Part shown: positions 1 through 64,000 of the stretch, piece after piece
Numbering within the stretch: position 1 is the stretch's first letter
How the letters are laid out: each line of letters begins with the position of its first letter
NCBI GenBank assembly: GCA_021904315.1
Contig: CM038911.1
Span: forward strand, 24,215,390 to 24,279,389
Source of the DNA: Sphagnum magellanicum
Lineage: Eukaryota > Streptophyta > Sphagnopsida > Sphagnales > Sphagnaceae
DNA: 64,000 bases
Direction: 5' to 3'
The notes under the pieces: model-generated
What the model was told of the DNA's origin: nothing
The model's input: only the letters and a program-made list of their open reading frames with translations
The model's database searches: none
Position numbers and translations under genes: made by a program

Positions 1-974
1 CCATAGAGGTTTTTGGGTGCCTACATTAAAAAACGAACGACTTTCATCACCGATGTGTTGCATGGCATGGTCAACAAAGGGCATCGATGGCCTTCCTTTG
101 GTGGTTTTATTTGTCTTTTATAGGTAAGGAATGTAAGTACATAGCTTTGTAGAGAGCACATGTTGCTTCTATTTTGAAGCGTGTCATTGTTGTAGGTGAA
201 CACTCTTTTAGACTTACTACACTTTTAGGTTTCCCTTCCCTTTCCCTTTTTGATATGCTTCTTGCGACTAATGAAGGCTTCGGAACATAATTTGTTCCTT
301 TGCCCTTTGTGACCCATTTGGGTTTTTGCACTTTTGGCTTAGACTTGGGTTCTCTCTTTGTTCTTCATTTCCCCCTTTGCTGGGTGCTTTGTTAATAAAG
401 CTTGCCACGATTTCATCACTACATCCTACTAAACCATATATATATAAGTTGAATACTGAAAGCATGTTCCAAAAATAAGAATTACATGCACAATGCCCAT
501 CCTACTCACCCCCAAATTGTTACAGTAACATTTTGTTGATGTTATCATTCAAAGTCTTGATTTTTTCAAATTAACATGTCTAACCCTACACACAAAAACA
601 AAAAATAATTTTAAAAAATTGAAATTTGGATAAACTGGTTTTTGAGGCTAGATCTAGGCTTAGTTCTAGTTGGAGGGTGGTTGTTGGTTTCAATTATAGT
701 TTCTAGTTTTGATTTTGGTTTTAAAATAAAATTTTCAAAATTTTGAACTAATAGTCTGGATATTTGATACTTGAATTAAGAATGTGGAACTGGCCAAAAA
801 TTAAAACCAATGAATCCTATTAATATCCAAAAGATTTAAAAAGGAATCCAAATGTTCCAAAGTGGCATTGTTTTACAAGTCACCATAATTTCATAATGGG
901 TAGTCAAGAATATAAAACTTGATCACTATTAATTTCTAAAGTTCTACAGTTTTATTACCAAATTTGATTGCCTA

Positions 975-1200
975 TTTATTTAGCCTACCTACCTGCTTAA
1001 CCTACCTACTTATTCAGGTAGGTAGGTAGGTAGGTTAGGGAAGTAATAATTAAGTAAGGTAGGGTTAGTAGGTTAAAATAGGGTAGATTAACCAAGCCAC
1101 ATATTTCTTTATACTTATTTACATATATATTATTTTATTTACGCTTAGGCTAAGCTAGGTAGTAGGAAGGTAGGCTAACTAGTATGGGTAAATAAGTAGG
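975..1200. repeat. AGGTAGGT / ACCTACCT simple-repeat patch
   Basis: Clusters of CTACCTAC, AGGTAGGT and GGTTAG-like words on both strands, with a run of about four AGGT units near 1016-1035. The same words recur inside the CACTA and MITE elements further along, so this patch may mark another decayed element whose ends I could not find. Confidence 0.6.
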
Positions 1201-2328
1201 CTATCTTTGTTTGTGGCAAAAGATGTGAGATAGTCTTGTAATGCTTTCCTTTTTTTAGATTATCCCATATCTTTTGTCAAAAAATTCAATTTTGTAAACT
1301 ATGTGGGCATAAACATGCTAAATAGGCCACAAAAACATCCTTTGAATGTTTAAAAAATAAGACACATTTTTTGAAAATAACATTTAAACTACATGATCAT
1401 ATGTAATATAGCAAGAAAAAGTTTTTAAAAGCTTAAAATGTTGTGTTTTTTTTTTTTTTAAACCTATTTTTATTCACTTTCTTGATTTGAAGTTGTTCTC
1501 CCATTTTGCACAAAGTAGACATCATGAACTTTCATTTTTTAAATTCATTGTTATTTCTCATTTTAAAAATGCTTAAAATATGTTTTACCATGTTAGAATC
1601 ACAAAATGCATTTGTAATTCATATTGAGAGATAAATTTTTAGTGCTTCAAACCTACATAAAGAAAAACTTACTTTTGAAGGGTTTAACATTGTCATAATG
1701 AAATATTCAAGTTCCAAGTAATGTGTATCAATATGCATGACGGTTAAAACATTAATAACACATCATTTGAACAATTTAATTTGGAAAAAATATCAGATAT
1801 CAACTTGCAATAAATAAATAAAATAGTTTGAATTGAAAATATTGGGGATGACCATCTATTATGGTTTATTTAATATGGCAAACAAATTTCAAAATTTATA
1901 ACATAGATAAAACGCCTAAAATTCAAAAATGAAAACTTTACTTTCAACATTTTTTTTTGGAGCAAGGATCACCATTAATTGACATACTTTAACATGCTTA
2001 TGCCCATATAAATAAATGAAAAAATAGATTACACAAAGTACATGCATTAACAATATTCAAAATGTAGGTACCATTTGGGATGAACCAATTAAAAATGTTT
2101 AAATTATAATTTTTATCTAAAATCTTTAAGTTTTGTGATGTCATGATCTTATATCATGTCCTTAACTAAACATTCAAAGCCCCATGCATATTAGCCCAAG
2201 TATGAACAAGACCATGATGATGGAAACCAATTGGGGGAAAATAAATTACTTGAAAATTACTCAAAAATCAATGTTTCTTCTATTAGGTGCAATCACAAAT
2301 CAATGAATCAATTTGTTTACTTTATTTC

Positions 2329-2346
2329 AAAGGACTATAGTCCTTT
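2329..2346. repeat. 18-bp perfect palindrome
   Basis: AAAGGACTATAGTCCTTT is its own reverse complement. It lies about 70 bases outside the left end of the first CACTA element. No function can be assigned. Confidence 0.6.
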
Positions 2347-2416
2347 TGCCAAAAAAAACAATTCATAGAAAGGAATTTAAATTTAAAAAATGTATTATTA
2401 TTCTTTTTACTTATTA

Positions 2417-4575
2417 TACTACAAGGAATTTTGTCCATACCAATCCACACATTTGGGACTTGTGTTCAAATCAACCATTTTTTCAACTATTGATGCGATT
2501 ATCCTTTGTGGCACCATGGTAAAAATGACTTATAGTTGTAAAAACAACTAAAAGTGGTTTGTAGTTGCATATGCAACTATTACTTGTGACTAATGTTAGT
2601 TTGGATGAAAGTGATGATGAAAAGTGGATGTAATCATCTATTTTTAATGGTATTTCAAAATATATGAAAATGTAGTTGTTTTTGCGACTTGGGATGTGGT
2701 TCATAGGCCATTAGACACCACATGGATCTGATTCAACCTCAATTGAAACTATAAATCCTAATTACAAATGCACATGAAATTAAATGTAACAAAAGTGAGT
2801 TGCCAATGAAATTGTTGGATTTCATGGTTTAATTTCTTTCCTTAGCTTTTTTGAATGAACTAACCATTAAATGTGTAGTAGGGTTTGTGAAACTTTAGTG
2901 GACCCATGGCAATGGTAAATTTGGACGATTATTTGGAATTTCCAACATTAAATTTTATCATGTTGATATATCATAGTGTTTTTTAATTAGTTAATTAATT
3001 AAGTAGGTTATGCAATAGTCTATTTATAAATTAAACTAGATAAGAAGTAATAATTAAGTAAGATATGTAGTAGGAAGTATGTACATGGGTTAAGTAGTAA
3101 ATAGTAGGGGTGATTAATATGTGATAACATTTTTGTATAAATTAATTACTTAATTAGGTAGATTATGTAATTAATCTAGTTATTAGGCTAGGTAGTAGGG
3201 TTAATTCATAATCCATTTATAAACCTTACATGTGACTAAGTTATATATCATATATCTAAATTGTTATTTTTTGGTAAAATTATAGTATATTATAGGGAAA
3301 AAAAAACTTTAAAAATCAAATAGAGATTTGAGATGTGAAAAATATATAATATATTTTTACATTTTTAATCATAATTTTACTTTAAATATTAATATATTAT
3401 AAATGAAAAAATTTAAAAAATTACAGTTCCATAAAATCAATTAATTATATGGCATTAATTAATATTCAAAATTAAAATAAAAATTTAAAATTAATCCTTT
3501 ACATCAGAAATAATATAATTAATATAAGATATTCTATTAAATTTATATTATATGTGAATAAATTATATATTACACATCTAAATTAAATTCTATTATTAAA
3601 ATTATGATATGCAAAAGAAAAATTGTATAATGTAATTTTTAGAATCAAATGAAAGTTTAAGATACAAAATATACAAATTTTTTTTGTTGTTATATTATCC
3701 ACAAAGTGTTTTTCCATTCATAAATCATCTGCTCGAATTAATTTTTTCCAAGGAATGGTCAATGAAACGATATTCAATAACAAAATTCAAATATTTTTCT
3801 TTTCAATTTAGTTTACATTTTTGAAAGAAAGACTACATAGTTGTGTACATTATTGAAAAAAATTTCAAATTAAATTTCAAATCTTGCCATTTGGAAAAAT
3901 TATCAATAAGATATCAAATATTGAAAATGATGTTTTGTGTAATGTTTTGAATCAAGTAAGGTAAATAGAATGCACATTGCCATATTGTCACAAAAAGTGA
4001 TGTGGTTTGGTGGTAAAGGAGTTGATCGCCACTTGTGTGGTATAAGGATCAACTCTTACAAGTGACATGGGTTGTAGTCAATAGTGATAATTTGATTGAA
4101 TATTCCTTACTTACATAACCTATTAGGTAGATTAAGTGGCCTATTCAATAACCTAAACTAAGCTTTTTAGTATAGCGTAGGTAATGACATGTTTCAACAA
4201 CTTATAAGTTGAAATTAATGAAATTATCAATAATATAATATATATAATAATTATTATTTTATTTTAAAAATATTTTAATATTAAATATTTTTTAAATAAT
4301 AATTAATGTGACTACATTGTTTAATCGTAAAAGTAGTTGCAAAACTATAGTGCCACATAAGTTAATTTGGATGGATGAACTATTCATGTAAATCACATCT
4401 TCATGTGACTGCCATTGTGACTTGGTGCCATGTATTGTGCCATATATTGTCTTTTGTGACTGAAATTTTATGTGACTTGTCTAAGGCAACTAGAGCAAAT
4501 TATAGTCACATGTGGCATTTACAACTGAAAATTAGTTGAAAAAATTAGTTGTTAATATGGAACTTCCTTGTAGTG
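2417..4575. mobile_element. Non-autonomous CACTA element 1
   Basis: The right end reads, inward, CACTACAAGGAAGTTCC. The left end reads TACTACAAGGAATTTTG, so the first 12 bases match apart from a decayed first base. TTA directly precedes (2414-2416) and follows (4576-4578) the element, the 3-bp duplication expected of CACTA/En-Spm. Both inner flanks are dense in TAGTTGCAA, GTGACTA and GCAACTA words, like the sub-terminal transposase-binding repeats of the family. The 2,159-bp core is very AT-rich with no transposase, so it would depend on an enzyme made elsewhere. Confidence 0.85.
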
Positions 4576-4578
4576 TTA

Positions 4579-5571
4579 TAATTTCCCCAATATATCAATT
4601 TTTTTTGTTAATCATTTTCAAATAAATATGATTTTCAAAAAATGTAAGTTTTTGCACTTAATTTCTATGTTTCGTTTTGAAAAATGATCACAATTTCAAA
4701 TCGTGTTAAAACATGTTAACTAAGTTGAGGTTTATTCCTTTGTATTATAAACTACAACTTTGTTTTAAACACCATTTACATTGCATTATATTTACACATC
4801 ATAAAGGTTTCATGAACATCAAATAGACCCAAATTTTCAACTTTTTTGGAAAAACATAAATTTTTTATAGATTCCTTATATTTTGAGTGTTTTTTTATGT
4901 GTGTTTGATAGTCCCCTATTATTACAAAAAAATCAACATCAAAAGGTTTGTATATTATGAAAATTAAATGCCCCATTGTAAAACTAGTAATGTTTCACAA
5001 AACACCCACTCAACTTTCAAGGTCCTTTGTTTGAATCAAGACTCAAAATCAAAAGATCCAATGGTTCAATTTAAATTTCTTAACATCCATATTAAACATA
5101 AAGCACTACTTGTCATGATTAACATGCTATTAAAGGGGGCACCACACAGGCATTATATACATATATAAATGTAGTTTAAAACATGATTTGACATGGTTTT
5201 TGGTTTATTGTTTCATGGTTTACCCACTTTAGGACTAAAAGTTATGAAAATGCCTCCAAGAAATACCATTCGTCAAGGACTTTCCAACAATACCAAGAGC
5301 ACATTGCAATTTCCCTAAAAACTTAGTTATAATTTTATAGAATTTTCCTTGACAAATTTGGTGAATATTCAATAATTATTGCATTGTAAGTCTACTAAAT
5401 GATGCAAAATTGACTTCATGTATCTTTAGTCATCAAGGGATTTCCAAAAATACCAAGGACAAAAAGGGTGTGGTTGTGATTTATAGATCTCAACTTGGCA
5501 AAAAACACAAAAGAAACAAACCACCTTACCTTAAGGTTAGGTTTGTCATTAAATAATCCTCAAAATAGTGA
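4579..5571. other. AT-rich spacer
   Basis: No gene, no repeat array and no element ends seen between CACTA element 1 and the large hAT. Two 66-codon frames (minus 4776-4976, plus 4968-5168) have no recognisable motif and look like chance. Confidence 0.5.
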
Positions 5572-5589
5572 GAACTTTGCAGACCTTCT

Positions 5590-5858
5590 ACCACTACAAA
5601 GTTAATTACTTTAACTATTTTTTTTCATATTCGGGTTGTGACAACCTCTAAGTTAACTATTTTTTTTCATCCTCGGGTTGTGACAACCTCTAAGTTAACT
5701 ATTTTTTTTCATCCTCGGGTTGTGACAACCTCTAAGTTAACTATTTTTTTTCATCCTCGGGTTGTGACAACCTCTAAGTTAACTATTTTTTTTTCATCCT
5801 CGGGTTGTGACAACCTCTAAGTTAACTATTTTTTTTCATCCTCGGGTTGTCACCATCT
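5590..5858. repeat. 42-bp sub-terminal array, left end of hAT-1
   Basis: Five near-identical 42-43-bp units, each with the dyad GGTTGTGACAACC, a second dyad AAGTTAACT, and a run of eight or nine T followed by CATCCTCG. The GGTTGT dyad starts near 5634, 5676, 5718, 5760 and 5803. The same unit recurs at the right end. Repeated dyads just inside the ends are the usual binding platform for hAT transposases, so that role is inferred here. The 60-codon open frame across it only reflects the repeat. Confidence 0.93.
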
Positions 5859-6973
5859 GTTTTGTGCAATTGCAGTCTTATCAAGATGTTGAACTTTTTC
5901 CATACTTCACCCAAAAAAAGGGCTTTGTTAGCATGCATAACTCAACAATCATGCTTTAATCAAAGCTGGGCTCCTAATCCATCCTAATCCATGCAGTGAT
6001 AAAAGGTTTTTCACTACTGTAGTACCTTTTATACTACAGTTTTGATACATATCTATCAAGTAATTAATTAATTTTATTATTTTCATTTCAACAAATAAAA
6101 AATTCTCAAAGATTCAATATTTTCCTTCAAAAATGTTTGTTATTTGAATTCTTATTTGGAAAATTAAACATTTATGAAAATAGTATAATTAGTGTTGAAG
6201 CTGCCAAGGTATTGGTTGGTACTTGTTAATTCAGCATCCAACTCAAATGTTCTCTCTCTTCTCTTTGATAGTTGTTCCAGTGCAGCTTTATCATGCTCAC
6301 CTCCCATTCACCCAGCCATAGTCTCAGCAGCCTCCATGATGCTCATCTCAAATTATACGCCCAGTGCAATACTTTGAAGGAGAAAAAGTATGTAATACGA
6401 ACCAGATCATAAGTGAGATAGACTGCATTGAGCTGCCTTCAATTCTCTTGGCATCTTCCACCTGTGGATTCTGGATGTAACTTCATGTCACAACTCACAC
6501 TAAATTCATATGTCCATCCATGCTGATTAAACCATTCAATATTTAGCTTGCACATGATGATTTGATGGAACCCATTTTCTTCCCCTTGTCACTTAGACAA
6601 ATCTGTAAATAGTCTGTCTACTTATCCTTGTAGATGAAAGCAAGAAGCATCAAGGAATTCCAAGTTAATATTCGGACTTTGGACTTGAAACTTTCTCTAT
6701 TGTAAATTCAGGTACAAGTACTCTCAGATGTTGGTCTAGTATATACGAATTTGCTCCTGTTATCAACCCTAGTATAACAAGGACCTGACCAGTCTGGTAT
6801 CAGCTGAGGCAATATCAGGCTTTTTATACCAGTACTAGCCTGGTAGCACTAAAAGAGTCAAGGACATGAGGTAATACCAACCTTAACCTTTGTAGCTTGT
6901 AGATTCAGAAATAATGCAATGACTCATGGCATCAATGACAGCCGTACTGGAGTAGTAGAGCTTTGGATTCACA

Positions 6974-7891
6974 GTGAAAAGTTGGTCCAAAGTCCAGTTT
7001 GCTAGTCATGATTCTTCTTCAGAGGAGGAGGAGGATCTAATCAATCAAGATGATGCAGACTTTACGCAGTACAATTTCTTGTTGAAGATCATGAGAGGAG
7101 GAAATAGTCAATTGCCAATGGCTACTACTAGCATGATCCTAAACATAAATGCATCTAGTTCCAAAACTCATGAAACCATAATGGCTCCCACAGGTGCTTC
7201 AGGATCTGCAGTAGGGTTCAAAGAGCCCAAATTCTCCTCCAAGAGATGCAGTCCACGGTTCTGCAGAAACCTTAACCTTGTCATAAAGGAGTAGGAACAG
7301 AATACAAATCAGAGTGAGGGTATAGTTCATTACCAAGTTGGAGCTCAAACAGAGTGTGAAGATTCTGCAACTGGAATGGAATCTCAAATGGAACGCGCGA
7401 TGACTAAAAACAGAAGCTCATATTTGTGTGAACGCACTTTGACTAGGAAGTGGTCATCTTCCACAGACCAGATTGATGTTTGCATGGCTACTGTAGCATC
7501 TACTGAAGTGTTGAGTTCTAAGGAAGCGATTGCTATTGGCTTCCCACAGCATTCTGCACATGAAATATCCATCCTTCCATGTGTGAAGATGCCTATGGTT
7601 GCAGACACAGAAGTCAAAGATTTTACAAAGGAGTTAGAAGTTAAAGAACCTGCTACTATAGCCATCTCAGGTGAGGCTGGAACAGTGTTCATGAACAAGG
7701 GTTGCCAACAAAAATTCTTCTTCACGACATTGACAGCAGTTAAACAAAGCCAATTTATGGTAGTGAGCAGGAAAGACAAGAGAACTGATGTGACATCCAC
7801 AACCCCCAGCATCTCTTTAGATAGGAAAATTGTCATTGTCATCGTGAGTGTCTTCTTCTTCCTTCTCTTCTTCTTCGCCTCCATCATATAG
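6974..7891 (+). pseudogene. Unrecognised second ORF of hAT-1, one in-frame stop
   Basis: A frame of about 305 codons, open except for one TAG at 7292-7294 (probably a former CAG). I do not recognise the protein. Residues near 10-25 are acidic (SSSEEEEDLINQDDADF); the rest is Ser/Thr/Lys-rich without zinc-finger or catalytic motifs. No ATG begins it: 6974 is GTG directly after TTCACA, so a 3' splice site just upstream is possible. Its last 25 codons overlap the transposase 3' end on the other strand, and its membrane-like tail (VIVIVSVFFFLLFFF) is the antisense of the transposase's acidic tail, so it should not be taken as a membrane segment. It may be an accessory protein of the element, a captured host exon, or chance; an open frame this long in AT-rich DNA argues against chance. 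Confidence 0.5.
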
Positions 7892-10495
7892 TGCCATTAC
7901 TGGCCGCTTTGGAATGTTGTTTTCCCAATTCAAATTCATTTTCTTGTCAAGCAGGACCACCTCGGTCGGGTTCGTCGGGATGAGGTGCTTGTTGATCTTG
8001 AGGAACATATTGATATCTACCAAGCCGACACACAGCGACGATCGTTTTGGAGCCAGGACGTTTGACAGGCTGCCCAGGTCGCATTCGAGTCCACCCGAGG
8101 ATGGCTTGTTGGCCAGGATCGCTAGAGCAGCCTGCATGAGACATGGCATGCTTATTTGACGAGCCCACCACTTGCATAGCTTGGCTGATTCCGGCCACAA
8201 CTCGATATTGGTTTCATCGCCAATTCCTTTGAGGATTTGAACTTTGACGTTCACCATCTATGCCACCGTCTCGAAACATTCGCCACTCCCATTAACGTCC
8301 TTCTTGTCATCATCAGCCACAATATCAAGAGCTGCTGACAACAACTCTAATGTCTTGACGCGCTTTGCGGGTCTTTCAAGTCGCAGTTGGGGTACTCCCT
8401 ACCATTTGCTACTTCTTGAGCATAATCGGCGCTGCAACGGTCTCTGCTAAACATTTGATTTTGTTCCATATGAACTGGTTCACGAACACAAAGTGTTGCT
8501 TTTGTAGGCTATCTTGTGTCCAGCCAACAGTAATATCAAGCCTATCAATGTTAGTCGCATTGATCAACTTCGCTAGGATCTTTCCAGATGTCATTGGCGG
8601 GTACAGCATACTCTGTGCGTCGATTAAGTACGAGAACTTGAAATCGGTTTCTTCCAAGACGTTCTTCTGTAACATGGGTTGCCCAAGGTTGTTATCGTAG
8701 ATCTTCTTGGGCTGATGAAGCACCAATATCGGATGGTACCGTTTGAAGTAGCGTTCAAACATTGCCTTGCCAAGAAACTTCCATGTTTCACGAGTGGCCG
8801 GTTGCAGTACGTCATGTGATCGCGACATTGGATAGGGGTCTTCAGAACTGAGTTGACAACGTACCGGTATTATCAACTCGAGCGGCTTGCTTACATCGAA
8901 GACAATAGTGTACAAAAAGTATAACATGACGTACACATCGACAATGACAAATGTTTGCATAGCTTGTGCCTTGATCTGAATGGCCCGAACCGGCTCAATC
9001 AGTGAATAAAACTCGATGCACAATGTGCGGTCCATGTCGACTAGTGGAACTGGTCGATTGAGTTTGCGGTACGCTTGCAAAAGAGGTTCCCAGGCTATTA
9101 GAATTCGCTCCAGTACAAGCGTTGTGGATGACCATCGGTGTTGCGGCGAGTTAAGTAGTTTAAGGTACGTCTCCAAGAGTTCAAGCATGGCTTCCTCGAA
9201 GGCTCCCTGCAGGTACTCAGACTTGTTCACAGCTTCAATGACCTTCTTGATCCTCTGGAAGAAGCAGCGCACGTCCACATTCTTACTATTGTTAGGGTCG
9301 ATCGAGGTGCCAAACGCTTCCGTGAGTGCCAGGTGGATTAGATGTGATATACACCATTCCCACCAAGCATCGATCAGAATGTCTAAGGTACGCTTTACAT
9401 CGGATCCCGAATCTGAAGTGCTTGTCAGCACATCAAGCATCACCTTAATGCCAAACTCCTTGAGGACGCCTGAAGACCATTCGTGCAAGATTGTAGACAA
9501 CTGTTCCGCTTGACGCTCATCGGTAGTCGGTGCAAATCGGCGGAAGGCGAAATTGTAGCCAATATTAAACCTAGTCGACGATTGAAGCACATTCGCAATG
9601 CCAGGTACTTCTGATTGCTCATCTTGCTTTTTATCAGGTCCAGGTACAATGATAGGTACTTGATCGTAAAGAATGAGTGCGCCTCAGCGAGTGACATAAT
9701 GATGATCTTCTTGCACGTGGTGTACAGCTCGACGTGAAGCTTGCGGATGTTAATTGACTTCATTCCACCTTCCCCGACAGGTAGTTGACGATCGATTAGT
9801 TGCCATTTACAGGTCGTGAACGCGTTGTACGAGATCGAATGCTCGACGGACCAGGCTTCCAACTACATTTCAAACCAGCGCTTTGGGTCTTTTTTGAAAG
9901 TCGGGTCGGATAGATCGAACTGCTTCTTGATATGTGCTAGCTTCTTGTTAGTTGCCATGGTCTTGGATGAGGTTATGCAGTGGTTCTTGTCGAGGTGGGT
10001 GTAAACGTTCGACGTTCCCATCTTTGTGCACTTAATGACAACTGGCTTCTTGACATTGAAGCACGGGTCTAGCAAGCAGATGAACCACTTGACCGTCTCC
10101 TTGTCAATCAGGCGCACGCCACATTAATTAAGGAAAGACATCGTCTTTTTGAGATCCTTAATTGCGGCGCCCTTGATGATAGCTGGGAAAATGCCAGCGT
10201 TGATGAAGTTTTTGATCCAAACTGCCACGATGTCTCCACGCTCAGCATCGTCAACTTCAAGTTGCGTCTCTTCGTCAACCTCAAGTTGCGTCTCTTCGTC
10301 AACCTCAAGTTACGCCTCTTCGTCAACCTCAAGTTGCGCCTCTTCGTCATCAATCTCGACAGGTACAAAAGATGCCACTTCACCTTCAGTAGTGATGCTT
10401 CTGGATTCGATGACATGATCTTCGGACCAAGCCATGATGTGCATTCCAGCACCAACTTCTGTTGCCACACTGTTGAGCCCGAGATTCCTCATAGA
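7817..10495 (-). pseudogene. hAT-family transposase, broken
   Basis: Reading down the minus strand: a candidate ATG at 10493-10495; an acidic stretch with four copies of an 8-residue EVDEETQL-like repeat; a BED-type zinc finger (C-x4-C, then YTHLDKNH giving H-x4-H) near 10000-10100; an RNase-H-like core with DSGSDVKRTLDIL and WEWCISHLIHLALTEAFGTS near 9310-9420 and HRWSSTTLVLERILIAWEPL near 9090-9150; and the C-terminal dimerisation region with SSGGLECDLGSLSNVLAPKR near 8030-8090, ending in an acidic tail. These are hAT hallmarks. Breaks: in-frame stops at 10310-10312, 10124-10126 and 9863-9865, a frame change near 9560-9600 and another between 8410 and 8260 (the last could be an intron). The product would excise and insert the element as a nuclear dimer; this copy cannot make it whole. 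Confidence 0.9.
10258..10346 (-). repeat. 24-bp in-frame repeat in the transposase N-terminus
   Basis: Four tandem copies of a 24-bp unit (plus-strand core CAAGTTGCGTCTCTTCGTCA) encode an acidic octapeptide repeat on the minus strand. One copy has a C-to-T change that makes the first stop of the transposase frame. Confidence 0.9.
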
Positions 10496-10584
10496 ATCTT
10501 CCAACAAAATGGAGGACTACACAGACTAAAGAAAGTTCAGAACAGAATTCCACACAGATGAAAAGGTATTCAGTAGTTGAGAAG

Positions 10585-10746
10585 TTTAGGAAGGTGAATA
10601 TCTTGACAAAAGACAATCAAAGATGAGACTTGGAGAATCCTGTTACATACAGATCTAAAGCCCATTTTAGGAAGGTGAATATCTTGACAGAAGACAATCA
10701 AAGATGAGACTTGGAGAATCCTGTTACATACAAATCTAAAGCCCAT
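10585..10746. repeat. 81-bp tandem duplication
   Basis: Two copies of an 81-bp unit beginning TTTAGGAAGGTGAATATC differ at only a few bases. It lies just upstream of the transposase start, where a promoter would be expected. Recent duplication within hAT-1. Confidence 0.93.
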
Positions 10747-11003
10747 TGGCTTCAAGACTCCTGGAGTCTGCATCAATGTCTCTATTAGGAATGAACTTTG
10801 AGTACTCGATACAAGTTTTGTATGAAATCTCAATCTTGTATCCTCAGTTTGTGGATGATTAGGTAGCTAGACTAGGATCTTCATCTTCACTTTGATCAAG
10901 TGATCTAAAGGATCACAGACAGTAGCAGTAGCAGATTGAGACGAAAGAAAGAATCGGACCAGTTAGCTAGTAGTAGCCAGGCTATATTTAGTCTTGAAGA
11001 ATC

Positions 11004-11400
11004 ATGTTACCAGGTGTAGTAGTATTGGGAAGTTATGTGGTAGCTTTACTGGTGGAGGTGGCCGGTGTGCTAGTTGCCACATTGAGCATGTGCACCGCTA
11101 GAAGAAGAGATCCTCACCACAAGACTAGTAGTGCTAGGAAATGCAGCGCCGGCACCCAGCAAACGGATTATGAGCTGAATGGTCGGCTCAACATAACGGC
11201 GCCGGCGAGACTGCAGGCTCATCTGGAAATGGGATTGATGGCTGGGCTTCTGGAGGCGGACATCACGGAAGAGGATCAGCAGCTGCATATGATGATGATG
11301 ATGATGATGTTGTAGCTGGATCAGAAGGATCAGCTGATTACGATGGAAGTCTTGATGGAGGCGGTGGATCCGGAATAGGAGGAGCTGCTGGAGTACCCTT
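11004..11400 (+). other. GC-richer segment of hAT-1 with low-complexity open frames
   Basis: GC content rises over the AT-rich background. One frame is open for 103 codons (11004-11315) and ends in a run of Met from seven ATG/GAT units (11288-11311). A second frame reads an Asp run then Gly/Ser/Ala-rich sequence to a stop near 11403. No domain is visible. It could be an exon of the plus-strand gene, captured host sequence, or a 5' regulatory region for the minus-strand transposase. Confidence 0.35.
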
Positions 11401-11531
11401 GTAGACCTTCTACCACTAAAAAATTCAAGTAGATTCGAAGCAGCCTAACTAAATTGTTAGGTAGTAGTAAATGGTGTGCTTACTTCAAGTGGTGATTTTC
11501 ATGTGAGCTCAGAGATTTCTTCGCCACCGCC

Positions 11532-11663
11532 GGCTGTTATGTAGTAATCCATGAAATTAAATGTATAAACAGCTCGGCTGTTGTGTAGTAATCCATGAAA
11601 TTAAATGTATAAACAGCTCGGTTGTTGTGTAGTAATCCATGAAATTAAATGTATAAACAGCTC
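11532..11663. repeat. 44-bp unit in three tandem copies
   Basis: Three exactly phased copies start at 11532, 11576 and 11620; each holds GTAGTAATCCATGAAATTAA and ends AAACAGCTC. Copies differ at one or two bases. Part of the right sub-terminal region of hAT-1. Confidence 0.95.
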
Positions 11664-11720
11664 GATTCACGATGCGTCTGTGAGTGTGGTACTGTGAGGG
11701 ACATGGATGTGGATGAACTG

Positions 11721-11968
11721 CAGACCTTCTACCACTAAGTTAACTATTTTTTTTCATCCTCAGGTTGTGACAACCTTTAAATTAACTATTTTTTTTCATC
11801 CTCGGGTTGTGACAACCTCTAAGTTAACTATTTTTTTTCATCCTCAGGTTGTGACAACCTCTAAGTTAACTATTTTTTTTCATCCTCTAGTGGTGACAAC
11901 CTCGGGTCACCACTTAGTGTAGTTAGTGGCGTTTTAGCGGGTTTAGATTTTTAGTGGTAGAAGGTCTG
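11721..11968. mobile_element. 248-bp terminal module with hAT-1 inverted ends
   Basis: A second copy of the hAT-1 left terminus (CAGACCTTCTACCACTAAG) starts at 11721 in direct orientation and is followed by four 42-bp units; the segment ends with the true right terminus at 11968. On its own it would look like a MITE with both ends. A third partial terminus (AGACCTTCTACCACTAAAA) lies at 11403. It may be a nested deletion derivative or a duplicated left end. GAACTG precedes 11721 and GAACTTTG follows 11968, not a clean TSD, so independent insertion is unproven. Confidence 0.6.
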
Positions 11969-11976
11969 GAACTTTG

Positions 11977-12929
11977 CTGGTTTTCACAAACCGAGTATTG
12001 CTTGTTATTTTAAAAAATTAATAATTAATTTAAAAAAAAAGATAAAATAATTATTGATTTGATTTGATTTCTTAACGACAGCTCTGGCTTTTTGAAAAAA
12101 ATTAGGATCAAAGGACCTTTGGTTCAAGGTTTTTGAAAGATTTCTAAAATAAATTCCTGTTTTGGGTTTTGGAAAATTTTCAAAGAAGCTGATTGGTTTT
12201 ATGGAAGAACTAGTAAAAGAATCAAAGCTTTGGGGGTTAGGTTCTTTGACCAATTCTTTTGGTTTTTTGAGATCTATAGTTATGAATGAAAACCAATCCT
12301 TTGATTTTCCAAAAATTGCTGGTCATGGGTCCATAATACGTAGACCTTACCTGCTAGTTCTTTCTTTGAGAAAAAGAGAAGATAAAACAGTGTTTTGTTT
12401 TGGCAAATGTTTTTTTTTCAAAATGGCAAAAATTCAGGATTTTAAAGGTTTTTAGTCGCCAATTTAGAAAAAATATTTAATTTTTTAAGAATTTGCCAAA
12501 TTCTATCCTAAGTTCCAGATATAATAAAAAATATAGTTCAATTTCTTTTTCATTTACTTGTTTTTTTATTGTCATATTTGGCTGAATAGTCACTTCAGCT
12601 ATATCACAAAATTGAAAAGAAAAACACTCACTTAAAAGTTGAAAGAAGAGCCCAATAATAATTTTAAGTCTCCATACATCATTATCATCTGACTTGGCCT
12701 ACCATTAATTAGTACCTACCACCAAATACTAGCCCTTCCTTGAAGCTATCATCTTCCAAGACGAATTAAACCTGACAAGCAAATTTTGATATGGGTTTAG
12801 TGATGAAGGTGTCCTTCCTTTAAGCTCTAACTAAATTAGGCTAACTTAACATCATACCTCCAAGCAATGACAAAGAAGCAATGGACCCTCATAACTTCTT
12901 TCTCATTTATTGTACTAATTTTTTTACGG
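11977..12929. other. Spacer between hAT-1 and the dioxygenase region
   Basis: AT-rich, with T-runs and a 97-codon plus frame (12162-12455) rich in Phe and Lys that shows no motif. Nothing supportable. Confidence 0.5.
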
Positions 12930-13143
12930 CGGCTAAACTCTGAGACCCTGACTCGGGTAATGGGTCAGACCTTACCTGGTTCTCAGATTTTCTTTGTAAA
13001 ATAAATAACCGGTTCTCACATCCGGTTCTCACACGCATGAGAACCGGTAATTCAATTTTCATTCAAGGCATCACTCAGGAGAGGATCAGACTGGGATGTC
13101 CAGGTGATGCCTGGAGTTATTTGTGATACCCGCTCAACACTGG
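12930..13143. mobile_element. hAT-type right-end fragment related to hAT-2
   Basis: Contains several CCGGTTCTCAC / GAGAACCGG words and stops at CCGCTCAACACTG (13131-13143), nearly the same as the right terminus of the hAT at 17838-18856 (GAACCGCTCAACACTG). I could not find a matching left end or duplication, so it is probably a truncated relative. Confidence 0.5.
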
Positions 13144-13390
13144 TTTTGACCTGATCATTGCAGAGTGCAACAACTGTAAATTAGTCAGGGGTGAGAACCG
13201 TACGCTAGAAATGCACATGGTCATTTTAAAGTCCTGTAAGCTTCCAACCTGGCTGCATTACCAAGCACCGTTTTATCTGCTGGAAGATATCCGGTTATTT
13301 TGCAGCCTCACCGGACCACTGGATACAGCTCTCATGAGGGAGGTAGTTCTGTCATGCTGGGATGAAGAAGTTGAAATTGCACTGGTATAA
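13144..13390 (+). pseudogene. BED-like zinc-finger coding fragment
   Basis: An open stretch of 82 codons ending at TAA 13388-13390 reads AECNNCKLVRGENRTLEMHM then VILKSC, giving C-x2-C-x12-H-x6-C. This is close to the BED finger (C-x2-C-xn-H-x3-5-C/H) at the start of many hAT transposases and some host regulators. ATTGCAG just before the finger could be a splice acceptor. No catalytic part follows, so it looks like an orphan exon. Alternatives are a captured host exon or chance; the spaced Cys/His and higher GC favour real coding origin. Confidence 0.4.
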
Positions 13391-14480
13391 TCCTGCCTCC
13401 TGCAGCGATCTAGCTGTGTTTTGGGGCGGATCCTCGGTTAGTTTAATGTACCTAATAACTAGATTTGTGACTTTTGTTCATATCCTTTTGTCAGATTCAG
13501 CCCAGGAAGGAAGGAAGGAAGTTCAAGGAATGGTTCGTTAACCTATCCAGCCCTTCTTCCCTTGTGCAACTTGTCTGAAGGTAAGTACTATCTATAACTC
13601 TGACGTCTAGACAGATGGTCAGCAGAAGGGGGTTCTAGAACCTTGGGATTGGTTGTGAAGCAGTTGGTCTTTGTTGGGTTATGGATACTTAGGCTACAAA
13701 GGCTTAAATTGGTCTATAAGATCAAGGGTGGAATCGGCCGGCCAACGATATCTTGTCCGCTTTCCAGCTTCACTCTCATCTAGGAAATCTCTTTAACTTT
13801 AGGCCATCCTTCCTTCTCACTTGCATAATAAAGAGGACACCTAAGCCTATTACCCTGAGCACGCTACTCCCTCTACACCCTTTTATTCTACTCGAGTTTC
13901 ATTTCCACTTCTGACACGTTGTTCAAAATCTAGCTTACAACTTCTTCTTATTTGGGTCGCTTTCATTGTGCCAGCTGCAACTCGGCTTGAAAGTTGCCCT
14001 TCGATTTCCTTGCTCTCCCTTTCCCAAAGCGTTCGAGTGGGTACATATCTAATCTCCCCTACTACCATCAATGCTCCTGCAATATTTTACAGTTGTTTCT
14101 TATCGAGGCTGCAGAGTTGCAGCATCTGTTGCTGGGGAGTTATTGCGCCTGATTAAAACTGTATATTCACGAGTCTTGTGAAATTCTATGATCCGAGCCA
14201 AATACTTGCCGTTGGGAGGTTACTACTAGCTCTGTATTAGCTTCACTGGAGGGCTGTCGTATAACTCCCGTGCGGGGAAGACCGCAAGTTCTCTGGAAAA
14301 AATTCGTTTGTTTGATCGAAGTTTATTGATTTCTCAAAAGTTTCCACCAACCAGTGAGTCTAGTCTAGTACGTCCTGCTGCACTTCAAAAACATTCCGGG
14401 TAGGTCAGCACTGCTCACGGTCTGATCCTTGACCAGTGTTTTGAAAGGTGTATTCGAATTGCTGGATCGCTGGAAACTAG
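13391..14480 (+). promoter_or_regulatory. Upstream region of the dioxygenase gene
   Basis: GC rises to near that of the gene. It holds a (GGAA)n run near 13507-13526, several pyrimidine-rich patches and 62-codon frames on both strands without motifs. I see no clear TATA box at a fitting distance, so the transcription start cannot be placed. Promoter and 5' UTR are expected here by position only. Confidence 0.35.
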
Positions 14481-16150
14481 ATGGCCGCACACCAGACGAT
14501 ATTGTCATCACCCATGCATGTTAGTAGTGCGCCAGCAGCTATGGCTGCGACCCTAAATTATGATGCCAACTCCACGCTCAGGAACGCGGGGCTGCTGTCG
14601 CCAGTTCCGCACTCTGAGTCGAAGCAATTACCAGCCATGTTCATCGAGGCCGACAAAACCCAGCGCTCGAGTGAGGACTCCTGGGAGGCATCTGAGCATG
14701 CCGAGCTGGAGGTGCCCGTGCTAGATCTGGAGGTGCTGAATTCCGGGCCGGACAAGCTCGGCCAACGGCAGGAACTTGTGAAGGCGATGGCAAAAGCGTG
14801 CCAGAAGTGGGGCTTTTTCCAGGTTCTTAACCACGGGGTCGATCAGGCGTTGATCGACAGGTGCGAGGTGGAGGCACACCGGATGTTCGCGCTCCCGCTC
14901 GAAGTGAAGGAGCGAGTCCATCGCCCCCCTGGCACATCGTTCGGGTACGGCGCCAACACCTGGGTGAACCAGAAGGTCCTGCATTGGGCGGAGAGCTTCC
15001 ACATGCAGCTGCATCCAACCTCCAACATACACGAGATGGCTGCAAAGCTCTTCGCCGAGGGTGACCCCAACCAATTCAGGTACAGGTTGTTCGTGAAGGT
15101 GCCACTCTGCTGGAGAGGGTTGGGATATGCGCAGAGTAGCCAATTAAGTAGTAATCCATACTTTTTTTTCTTTAAGTGCCATCTCAGATTGCGAGTTCAT
15201 TTTATTTGGGCCGGGTGTTTGCGCAGCTCAGCGGTAGAGTCGTACATGACAGCTGTGGAGGGCCTGGCCCGCCGATTACTCGAGCTTCTCACCGAGGGGC
15301 TGGGGCTCGAGCCACGCCACTTTAGCCAGTACCTCGAGAAGGAAAGGATGATCTCCATGCGCTTCAATTTCTACCCTCCTTGCCCGGAGCCTTCTCTTGC
15401 AATTGGTCTGCGAGCTCACACCGATCCCCATCTCCTGACAATCCTCCACCAGGACAGCATTGCCGGCCTACAGGTGCAGATTCATGACAAATGGGTCACT
15501 GTGAAACCCCGGCCTGACTGCTTCGTCGTTAACATAGGTGACCTCTTCCAGGTACTCATCCACTTGTCCTCTCTCTCTTCCTCACTTCACGTAAACCAAC
15601 ACGATTTGAAGCATTATTCCGCGTCCATACCGCAATTTAGTTCCAGGACTGAACTAAGTGTCGATGGCCTACCACTGTTGATAGTCATTGTCAATCTTGC
15701 TGGCAGCAAGACCACCTTCCCGCTGGTACCACCAGCTCATGTAGGTGCTTGAAACTGTTCATTTCTGGTCTCAGATGATCTCCCGATATTGTACACAACT
15801 TCGCCACAGTACTGCAACCAATTGATGCTTACATTTGATATATTTGATATTACCTAATTAATTGCTGCCTGCACAAAATTTCTCTTCTGAAGGTACTGAG
15901 CAACACCATGTACAAGAGCGTGCTGCACCGCGCATTCGTGAACAGCAGTTCCCAGCGTCTGTCCCTGGCGTGCTTCCTCAACCCGCCGCTGAACGCAACC
16001 GTGGCCACACCCCCCGAGCTCATCACGCCAGAGTGGCCACAGATTTATCGCCCCTTCACGTGGCTAGAGTACCTGAAAAACGCCTACTTGTACCATCCCA
16101 TCACTGGTGCAGACAGACACGAGCGCTTCTTCTTGAGTGCTAATTCATGA
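14481..16150 (+). CDS. 2-oxoglutarate/Fe(II)-dependent dioxygenase, gibberellin-oxidase-like
   Basis: Three exons, 14481-15079, 15227-15551 and 15893-16150, with GT-AG introns; 1,182 coding bases give 393 residues. Residues about 75-190 are the DIOX_N domain (KWGFFQVLNHGVDQ at 109-122). The jelly-roll 2OG domain follows: NFYPPCPEP at 247-255, iron ligands H264 and D266 (HTDPHLLTILHQD) and H320 (YKSVLHRAFVN), and the 2OG-binding R330-x-S332. All active-site residues are present. Such enzymes couple oxidation of 2OG to succinate and CO2 with hydroxylation or desaturation of a small molecule, usually in the cytosol. The NFYPPCP, LTILHQD and IYRPFTW motifs resemble the GA20ox/GA2ox/GA3ox group, but substrate cannot be read from sequence. 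The 74-residue N-terminal leader, Ser/Ala-rich and poor in acidic residues up to about residue 44, is longer than usual; in-frame ATGs at codons 12 and 21 are alternative starts. Confidence 0.93.
15080..15226 (+). other. Intron 1 of the dioxygenase gene
   Basis: 147 bases, GTACAG...GCGCAG, phase 2. Joining TTC AG to C TCA gives Phe-Ser-Ser and keeps frame into AVESYM. The intron also happens to be open in the upstream frame, which extends the unspliced reading. Confidence 0.8.
15552..15892 (+). other. Intron 2 of the dioxygenase gene
   Basis: 341 bases, GTACTC...CTGAAG, phase 0. It separates the HTD motif exon from the distal-His exon; splicing gives GDLFQ-VLSNTMYKS. An intron before VLSN is common in plant 2OG dioxygenases. 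Confidence 0.88.
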
Positions 16151-16337
16151 TCATCATGAGTCTCCAACAAATGCTAGCTTTTACTCTAAACACAACCGGT
16201 GATGCACTATGTGGTGCGCACCGGTCTTCGACTTCCGTCAACAGACACCGCAGGATCATCGAATCATCTTGCCTGCAGGTCTAAGCTCCATCATCTTCAA
16301 GTCAAAGAAAGAGTTTGGCAGATTAAGTGGTGTTGTT

Positions 16338-16402
16338 TGGGGGGAGGGCAGGATCGGGCGGGAGGGGAGGGCAGGGAAGGGGAGGGGTGGCTTTTTTGGG
16401 GG
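16338..16402 (+). other. G-rich tract with quadruplex potential
   Basis: At least eight runs of three or more G on the plus strand in about 60 bases, separated by one to five bases, as in GGGCGGGAGGGGAGGGCAGG. It lies about 190 bases past the dioxygenase stop codon, so it could be in the 3' UTR as RNA or just beyond it as DNA. Confidence 0.75.
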
Positions 16403-16526
16403 AGAGAGATTTTGAAGGCAACTATAATCACACAAACTAGCAGATGTCCCCACAATTCATGCCCCTGCCATTAGACTAGGCCAAAATAGGTGATCGCCTG
16501 GACGGCGTTGCATTTATGGCATGAGT

Positions 16527-16549
16527 AGACAGACAGACAGACAGACAGG
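16527..16549. repeat. (AGAC)n microsatellite
   Basis: About five and a half AGAC units in a row. Confidence 0.95.
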
Positions 16550-17142
16550 AGGTGCATTCATCCACATGAGTTTAACAACGATTTTGATCATCTGTCTACA
16601 CAAACTCTATGCTGAAGAGAACGAAGATATTCATCATGCAGCAGATGAATCAGCCATTAAGGCATGGTAGTACACTAGCTGGAGTGAAACATTGGAGCCA
16701 CACACATGGATGATATATTCTGATACCTCCTCGTCGTCGGCCTCAACTTTGTTTTAGGTTGAGCAACGGCTTAGTGTTCTGGGGTTACCATTAATGTTTC
16801 CTGACTAGAAATTGCTTGATCTATCAACTTTCATCTCTCAACTACTTGGGTTTTCTCTGTTGGTCCCACTAAATAATTGTGCAGAATGATTTTGCACTCT
16901 CTTTTCTTTGTGGGGTGCACGCACCAGGATGGATTCCCTTGTGGAGAAAGGCTCTTTTTCACATCAACAGTCAGAGTCAACCATCACCCATCAGCACACC
17001 ATGTAAGATGGATGGTATGTGGACAGGAACACTTTCTCATTATACTCCCACCCCAGACTAACCACAGTGGTTAGCTATGCTCTAACCATACACATGCATC
17101 TACCCACCAAGTACCTTACCTATCTACATAGTACTCACATGC

Positions 17143-17236
17143 ATTCCCCTTTCCCTAAGTAAGCACTCATAGCATAGTGCTTATACTAGTGCTTACTGAT
17201 AGTTCCCTAGGTAGGGGAAAGGGAAAGGTTTACAGG
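17143..17236. repeat. Imperfect fold-back
   Basis: CCCCTTTCCCT and AAGTAAGCACT on the left pair with AGTGCTTACT and AGGGGAAAGGG on the right, with extra bases on the right arm. It could be a small MITE remnant; no TSD seen. Confidence 0.5.
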
Positions 17237-17837
17237 TTGGGTTACCAAGGTAAAAACTTGGTACCTAACTTGTGGTTCGTTGATAACTGAGTCATTTGAT
17301 GGGTTTAATGGACACTAGGTCACATAATACCATGGGAACTAGTTCAAACTTTTGTATACAAAACTGGGGTGATAGTTGTGTCAACTTATTGCAAATGTCA
17401 CATGACTTGTCTCCAAACTGTTGAATGGATCACAACACATCACATAACCATGTAATTATCTAAGAATTCAACCCCAAAGGAAAACATTTGTGATCAACAA
17501 ACACAATTGTAAGTCATTCATTAAATCCTGACAACCTTGGGGCACCGATCATTCCCAAATGCAGGGTTTGAAAAACATATCACCCCAACGGTTGAACATA
17601 TTGGGTGGTGCTCCAAGTTTCAAACTACTTTTAATGGCTATGTCATGGCTCTTCCAAGTTCCAATCTCCCCAAAATCGCCCAAAGAAATCACGTCCTTTA
17701 AATATGTGTGCCTAGTTAGTTGTAGATGAGGACTGCTTAATAAGTGTTTCAAGACAAGTTTTTTCTGCCTGCCATATAGTCAAAATTTCCATATCTTTTC
17801 CAAGAGTCATATCTGACAATTTTATGTATGTGACGAC

Positions 17838-18856
17838 CAGTGCTGGGTGGTTCTCACTTTTTCAGTGAGAACCTTTAAGGTTTTCAATCCGGTTCTCACC
17901 ATGAGAATTGAAAGTTTTCACATAAAGCGATCACCTTTTTGAGAATCTATCGATCAGTTCTCTCTAAAGTGAATTGAATTTTTTGAAAACCTCAAAGGGT
18001 ATCAGTTGAATCTTTTCTGATAACCTTTAAAGATATTAAAACATATGGGCACCGGTTTTCAGGGTGTTTAGTAGAGTTTTCCGTAAATTCAGGAAAACAA
18101 GGCACCAGTACCCTCAGTCTGGTCCAAAACCGGGTGAGATTAAAAAAAAACCTTTAACGGGGGATCAAACTCAGAAATGCACCACTTTTTGTTCCAAACT
18201 GAGTTTCATCCGGTTTTGACCCGTCTTTCCTTTTCCCTGAGCGCCTCCACTGTTGCCAAATATATTTTCCCTGCTCGTACATGTACAACTACTATAATTA
18301 TCTCGAACCTTGTGCATTTAATTATGAGTTTCAGCATTTCATACCCAGATTTAATAAAACTTCCTTATTTTGCGGACCTCAGTAAAAGAGAGGATAGGGG
18401 GTGAAAAGAGGCCCCAAGAGAGGGTGAAGACAGGATGACTTTAAGGAAAACTCTAGGTTTAGTTAGGTTTAGGTTTTAGTTTGGGCGGCGCTAGCTTCCT
18501 CAACGCCTCCTTTAGCCGGAGCTTCACGAAGAAGGTTCGGGCTCTTCTACAAAGGGGTCAATCTTAATTTATTTAATTACAATTTCAAAATTAATTAAAT
18601 AATTAAAAAAATATTCTGAATTTTTTTAATTTTGAAAACCGGATTCTGAGAACCGTCTCTGAAAATTGAGGGTTGTAATTTTTATGAGAACTGGCAAGAC
18701 TGAAAATCGATGGAATTTTTTTCCAAAAACCTGAAACCCTTAAAGGTTATCTAAATCTTTTCTTTTTTTTAATAGCAAGGACCTTAAAGGTTCTTTAAAA
18801 TGACTGTGAGAACCGGAACTGGTGATTTTCAAAAAAATGAGAACCGCTCAACACTG
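17838..18856. mobile_element. Non-autonomous hAT element (hAT-2)
   Basis: Left end CAGTGCTGGGTGGTTCTCAC; right end read inward CAGTGTTGAGCGGTTCTCAT, 16 of 20 bases matching. The flanks are GTGACGAC (17830-17837) and GTGACAAC (18857-18864), an 8-bp duplication with one mismatch. A hairpin, GGTTCTCAC with GTGAGAACC, follows the left end, and GAACCGG / CCGGTT words recur inside. At 1,019 bp with no transposase it is non-autonomous. Its ends differ from hAT-1, so the two belong to different families. Confidence 0.9.
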
Positions 18857-18864
18857 GTGACAAC

Positions 18865-20882
18865 CAAGAAAAGTTCATCTACACAAATAAGCAATGGATG
18901 AATAGTGTATGCCATATTGGTTGATGGGCACCAATGCATGAGCCATGGATGATGACCATAGGCTGTAAGGGACCTATCTACTTATATAAGGGACATGTCA
19001 AGGGAACATCGATTACTAACTATTTTGTAACAACAATTGGAATGGAAGGGACACATTTCCTGATAATCAAACATGGGTACCAAGCTCTATCATGGGGTTA
19101 AGGCATTTTGTGGCTTGAGTAAAAGTTGGTTTAGAGCAACTCCATCCATGCTCAGTATGTGGCCCTGCAGCACTATTTCTCACATCCAAGACTAGTTATT
19201 CATTTTTCCCAACCTTGCCCATGAAATGGAAACTAGGACTGCAAAAGGCCATAGACTAAGTTAATAGCAACCCATCTGGACCAATCAAACCATTTGGCCA
19301 ATCACCAACAGGTGTTAGGTTTTGTTCTGGCCTTTGCCAGCCTAATTTGGGCCAAAACCATTTTGCTGAACCAAACCTGAATGTTTTGACTTTTCTTCAT
19401 CCAAAATTTGTCGTCCAATTTAGTTATCTGTAAAGTATTGTGAACACAGGACGAAAACCCTGGGTTTGGGTGAAATTGGCAACAGAAGACAAAAGTCACA
19501 ATGAGACTGTGCCAAAGGAAAATAATGCAGGATGAAATACATTTTTGCTCCTAAACCCAAGATGAAACTAGTTGCATCTATCCTGAGTTTTGCACGATGC
19601 GAAAACTTGTCATGCATAGACCTGGCCAGTGTGTGTAAGAGCATTTCTTTTTGTAAGGTTCCCAAGTTGTTTTGTAGGGTTCATGCAAGCTTGTCTGAAG
19701 AAACATCACAAGCTAAGGAGGTAGGAAGCTTTTTTGTAGAGTTTGTGTGTATTAGAAGCTAAGGGAGGCAAAGAAGTAGAAGTTCAAAGAGGTAGAAGTT
19801 CAAGGAGGGAGAAGCTTAGGTTTAGGTCAAGATCATTGCAAAGGCTACAAAAAGGAATGTCACAAGCAAAAGCTCATGAAGGGAGATGCTTAAGTGGTTT
19901 AGGTTAGGAACCACCATAAGAGAGCTTGGAGAGGAGTGTCATAGCCTTCGCATTCAAAGAGGAAACTCTGACCACGCACGCTTCACATTTGGAAAAGGAA
20001 TCACTACAACTATTAAAGTGTCATGAAAGGAGTCTCAGACTTTTGGAAGTTGCATTTGGCGAGGAGACAAGGGCTTGCTATAGGATTTGCACCATCGCTT
20101 ATAGGCAAGGTTTTTAAATAGGCAAGTGTTTAGAAAATTTAAAGTGGTTTTTTCAAAACACCATGACAATGTGTGGGCATGCGGACATTTTTTGGGACTC
20201 TCAATGCCATGACTTCACTTTGTGGGAGTCCTTTTTATTTTTGGTGTGGTCATTCTCCATTTTTTGTCTCAAGGTGTGTGAGCTAGTGAAACTAATAGTT
20301 GGTCATTTATTAACACAATCCTCTAAACAATTTGAAGTAGGTCCTCCAAGCCCAAAATCCCACACTTTTTGATAATCTAAGTTTTCAATTCTCAAATTGT
20401 AACCTCCAAACTAAAATGAGTTTGGCATCTAGGGTTCTTTTACCACCTCTCCCAAATTCAATGGTGATTGATTACATTTTTCCCCTCTTGCCATTAACCA
20501 ATCCCTCCATGTTTTGGTGCCTTCGTCAAGTAAATAAGGGTTGATTTACTATTATGGGGATAACAACCCAATGGAATGCACTTGAAATTGTCAAAATTAA
20601 GAATCCTAATTATTAGGAAATGATATCATAGAATCAATTTCATAAATCTTCTCTTAAAGACTGCATAGAATTTGAAATGTAATGTTTCGACAAATTATCG
20701 GACATCTTTAATGATGACTTTTTCTTGGTTAATGTTAGTGAGGTTTTAGAAAATGAATAGTATAAGTTCTTGAAAGTTTCAGGTCTTGATAAATTTTGGG
20801 ACATGAAAGATTATCAACATCTAATGGATTTCTAGATGCCTTAGAAATACATGTATATAAATAAAAAGGACTATTTAATTCC
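18865..20882. other. Spacer, no gene recognised
   Basis: Mixed AT-rich sequence. Frames of 63-81 codons on both strands (for example minus 19420-19665 and plus 19532-19762, antisense to each other) show no motif. A GAGG/AAG-rich purine stretch at about 19740-19830 may be a decayed coding remnant. Confidence 0.4.
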
Positions 20883-21780
20883 CCCATCCTCTTCATGGTT
20901 TTGCGTTTTTAGTTTTGGTGAGTTCATAATTTGTCACGATGGTTTCAATTTTGTATGAATTTTAAACCATCTTCTTCTTGCTTTTGGCTTTCAATTTTGA
21001 TTAATGCATTAAAGTTTAAGCTTTAAAAACAATGGCCCCATCCTTCCATTTGTCTAAATGATTTCAACTTTGAACCATCCTCTTCTTGTTTTTGGTTTTT
21101 AGTTTTAATCCTAGTACATTAAAGTTTAAGAATGATCTGGATCCTATTGAGATGGCCCCATTTTCTTCATGGTTTTGGGCTTTAGTTTTGGTGAATTCAT
21201 TTGTTAATTAAATGTTCAATTATGTTGGGATTATGATCCATCCTCCTCTTACTCTTGGTTGTTAGTTTTAATTAGTACATTAAAGTTCAAGCTTTTGATC
21301 TTGTTGGGACAACCTTATCTTCTTCATGGTTTTGGGTTTCAGTTTTGGTGAATCCATTTTTCTGAATGATTTCAATTATGTACAAGTTCTCATCCATACT
21401 CTTTTTGGTTTCAGCTTTCAATTTTGATTTATACATTAAAATTGATGATTTGGATTTTGTTTGAATATCCCATCCTCGTAGTTTCAAGTTTTGAGTTTGG
21501 TGAATTCATTTGTCACGATGATTTAAATCCTGTTGGAATTCTAATTTATCATCCTTTTGTTTTTGGCTTTTAGTTATAATTAATACATTAAAGTGAACAT
21601 GAATGATTTGAATCATGTTTGGACAACCCCATCCTCTTCATAGTTTTGGGTTTCAATTATTGTGAATACATTTGTCATGATTCCCTAGATTTTGGTCATC
21701 CCATCTAAACCCCTACCAAGCCATTACATGAAGTTCCAAAGTTTAGATCTAGATTTTATAAAAAATATAATCCAAACCTC
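20883..21780. repeat. Tandem array, period about 156 bp
   Basis: Units begin with CCCATCCTCTTCATGGTTTTG-like sequence near 20883, 21036, 21156, 21312, 21469 and 21625. Spacings are 153, 120, 156, 157 and 156 bases, so one unit is shortened. Each also carries GGTGAATTCATTTGTC and TACATTAAAGTT words. Copies differ by roughly a fifth to a quarter by eye. Traces fade out to about 22110. Confidence 0.85.
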
Positions 21781-22199
21781 CTCTAGTTTTTGGGTTTGAG
21801 TTTTGATGATTCAATTCATGCACATTTTGAGATTGTGGTCATACCATTTAAACTTTAAATTAAATTTTATCATTTAATAGCAAATGATAGATGTGCATTA
21901 TGTTTAACATCTAATCCAAAGTTGCTACTGAATTTAGGGTTAGTTTTTATGAATACATCTTGATTCCTTGGATTTTGGTCATCTTAGTTAAACCCTTTCC
22001 AAAACCCACATTTGATTCTAGAGTTCAAGTTTAAATTATCAAATTTTGTTTGAAATATGATCTAAACTTATTCCTTCTTTTGATTTTTAATTTTGATGAT
22101 TAAATTCATTTACATTTTAACTTGTTGAACCTAAGTTAATCAATTTTTCTAATTATCTTTATGTTGTTACAAAATTTGGAATAGTGTAGAAACAAAAAG

Positions 22200-23070
22200 A
22201 AAGCCCCAAAAAAACTCAAGCAAATATTAGTATGGTAGATTTGAAAGTAGATTTGTGGGGATGTTTATTGGTGAAATCTGGGAATGGATGGGATTGATTA
22301 TGTTGGGGTGGAAGGGTCTCAACATGGAGAAAACTTCAACACTCATGTGGCAAAGGCACCATGACAAGAAAAAGGGGCTGAAAAATTGTGGAATTTGTTC
22401 AATTGAACACCATGTGTGTTGTTTATAATCATCACTTTATTATCTATAGCAAAGATAAAACCAAGGTGACACAATTGGTTCCTTTCATAGTGTGGAAGGC
22501 TATGTATGTAGCATACAAATTTGATTATCCAAATTCAAAATTTTAAAAGGAGGCTTTGGAAAAAAGGTTGTAGGAAACCTTACAAGGATTGAAAATAAGG
22601 ACATCAAATGAAGAAATGTTAACATAGCTAAAATCAAGGGATGGCCATGCCACATGTAATGTTTTGAAACGGCAACAATCCCTAATTGATGGTCCCAATC
22701 CATATGCATCTACCCCATCTAATCCCCTATCTACACCTACATCTAGTACTCCTCCTTCTTTCTATGCAAATTTAAAGGTTCCATCACATGGGCCTATTGT
22801 AGCATTAGGTCTACCATCCACATCCACTCCATCTAAAAAGGCTAAGAATAATGTAAATTGTTTGCAAAACCAAGCATAAAGATTTGAACAAATGGCATTT
22901 CCTATGGAAGTGGATTCAAAATAATGCCTAGCTTTGTTGCATGCCCAAATGCATATTAGTGTCAGTATGGCAAATAAAATTAAAATCAATGATTTGAAAA
23001 CAACTAAGGATTTAGGGAAATTTCAAATGAAGAGGAGTTCAAAGCAAAGGTTAAAGAGATTTTAAACCTA
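22200..23070 (+). pseudogene. Decayed coding region, possible second gene of the Harbinger element
   Basis: A plus-strand frame, interrupted by several stops, runs from about 22440 to 22920. Its clearest part (22664-22879) is Pro/Ser/Thr-rich (ASTPSNPLSTPTSSTPPSF) and ends Lys-rich. It sits tail-to-tail with the Harbinger transposase on the minus strand. PIF/Harbinger elements normally carry a second, Myb-like gene; position fits, but I see no Myb helix with conserved Trp, so this is inference only. Confidence 0.3.
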
Positions 23071-23075
23071 TAGAA

Positions 23076-24925
23076 CTAGAAATCCCCATCCCACCCATGG
23101 CCAGTAGGGTTAGGCATTTGTTCACTTATGACTTCAAATGTGAAGTCCATATAACATCTATGCAGAAAGTTTGTGAGAATAGCAACAACTTTGAACAAAT
23201 GAATGTATTTTGGTTTTGTTGAATCAAATATCTTCATCAATCATTTCCATTTCCTTTTCAATCCACTAATTCTCCATTCCATTCACACTATATATTTAAC
23301 ATGCATATTGTTGTAGGCCTTGATAGCATCATCACCAGAATTAGGACCCACCTCCCACCTCCCTCTTCATGATGAGTTTTTTTTGCTTAAATGACCAAGG
23401 TTTCCAAATAAGTACTCAAAATACTCATCATCGTGCACAAAAAATTGGCACCAACTTTGATGTAGCTCAAATTGATGAAGGATGGTCACATCATGGTAAG
23501 ATTTTGAATACTTAAAATCCAAGAAAATTAACAAGCTTTAATGATCAACCACCATAATGTTATCCATCAAATAGATCTTCTTGCGCCCATTAAACCAAAT
23601 CTTGTGTTCACGATCATTCCAAGGTTTCTGGATTTTAATCAACGTGCCATCAATCAATCTAATGCAACCATGGAACTTGGGTATGGTGGTACCCAACACA
23701 TGTCTTTCCTATTCCATGGGCCATCAAATTTAAGGAGCAAGTGCATCGTTGATGCAAGATGCAATGAAAATTACATCATCACAAACCACACTTTTTGACC
23801 AATTCCATAAAAAAACATCATACATGCAAACATTGTAATGTTTCATGTACAATATGAATTATAAAAGGTGTTGTTTGAGGGTCAATTTTGAAGGCTACTT
23901 TGTCCAAATGTGATAACATACACACCAATATAGGTGTTCCATTAAACCCTATCATAACATGTAAATCTTAACTTAGACATCTAATTTAAACCCCTAAAAC
24001 TTAAACCCTAAAACCCAAACCAAAACCCTAACCTTAACCCCTAATCCTATACCCTAGAACCTAAACCCTTCTTTCAACCCCTAAACCCTTAAAACCCTAA
24101 AACTTAAATCTTAATCTTAACCTTGAACTTTAATCCAAAACTTAAACCAAAACCTTAACCCATAAATCCTAACCCCTAATCTTAAAACCTAAAACCTAAA
24201 CCCCTATTTTAACCCCTAAATCTTTAAGATTTAAACCTTAAACTAAACCCCAAACCCAAGCCCCTACTTTAAACACCTAAAACCAAGACTCTAAAACTAA
24301 CATATGTTTTTAAACTTCTAACCCTAAACCCTAGAACCCTAAATCTCAACCCATTACTAAAACCCCTAAAACCAACATATTATTTTAGCCCTTAAACCAA
24401 AACCCCTAAAGTGAAAACCTTATTCTTAACCTTTAAAATTAAAACCTTAGTTTTAAACCTTAACCATAAAACTTGATTTATTTCCCTAATCCAACCCTAA
24501 AAAAATGAAACATTAATACAAAACCCAAACTTAAACCCCATAAAACAAATTAACTTGAATTGAAATTATGGTGCCCACCTATTGATCATGCATGCCTTTC
24601 AATGGTGGGCACCACTAGTGTTGTCAACTCATCGAACTTCACCAATGTTAAATTAGGGACTTGAATAACCTTGGGGTTGCTTGCATAGTAGCAAGCACAT
24701 CTTGAATTCCCATGTCAAGATCCATTGATTGGCTTGCACCCTCCTCCAACTCATTAGCATTGGACATGATAAATGAATTAGCAACAACAAATGCACATGC
24801 AAAAACACATTGTCTTTGCTTATGCTGTCAAAAAACAATTGCTCCAAGATCTCATCATCAATTGAGGAAGAGGAACTAGAACCATCTCACATGGAGCTAG
24901 AACCATGGCTTGAAGATGAGGCCAT
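23076..24925 (-). pseudogene. PIF/Harbinger (HARBI1-like) DDE transposase, broken
   Basis: Candidate ATG at 24923-24925 opens a Ser-rich N-terminus (MASSSSHGSSS, then IDDEILEQLFFDS). After a long non-coding stretch the catalytic part resumes near 23880. It includes LYMKHYNV, SCINDALAP, GCIRLIDGTLIKI (first Asp), WFNGRKKIYLM, KSYHDVTIL (second Asp), FFVHDDEYFEYLFGNLGHL, and MEWRISGLKRKWK (the Glu), then FDSTKPKYIHLFKVVAILTN and a TAG at 23076-23078. This order is that of HARBI1-type nucleases, which cut and paste DNA in the nucleus with a TWA target. Breaks: a TGA in the Ser-rich start, a TAA after VVDH, a TGA after KKNSS, one before MEWR, and frame slips near 23800-23880 and 24700. Clearly dead. 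Confidence 0.85.
23960..24545. repeat. Degenerate telomere-like (CCCTAAA)n tract
   Basis: Dozens of CCCTAAA, CCCTAAAA, ACCCTAACC and CTTAAACC variants on the plus strand over about 580 bases. This is the plant-type telomere repeat (TTTAGGG) in decayed form, so interstitial, not a chromosome end. It lies between the N-terminal and catalytic parts of the Harbinger transposase, as intron or insertion. Confidence 0.85.
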
Positions 24926-26414
24926 GAGCTCCAAGTAAAAGTACCCTTCACAAGTTAAATGAAAAGAGTAAGAATGTGGGATGTGCTTTCATTTATATAG
25001 TCCTCACCTATAAAACAAAGCTTATGGATTTAAAATAAAGGTCATCTAGACAAGCCTTTTGTTCTAGAATTGACACTAAGGATTTTGGGTTTTGGTTGTA
25101 TCCTATAAGTATCCCTTAAATATTCTTTAATTTCAAAAGTCCTTAGGTAGCCCTCAAATAACCCCTAATTAATACCTATGTTAACCTACAAATAATCTTT
25201 TCAATCACCTTTCAATAGGCCCCTATGAAACCCCCTTAGTAACCCCTAGGTATCCTATAACTCAAGAAGTCTATAGGAAATTGCTTAAATAACCCCTTAG
25301 GTGGCCCCAAAATAACCCCTAAAATAGCCACAAAACAACCCCAATATAGCCCCTAAATAGTTCCCTAGGTAACCCTGAAATAGTACCACAAGTATTCCCT
25401 AAATAGCCCCATAGGTCACTTCCAATACACTTGATAAGGAGCCCCTAAATTTCCCCTCAATAGTCCCCCCATAAGGGGCCCCTAGGTATCCCTTCAATAA
25501 GCCCCCATAAGTAGCTCCTAGGTGTCTCCTAACATAAGAAATCCTTAGGGTACCCAAATACAGCCCATGTTTAGGCATGTAGGTAGCCCATAGATGACTA
25601 GGTACGTAAGCCAACTACATTTCACCCCCTATTAGGTAGCCCCTAGTCTGTAGACTGCTGTGTGGTTAGAAAAGTGACCACAATCGTCACGTTTGAAGAC
25701 TATATATATCCTGTGTTTTCTGGACTGGTCCTGACTTTTCTTCACTTGACGGATAGCTCAAAAAGGGAGGATCTGAGGGACAGTCAGGATCAAAATGAGA
25801 CTGAAACGTACTTAGGATTACTTTAATGCATCACTTGAGTTGCTTAAAAAATCAAAATTAGAAATCTTTCCTTTGCATGGGGATTTAACAACCCCCCCCC
25901 CCAAACCCCTCTGGAGTCCTCAAGTGTTTTAAAAAACCATTCAATCAAAACATGCTTATTCATTCACTTTGGGCTCCTTAATTTTGGATCACATGGGTGC
26001 CATGCAATATTCAACTTATCTTTAAAATTATGTTGTCTTTATCCATAGTCTGACCTCTAAATATTAGTTCAAATATAATTTGCAAGATGATATTCTAACA
26101 AGGCTTGATTTAATGAAGAATAAATTTGGTTTTCTTCTTTGCTAGCTTGGGATGAAAGGTTATTTTGTATTTTCTTAAAGGTTGGAATAAAGGTGAAGTT
26201 TGAACTAGTTAAACTAGAAAAAAAACGTGAGCTTGGAGACATAAATCAATAGAGCTACAATGAGCTATAGGTCAAAGGCTTGAAACAAAGTTGGGAAATT
26301 AGTTAAGTTGAAAGTGACATTTGAGGTGAGGTTTGGGTAGTTGTCTTAGGTTGGAAACAAATAATGAACTTGGAAGTTCATGTTAATGTTTTGTTATTTT
26401 GTTAGCCCTACTAA
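24926..26414. other. Spacer with a degenerate CCCTA-rich repeat
   Basis: No gene. From about 25100 to 25640 there is an irregular repeat of words like CCCCTAGGTA, AACCCCTAAATA and AGCCCCTAAAT, perhaps 15-25 bases per unit, more decayed than the telomere-like tract before it. A run of 12 C lies near 25891-25902. After 25650 nothing stands out. Confidence 0.5.
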
Positions 26415-26890
26415 TAGGGAAGAGACCAAAATCATTGGGAGCTTGTGTACAATGATGAATATCAATTAGATGTATCACCAAAACACATTTACACACCATT
26501 AACAAATTTGTTTTTTTGGGAAAGAGAGGGGAGATAATTTTGAAGCCTTCAAATGTTGTTTGGGAGCTTATGCCCATTGATGAGTATGACTTAATATCAC
26601 CATTTGAAAAATTTTACCCACCTTCAACGAATTTGTTTTGAAGGGAGAAGTAACCTTTGAATGTTGTTTCCAAGCTTATATACATTGATGAGAATCATTT
26701 AATATCACTAAAGGATATTTACATGCATGTGGCAAGTTTGTTTAAATGGGGAGAGGTTTTAAATTTTAGACCTTCAAATGTTGTTTGGAGGGTAATGAAG
26801 TTTCAATTCATGGTATTGACAAAGGACATTTTGACACCTCTAGCAAGTTTGTTTTTAAGGATGGGGGGTAATTTTTTATACTTGTTGAAA
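26415..26890. repeat. Tandem array, period about 110-130 bp
   Basis: Four diverged units start near 26415, 26545, 26652 and 26770. Shared words are CCTTCAAATGTTGTTTGG, ATTGATGAG, TTTAATATCAC and GCAAGTTTGTTT. The last two units are open in one plus frame (79 codons, 26657-26896), suggesting the array derives from, or once coded, a peptide repeat of about 39 residues. Confidence 0.7.
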
Positions 26891-29099
26891 CCCTAAAACC
26901 AAGAGTGCATCCCCATGCTCACATTGTGTGGTTGCCATGCATAATTTGTGATTTAAACAAGGTCTAAACAAATAAAGTACAAATTAATTGCCACCCACTT
27001 CATGTGTACAATGTATGTTCTTGTAATTGTTGTAGGTCGAAATACAAGGATGGAAAGGCACACATTGAGGATGGGAAAGTTGAATTTGAAAACATGCATG
27101 GTTGTCAAACCTTAATACAATTTGCAACTGATATGTCAAATTTCCACAGTGACACCTTGTCAAGATTGAATATATGGACAACATCAACTGTGTCATGAAA
27201 TTCTCCTCTAGATGTACTAAACCAAGCTAGGTTCCAATGGTGTTGGGTTCATGTCATTTGAACCCATGGCAGACCTTGGTGTACTTAATGGCATGGTATC
27301 TTCTTCATCATTTAAATCTGTCATTACACCTTCCAAATATGTTGGGGAGTTTGGTGCTTCTAATTTGCTAGTGGTGATATTACTAATTGGCACCAATTGG
27401 TCCATCTTTTTGCTATAAGCAAATGCTAACAATTCATACGGATCATCCTTTATGTTGGAAACAGTTATTGGCCAATTTTTTTTTAAATTGATTCACTTAT
27501 TCAACATTTTGCTTGGAATTCAAGTAAGTAATCACAATGCTAGTGAAACTGCGTTTTGAAATTTTAGTTTGTTGGGTGTGTTGGCCATGGATTGTTTCTA
27601 GGAAGTTGTCCCAAGTTATTCAACAACTTTGAAATAAATATTTTTGTCACTATCCCATATATCTTATAATCTTGCAAACGATTAGAAGATGCCCAATATC
27701 TAACCTTTGCTTAGTATTTTACATCTACACTCTTCAACTTTCTTTTGTCTATAGATGGGTACAAATCCAAATTTGGTGGTTTTGACAAGTATGTTATGGA
27801 TATGGATATGGTGACATATTATAAGTGAACAGACTTTAAATTAGGTTACTTTGATTGATCATTTCAAGCTCACAAAAACAAATTATACTAAATGCCCAAA
27901 ATATTACACATTTGCAAAAATCTGCATTTGGCGACATATTTGTAAGTGTCCATTAAATTGGTGCATTTATAGTTATCATGAAACCTAGGGGATTTGTTTT
28001 GGACTACTTGCATGGTATTGGCAAGCTTAAAACATTTACAAATGGTAGAATGATTCCAAAGGTCAAAACAACTACATATGTATCAAACTTCAACAACCAC
28101 AAAATCTATTTGCAAATATTTTTAAAAAATTTGTTATGAGGAATCAAAAGTTTTTCATTTACTATTCCAAATTACTTGATTGCCCCTACAAGTTTTGGCT
28201 ATGTTGGTCCCATTTTTTTTAAGGTTCTTGTTTACCTGCCAAGGCTTATTTAATTTATGGTTTGAACCCAAAATGACTTCTCCATTTCATTGGACTTTGG
28301 ACTTTGGACCTTGGACCTTCATCTCCAATGCCATTCATTGTTATTCCTTTTTGTAGGTGTGATTAGAATAGAAATCTATTCAAGGAAAGTATAGAATCTT
28401 CATGCCATTCAATACATTTTCCACACCTAACATGATTTTAAGATGATAAAAGATGTTTTTTAATTATGTAGTCAAAATAGTATAATATCTTGTTTGCAAT
28501 CTAAAGAGCTATACATCTTGCATGATATCTAATCCAATGTATGGAATGGGATATCACACAAATTGGAGTCATCAGAATTGTTATAATTTGGAGCCATGTG
28601 ATGCGACATGGATAGATTGATGACATGAAAAAATATTTTGTTGTGTCATTGAATATTTTTTCATGTCATCTAAATCTATCAAAGAATATAACTTTTGACA
28701 TGGATGAAATTTTTTGAAAATATTTTTTTAAACTCATGCCCACCCACTCAATACTCATGCTTAGTTGTTTATGGCTCACACTCACCCACTCACGAAATAA
28801 AATCCCTATGTTGGAATTATGGTCTCTAGAAGAAAAATTTCGCCAAGACATTTAAAATGGGCCTTGCCTCATTTTACATTGGCTTACAATCTCTTTACCT
28901 ACCAACTACCATCTTTTTTCACCAAAGTAAGTATGCAAACAAATTGCTACAAAGATTCAAGATGTCAATGATTACTACCCCACGACAACACCAATGAATG
29001 AAAGTGTTCACATTCAAAAGGATATGATGACAAAAGAAATATGCCCCCAATATTATTAAGAAATTGTGGGTAGGATTATATATTTTTAATTCACACATG
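26891..29099. other. Spacer, no gene recognised
   Basis: Short frames only. A 64-codon plus frame (27004-27198) and a 71-codon minus frame (27217-27432; acidic, Thr/Pro-rich) have coding-like composition but no motif I know. They may be scraps of a decayed element. Confidence 0.35.
28611..28680. repeat. Inverted repeat, about 27-bp arms
   Basis: GATAGATTGATGACATGAAA on the left pairs with TTTCATGTCATCTAAATCTATC-type sequence on the right, with two or three mismatches and a loop of about 14 bases. It could be a small fold-back transposon or form a hairpin RNA if transcribed. Confidence 0.75.
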
Positions 29100-29560
29100 A
29101 TTTAAATTGGTTTTTCCAATTAATGTTGTCACTCCACACATGGCCAAACCTCAAATAGGACATTTGATGGCTGTAAAACACATTTTCACTATGTTGTTGG
29201 GATCTTCAATCATGTTAGTTTCTTTCCACATGTGACAAATCCTACTTTCATTTGCTATGCATATGTCAATTGGGGAAGAGATTTGTATCATTTACAATCC
29301 ATTATAAGCATGATTATCAAGTGTGGCATGGCCCTTATACTTTGGACATGAAAATACAACCAACAATTATTGCTTTCTCAAACATTGAGGCATAATATAA
29401 AGCAATGGTTGATGCAACCAAAAAAATAGTTTGGTTCAAGGCTTTGCTTTCTAAATGGAATTTTTTCATGATTCGTTCCATAGCCATGAACTATGTGACA
29501 ACCAAAGTAATATCAAACTTGCATTAGGTGCTAATAAGTACTTCATTTTGTATAAAGTGT
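29100..29560 (+). mobile_element. Ty1/copia RNase H fragment (fossil)
   Basis: Scattered but ordered similarity to the end of a copia polyprotein: HLMAVKHIFTMLLGSS, YVNWGRDL, and YKAMVDATKKIVWFKALLSK, which matches the conserved EYKAL-DATKEAIWL region of copia RNase H. No LTRs were found and only this end of the polyprotein is recognisable. Heavily broken and old. Confidence 0.7.
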
Positions 29561-31414
29561 CAAGTTTTTTTTTTTAATGTACTCCGCATTTGACCATATC
29601 TATATATATTGCTTGTCATGTTTTATGTTTCATTGTAAGTAATTTGTAATTGTGATAACTTACTTTGTCATAAATTTGAGAGAAAAAACACTCACATTTA
29701 TATTGCAAATTCAAAATAATCAATACCAAGATTTGGGTTTCATATTTTGACTAGTGCAGGAAATGACATACCATTGTTGTTACCCAATTTGCCAATTCGG
29801 ATAGAATGCCACCTATTGGTAGCACATTTGTCTAAAAAACCTAATTCTCAAAATTCAAAATTAATACCTAACATTAGGGCACAATCATGGTAAGAATACC
29901 AAAAAGGATTATTTAATGGGCAAAGGATTGCATAATTCAATTGTGATGTAATGTATTCTATATTAGAATACATTACATCATAACATATTGTTGTGTTCCC
30001 ATAATTAGAAAAATGTGATAAAAAAAGTAAATATATTGGATATTATGTAAATGTCGTTTTGAGACTTCAAAAAAACTATGCCAATTGTTTTAATTGTAAT
30101 ATTTTTTATAAATAATTAGTAGGAAGGCATTAAGTAGTACAATTGAATTCAAATTTATGAATAAAGAATGCTTACATGTATGTTTAACAATGGATTGAAT
30201 GCAATTAATTAAATTATAAACAATGTGAAAATTTTGAAAGTTACAAAATTCATTTTATGGGGCTAGAAGGAAAAGGATTTTCTTGGGCCATTTGGTTTTA
30301 AAAAATAATTCATTGAGCTTTAAATTTGTAGCCCAAGGTATAGGTCACATACGCAAGGAATAATTGTGCCAAAAAAAAATCAAGTTGTCTATAAAAGCTT
30401 TTGTCATTTTTTATGCTTTTGGTTTTGAACCAAAATATTGATGTGCGATAATGTATACCTGTGAAAAAACAACACAATACAAATTATATTGATTTGGATT
30501 GTTGGATTTTTCTCAATTACTTGTTTTCCAGTGTAGATTTTATTTTTGGTAGATAATTAAAAAAATCTTGCATAATCCTTTGGTTCCTTGTGGGGTACCC
30601 TTCCCATGATTGTGCCACATCAAAATAATTTTGTTGCAATTCCTAGGACCTTTATGGTATTTGGAAAACATTATCCAATACCAACATTGGGTGTGGCATG
30701 TGATCAAATGTTTGTACTTTTGTCCACAAATTTCTAAAATTCTGATTGTAGGGTGTGTCTCTCTATTGTAGTAGCAAGCCATTGGACAAGGGCTCCCTAG
30801 GTATATTGCATGTTTTGTTTGTCTTTTCACATTTTTGTACCTCCCTAATGCTTTTTTGCACATCCATGATCTCTGGTTGGCTAAACTTCATAATTCAACC
30901 CCTAACCCATAAGTTCAATGCTCCGATACAATGGGTTATGTACAGTAATTAGTTCAAGCACACAAGTTACCATGAATAGGGCTGGAGTGAACTAGTAGCC
31001 ACCAATGCACTAGTTGAGGATGAGGTCGTTGAAGTCGTTTTGGGATGAACCAAGAACACATCCTCCCTGCTTAAAAATATTGTTTTTTTTCGCTTCTTCT
31101 CTACCCCAAAATTTTTCCCTCCTACCTACCTCCCTCCCACCTACCTCCCCCCTCCTATTTATGTCTCCCCCCCTCCTACCTCCCACCTAATTTTGCACTC
31201 ACTCCATTGCCAGAACTAGTGAGCCGTTATAGTGGAAGCGAGAGTAGAGCCAACACGCTTGAAGTTGGAATGAGAGTAAAGCCAACGTGCTTGAAACGGG
31301 CCCACGAACTTGGATCGTGAAAGCTTTGGACGCTTGAAATGAGACCACGCAAGACCCAAAGTGGGAGCTTGAAGGTAAGCTCCATCCCTTAAGCCTTCTT
31401 GTTTTTCGTTTCTT
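29561..31414. other. Spacer with a perfect hairpin
   Basis: No gene supported. A minus frame of 107 codons (30540-30863) is Cys/His/Lys-rich but the Cys and His spacing fits no finger I know. CCTCCTACCTACC-type pyrimidine-rich sequence lies at about 31090-31200. Confidence 0.4.
29944..29980. repeat. Perfect 17-bp-arm hairpin
   Basis: TGATGTAATGTATTCTA, a 3-base TAT loop, then its exact reverse complement. AT-rich, without a T-run after it. Confidence 0.95.
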
Positions 31415-31620
31415 GTTGTCGTTTTTTTTTTTTTTTTGTTGCAGCGTAGAAGGTGATGGCAACGTTGTTGCCGTGACCTTTTTTTTTTTTTTTTTGTTAC
31501 AACATAGAAGGTGACAGCAACGTTGTTGCCATCGCCCCTTTTTTTTTGTAGCGTAGAAGGTGACGACAACATTACTATCATTGCCTTTTTCTTGTTGTAG
31601 TGTAGAAAGCGACCACAATT
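31415..31620. repeat. Poly-T-punctuated tandem repeat, about 60 bp
   Basis: Three to four units of GTAGAAGGTGACRGCAACGT-like sequence separated by T-runs of 8 to 17. Open frames on the minus strand (139 and 121 codons) come from this repeat and its Lys-coding A-runs, not from a gene. Confidence 0.8.
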
Positions 31621-32377
31621 TTGCTAAACAAATTGTTGTTTCATCAGATTAGGAAATTATTGAACAAATTGTTGTTTCATTAGATCAGGCCATTGCTGAG
31701 CAAATTGTTGCTTCATCAGATCAACCAATTGTTGAGCAAATTATTGTTTCATCAAATCAACCAATTGGTGAACAAAATGTTGCTCCATCAGAATTGAGAC
31801 CTAAGGAGAAAAATAATGCTTCATAAAAAATGAGAATTGAAAATTGATGTATCAAACAATCTATGTGGATTAAAGTTGAAAAGGATGACACTTTGTAATA
31901 TAGATTGAGAATTTTGATTGAAAAATGATGGGTTAAATTGCTTTAGAATTTACATACATTAGATTAAATGCAGATAAAAAAAATTGTACAAGTTTTTTTT
32001 ATGTTTAATTATATCCACACCTTCAATCATTTGATGGAAGGTGCGAGATTTTTTTTGTCAAAATTTTTTTATTGTAATACTTGAAAATAGTTAAAGTTTG
32101 CAAGAGTTGTATATCATTGTGTGATTTTATGTTTTACAATACCTGCATTCTGTTTTTTGAACTCTTTATGTGTAAGGTTTTAAGGTTAGGTTTTTTTAAA
32201 TTATAGAGTAATGATTTACTTTTTTATTTTTTTGGTTTAGGTCCAAAACTTGAAATTGACCAAGTTTCTCAGCCACTGGCACCCCTTTGTCCACTTAATT
32301 TAGGTCGGAAGGACAAAGAATGGACGAAGGTTGGGTCAAAATGGAAGTGTAAAGTTGGCACTTGCATTGTCACATAT

Positions 32378-35300
32378 CACTAGAAGAAAAACATGTATTT
32401 TCGACTGCTCTTTGCAACTAAATTTTACTCGCAAGAGTCATTTTGCAACTAAAATCTTTTTAATCACCTAAGATAAGTCGCATGTGATAAACTAGTCGCA
32501 AATGACAAAGAGTATTGTATGAAAGAAAAAGTCAACAAATACATTTCATCTTTTGACTCCATTATATACGTATTGTCACATGTGACTAATATGCAACTAT
32601 TTTGGTCACAATTAAAAGCAAATCATGTGCTGCCACGTGTCTTAATATATGATTATGATTATTATTATTATTATTATTTTGAAATAATCTAAGATGTTCA
32701 ATTCAAATATTTGGATGATCTTATATTATGACACGTGGCCCAATGTAAATATGCCACGTGGCATTTAAAAATATTAATTTAATAAAAATATTAATATTAG
32801 GTTAGTAAGTACATAAATAGGTGCCTACAATCCTTACCTACCTACCTACCTACTTAGGTAAAAAAATAAATAGGTAGGTTTTACTTTCTTAGGCTAAATA
32901 CTTACTCATATAGGTAGGTACTTAAATAGGTAGGTACATAGGTTGACCTAGATGGGTAGGTCAAACTAGGTACTTACCTAGCTAAATAAATAAGTAGGTT
33001 GGGGAGGTATGTACTTTAGAATTGTGCATTATTTGTTTTTTTGCTTTGGGTTGAGTCTTTTGATTAGCTCATCCCATGTGCATAAACTTCTTAATGTGAA
33101 ATTGCATAGGCACACCCCTTTGTTTATACAGTGTTCAAAATAGGAATGGAGAACAAACAATATGGGATAAGTTTTGAAGTTGCAATTTCCTTACAAACTA
33201 AGTTCTAATTCCAAAACTTTCTTCATTCCTTACTCTTAGGGTTTTTAGATTTTTAAATAATTCAAGTACTAGATAATTAAATAATCATTTAATTCATAAT
33301 GATGAAATTTACATATATTTAAATTATAAATTATACACTACAAATATTCAATATTCATTATCAATTACTTAAATAAGTAATACCTTCTTCATATTTGACA
33401 AACTAGCTATCTAGTTACTCACAAGTTATTAATACATAATTCATAAATAATAAAATATTTAAAAATATTTAATTACTTTTCAGAATTTGATCAAGCTATA
33501 TATAATATAATTAATATGAAATTAATTTAATGACTATAATTTAAAATTAAATAGTTTAAATATTTCTTTTAAAATTATATATCATGAATTAACAATTGTT
33601 ATTAGAAAGTAAATTCTTACACAAAATTTTGAAAAATTATTATTCAACTAATTACATTATTTATTATATAATAAAATTTATTGTTGTAAAAATTATTATA
33701 AGTCAAATAAATTTTTTCTCTTGGTAATTATTAACTATAAATACAATAATTTGTTAAACATAACATTAATTTTCATAATTACTGTAAAATTACTATAAAA
33801 TATTTATCATAGATGATTATTCACAGAATTTTTTAAGATAATATTATTGTATAATAATTCATGAAATTAAAATCAGTAAAATAATTATTCTAACTACACT
33901 ATAATTTTTCCAAATTTTTAATTCAGATTTGAAGTTATAAATTAAAGAGTGTGAATAATTATGTTCAATTAGAAAATAATTATGCGCATACTAATTAATT
34001 CTTATATGAAGTAATTACAATGATTTTAAAGTAATGTCACATTAATTTAATTAATTAATTTCCTCTAATATAAGAATATAAATTACATAATATACAAATC
34101 TATGTCATAATAATAATTATTTAGTGTCACTTAGATTTAATAAACATAATCATTTATAATTATTTATAAAAATGATTTATTATGGATAGCACTAGTAGAA
34201 AAAACCCTTGAAATTCAATCAATAAATTTTTTGAATCAAAATATAAATTTAAGATTCCAAAATAGTAATTCAGAATTCAAATATCAGTTTTTAGAAGGTT
34301 TTAGAAGTCAAATAACAAATTTCAGAATTGAAATGTTAACTTTTAGATTCAAATAATAATATTCAAAATTAAAATTTGCATTTGAAGACTCAATTAATAA
34401 TTTTCTGAATTGAAATATTAATTTTGAGAATCCAAAATAATAATTTGGAATTCCAATTTCAACTTTCAAGTCAAATAATTTCTTAAAATTTAAATATTTA
34501 ACTTCAAAATTCAAATATCAAATTTCAAGTTGAAATAAAAATATTTAAAATCAAGTTGCCAATTTTTAAAGTCATAAAGTTTTTAAAATTGAAATAATAA
34601 TTTTTAGATTCAAAAATAATAATTTAGAATTCAAATATCAGTTTTTAGATCAAATAAGTTTTTTGAATTTAAATAACAATTTTTTAGAATTGAAATGTTA
34701 ATTTTCATATTCAGAAAACAATATTCAAAATTGAAATGTCCATTTTTAAACTCAATTACAAATTTTCAGACAGGAAGTATTAATTTTGAAAATCGAAAAT
34801 AATAATTTGGAATCTAAATTTCAGGTTCGAATTAAATGATTATTTAAAATATAAATGAAAAATTTTCATAACTAAAATATAAATTTTCATATGCACATAA
34901 AAATATTCAAAATTAAATGGAATATTAAAAATATTCCATTTTTATGATCAATTATAATTTTCTGAATTGAAATACTAATTTTTGGATTCGAAAATATTAA
35001 TTTAGAATTCAAAATCATTTTTTGGATGAAATCAGTCTTTTTGAATTGAAAATATCATATTCAAATCAAAATTTTCAAATTCAAATAATGTTTTAAATAA
35101 TTGAAATAACAATTTTTAGATTTGAATAAAAAAATTCAAAGTTCAAATATTAATTTTGCGATTCATTATATATATATATATAATTTTAGTACATACATTA
35201 AAATATACCCCTATGTCATTATAGAATACCTTTAGGATGTAACTAATTTGGTGACTATTGCGATTAATGGGACATATCAACCTATTAATGGATGAAAACA

Positions 35301-35484
35301 AATGTAAAATTGGTGTAACCAATAGGATGAAATTTCTAATAGTTGCATCATAGTTGTGAAAATGACCAAAATAGTTCAAGGTTGGTCTTATAGTTGCAAA
35401 TATTCTCAAATTTAGTCGCAAACGACTATAAGTTGCATGTAGTCGTAAATTGAATGGTTACATTTTGGCAGATTTCTACTAGTG
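32378..35484. mobile_element. CACTA element 2, inside the zinc-finger gene
   Basis: Left end CACTAGAAGAAAAACATG; right end read inward CACTAGTAGAAATCTGCC. TAT is duplicated at 32375-32377 and 35485-35487. Both sub-terminal regions carry TAGTCGCAAA / TTGCAACTA words, as in CACTA element 1. The 3,107-bp interior has an AGGTAGGT patch (32800-33010), a very AT-rich core and a 360-bp array, and no transposase. It lands within a C2H2 finger codon series. An internal CACTAGTAGAAAAAACC at 34190 looks like a further CACTA terminus. Confidence 0.92.
34250..35110. repeat. Tandem repeat, period about 360 bp, AT-rich
   Basis: Landmarks such as GAATTCAAATATCAGTTTTT recur near 34265 and 34630 (with a diverged third copy near 34990), and AAAATAATAATTTGGAATC near 34435 and 34797. 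About two and a half copies, themselves built from short AATTGAAATATTAATTTT-like words. Looks like a satellite-type array housed in CACTA element 2. Confidence 0.75.
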
Positions 35485-36721
35485 TATTGTGCCAAATGGT
35501 TGTTGACCAAACATTTGAAGGAGGTGCATGGCTTGGTGGAAAAAAAAAGGCCAAACCTGGGAGGCCTTCAAGTTTTGCAAGAGATCCTCGACATCAAGAC
35601 CATGCTAAATTGAATGCTCGCATCTTAGGAAATGCCCAGGCCTTGCAAAGGCAGAATGATCAAAAGGTTGTTAGTTGTGCTCGTGCCAAAATAGAATAGG
35701 AGTGGGTAAAGTTGGTAACTGTTGCAAAACAATGTCCACCATTCCCAAAACCAGCTTTGGTTAAATTAGTTTTAAAGCAATTATTTTAAGTGTTGGGTCG
35801 AAATGCTTAGGGTGTGGGAAGTGTGGTTCGAGATGTAACATCACGAATGGAGAAGGCTGAAAATATACAAGAGATGATTTGATCCACCTGTTGTGTTTAT
35901 GCACAACAATTAAAAATGGCATGGGATGTACAAAATTGGGATTGAGAGTCCAATAAATCAAGTCGGACAAAACAATTAATAGATATATTAGATTTTCATG
36001 AATCTAGAATGATTCATGGAAGGTTAAAAATAATAATAATCAATGTTTATTGTTTTTTTATAATTTTGTTTCATCCAAGGTGTGTTAGGGTTTAATTTGG
36101 TGGTTTTTGGGTGTTTATAAGGTTGAGGAGACAACAAAGGAAGAGTTTGTTACAAATGCAGTTTAGGTTGAGATGCAACGCCGCCAGTTCTACATTACTT
36201 ATCATGCAGCAAGGGCTACAAATGTAGCAACTACTTATCGAACTAAACACGGGATTATAAATATTAATATGGTTTAGGGTTTTCACTTTATATAATTAAC
36301 TAGGTTTTTTTAGGCCTTTTATTTTTTGGACTACCTAATTTTTGAACTTTGGTCCTGTGATATGTTATGGAAAACCTGTTTTTTTCATTGGGTTCTTTAG
36401 CAATTTTTCATCCATGCATTTTTGTACATATTTTATTAATATAATATATTCTTCTAGTCACATTTGTTTGATGGGTATATGGTTAATCGTATATTTCCTT
36501 AGTACTTAAAATGTAAGATCAAACCTTAAATAGGCCCATATGAATAGGTAATATTAATTTGTCTAGGGTTTATAAATATCAAAATGAACATTATGTAATA
36601 CTTACATTTAATGTAATAAGACTCACATCACCTAAAAACTTTTAAAACAATACACACATTTTAAACATATAATACCTACATCATTTTCTATTATAACCTC
36701 CATAAAGCCATTTTCAAATAT

Positions 36722-37040
36722 GCAATACCCACATATAGGATCCCATAATAGTTGCTGATTTTTTACATTCAATGCAATACCCGCATATAAGATCCCATAA
36801 TAGTTGTTGGTTATTTACATTCAATGTAATACTTGCATATAAGATCCCATAATAGTCGTTGGTTTTTTACATTCATTACAATAGCCGCATATAAGGTCCC
36901 ATAATAATCGCTGGTTTTTTATATTCATTGCAATACCCCATATGGGTCCCATAATAGTCGTTAGTTTTTACATTCATTGCAATACCCGCATATAGGGTCC
37001 CATAATAGTCGTTGGTTTTTTTCATTCATTGTAAAACTCA
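36722..37040. repeat. 52-bp tandem array
   Basis: Six to seven units phased at 36722, 36774, 36826, 36878, 36930, 36979 and 37031. Consensus words are GCAATACCCGCATATA, GGTCCCATAATAGTCG and TTGGTTTTTTACATTCATT. Divergence is low (a few bases per unit), so the array is fairly young. Confidence 0.95.
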
Positions 37041-37122
37041 CATTTTGTCATAAACTTAATTCATAATAATAATTAATTTAGGGTTTAAAAAAACATATTT
37101 TGGGTACCCAAACCACTTATTA

Positions 37123-37440
37123 GTTATTTTGAAATGACGTTACATGTGTGTATTGCAATTAGGGTTGGGTTTTCACATAAGGTTTGCCTCAATCACTTAT
37201 GGATTATTTCAATATGAACTTGCATGCAAGTATTGCATCTAAGCCTTGGTCTTCATTCAAAAGCCCACCCAAATTACATATTGGGTATTTCAAAGTGACC
37301 TTACATTTGGGCATTGCATTTAAGGTTGCCTTTTCATTGTAAGTTTTACCTTAATCACCTATGGGTTATTTTGAAATGAATTTGAATATAGGTATTGCAT
37401 TTAGGGTTAAAGTTTCATATAATTTTGCAATATCCACACA
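37123..37440. repeat. 81-bp tandem array, opposite-orientation relative
   Basis: Four diverged units near 37123, 37203, 37285 and 37365, each with GTTATTTTGAAATGA, then GTATTGCATTTAGGGTT, then TTTTCATATAA. GGTATTGC is the reverse complement of the GCAATACC core of the 52-bp array. Single copies also lie near 38850 and 39470-39640. Confidence 0.8.
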
Positions 37441-39654
37441 TGTACTTATTTTCACCAATTACAAATTTAGCCTTAATTTTATTAATAACTAAATAAAATT
37501 TGTAACAAAACACAAAAGAAGGTATGTCTTTTACCATTTGTTAATATCTTTAAGTTAATTTCTTTCATTTTTTAAAAATGTATATATTGCATTATTTTGC
37601 ATATAAAATTCCCCCTAAAACACACTGTAGATTTTTTTTATTTACTATAGATTTTTTTTTTAAATGTTAATTAATTTAGGGTTTCCCAAACTCTAAATTT
37701 GAATCATAATCCAATAATATATTTATAACAATTATATGAACAAATGTGTTTTTTTTATAATAAATTTTTAAAGTTCAAATTTAATATGTTATAATATAAT
37801 AAGGAATATACATTAAACTGTCATAAATGTTTATTAGGCTTACGTGGCCTAGGTTAATAAACTACCTATATAACTAGTAAGTTTATTTAATAAGTTCAAC
37901 CACCTTCAATACCTACATAGACCATTTAAAATATTAACCTAGAAGGCCTACACTAATGAATAAACTACATAATAGGCCTATATTACGTAGGTAGCCTATT
38001 AGGTAGTTAATTAAATTACTTAACAAGTAGCTTACTAACCTATTACTCATGTTTAGGCTAGGTTGTTTAGTTTGGTCAATGTCAACATTTTAATCAATCT
38101 AACAACCTTGGTAATGAACTTTTGTTGAAGTTAGTAATTTGTTAAGGCTATAGATTTTTTGTTTTTTTTATGAACATTATTGTGTTTTTTGGATAGTCGA
38201 ATCATGTTTCAACTTTTGAAGGTGTTGAAAACATTACATAACAACTTGGCCCTCACAAAGCTTCTAAATCCACACAAACTCTGGCATGGTTTCTAAGAAT
38301 TTATGAACATTTTCATACTTAACTATTAATATTTTGGAATTTTAAATTTGCATTAAAAACAAAGTTCATTAAAAATAATTGCAATATACATAACCATAGG
38401 TTTATATATATATATCAATTTTTATATTATTTTAAGTAAATATGTTTGAAATGAATATAACTCCATAATATCATTATTTATATATAATGTGTTATAAATA
38501 ACAATATATTTGGACCAATATTTAAACCAATATTTTACATCATAAAAAATAAAGTTTACATAATGACTTGTGTTATATATGTATAAAATAAAATTTCAAT
38601 TAGACATATGATTAATATATGGGAGAGATCATTTTTATTATTATATGAAATAGAAAAAAAAGTGGAAAATTATGTGCTTTGAATTTTTTTAAAACATAGT
38701 TTAAAATCTTATTAAATCAGAGACTTTATATTTTTGTTTTTTGAAATGAATTTACAACTTTAAAAGAGAAAAAACATAAATATGAACATATTTGAAGAAG
38801 TTTTAAGCTTGAACTTTTAATTTTTTGATCTTGACAAACTTTATATTGCATTTAAAGTTGGGTTTTCACATAAGGTTTGTTTCTTACCTTTGTGTGATCT
38901 CTCCGACCTAATTTTTCCAATCTCTTTGAAAAAGATATAAAATGAAATTGTAATGTTTCACGTATGTCTAAACCCTAAAAATTTCCCCCCAATTTAATGT
39001 AAAATATTTCAGACAATTAATGAATTATCAACAAATTTTGTCATATAATTAAATAATTAATAGACGAATATTTCGGATAATTTAAATGATTAATTATCAA
39101 GAATTAGATAATCATTTATTTATTTAAAATAATTAATTAATCATTTTTAAACTTTATTTATTTGGATAATAAAAAATTGAATTTAAAAATCAGATTGATT
39201 ATATTGACATTTGATCGATTAACTTAATTATATATATATTTTAATAAGTTATTGAAATCATTATTTAAGATACTTATTCCATGTTATAGATTGCTAATTC
39301 AACTTTTCCATGAAAAGTTCGTACACTAAGATAAGCTTAATCATAATTGTCATTGAAACAAATAATACAACCTCTTTTCAAATTCAATGAAACAAAGTAA
39401 GAATCATGGAACTCCTAATCAATAACCCCAACCTTTATACACACTTTTGTTAGCATATTATTTTGAAATGAATTAGTTATTTTGGAATGACCTAAAATGT
39501 GAGTATTGCATATAAGGTTGAGTTATTTCAAAATGACTTTGCATGTGGGTATTATGTTTAGGGCTAGGTCTTCACTTAAGGGTATCTAAACCATCTAGAT
39601 GGGTTTTTTTGAAGCGTGAGTATTACATTTAGGGTTGATTCTTCATTTAAACTT
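37441..39654. other. AT-rich spacer of the Mutator-like region
   Basis: No gene. Contains a segment (37500-38070) repeated downstream of the transposase, AGGTAG/CCTACC words at 37850-38060, a second copy of a TTCCAATCTCTTTGAAAAAG block at 38880-39000, and long A/T-only stretches. Confidence 0.5.
37500..38070. repeat. Direct repeat, left copy (right copy 43980-44770)
   Basis: The two segments share, in the same order and orientation, an ACAAAA-GA-GTATGT start, an AATTAATTTA...CCCAA-CCTAAA block followed by CATAATCCAATA-like sequence, and then AGGTAGG-type words. A third, shorter copy (38870-39000) matches 44020-44140 best: CTTTTGTGTGATTTCT, ATTCTCTTTGAAGAAAATAT, AAAATTTCCCCCC. They flank the Mutator-like transposase about 6.5 kb apart. 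Too diverged to call LTRs. Confidence 0.55.
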
Positions 39655-39930
39655 GCAATACCTAGACTTATATTTACCTCTACCAACTAGAATATTGGGG
39701 TTTTGTTGTAATACCTACACCCGTATTTACCTTTACCAACTGGAATTTTGGGGCTTCGTTGTAATACCAACACCCATACTTGCCTCTGCCAACTAGAATT
39801 TTGGGGCTTCATTGTAATACCTGCACTCGTACTTACCTTTACCAATTGGAATTTTGGGGCTTAATTGTAATACTTACACTTGTACTTACTTCTACCAACT
39901 GGGATTTTGGGGCCTAGTTACAATACTTGC
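39655..39930. repeat. 53-bp tandem array
   Basis: Five units exactly 53 bases apart (39655, 39708, 39761, 39814, 39867). Each reads like GTAATACCTACACCCGTA, CTTACCTCTACCAACTGG, AATTTTGGGGCTTCATT. The GNAATACC start is shared with the 52-bp array. Confidence 0.95.
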
Positions 39931-40379
39931 ATTTAACACTAATATTATCACTATCCTTATTTTTGCATTTCACACTTTTTGTGTTTATTACTTGGAAACA
40001 ATAATAAGCTTTGTGCCATATTAGACTTCATGTGTGTGTTGAATACATGATGTTCAAAGAATTTGGGCTATAGTTTCCTCCATACAAAATTGATTCTAAA
40101 ACAAAATTCTTAGTGCCAATGGAAACAATTTTGATTAGTAATTGAGACATTTATTCATGACATCGTTCAGTGCATACATTTGTGTGATTGAACATTGTTT
40201 CATGCCAATCTTTGAGCTATTTGACATTATTTCGCAATCCATCTTCTATGTGGTGTAACACCAATCCTGGGTGTAAAATTGCATTTGCCTTTGTGAGGCA
40301 TATGTTATGAATATTACATGCTAATACTCTCATGTGTGAGGTGGCATGTTCATGAAGTGTCACATCGTTTTTTTTACAT
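39931..40379. other. Spacer before the Mutator-like gene
   Basis: No gene or repeat seen; this is just past the 3' end of the minus-strand transposase. Confidence 0.45.
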
Positions 40380-42930
40380 TCATTTGTGATCTCTTGCAGC
40401 CTTTTCCATTGGGGTTGATGAATTCATTGTGTCATCAGACCTTACAATGGCACCCATAGGGAGATCATTTTGCTCCATGTTCATGAGCCCATCAAATTCC
40501 ATGATCCCATCATCACTGTCAAGATGTTCATCTTCGTCATCATCATTGGATTCCATATCATTTAGAATATGTCGTGGGTTTGCAAACATGTGACCGAACC
40601 TTCCACGATGTGATCCATACCATGTTTCACAGTAATGAATGATATCCTTTTGAGAAATGTTTGTGCATGTGAGAATGACCACAATTTGGTCTTTACACAT
40701 GTTCCTTCGCAATGCCCATTCACATGTGCAACAAAATATTTCGGTGAATGGGAATTCATTGCGTAAATAACATTAGGAAGGCATTGGCTTTATATGGCCT
40801 AAGCTCCATCACTTTCAAAGGTTGATTGGTACACATGGGTGAGTGGAATAAAGGTTGTCTTTTCCACAGTTTGTGTAATAATGGCCTCCATAACCTTGTT
40901 TTTTATGAAACCTTTTTTTTTCATTTCCAATGTGTGCATGTAATGGCGTGCAATGGTTGTTGTTAATCGCTACATTAACTAGTTAATCCTACGCCCTCTA
41001 AGGCCTTTTGTGTCAAGAGCAAGCCAACGTTTCAACGCACCATGATATGATTCAATGCTCGCTTGGGTGTCTTAGTTGGAATGGGACACTCTTTGAACAC
41101 CCACCATCCATAATTCTGCAAACATAAACACAATGCACAAGGATGAATAACATTATTACAAAAGAATTTTGAATACTAAACCATGATAAATATTATCACT
41201 TACTAAACTAATGATAATAAGTCCAAAAATAATTTGTCCACGCATCACCAGGCTTATGTTTATGAAGGTTTTCTTTCACAACAACCTTCCCACGCTCTTT
41301 GAAGTCATTAATTGTTTCTCCATGATTGATGAACATATACATCACATCATGAAGGTCTTGGAGGATTCCACCCCACACTTCCACATCTTTGAGTTTTTCA
41401 ATACCACGTAAGCGCCATGCTTTGAAAACATGCCAACAACAAAGGTAGATGGGAACCTTGTCCATATCCCATACGACCCTAACAAGGACACATATGTAAT
41501 AAAATGTCCATGAGTGGATGGGGTTAGTACAACATAAAATGCATTTGAAATAATTAATAATTTTATAAAAAATATTAAAAAACATCTAAAGAAATAAATG
41601 CAAAATGGGTACTAGGTATAGAACTAACTATAATGCTTTCAATTCTTGAGGTGCATCATCAACGAGAAAACATGATGGTTTCCAATGTGACATGTGTGAT
41701 AACATCTTATCTTTTAATCGTTTCAACCATTCGATCAAATCTTGAACTATTTGCTTATTTGTAATGATCCAGGCTAAAAGGACACTTGTGTGATGATCAT
41801 CTAACACCATCAAGGTGAATAGATGGAATTTCATGTCATTTGTGCCAAATGTGGCATCCATAGAAATGGCACCATTGTGATCATATGATAGCATGGACTC
41901 ACATTGAGTTGGTGTTTGAATACTTATGATGAATGGGACTTGAGTCTCGCTAATTTCACCAACATTTTGGAAAAAGAATAGATCTTCCGAATGTTGGAGA
42001 ACTCAAGATTAAATTGAAATTGCAGGGTTGGTGTGTAAACGCCAATTCCCTTTCTTATGTTTCCGATCCAAATATGCAATGTCTTGAAGCCGAATGAAAT
42101 CATCTTGTGTCATGCTTTGACCCGCATTCACACGTTCCCACCAAATTGCTTTATGTTTGTCATATATTTGTTTGGTTGTGTAACCTAAATTTAATTAGGC
42201 CCATATGTGGTCCTTCAATACTTGTGACATGAGTGAAGCATAACAAAACATACGAAAAATGGATTTCGGGTCATGTTCACCATGTGCGAATGACCCATCA
42301 ATTCATGTATGGGCCTTATGATAAATTGTGATCTTAGCCACATTAGGTCGTGTGTATAGACATTTGATTGAGAATGACACTAGGCATCTTTGTTTAATAG
42401 ATCAAATGTGGGTTGAGTTTTTTCGATAGTCTTTTAGTCCATATCTGCACTGATACTTAGACTAAAAAACTTTCAAAATGTAAATGATTACATTTTTGGT
42501 ATATGAATTAAAGAAATTAAAAAGGTTAATGCCATTAATGTTTACCACATATGCCCGAGGTGGTTTTTGATAGTTGGTTGTTTGACATCCGTTTGGTTTG
42601 GAAATTTTTTGTAAACATTCCATTTCCACAGGGGTGTTCATATCCCCTGGTTCACCTAAATTTTTTTGAGATGCGAGCATATGGAACATAAGCAAATTGA
42701 ATGGTCACTTTATTTTGCCCTCCATGGCGTATCCCAAACTTCCACACTAAATCCTTGTTTGAGAAAAAGGGTTTGGTGGGGTTTTGGACATGAATGGAAT
42801 GGGACTTTGAAACCCTTCCCATGATTGAAAGAAGTAGGACAAATTCTTGCACCAAGATAATTTGTAATTCTATAAACATTCATCATTGAACAAAAACTCG
42901 AAATGTAATACATACATGGCTCCTTTAAAA
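40380..42930 (-). pseudogene. Mutator-like (MULE) transposase, decayed
   Basis: Minus strand, N- to C-terminal: WKFGIRHGGQNKVTIQFAYV near 42710; TQDDFIRLQDIAYLDRKHKK near 42080; the MULE DDE core with SMDATFGTND (first Asp), FLVDDAPQE (second Asp), PIYLCCWHVFKAW and SIESYHGALKRW (the Glu, near 41060); then a SWIM zinc finger, CTCEWALRRNMCKD, near 40710, and an acidic tail to 40380. This is the order of plant MULE/FAR1-type enzymes, which cut and paste DNA with a 9-bp target. The SWIM motif is normally CxCx(n)CxH; here the last ligand is Asp. The frame is split by probable introns (about 41525-41630 and 41100-41210) and interrupted by several stops and slips, for example near 42010, 42210 and 42680. 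No terminal inverted repeats found. Confidence 0.85.
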
Positions 42931-44430
42931 TCAATGTTGTGACTTGGAATTCCCATTACAATACCCATATCATGATATAAAATACCTATTGTTCTAATGT
43001 ACATAATGTACAATACTTGCATTATGAACCCATATACTAAAACAAACCTTGGCAATACCCACATTGAGCTATTAAACCTTCCATCATTTAAAATGTTCAC
43101 ATATGTAATACCCGAATTGTACCTTAAACCCACAATGTCTGAAAACCCCATGTAGCAATCCCACATAATGATAATTAATGCACATTGTTTGAGAGGTGCA
43201 AAATGCAATACCTACCTTGGGCCATAAAACCCACTGGTTTTGGGGAGTCAATGCATTATTCGCATATGGGTACGAAAAAATCAAACTACAAAGAGATATT
43301 GAATATGAAATATTTGTGTAAAGGCATAAAACCTTTATTTATGGTTATATATTTAATGAAATTTAACACCCTTTCTATATCCAGTAACTAGGAAATGAAA
43401 AGAGGTTGAATTGTGAAAATATAAACAAAAAACAAAATAAGTAACAAGAAACAAATGCATACCTTTAGGAATAAACAATGACAACATTCCACCAAAATTT
43501 ATAGTCCCAATTGAAAACTCAACCGTAAAAGATCATAATTCATACAAAAGTGAATTATAAAATATTAAACTTTAACAACTATGGAACATATGGAAACAAA
43601 GGACATTCATAATTATGGTATAAATGTAAACAAGTGATAAAATCAAAAACCAATACAATGAACAAAATTTAGAGTATAAACCTTAGGTTCTTAAATATAT
43701 GAACAAAATTCTTATACACTAAATCATAAAACATAACCCTAAAAATCCAAATGATATTTTGCCATAAGCCTTATTACAACTTTAACTGTACAAAACCTAA
43801 CAAAAAAAAATCCTAGTGATATATGCCCCAAACCCAAAACAAATACAAATTATACGAATTATATAATGCAAAATAAACAAATTTAAAAGAACATAGGAAA
43901 ACATTTAGAAACCAAAATTTAAAGGTTTTAACCTATAAATATTTATTGATTGAAAGAAAATACCTTAATCTTTAAAAAAAAATCAAATAATTTTCGTACA
44001 AAATCAAAAGATAAGATATGTTTTTTACTTTTGTGTGATTTCTACAACTTAATTTTTTCCATTCTCTTTGAAGAAAATATAGAATACAATTGTATTACTT
44101 CATATATGTGTAAACCTTAAAAATTTCCCCCCAAATTTAGCCTACTTTAGGTTAATTATTATACATTTGTGAAAAACTTATTAATTAATTTATGTGTCCC
44201 AACCCTAAAACTTAAACCATAATTCAATAGTACATACATATAATAATTAAATGAAAAGATGTATTATAATGTCCATTCAATAATAAATTAGGTAAACAAA
44301 ATATAGTAAAATATGCATTAACTAAACCAAAATGGCTGCAATTATGACATTGTTTCCACTATAAATTCTTTGTAATACTTACATATGGGGACCTATGTTC
44401 ATCATCCATGAACTAGGGTGAACCTTAATA
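42931..44430. other. 5' flank of the Mutator-like gene
   Basis: From 42935 to 43260 scattered copies of the CAATACC-CACAT word (cf. the 52- and 53-bp arrays) without strict period. 43980-44320 is the right copy of the direct repeat. Minus-strand frames of 66-112 codons in 42870-43284 have no motif. Confidence 0.5.
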
Positions 44431-44780
44431 AATTGATAGGTAGGATTGAGAGAGGTGGGGGGGGGGAAGGGGGTGGGGGTGAAAAAAGTGAGTAGGTAGT
44501 TAATTAGGTATTTGGCTATATAAAAAGCATAAATAGATAGGTAGTTATGTAGATAGGCAAGTTAGTACATAAGAAACAAGTTACCATATCAAGGTGACTA
44601 GGTTTGTAAAATATGTATGTCAATAGAGTGGTTGTGTATGTAGGATAGTTAGGTCAGTAGGGTAGGCAGTTAGTGCAATGGTTAAGTTCGTAGGGTATGT
44701 AATTAATAAGGTAGCTAGGTTAATAGGATAGGTGGTTAGTACAGTAGCTAGGTCAATAGGATAACTAGTTGTTAGGGTAG
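44431..44780. repeat. G-run and 33-bp degenerate repeat with AGGTAG words
   Basis: A G-rich patch (GGGGGGGGGGAAGGGGGTG) at about 44457-44480, then TAGTTAGGTAGG-like words. From 44640 to 44780 about four units of 33 bases (GGTCAATAGGATAACTAG-like) keep one minus frame open as a TYPINLATLLI-like 11-residue repeat. No sign that this is translated. Confidence 0.65.
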
Positions 44781-44946
44781 CTATGTTTGAGGTCAGGTCC
44801 AGGGGAAAAACGGTCGCAAAGTAACCAAAAAAAAAAAAAAAGAAAAGTATAGTGGTCGGCAGCAAAAAAGAATGGACTGTGATGAACCCCATCTGGCGCC
44901 GAATGAAAAAACGCAGCCCATCCAGTGGACAGAACGGCCACCTGGT

Positions 44947-44976
44947 GCATTGGTGGCTGCTGGTTCACTCTGGCCC
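44947..44976. mobile_element. Lone terminus of the 385-bp MITE family
   Basis: GCATTGGTGGCTGCTGGTTC then ACTCTGGCC is the reverse complement of the MITE left end (GGCCAGAGTGAACCAGCAG). The neighbouring CCATCCAGTGGA also matches. The body would run to lower coordinates into the AGGTAGG patch; its other end was not found. Confidence 0.65.
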
Positions 44977-45383
44977 CGTGAATAGTTGACTGGTGTGACT
45001 TAGTCCAATTACAGTGGTAAAGTTGATGGCATTTGAAGTTGAACTGTGAAAAGAGAGTGCGCCTCCATGAATGTTTGTCAGTGGTACCAAAATCCGTGGA
45101 CTCACAGGTCTTCGCTGGTGGGGAGGTAGCGCTGTGTCAAATAAGAAAGAATGACATAAAAGTCTGCCAAAGACACCTAAGAAGAAGTCTGACTGGCTGC
45201 CTCTTGTCACCCTTCGCAGGCTTGCAACTGCCTCATGAGTCCTTCGCCCTTCCCATCCCTCCATTTGAACCCACCACCATAAAGAAGGCCGGTACCATGG
45301 TCGAATACTATCATGTAGCAAATGCGGCAATTGTGCTAGGAAAGTTGAAGCTTGTGGCCCATGAATAGTAAGGTGTAAGTAGT
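44977..45383 (+). other. GC-richer segment, possible orphan exon
   Basis: Between two MITE ends lies a segment of clearly higher GC. A plus frame (45033-45368) has no ATG near its start; a good splice acceptor (ACCCTTCGCAG) is followed by LQLPHESFALPIPPFEPTTI, KKAGTMVEYYHVANAAIVLG and a TAG. This reads like a terminal exon, but I do not recognise it. The opposite strand is also open for 150 codons, so composition alone could explain the frame. Confidence 0.3.
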
Positions 45384-45768
45384 GGCCACAGTGAACCAGC
45401 ACCCACCAGCGCACCATCCACTGGATGCCTGTTATTACTCAGTTGTGGATGAACCTCAACTGGGTTAATATTTGGTTAATATTTTTATCTTCACCTTGGT
45501 AACCAATTCTGTAGGAAATAAGTCTGATATATAGGTAGATAGGTAGGAAAATAGATAACTACTAGGTAAGTCGATTGTTAAAAACACAGGTAAGGGCTGT
45601 TTTTACTACCTACCTCCTTGTGGGTTGTTAGTAGGTAGGTAGAACACAAATGCAATTGAGCTACCCACCATGGTTAGCTAGGGAACTGGAACCCAACAGA
45701 AAATTGTTTGCTTACCACCTACCATTCATCCTTCATGGTGTGCTGGTGGGTGCTGGTTCACTGTGGCC
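45384..45768. mobile_element. Mutator-type MITE, copy 1 (385 bp)
   Basis: Ends are GGCCACAGTGAACCAGCACC and its reverse complement, with about 30 bases pairing with one mismatch. GTAAGTAGT is duplicated exactly at 45375-45383 and 45769-45777; a 9-bp duplication is the Mutator signature. The interior has AGGTAGGTAGG / CTACCTACC words and no ORF. Confidence 0.93.
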
Positions 45769-45777
45769 GTAAGTAGT

Positions 45778-46831
45778 AGCTGTTTGTCAACAAGTTACCC
45801 ACGGACGGATGGAAGAAAAGGGGCACATTCCATTGCATTGTTGTTCCCTTGATGGGAGCCAAAAATACCTGGGAAAGGAAAATATTGTTCAAATAGGTAC
45901 ACTTCCCAGTAATACAGAATTATCTCTTGTCTTTTGGGTTGGAGCCAGGGTTTTTTTGTTTTTCAATTTTATTATTTAGCCAGATTTGGCTACATACTAG
46001 TTATGAAGATTAAAAAAAAAACCAAAATCCTTCCTTATTCTTGGCTACATACTGGAACTTATCATGAAAATCTAGCAGATTTGGGCAATTTTTTCTTTGG
46101 AAAATCCTTTGTACAGGTCAAAATCATATTTTTCAGGTCAAAATTTGGGGAAATTTCACCAATAAAAAAAACACTACTTGGAGCCATTGGCTTATTGTGT
46201 GCAAAGGGGAAATGAGGTATTTAGCTAGTAATTGCTAGTAGATGATAAATTGATGTTGTGATCTGATCAAATTCCAATTGTATGGTTTGTATAGACAGCA
46301 ACCCCTCATCCATTCATTCATTCAGTTGCCACTACCTACAAGATGCTATCCATTGGCACATGACATTACCACCCCTAGCTTGCTTCGTTTGCAGCTGTAT
46401 GGAAAGCTATGGGTATATCTTAGAGTTCAAAATTGTTGTCAGGTTCATTCTTGATTGTTGGTCGAAGTGAGTGTTGCACATCTTAAATTTCAACCCAGCT
46501 TCAATTTGCACAGAAGATATTTGTTGCATGTTTGTTTTTTAATCTTTTCTGTTGAAAGATTAACACATCCCCTATAATTTTGGTTCTCATGCATTACTGT
46601 TTACTCTACCTACTCTTCAAAATTCAAAATTTTAAAATTCTCCAGCCTCCAGGGTAGAACACACTGCAGCATCAAAAACTTTGATGACTTGGTTAAATTA
46701 TATTGAAATCTATATTGAAATCTAGTTTTTTCTCAAATGTGTTATCTATCTATGAAGGAAGTTAGCTTCTTGGTTTTGTTTGTCATGTTGAAATCTCCCA
46801 AACTACCATGCTCCCATTACACACTTGGTAT
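45778..46831. other. Spacer, no gene recognised
   Basis: A 93-codon plus frame (45934-46215) is Phe/Lys-rich without motif and includes a short duplication (TTGGCTACATACT twice, about 60 bases apart). Nothing else seen. Confidence 0.4.
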
Positions 46832-47110
46832 TGTTGGAAAATCTTTGATGAATTGGGGTGTATTGAGATGGTTTTGTAATGTGTAGACTTACAATACAAG
46901 AGTTATTGCATGACATGCCCTGTCATGCATGTTGAATTTGCACAAGGACTATTGCAATAGGGCATTGTGGCAACATGGGTGGCTAGGCCAAGTTGATAGA
47001 CTAGGCTTTGATAACTTGGTTTGCTTGGCAGTTCAAGCCAAAGGTAGGCCAAGGGATTTTGGGATCAAGATTGGGAGTAATTTCGACCTTTTGATTCACC
47101 CAACTAACCA
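46832..47110 (+). repeat. Left LTR of the gypsy fossil (recognisable part)
   Basis: Shares with the right LTR the TGTTGGAAA start, GACATGCC, TTGAATTTGCACAAGG, GCATTGTGG, ATGGGTGG and a GGCCAAG-TTGATAGACTA block. Only about 280 bases align; the rest is lost or too diverged. Confidence 0.75.
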
Positions 47111-50100
47111 AATCCTACTTTGATACCAAATCCTATTTTCAAATATCAAAGTAGAATTTGGTAACTTGCAACTGGGATAATGAACATCAATAATGAGGCA
47201 AAAAAAAACTAGAGACTTGGAAGTGTAAAACCAAGGCAAAAATGGAGGTACATATGATAGCAAAACAAGCCACCAAAGATGGAACTAGTTTTGTCATTCT
47301 CTTAATGTCAAATGAAAAGGATGATGTTGATATAGGAGAAGGAACATATTAATGGGTGCAAACGAGATAATATGAGTCGCATTCACTTGCTTTTTGACTA
47401 TTTTTGGGAAATATTTTAAAAATATTTTTGAAATATTCTTGAAAAAGTTTTCAAAAAAATCTTTTAAATTTTTTTTCATATTATTTTATTAAGGTTTATG
47501 TTAAAAATTTGGCAAAAATTATCATTTTCAAAAAAATTTAATCCATTTACAAGTCTTTTTATTGTTAAAAAACAAGCATTACAATGCTTAATGAGTTTTT
47601 TTGTTATTTTTTTACTCAATGGATTAATTTCAAATTAGTTCACATGTTCCCATGACAAATTTAAAATATAATTATATAAAAAAAATTACAATTTCAACAT
47701 CAAATTAAATTACGACTTTAAAATTTGAAAAAGTTAAGTGAGCATTACATTTGTTATGATACGTGTTATTGTGATTACAAGTTAAGTTACCCCCATCAAG
47801 TCAAATCCAAATAGTGTGAAGAAGGCTTCACATAAAACCAAGGGAAAAACCAAGGCCAATGAACCACTAGCTTCATGTTCCACCTCAAGCTCACATTCAA
47901 GCAAGGAAAATGGGCCAAGTGGGTCAACCAAAAAGGTGGAAGACAAGGATGGGGTTTCACATAAGAAATGCCACAAAAAGAAAAAGTGAAAACCTTTGAA
48001 ACATGTTGACAAAGGAGAAGGCCTTTGAGAAGTGGGGAAGTGGCAGAAGAAGTTGAAACTTTTTGTCAAAGAAAGGGCCAATTATCGAGCCATGGCAAAC
48101 CCAATAACATGTTGAAAATTGTGAATGTTTTGTAAGCAATGTTGCTCATCAAATCAAAGCTTGCTTAAGGCCTTGATGGAACCAAAAAAACCTTAGGCCA
48201 TAAAAGCATCCAAAGGGAATGCCTTTGCCAAAGCTATCTAAACCCAAGGCCCCAATTTTTTCATGGGAAAAAATACAAATATTAAGGGGTTATGATAATG
48301 GGGTTTCTAAATGGAGGCCTATTTTTAAACACAAGTCATTGTAGACAACGTAGGTTAGTTCTAAATGGTTCAATCCTTATTTTGTGACCATGCGATGGAA
48401 TGTTGGACAATGAAAAAGGACATTGAATTGGATTTACTAGGGAAGTTATTTTGAAATGATTTCAAAATCAAGTTGAATGAAAAATTCACCCCACACAACT
48501 AGATCTTGAAAAAATGGGCAAAAATTGTTGAATTTGCATGAAGGGGAAGGATTTGATGCATTAGTGCACCGTGTCCAAGCTTTCATTGCATTATTGAGCC
48601 TTGTCCCAATGAAGGAAATTTATGCTTGCAAGGTGACTTTTCTTCATGACTCAAGCAACCTTGGGCTTACAAGTTAATTCTTCAAAGAAGTGAAGTCCTA
48701 AACCCTTGTTAAGAAATGATGAAAATGGTGTATGGAAGATGACTTCACTTTTTGCAAAAATGGTGATGGCCAAAGTGGCCATCCCAAAAGTGAAAGTTCT
48801 TAGGCCTAAGGTGGATTTAAAAGGGACAAGAAGAGAAAGTGGGAAAAACTTCCTCACAAACATAAAGAGTTTCAAGAAAAAAATAATCTAAAAAAAGTTG
48901 AGCAAGATGAAATGCTTCAACTATGGGTAGTTGGGTCACATGATAAAAGATTACCCCAAACCCATTAAGGTAAGGCAAATTTGCAAGAATATGGTTTTGT
49001 CATTAACATAAATGTGGCCAAATTGGAGCCAAACTTAATTTCACTTACATGTAAAGTGGGAACTAACATGGTTTTCTATTTATTAGATTTAGGAGCCACA
49101 CAATCATTTTAAAAACCAAGTGTGGTTGAACAATTAGGATGAATTGTGACAAAGTGACTAAATCCATCCATGTGCAATTAACACAAAGTGATGTGAAGCT
49201 ATCCATGTTGGGGGCAAAATGAGAGTGTGCTAAAGTTCAATTCAAAGATAAGTTCTTCATTGTGCGTGTTGGACAATTTCAAGGCCATCCTAGGCAACAC
49301 CTTTTTGGACTTTTACAAAGTTGACATTTTGAGATGCAACTCTAATTTTAAGTCATAATTAGATTAGTAAACAAGTTAGTTAACTTAGATTTTGAGTATT
49401 AAGCTAGTTTAGATTTAATGGATATCCATTTAAACTTTTTACAAAAATTGCAAGAAATTAATAAAGAAAATAATAATGTAAATTAATGAGTTTGATGTTA
49501 ACATAAAAGCCAAAAGGGTTAACCCATGGCCAAGTTGTATTTCAAAAATGCTTAATGAATCTTTGGATGTTTTAATAGACAAATTTTCTTATCAATTACT
49601 TTCTTATCATGTCAATTTGAATCACAAATATGAGGTTGTGCTAGGGTTGGCATTGCTTTCTAAAGCTTTTTATAAGTTCAATAAAAAAGAATTTGAAAAA
49701 TCAAAAGTCAAATAAATGATCTAATGGAAAAATGTTACATTAGGTTGAGTAAGTGGGTGAAAATCCTTTAAGGTGTACCACATAGGACAAGAAGGGCATA
49801 ATCTTTACTATAGTCCTTTTTTATTTGCATAAAAAATAATGAATCAAAAGTTGTCAAATATTTTAGAAGGACCATATTTTAAACCACTACAATTTTAGAT
49901 TTCATCATGATCCTCCATATATTGTGTCTTTACATGGTTAAAAAGCTTGACTAGATAAAAAAAACAAAAAAGGGTAATGTTGTGACAAGATTTTAGTACA
50001 CCTTAAAAAATTTGGACCCAAGTTGCCTTATGGAGTTTCAATTCTATTTGTGGACAAAAAAATGGTAAATTGTACATGCACATTACCTATTGTAGCTTGA

Positions 50101-51156
50101 ACAAAATTGCTATAAAGAATAATTACCACTTGCCTTGAGTTGATGACTTATTTGATCATTTAAATAAGGCTTGTTACTTTAGTCAAATGGACTTGAAGTT
50201 GGGTTATTATCAAATTTGCATTATGGATTCAAATGTTGAAAACATGGCCATGAGGATTAGGTATGGTTTTTATGAATTCTTGGTCATGTTGTTTAAATTA
50301 TGTAATATGCCCTTAACTTTTATCATTCTCATCAACTTGATTTTTCATGATAAGTTACATGAGTTCATCATCATTTATGTTTATGACATTTTAGTTTTTT
50401 TTTGTTGGTAGAAGAACATACCTAACATTTGGAGTATGTCTTATAAAAAATTCAAGATAATAAGTTTTATGTTAACTAAATGAAAAGTGAATTTACAAGG
50501 CTAAAAATGGACTTTTTGGGACATGCCTTCTTTCAAGAAAACGCAAGGCCTAATTTGAAAAAAATCCAAGTCCTTACAAAATGATAAACCTTGGCCATTA
50601 TAAGAATTATAAAGATTGGCTAACTATTATAAGAAGTTTATAAAGGAATTTTTGACATTGGCAAACTATTCACAAACCTCTTCAAGGAGGAGTTGTCATT
50701 TGGTTGGCAAAGAGAATAGCAGAAGATGTTTGATGAGTTAAAGTAAAGACTTTTATCGATTCATGTGTTGTTTTCAAAAATTTCCAAATTATTTGAAGTG
50801 CAGACCAAAACAAGTGGATTTCCAATTGGAATTGTTTTGATGCAAAACAAGCATCCTATCACATTTGAAAACAAGAAGTTAGCAAAGGCCCAATTAAGAT
50901 GGCCAACTCATAATAAACAATTGTTTGTGGTAATAAGTTGTTTTAAAACATGGTAGCATCATTTAAGATTGCAAAAAACGAAGGTTTTCAAGGATAATAT
51001 GTCTTTTAGATATTTTCAAATGCAACCAAAGGCCATTGTAAGACATTTATTTCTGCATGACACCTTGGCAATCATGGACATAGGTTAAATCATCCATAAG
51101 TCAAATAAAAATAGTGTTGTGCTCAATGTGTTAAGTTGAAGCTTGAAGAATACCAA

Positions 51157-53447
51157 CACTATGAGATATTGCATTTGTCAAAACCACATTGCCTTGCAAA
51201 TAATGCTCAAAAAACAACTCATATATAATTATTATGCAATTGTCCTTGGGTATTACATCAATTGTGTAATTATCCCCTTGGAAATATGGGGAATTAATAA
51301 ATAAATTACCACATTAGAAAATCAATTAGTTGTATTATAGTTGCAAGTTAATTGAGAACGGGTTTTTTATACAATAATTTATACACATTGTACATACATT
51401 CATAATAAACCATGTTTGATTTTTTTAGGAGTTGCACTATAATTACATGTGACAAATATTTTAAAATTGTTATAAATGTGCTTTAACATAACAATTATGT
51501 TGTAATTAGTGATGTACATACATGCAATCACGCCATGTGTTTGCATTTCCATCACCCATTATGGGATACATTTGCAACTAATTTTTTACTGTGATTTCTA
51601 TTGATACAACTAATAGGGCCACTAATGCAGCACTATTGAATTACTAATGTTCAATTATGTTGTGATTATTGTGCAATAATTTATAATTTAATAAGGATAT
51701 AAAGTCACACATAATATTTTACAAAACATTATTGTTCCAATAATTTTATTATAAATATTAATTTCGTTTAGTACATTTAATTATTATGAATTTATGAATT
51801 ATATTAAATAATTGACTATTAATCTAAATAAATAAGTTTAATTCATATAAATAATTTTGAATTTGAATAACTAATTAAATTGAATAATATGGATGTATAA
51901 GAACAATAATGAATCAATCAGTAATTATTTAAATTCATTAACTAACTAATTATCTTGACACATGTAATTAATTTAAATTTGAAAATTAAAAAATGTGTAT
52001 ATTATATTAAAAATTCAATTTAGGTGTACATATGGGTACCTATTTATACATACTTTGATGATTTTTACCCAAATTCATATTTATTTTTTAATGTTTAGTA
52101 ATAAGTTTTTTTTCAATAAATTATTATTTATTATTCATTAATTAATATGAAATTTACTTAATTGTTATGAAGTAATTACTTAAAATAAATAATTAACCAT
52201 TAATATAAATTATAAATCAATCTAATTCAAATAATAAATTTTCTAGTTAATTCAAATAAATAATAATAATTTTTAAATTCAGATAATAAATGATTAATTA
52301 TATGAATTTAACTAATTAATCATCTGAAAATAAATGATCTAAAATCAAATAATTAACTACTTGAAGTAGTAAACTAACAAATTAGATGAATTAAACTGAT
52401 TATTTCAAATAATTATTTATTTATTTAATTACAATAATTAATTATTGGATACTAATAATCTAAATTTATTAACTAAATAATTATTTGAATTAAATTTATT
52501 AATGTAAATACCTAGTTCACTAGCTAATTTATTCAAATAATCGATCCAAATAATTAATTATCAGATATTTAGCTCAAAAATTTATTTTTTAGATAATTAT
52601 TTAGAATAAAATCAGATAAATTATTTTGATAATTAATTATCTAAAATAAATTAAATAAATTAAATAATATTTTAGATAATTAAATATTAAGTAATTATTT
52701 CACATATATAAGTATTAGATAATTATTAATTTAATTATTCAACTTACATAATGAAAAACATAAAACATGTGGGGAAATCTTTCTATAGTTTGAACTTTAA
52801 AACCAAAAGACTACTAAAATATTTAACCTATATGCATTATCTTTGAATCCCATGTAACAAACTATATTTAAAAAGTTTATTTTCTTGTGTTCTCACATTA
52901 AACTATATGTGCCATTTTGGGATGAACTTTAAAAAGTTTAACCCTAAAGGGAAAACATAAAATAAAATAAAAATATTTACATAATTATTTTTTAATTCAC
53001 TTAATTTTGTATTTTCTTACCTACTTGCTTACCTACATAAGTAAGTAGGTTTTATTTTTCTAGCTACCTATGTAGGTAGGTAGATGGGTATGTATGTAAT
53101 GTAAGTATGTAGGTTTTAAGACCTACCAACCTACCTACCTATAGTTTTGTATCGACCTAGTTAGTTATTAAAATAGATATTCATTTCAATTTCAAAATTC
53201 AATTAATATGCAATATGTCAATTATTTAGTGTGCCACATGTCAAAGTTTAATGGATGGATGAAAATTAGTAACGTTAACATGATGTTATGGCTGTAGTTG
53301 TAATGGAGTTGCATAGTATTTGAAAATGAGTTGTTTTGATAAAGTTATAATTGACTTGCACTGTATAGATGGTGAGTTGCAAATGGTCATTGCAACTCAA
53401 AAATTAAATTGCAAGGTTAGTTGCAAAACACCCCTTTTTTTCAGAGT
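51157..53447. mobile_element. CACTA element 3, nested in the gypsy fossil
   Basis: Left end CACTATGAGATATTGC; right end read inward CACTCTGAAAAAAAGG (CACT-TGA-A shared). CAA is duplicated at 51154-51156 and 53448-53450. The right flank is dense in AGTTGCAA and TTGCAACT words; an AGGTAGG / CCTACC patch lies at 53020-53150; the core is very AT-rich and codes nothing. 2,291 bp, non-autonomous. Being nested, it is younger than the gypsy insertion. Confidence 0.85.
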
Positions 53448-55687
53448 GCAAGGGGAGATGCTTTAAAGGATTACCCAAACATTTCGTGCCATTTTCATAG
53501 GTAAAAATCATTTTGAACACAAGTATGTGAATGAATGTTTAATACAACATTACTTTGTGGAGTTTTGTAACAAGAAGAAAATGAAAAATATCATCCTTTT
53601 AGATGGGTTGTTTAGATGGAACCAATCACGTGTTTATGTTAGAAAGAAAGTTGCACACGAAAGTCATGCAAGAAGTGCATGATGTGCCAAAGGCAAAATG
53701 CCATGGAGAAAGTACAACACAAACGATTTTAAGTAAAAGCTTTTATTGGCCCAAAATGAAAAAATACATAGAATATTATGTGCACATTTGTGTCAAATGC
53801 CAAAACACCAAATTGATGAACAAAAATAAGTATGGGTTATATAAGGCCCTACCATTTTGATTGATCCATATATGAGAGAATTTTAATGGACTTTATGAAA
53901 TGCCTTTCAAAGTGGCAAGAAGAGATGCCATCTTGGTGGTGGTAGACAAATTTCCCAAACTGGTCAAGTTTGAACCAATTAAAACCATAATCACAACAAC
54001 GAACACAACAATGTTATTTATTGATATGTGGGTAAGGGAGAATGGCATGTTGAAAGGTCACAATAAGTGACCATGATAGAAAATTCACATAGGAAGTTTG
54101 GACTCTTTTTATGACAAAGGATATAATTAAATTAAATTTAGCACAACTTTTCATCTATAAACTAATGGACAAATTGAAAAGGTCAATAGGATATTAAACT
54201 CGTTTCTCCAAAACTATGTAGGCACCAATTATAATGGTTGGAGAGACCATTTGGGTTTAGCAAAGTTTTGTTAGAACTCCATGAAACATTTTCCCATGGG
54301 GGTAAATCCTTTTGAATTGGCATTGGGAATTGAAGATTTAGTCATCCCAAAGACAAGAGGAGAATGTAGGGAGGGAGGCAAAAATGTCGAGGAAATGGCT
54401 AGAAAGTTTGAACGGATGAACACAAAAGCAAAAAAACTTTTGGTAAAAACATAAACAAGTTAAATGAGAAACAAGACAATAAGATTTGGAAACATATTTG
54501 AATTCAAGGTTGGGAACCTCGTATGGTTGAATATTTGAGACTTTAAAACACTTGAAGCTCTCACAAGTTGTTTCATAATGAAATGTGTAGGGCTATAAAA
54601 GGTGGTCTACAAGTTACACCTAAACGTTTACACCTTGTTGTTGCCAATAATGTTTGTGATGCATCTCACCTTCAATGTGTCTAAATTGAAGTGATTTCAC
54701 AAATACAAGAAAAAGAAAAATAGAAAACAAGTTTATTGCTTGGGATTTGACATCATTGAACATAGGTTCACAAGTAAAGTTGAATGCATCTTGGGTGCAA
54801 AACAAACTAGATGTTTGGGCAAACAATATCTTATAAAGTGGAATGCCACCAAAAGGAAGCACAATGGATGAAGTTGGGTCATTTAAACTATCTACTTGAA
54901 ATGGTGGAAAAGTTTGAGTTGAAGAAAGGGTATGAAGTGGAATGAAAGAAAACACACAATAAGCAAAACATGTGTCAAGGCCCAAATTCAACTAAATGTT
55001 GATAGGGACATGTACATCAACCTTTAAAAGTGAGGGTGAGCTTGAAAACCTTCAAGTTTTAAACTAAACAAGGATGCACAAAGTCCATAGAAGTTGAAAG
55101 GTTAAGTTGTGGGAGAAGTTATTTCATCATGGAAAGATGAAATGGAAGGTTGAAGTGAGATGATAATAACCAATGGAAATGGACCTTGGAAGTTGAACTC
55201 TAAGGAAAAGTTCTTGAAAGGTTGATAAGGTGAGATCAAGGTAGTGACAATTGTGAATTAAGTGGCATCCCTCTAAAGTAAGAGCTATACTTGTGGGGGC
55301 AAAGGTTCCAATGCATGGAGTCATGAGCCATTTCCTTTAAGGTAAAAAAGGTTTGAATTGTAAAAGCATGACTTAGCATTATCATTGGTTTCTTAAACAT
55401 CTTCCTCCTAGTGTGATGGTTGGGGTTGTTGAAGTGAAACCTAGACATGGATTCAAAAGAAAAAAACCCTCATGTAGGTCAAAGAGCCCAAGAGAGGGAA
55501 TGACACCAAGGGGTGTGGGAAGCCATCATGAATGATGATGTAAATTGGCACAAATGATGTTTAAAATTCGTCTCATGATGATTTTAAAGGACAACACAAA
55601 CAATTTACCAAAGTTGAGAAATAATTAATTTTGAAGTGGCTTGTGGTAGGTGATTGATTAGTGGGAACTTGTCATGAGGGGGCAAAA

Positions 55688-56250
55688 TGTTGGAAATCTC
55701 AACAAGGACATTGACCTCCTTAGGGTGGAGGTGAATGACATGCCTTTTTGTGTGAGTTGAACTTGCACAAGGTAGGCATTGTGGTAGGACCAACGTGGTG
55801 GGGGCATTGTAGTTGCATGGGTGGTTAAGCCAAATTAGTGGACTAAGGTTTAATTTCCCAATTCGCTTTGTGGTTTGAGCTAAAGGGTTTTGAAATTGGG
55901 ACTTGGGGCAAGCTTGGCTTCTTTCAAGACAAACAAAAGTTTGTTCTTGGGGCAACATAGTGTTGTCCCAAGTCAACATTTGGTGTCACCTTGAATCACC
56001 CTTTGGGGCATCTTAGTGATGTCCCTTGAGATAACATTTCAATGTTGTCCTCCAACATTTCCCTTTGGGACAACTTAAGTGTTCTCCTAGGAAAATTTAA
56101 TGTGTCTTAATACATGTACATCACTTGGCGTTATTCCTTGGGAACCCGAATGATTTAAAATCATCTCAAGAACGGTTTCGTGCGAAAGTTACACTTAAAT
56201 TAAATCTTAATGAATCTAAACTTAGTGAATCAAGTTTGGATTGAGATTGG
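55688..56250 (+). repeat. Right LTR of the gypsy fossil, end uncertain
   Basis: Starts TGTTGGAAATCTC after a purine tract. The first 250 bases or so align with the left LTR; downstream of that GGGGCAACATAGTGTTGTCC-like sequence repeats imperfectly (about 55935-56090). I could not find a closing CA with a matching 5-bp duplication, so the end is approximate. Confidence 0.65.
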
Positions 56251-56350
56251 AAGACTCTGACTAACTCTACATTTTGTGGGATTCTTAGATGTAGTTAAAA
56301 GTTAATGGCAAGGAAGTGCTTAAAAACTTGGGAAAATAAAAACATCAATG

Positions 56351-58638
56351 CCAAATCAAAGGGGCATTTTAGGGGGGGATGGGGGGGGGGGTGGAGGAAA
56401 GCTTGTGTGAGGAGCCCATGGTGGGTTGAATCTATTATTGGTCATGAGCGTTTAATGCTTTAAAAAAACATTGTGATGTTGTCACACTAATGATCATCCA
56501 CAAGGTGATTTATCCATGTTTGGCTATAGATTGGCTATGAAAGTAGAACTTTATTAAAATCCTTTTTCATCTTGGCTACTTTTTTGAACAATGTGTAAAA
56601 AACATGACGAACTTTTTTTCTTTTAATTCAGTTTTCAGTGATTTTTTTTGGGAAAAAGGGAATATTCAATGAAATATATAGTTTTGGAAATAATATCAAT
56701 GGAAAAAATTCACCACAAAAAAAATGAAAGGGAAAAAGTGAACACTAGATCTCATGCCATCTAGTTAGCATGCCCTGGTTTGGATTTGAATATGCAAATA
56801 CTACAAAATTGTACCATGGCTTTGGATACCTTGAACTTACCTGCAAGGTTGAAAGTGTGAACAAGGGAATATTGGGAATTCCATAAATCCAAAATTGTGT
56901 ATTAATGTTCAAGGTTGCGAATCTGAGGTGCATTTATGGTATCACCGATAAAAGTCCATTAAAGTAGGATATAAATGAATTCTCCGGTGTCAGAGGAAGC
57001 TCAGATGATTTAGATGTGACCAATAGTGAAGAGTAGAAACATGAATTGACATATTGGCAAGCAGATGCTCTTAACACCTCCCTTCAAAACTCTTGGTCTA
57101 CAAGAAAAGAACAGGCTCATCCTCTAAATTACTTATTACTTACAGCCTGGCAGAGGAGCCGGCAGCCTCATCACGCCAAGGAGCTCAAGCCAACTACTAT
57201 GAGGTGTAAAATGACAAGTTTGTGTACAAACCCCGCCTAATCTCTCACTTCACAGACACAGCATATGTAATTCCTAAGGACCGAAACATCCCCAGAAACC
57301 CACCCCATATTCTTGATCATCAATGCAGAGAAACCAACAACCGACATTTCTAGGTTGCCCCATCTAGCTGCCTTATTCCCACTCCTAACAGCACCTTCTG
57401 GACAATATGAATCCTTCACCAGGTCACCATAGTTCTGAGCTTGTCATGTTTAGTCTGATCTTTGAAAGGGCAGAGTGAATAAGAAGGGCTCCTAAAGAAA
57501 CAAATGGACTGAAATTCTCCCCAACCATTGTTGTACTCGAGTTGCTTTTAAACTGATGTTTGCAACATCTCCAGTGCACACTGTCTGCGGCAGCCAACAA
57601 CATCAGATTCTTTTTGTAGATGGTATTGCACGCTTATCTGTGAAACTTTTGTGAATGTCGGATCTGCTGGCCACCACAGGACTCATGAGCACATGCCCAC
57701 AAATTTTCACTGATAACATTGCCATGAAGATACATGAAGGAGATTTATGCCACCACATAAAGTTTGTGATGTTTGCTTTGCTCCAGTCTTTTCCACATTT
57801 TGTTATCCTGCCCTACAGTGCCCACCTAATTTATAATTTGTTAAGTTCCTTTACATTTGATTTCCTGAAAAGAAATTGGAGGAGAATGCAAGGGTCAGGC
57901 TTTTGTGAAGGGGTTGTCAATCCCACTTTGATGTTCAAAGTTCAAATGTCCAAATCTGTTCAATACCTGTGGCGTTCAGGAATTGTACTATACAAGTTTG
58001 GAATTCGATTATACATTAAAGTTATACATGAAGTCCCATGTATTGGGCATGAGAAGAGCCAATTTTGTTTAAACTGAGAATCAAATGACAAAAGTGAGGA
58101 AAATGTTCAACACAGTGAAAAAACTGGGAATGAAACTGGTTTCTATTTTTAAATTGATCCAAAAAGGAGTTTGGTTCTCAATTTTACTGTTCACAAGGCA
58201 AAGTGTCCTACAAGTTTCCCTTTATGTGTTATCATAATTATTTCTAACAATTTTTACCCTGTCAGGATTATCTAAAACAATGAAATTCCTCAGTTTTCCT
58301 TTGTTTTTTCAGAATTTGGTGCACAATTTAGCCTTATGGTGCTCACTTTGATCGATGACTTTTTGGATAACCTCAGACTGCACTCAATGGGAAACTAAGG
58401 TCCAACTTGGCACCCAAATTGGTGTCCAATAGGTACACTTTACCATACCTTTATATGCCTTAAACTTCCAATAGACATATACCTAAATGGCCTAGACCTT
58501 GAAACTCTTCTTTGTTCAAACGTGCTCATTACTTTTTTACTGTTCAAAACATATTATTCTAGTACTTCCCGGATGTTCAGGAACTGGGATCCCAGTTCAT
58601 ATGATTTACAAGTACTGCACAGTGCATACTTAATCAGC
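56351..58638. other. Spacer, no gene recognised
   Basis: Begins with a G-rich patch (about 56369-56393). A 64-codon frame at 57046-57240 and a 140-codon plus frame at 57655-58077 are the best open stretches. The latter (MSDLLATTGLMSTCPQIFTD...) has no motif I know and no clear splice or codon signal; at this base composition such a length can arise by chance. Confidence 0.4.
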
Positions 58639-59023
58639 AGCCAGAGTGAACCAACAGCCACCAGTGCATCATCCATTAGAAGCCTGTTATGACTCACTGG
58701 TGGATGAACGCCACCTGAGTTCAGGTCAGTTTTCACCTTGGTAAACTATCCTGTATTAGCTAGAGATAGGGCCTGTAGGTAGGTAACATGGAATATAGGT
58801 GGCTACATCCATGACTAGGTATGAAAATATATGTAGATATCAGTAGTTAGTACATCTAGGTAAGGGCTATGGCATTGTAAATAGATACTTGGTAGATAGT
58901 GATAAGGAGTTAACAGAGGTAACCACCATAGTTAGATAGGGAACTAGAGGAACCACATGGAAAACTTGTTTCCTGCCCATCCACCATCCATCCCTCATGG
59001 TGTGCTGGTGGTTCACTCTGGCC
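58639..59023. mobile_element. Mutator-type MITE, copy 2 (385 bp)
   Basis: Starts AGCCAGAGTGAACCAACAG and ends GGTTCACTCTGGCC. Its first 130 bases match copy 1 (CATCCATTAGAAGCCTGTTA, GGTGGATGAAC, TTCACCTTGGTAAAC) and so do the last 50. Its length is also exactly 385 bp. The first base of the left end and part of the right end have decayed, and the 9-bp duplication is no longer clear. Confidence 0.85.
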
Positions 59024-62000
59024 ATTTATCAAAACACACTATGTGCTTTGGGGATGGGGGGGTTGGGTTTACTAAGGTCCAAATTAGTGTTGCCTTAACT
59101 GTGTAAGATATACACTCTGTGTCCAGGTGTAGTGTAAATATGGAATTCATTTACCTTTGGATCAACTGGAAATTGATATGTAAACCTCCAATACAATTCT
59201 GTAAGTGTGAACATATAAGGCCATTTGATATGTATACGTGGCCATTTTAATTGTAAAGGTAAATCCAGTACATTCATACATAATGAAATGTTATGTAAAC
59301 TGTGTTTGAGATCAAAAAACACAATAGATACAATAAATACACATCCAAAGAGGAATATAATTTCAAAAATCCTCCCATGTGACATGGTGACAAGGTGATA
59401 AATGATGTAGTGCTCTAAGGGTAAGTGATTCTAGAAGGATGTTCCAAAATGCTATTGATTGGAAAGTGCTCCAAGACAAAGTAGTGAGCAACATAATGGA
59501 TATCCAGGGGCCAGCACAAGTGGTTGAGAGGGTGCTCCAAGACAAAGCAACAAGCCCAAAAGGAGTGAGATCAAATGACAAGAACAAATGACCTGGAGAT
59601 AAAGACCACGGAGTAGAACCATTAACATTATGGGGTAATTGACAATAAATAAAGTGGCTAATAGAAAGGAATGCTCAATGAAAGGGGGAAAACATTTACA
59701 AAATTAGTTACTCAATCATAACTTAGATTTACACACCTTGTGTACTTATACTATCATTTTGGTATATGATAGGCTATGTGCATATGAGCTTGAGATTATT
59801 TACACAAGCATAAAAGTCTATGTAAATGTAATGGTCATGTACAATCAAGGATATCCACTTTTAATTTTTAATTTAGCTTCCATTCTACTCTAGTACTAAA
59901 TGGTTCCACCAGCATATTTGTTTATGATCCAATGTGAGAAGAGTGGGAGACATGGGTTCTATTCTTTATAGTGGGAGCTGTTACGTTTGAACAAAGTTGT
60001 TGGCAAATGTCCAACGAGATAAGTGTATGGTGATGGACTGGGTTGCCCTAATTTAAAGTGTAGTTGGCTCTTTGTTCTGCAACATCAATTAATCATTTCC
60101 ATTCATCCCCAAACCAAACAAAAAAACTATGGTTCAAACTAACATTCTTCACATGGGTCAAATGTGGAGGTTTTGTTGACTCAATGACATGTGATAATGA
60201 TGACACTAGAACTGAAAAATGACGACAATTTATGTTGGCCACACAATAGTGTAAAGAAAACTAAATTCACACAATGTTAGTAGACTCAAAGTTTTGAATT
60301 GCCTGTTTGGCATTCTTAAGGACAAGCAATTAATTTGGAAAGGTAACATGGTGTTTCTGAAACATTATATTATCTTGCTTTGTAAGCTATAGATATATTG
60401 CAAATCAACTTGGGATTAGTGTCATATTAAGCCTCCAATGAATCCTAATTTGCATCAACTTAGGGGAAACCACAGCCAAAATCTTAAAATGCAAATTTTG
60501 TGGTCTTCAATCTTATTGATCCCTCTTGAAGACCTAGACAACCAAATTTGGCCACAATGTCTATTAAATTTTCAATTTTTGTGTTGGCACAATCATTTTT
60601 CATAAGTTTTGTAAAAGGCTAGAACTTAAATAATCTATGTGAAATGTTAACATACGTTTGGGCCATTTGTTCTAGATAGTTTCCCTTCAGTTTTTGTGCT
60701 TTAGTTGTTAATTGCCCTAGCTGGCTCACTTTCTAATTCTGCTCATGCTAGCTTTGCATGCGTCCTGTCTTATGGTCTTTCTTTTATTTAGCTTTAAGGA
60801 TCGCTCCCTCCATTTTTGCAATCATTTGGATGGTTCTTTTGACCTAGGGTTGTCATTTTGGTCCTGGAAGTTTTTCATTACTGATTTGCTGGAAGATAAT
60901 GGAATTTTGGTGTTGGTCAAGCTTACCTTGGATTGTAAACTTGAGGAGGAGGAGATGGATCCTGGAACACAACCTTCCAAAACAGCATACAACTGAAGGT
61001 ATATCCAAGTAAGAGGTAAACACATCTTTTCCTGACAAAGACATAGCCTTTTCCAGCTAGTCTTTGGGTAGGGAAGGCAGCAAATGGGGGCAATGGGGAA
61101 TCACTTTTGAATAAGTTTTGACATGTGTTGTCATTTTATTTTGAGTTTGAAAAATAAGGGGTTGCCATTTTTTTGGCTGCTCCTTCACTCTTGGGAGCCA
61201 CCTTGACTTTTAATTTTGATCCTTAAAAATGCACTGATGGTTAGTGGTTTTCTCAGAAATCATATTCTGCAATAATAATTAAATTTGTTTCATCAAATTT
61301 TCTGGATGTCTTTGAACTAAATAATGAAATTTCATTGTTTGATAAATGCTCAGATTCACTTAAAGTCGTAACTTTAGGCAGCTTTTGGACTATGATAAGT
61401 TGGTATTCAGACAAGAGTCAAGACAGTCACACATTTTGACCTACAAAATTGACCTACCTAGAGAGCCCCAGATCCTTTGCTCTAGATTAGATGATCACTG
61501 ACATAACCTGGTCCTTTTTTATTCGAAAGTTTCACTGCATGAGGCGAGCTCCTGAGTGTGAAATCTATGAAAAGTTCATTTGACACTGCAAAATCACAAA
61601 TATGACATGACCATCTTTCCTAAAAATGGATAAGCCATTGAAGCCCATAACCCAAAGATGTTGAATTAGTAAGCTTTGCTAATGGTGACTTTGAGCTTTG
61701 ATTAGTTTACACAACAACTGCATGCTTGATCAATGTTATGCAAAACAAATTGTTTGCAGAGTTTGACACTCCAAACCTTAAAATTCTGGTCCAACTACAT
61801 TCTGGAAGAGATCACAATAAATGTCTTTCTCATAGGTGTCATGATTATATGTATTCACAAGAGGTGGCAATGTGACCCATGTTGTATTCAATGATCATAA
61901 TTGTAGTTCCTACTGGTGCTGGACAGATATTGGAAACTACCCTCCCACCCAAATGAGGGCAGCTCTTACTAGGTTTCATAATCACAGTTCTCAAAAATAA

Positions 62001-64000
62001 AAAACACCTGGTTCCAATATACCATAGTACCTTGGCACCTGTGACACATGTTTGTCAATATCCTACTTTTGCCTAATGAGCATGAACTTGCTTTGAAAAC
62101 TTTTAAAAAACTTTTGATTTAAATTCTGGTTCTAGCCAAAAGCTAGTTCCACAATTTGATTCTTGTGCCAATTTCACCAAAAGAATGTCAATTCAAATCA
62201 CAAGAATCTGAAGCTGAAACCCCCCAGTTTGACACTTCAAACTGCAGGACCTGCCAATACTGATTCCTACACGACATAAATTTACAAAACTGGGCCATCC
62301 AATACATGCTGTTAATTAGTAATAAACATACTTCAGTAGATATTGATGAGAAGATCATATTGAGTATCTAAGCCAACCATGAATCTCACAAATACAACCT
62401 AGATTGGTGTCCAACGAGGCCAGCACCTACACCTTCTTGAGTAATGCTTCTTAAAGCTAACAATTAACTGGGGAAATGTTAAATTTGGACTCCAAGACCC
62501 TCATTTAGTACAGGGATAGGACATTTATAATGTTGATAAGAAACCCAAAAGACTTTGGGGTTTCTACTAGTGAGGGTCAGTTATTGCTTTCTGGCAATGA
62601 CTAGCATTGTAGGTTATAGAAAAAAAAAAAACTTAAACCTGCCAGTTATGGTTTTTTGAGTAATAATTGTTGATTATGCACAAGGGTCAGTTCACAAATA
62701 CTCAATTGTGATCGACTGGTTATATTATTGGTTATATATTAGTTACATGAGTTTTTTAAAACAAATTCCTACTGTTCTTTTTCCTATCATAAACATGTTT
62801 AATGTTTTGCAATTGATAACCTACCTACATGATAATTAAGTCATCGAGATAGGTTCTTAAATTTTGAAATTTTTATACCAAGTAGATTATTTATCATTTT
62901 TAAAAAAAAGTGAATAACCAGTTAGTAAGTTATCAATAAAAAAATGTTTTTTCAATAGCCAGCCAACACTGGTTTCCACCATAGCACCAGTGTAGGTGCT
63001 GCTTTACCCAATGCTCACAAGGAAGGGACTATTTGGACAATATTAGGTGGTGAGTTCGGACAAAAGAAGAATGCAGTTGATTGCACACTCAATTGAAAGA
63101 GGTGATCATCATTGTATTGAAATCACTATAAATTGGGATTCCATCTCACAAACGTGAAGATTTGGAGCAATGTTGGCATGTTCTCTGGTTTGGGTGAAAG
63201 ATCACTAAGGTAAAACAAAAATCATAAAACTCAAAAGTCCATTTGAAAATTTAAATATATTGTGTAATTAAGATACCTTGAATCGAATGGGTTATGTGGC
63301 AAGGTGTCATTATTTGTCAGAAAAATTTACATAGTTCTATCTTAGCTTAGGATATTTTTATATTTAAAATATGAATATCAAACTAATAAGTTCAATGAGT
63401 AAAAACAATTATTAAAAAATTATTTGAATTGAATGTACATCTCCATATTTCAACATCAACATTATTCCAAATTGACTTTTTTAATATTAATGTCATTACA
63501 TCATATTATCATTGAGTTCTTTGTTCATTATTGAGCATTATATGAAATTGTACTAAATATATACTCATGTGTTTTGGACTCATCATGGCATGTGACAACT
63601 TTTTCTTAATAAATTTAAAAATCCATCACAACTTGAATATTAAAAATATTTTCATAAAAAGTTTATATTGTGTTTCAATGTATGAATACATTGTTGACAT
63701 AAGTTTTTAAAAATCATTTGCACATATAAATTAAAATTGACCCCTAAATTTTGAACATTATTCAAATATATTTTTTGATGTCCAAAGTGTTGCACCCTAA
63801 TGTGTTTTCATCTATTCGCAAAGATAAACCTAAGGTATAAGATCAAACTTTTTTGACCTAGATTGAAATTGGTGCCTATCTGTTAGAACCAACAAAAGAA
63901 TTGGACAGTGAAACTAAACTTCAGCTAGATCCTTAATTGAATCAAAGCCTTGGGAAAAAAAACTTTTGAATGTTACAAGTTCTAGTTGTTTGAATATGCA
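59024..64000. other. Gene-poor end of the window
   Basis: No gene, array or element ends that I can support. The longest frames (96 codons minus 59095-59385, 74 minus 59363-59587, 83 plus 60745-60996) lack motifs, and the last is open on both strands. GTGCTCCAAGACAAAG occurs twice (about 59465 and 59530), a small duplication. From 63200 on the sequence is nearly pure AT-rich. Confidence 0.5.

Follow-up and report, generated by a model that had tools for sequence, protein, structure and literature searches.

A hAT-like transposon family of Sphagnum magellanicum that carries a transposase region together with DNA matching five host loci

A 64,000-nucleotide stretch of Sphagnum magellanicum DNA (the window; GenBank assembly GCA_021904315.1, contig CM038911.1, positions 24,215,390 to 24,279,389 of the forward strand) contains a transposon with exact ends and an exact target-site duplication around a broken transposase gene. 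How was such an element assembled, and did its gene fail before or after it inserted? The hAT-like element occupies window positions 5580–11968. Its perfect 17-bp terminal inverted repeats, CAGACCTTCTACCACTA, lie at 5580–5596 on the plus strand and at 11952–11968 on the minus strand, and the 8-bp duplication GAACTTTG flanks them at 5572–5579 and 11969–11976. With up to three mismatches allowed, the 17-mer matches the window four times, against 0.10 expected from shuffled sequence. The other two matches are found inside the element, at 11402 (one mismatch) and 11721 (perfect).

The genome (439 Mb, 31 contigs) was searched with the 5′ end of the element, which returned at least 118 matching stretches, and with the transposase, which returned 55; copy numbers here are lower bounds. 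Twenty transposase loci were fetched. L021–L031 together with the window copy make up the 6.4-kb family (family A), and the nine loci L032–L040 make up a sister family (family B). All 11 A copies with both ends, window included, have the same two tips (up to three mismatches), each at a different site, and measure 5,677–6,784 bp; the duplication is perfect in 10 of them and has one mismatch in L026. The eight B copies with both ends are about 3.7–3.9 kb long, have tips as in A, and show duplications that, read by eye, are perfect in seven and have one mismatch in L034. All nine short relatives (eight fetched loci and a composite on C2) have perfect 8-bp duplications, which brings the total to 26 of the 28 insertions examined with both ends, the other two having one mismatch. 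The initial annotation had described a complete, well-delimited 6.4-kb element with 17-bp ends and an 8-bp duplication, and these copies confirm it. It had also named related copies ending at other positions as the observation that would count against this description; the outer ends proved constant, with extra tips found internally.

L029, whose 3′ end is absent from its stretch, was kept out of the both-ends count and the whole-element alignment, and L039, in which no 3′ end was recognized, out of the duplications and the whole-element alignment; both were retained for the transposase. Left out of the analysis were transposase loci at C11:16815014 and C2:28434162, 5′-end matches at C12:427735, C5:10663714, C19:14651391 and C8:451801, and places with a 46-bp piece of the sister family at C11:14362071, C11:898681, C10:12623845 and C3:10115542. 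A search with the 308-bp left flank revealed no paralogous empty site for the window insertion among the best 40 candidates scored; non-self matches there stop at or before query position 263. On C4, what seems to be one split copy (G000) lies in two parts, C4:313877–318498 and C4:324182–325217, about 6 kb apart and in opposite orientation, as after an inversion.

Membership of the hAT superfamily was assessed from the ends and from the protein. The 17-bp tips fall within the 10–25 bp given for the short terminal inverted repeats of hAT elements in the available excerpt of PMC3942097, and 8-bp target-site duplications are likewise a hAT criterion. A Pfam search of the transposase pieces gave no domain above its cut-off. 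A profile of 13 relatives matched chains of the Hermes transposase (E 0.0024) over the C-terminal dimerisation region, one relative (P0046) scored just below the cut-off for PF05699 (E 0.0005, 20.2 of 21.4 bits), and PF05699 is assigned in precomputed annotation to P0099 and P0115, which are more distantly related. In a weak single-sequence alignment with Hermes (E 0.046), HRWSST pairs with TRWNST and SSGGLEC with SSAASER, which we take to be core hAT motifs (the RW motif and the glutamate region, respectively). The predicted structural model of the transposase was poor, with a mean pLDDT of 39.9. Taken together, weak profile matches, tips and duplications suggest that the element is hAT-like. 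The Ac group prefers targets of the form nTnnnnAn. The 26 perfect duplications of the moss family instead give nAAnnTTn, with A at position 2 and T at position 7 (95% each in a symmetrised matrix), where the Ac type has T and A. Distant relatives of the transposase (P0085–P0135) occur mostly in short contigs, and the lineage may extend beyond mosses.

The two families share tips and transposase and differ in their interiors. Matches of at least 120 bp between B copies and the window are confined to 7811–10458, the transposase region, with 89–92% identity over the main 2.47 kb and 79–82% over a short 5′ piece; shorter matches are limited to the tip regions and the 46-bp piece. Reading inward from the left end of the window copy, a subterminal array at 5611–5850 (plus strand) contains 5.7 repeats of a 42-bp unit that includes the palindrome GTTGTGACAAC and is present once in the sister family. 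Next comes a fragment termed L1 (5858–6836), which matches the opposite strand of C18 at C18:18160302–18161270 (93%) and has a dispersed repeat inside. The filler that follows (6837–6882) holds, in the majority sequence, an 11-bp repeat of nearby L1 sequence (CAAGGACCTGA); a search for a source of the filler found none. Fragment L2 (6883–7808, plus strand) matches C19:8861703–8862614 (92%) and is separated by 2 bp of filler from the transposase coding region (7811–10458, minus strand).

Beyond the transposase, fragment R1 (10450–10778, plus strand) matches C17:7736845–7737095 at 93–95% and contains an internal 81-bp duplication. It overlaps the 5′ edge of the transposase region by the 9 bp CACCAACTT, where the donor has CACCAACAT (eight of nine bases). 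Fragment R2 (10779–11401, plus strand) matches C11:4004156–4004767 (91%) and ends in TACCCTTG, exactly at a buried tip, TIR2 (11402–11425, plus strand), which is an inverted 24-bp stretch of the 3′ end and is 100% identical in the majority. Fragment R3 (11422–11664, plus strand) shares 4 bp of homology at its junction; its part at 11422–11572 matches C14:8475589–8475736 (92%), and the rest is a tandem repetition of this sequence (44 bp, three copies). A 46-bp remnant of the sister's 3′ interior then follows (11664–11709, plus strand; 100% to the sister majority), and the right end is formed by a 248-bp short element (11721–11968, plus strand) made up of a 5′ tip (TIR3), a 42-bp array and a 3′ end of about 63 bp. 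Because this short element stands beside the sister 3′ remnant, we read it as nested in the remnant and its 3′ end as now serving as the right end of the whole 6.4-kb element. Such nesting would also explain why both 42-bp arrays point in the same direction.

The extra DNA of the 6.4-kb form thus amounts to about 3.1 kb, nearly half of the element, and matches five loci on five chromosomes. In the scored genome-search lists, which for L1 and L2 covered the best 40 of 1,565 candidates, each fragment has one clear place besides the family copies (C18, C19, C17, C11 and C14 for L1, L2, R1, R2 and R3), apart from the dispersed repeat in L1, an older sequence on C16 that is related to L2 (70%), and a partial match lying in tandem next to the R2 locus. 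These five loci are probably the sources of the fragments. Against the A majority they show 35 substitutions in 964 sites (L1), 31 in 909 (L2), 11 in 217 (R1), 22 in 611 (R2) and 7 in 148 (R3), or 3.4–5.1%. There is no clear excess of C>T among these substitutions, so the fragments probably travelled in an active lineage.

Some of this material may derive from genes. L2 is part of a 308-codon open frame at its donor locus, which has relatives in other records (three at 82–95% and three at 42–44% identity), although a Pfam search with these relatives returned nothing. The R2 locus has a 146-codon frame with a weak glycine-rich protein score (18 bits for PF07172, whose cut-off is 30). R1 lengthens the transposase frame upstream in the A majority, where the frame continues across the transposase 5′ edge to give 892 codons, with an ATG at 10492–10490. 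The S. troendelagicum protein P0019 starts with the R1-coded residues MRNLGLNSVATEVGAG, which indicates that the join between R1 and the transposase is present in a second species.

The buried tips offer a view of how these pieces came to lie side by side. At the C11 locus the host sequence reads straight through the position of the R2 break, and TACCCTTG occurs once in the 4,001 bp fetched. Three A copies (L023, L028 and L031) are missing R2 and retain its first four bases, TCTC, before the TIR2 tip, which argues for deletions ending exactly at that tip; a late insertion of R2 between R1 and TIR2 is ruled out by the same four bases. These three copies also hold an inverted extra 5′ tip. It joins L1 in L031, a C18 piece (C18:17735600) starting with GAAAATTG in L023, and, after five other bases, a C6 piece in L028. 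L023 then continues with C6 and C3 pieces, for three further host pieces in all, and L028 with the rest of its C6 piece and the C3 piece, for two of the same three. At the C18 locus of the L023 piece, too, the host sequence is continuous across the break position, and the 601 bp fetched contain GAAAATTG once.

We scored the octamers abutting the buried tips against the target motif. At ten distinct junctions, one of them deletion-derived and absent from an initial five-junction sum, five octamers fall in the top 5% of scores, and their summed score was matched by none of 200,000 random sets of ten drawn from the window. The same was true (0 of 200,000) when four previously dropped rows were added back, namely the tip-like matches in L047 at 722 and L049 at 540 (regarded as inherited copies of the TIR3 junction) and the imperfect matches in L049 at 455 and L022 at 6885; with only the six junctions from the 6-kb family, the figure was 11 of 200,000. 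With the same matrix, 25 of the 26 true duplications are in the top 5%, the matrix having been built from these duplications. Since they abut octamers resembling the nAAnnTTn target, the buried tips look like old insertion points. The other five octamers lie below the 5% mark, including those of TIR3 (ATGAACTG) and L031, and the nested reading of the right end leans on the former.

A smaller relative shows a comparable arrangement. The composite on C2 (16779257–16780523) contains two short elements separated by a spacer of about 0.4 kb and bounded by a single outer duplication, AAAAGTTA. One inner tip is truncated and the other adjoins GAAGGTTC. The spacer consists of dispersed-repeat sequence, with a best match of 86%, and in a related repeat on C10 GAAGGTTC occurs once and homology to the spacer stops exactly at the tip.

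These observations make it likely, in our view, that this is a hAT-like cut-and-paste family whose 6.4-kb form was built by neighboring insertions moving as one, together with joining at short homologies. Assembly would have started from a simpler element of 3.7–3.9 kb, into or beside which short relatives and other copies inserted. The transposase would then have used the outer tip of one element and the far tip of another, such that everything in between, host DNA included, moved as a unit, and further host pieces would have been added at breaks through short-homology joining. The built form, its transposase frame open, would have spread to at least 12 places, where each copy afterwards decayed, chiefly by C>T. 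The order of events, the use of alternative tips and the short-homology repair are our reconstruction, to be taken as probable steps. The neighboring-elements model agrees with R2 and the right end, as well as with the C18 piece in L023 and the C2 composite. L1, L2 and R1 lie away from buried tips in the window copy and need another route, and short-homology joining better suits these remaining pieces, given the 9 bp at R1, the 4 bp at R3 and the fillers at the L1/L2 and L2/transposase joins.

One could instead suppose that every host piece was copied in during break repair, through gap filling and template switching, with the buried tips being copied scraps of element ends and not insertion points. 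We regard this as possible, at a distinctly lower probability. The short homologies at R1 and R3, the 2-bp filler at L2 and the L1/L2 filler with its L1-derived repeat are all in keeping with it, copying would leave the matching host loci where they were, as is observed, and gap filling was favored for most single-copy animal cases according to the available extract of Tan et al., 2021 (PMC8277862). It also counts against our account that no element was found beside the matching piece at the host loci within the 601 to 4,001 bp fetched around each. However, copied scraps should seldom stop at an exact tip beside a target-like octamer, as half of the ten junctions do, and the host loci should not carry that octamer at the break. 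The C2 composite, with its single outer duplication, further shows movement as a unit.

The account in which neighboring insertions moved together has the built form spreading with an open transposase frame, which brings us to the state of the gene. In an alignment of 21 transposases (12 A and 9 B), an open majority frame extends from MAWS to the stop codon, with 865 codons in A and 852 in B. The frame is continuous and needs no introns, which were considered and dismissed. Relative to the 21-copy majority, the window copy has stops at codons 87, 174, 659 and 710 and frameshifting deletions of 1 and 2 bp, in line with the at least three stops and two frame changes previously counted from the window alone. 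Both frameshifts are private, and no frameshifting deletion is common to more than one of the 21 copies. Among all 21 there are 83 stop alleles at 44 positions, and 73 of these alleles could arise through C>T/G>A alone; 25 of the 44 positions are shared, 15 of them across both families. One window stop is private and three are found elsewhere, in both families (174 in L024, L027 and L039; 659 in L022; 710 in L036), and C>T/G>A changes suffice to produce all four. In L022, a copy on C18, about 500 bases of the transposase region (4450–4962) have no match to the window copy.

C>T changes dominate the divergence of the copies. In the A transposase alignment they account, with G>A, for 1,015 of 1,236 differences from the majority, and of the 206 non-C>T variants just 6 occur in more than one copy. 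C>T rates there are 0.121 in CHG, 0.099 in CG and 0.029 in CHH, compared with 0.0047 for A>G. For the interior as a whole, the rates fall from CTG (0.132), CAG (0.116) and CGG (0.111) to CAT (0.010), with near-equal strands (0.066 and 0.064); dissimilar sequence that was aligned in L023 and L028, with 221 shared variants, makes these rates less clean than the transposase-only ones. Across the A and B copies CHG (CTG and CAG) and CG lead, and CTC, CTA, CTT and CAA stand well above CAT, CAC and CCH. We infer that methylated cytosines decayed after insertion, and the footprint in these copies lends itself to comparison with Sphagnum methylation data. Over about 5,490 sites, the window copy departs from the majority by 151 C>T/G>A changes and 24 changes of other kinds. 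For non-C>T variants carried by 2–5 of the 11 aligned copies, it has at most two in common with any one copy, whereas it has 9 to 18 C>T sites in common with each of the ten others. Sharing of C>T sites that is spread over all copies, next to such limited sharing of other variants, argues for recurrence and not common descent.

On the best reading of these alignments, the copies broke after insertion, mainly through CHG and CG C>T decay, although one of the three shared window stops may have been inherited. A perfect duplication and a broken gene are compatible because the decay is mostly C>T, and with 24 non-C>T changes the window copy is young by the slow clock, so its exact duplication is unsurprising. 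The initial annotation had proposed that the copy was inserted while already broken and mobilized by a relative. Movement in trans does happen in this family, since the short relatives lack a transposase region and have perfect duplications throughout, and three of the four window stops do recur in other copies. But with the frameshifts private, no such deletion shared among the 21 copies, the majority frame open, shared stops spanning both families, the window stops all within reach of C>T/G>A, and no more C>T sites in common with the stop carriers L022, L024 and L027 than with the other aligned copies, insertion in a broken state appears very unlikely. Of that annotation, the complete hAT-like element therefore stands and the insertion of an already broken copy is unsupported. 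Least credible of all is that the 6.4-kb form is the older one and the 3.7–3.9-kb sister a derivative that lost the extra DNA: non-C>T change per copy is similar in both families, so copy age alone gives no order, but the extra DNA still matches host loci at 3.4–5.1% substitution and the right side holds a remnant of sister interior adjoining the nested short element.

Captures by cut-and-paste transposons have been described in several systems, which we compare here through excerpts of the cited papers. In Pack-TYPE elements, with hAT examples named, neighboring insertions move as one and internal tips become mutated or deleted (Gisby and Catoni, 2022; PMC8903248). As in Pack-hATs, the Sphagnum element has host fragments between transposon tips, from five loci and with L2 in an open frame that has protein relatives. 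Pack-TYPE elements are defined as non-autonomous, however, and the excerpt's pipeline files any transposase-matching element as autonomous (PMC8903248). The Sphagnum element has a transposase region, open in the majority and broken in the window copy, and is thus Pack-like and not a strict member; it unites transposase and captures from five host loci with buried tips and target octamers that have been preserved. In maize, Ac/Ds elements containing filler DNA, along with the Ac-Ds macrotransposon, resemble it in their hAT tips and gene-derived filler, and a Ds-Ac pair moves up to 100 kb of DNA, but the gene captures described are in Ds2 and Ds-l4 elements, and the excerpt calls capture by hAT rare and its route unknown (Du et al., 2011; PMC3260210). 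Animal Pack-TIRs include hAT captures, short homology at breakpoints and multicopy cases with distinct duplications; unlike the Sphagnum family they are mostly single copy, with gap filling without transposition, and the excerpt describes no buried target octamers (Tan et al., 2021; PMC8277862). Gene fragments likewise occur in class II superfamilies of another plant, grapevine, as cut-and-paste transposons with transduplicated genes, but these are not from moss, and the assembly steps are not shown in the excerpt (PMC2528002). The open-licence full-text literature, as far as excerpts go, yielded Pack-hATs, Ds with gene fragments and the Ac-Ds macrotransposon, and neither a hAT element with a transposase and multi-locus captures nor a Sphagnum hAT. 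The capture model is already published; within that literature, a transposase and many captures in one element is new.

The route by which cut-and-paste transposons capture host genes is still argued, with repair copying on one side and neighboring insertions moving together on the other. The family keeps likely intermediates, namely buried tips, target octamers, host loci with the octamer, a composite with a single duplication and sublineages with different loads, and could thereby separate the two models base by base. More tentatively, it might be seen as a self-building autonomous transposon, in which the lineage keeps its transposase and the short relatives act as movable ends that land nearby, lend their outer tips and allow host DNA to be collected stepwise, one captured piece having lengthened the transposase frame. 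The element also suggests that surveys excluding any transposase-matching element will miss autonomous elements that carry genes.

Elsewhere in the window, an open 423-codon frame at 14481–15752 (plus strand), about 2.5 kb downstream of the element, contains DIOX_N and 2OG-Fe(II) oxygenase domains and is likely a dioxygenase gene. Degenerate TAAACCC-like tandem repeats, which resemble plant telomere sequence, are found at 23986–24222, away from a contig end. Tandem arrays also lie at 36721–37031 and 39653–39931, with unit lengths of 52 and 53 (106) bp.
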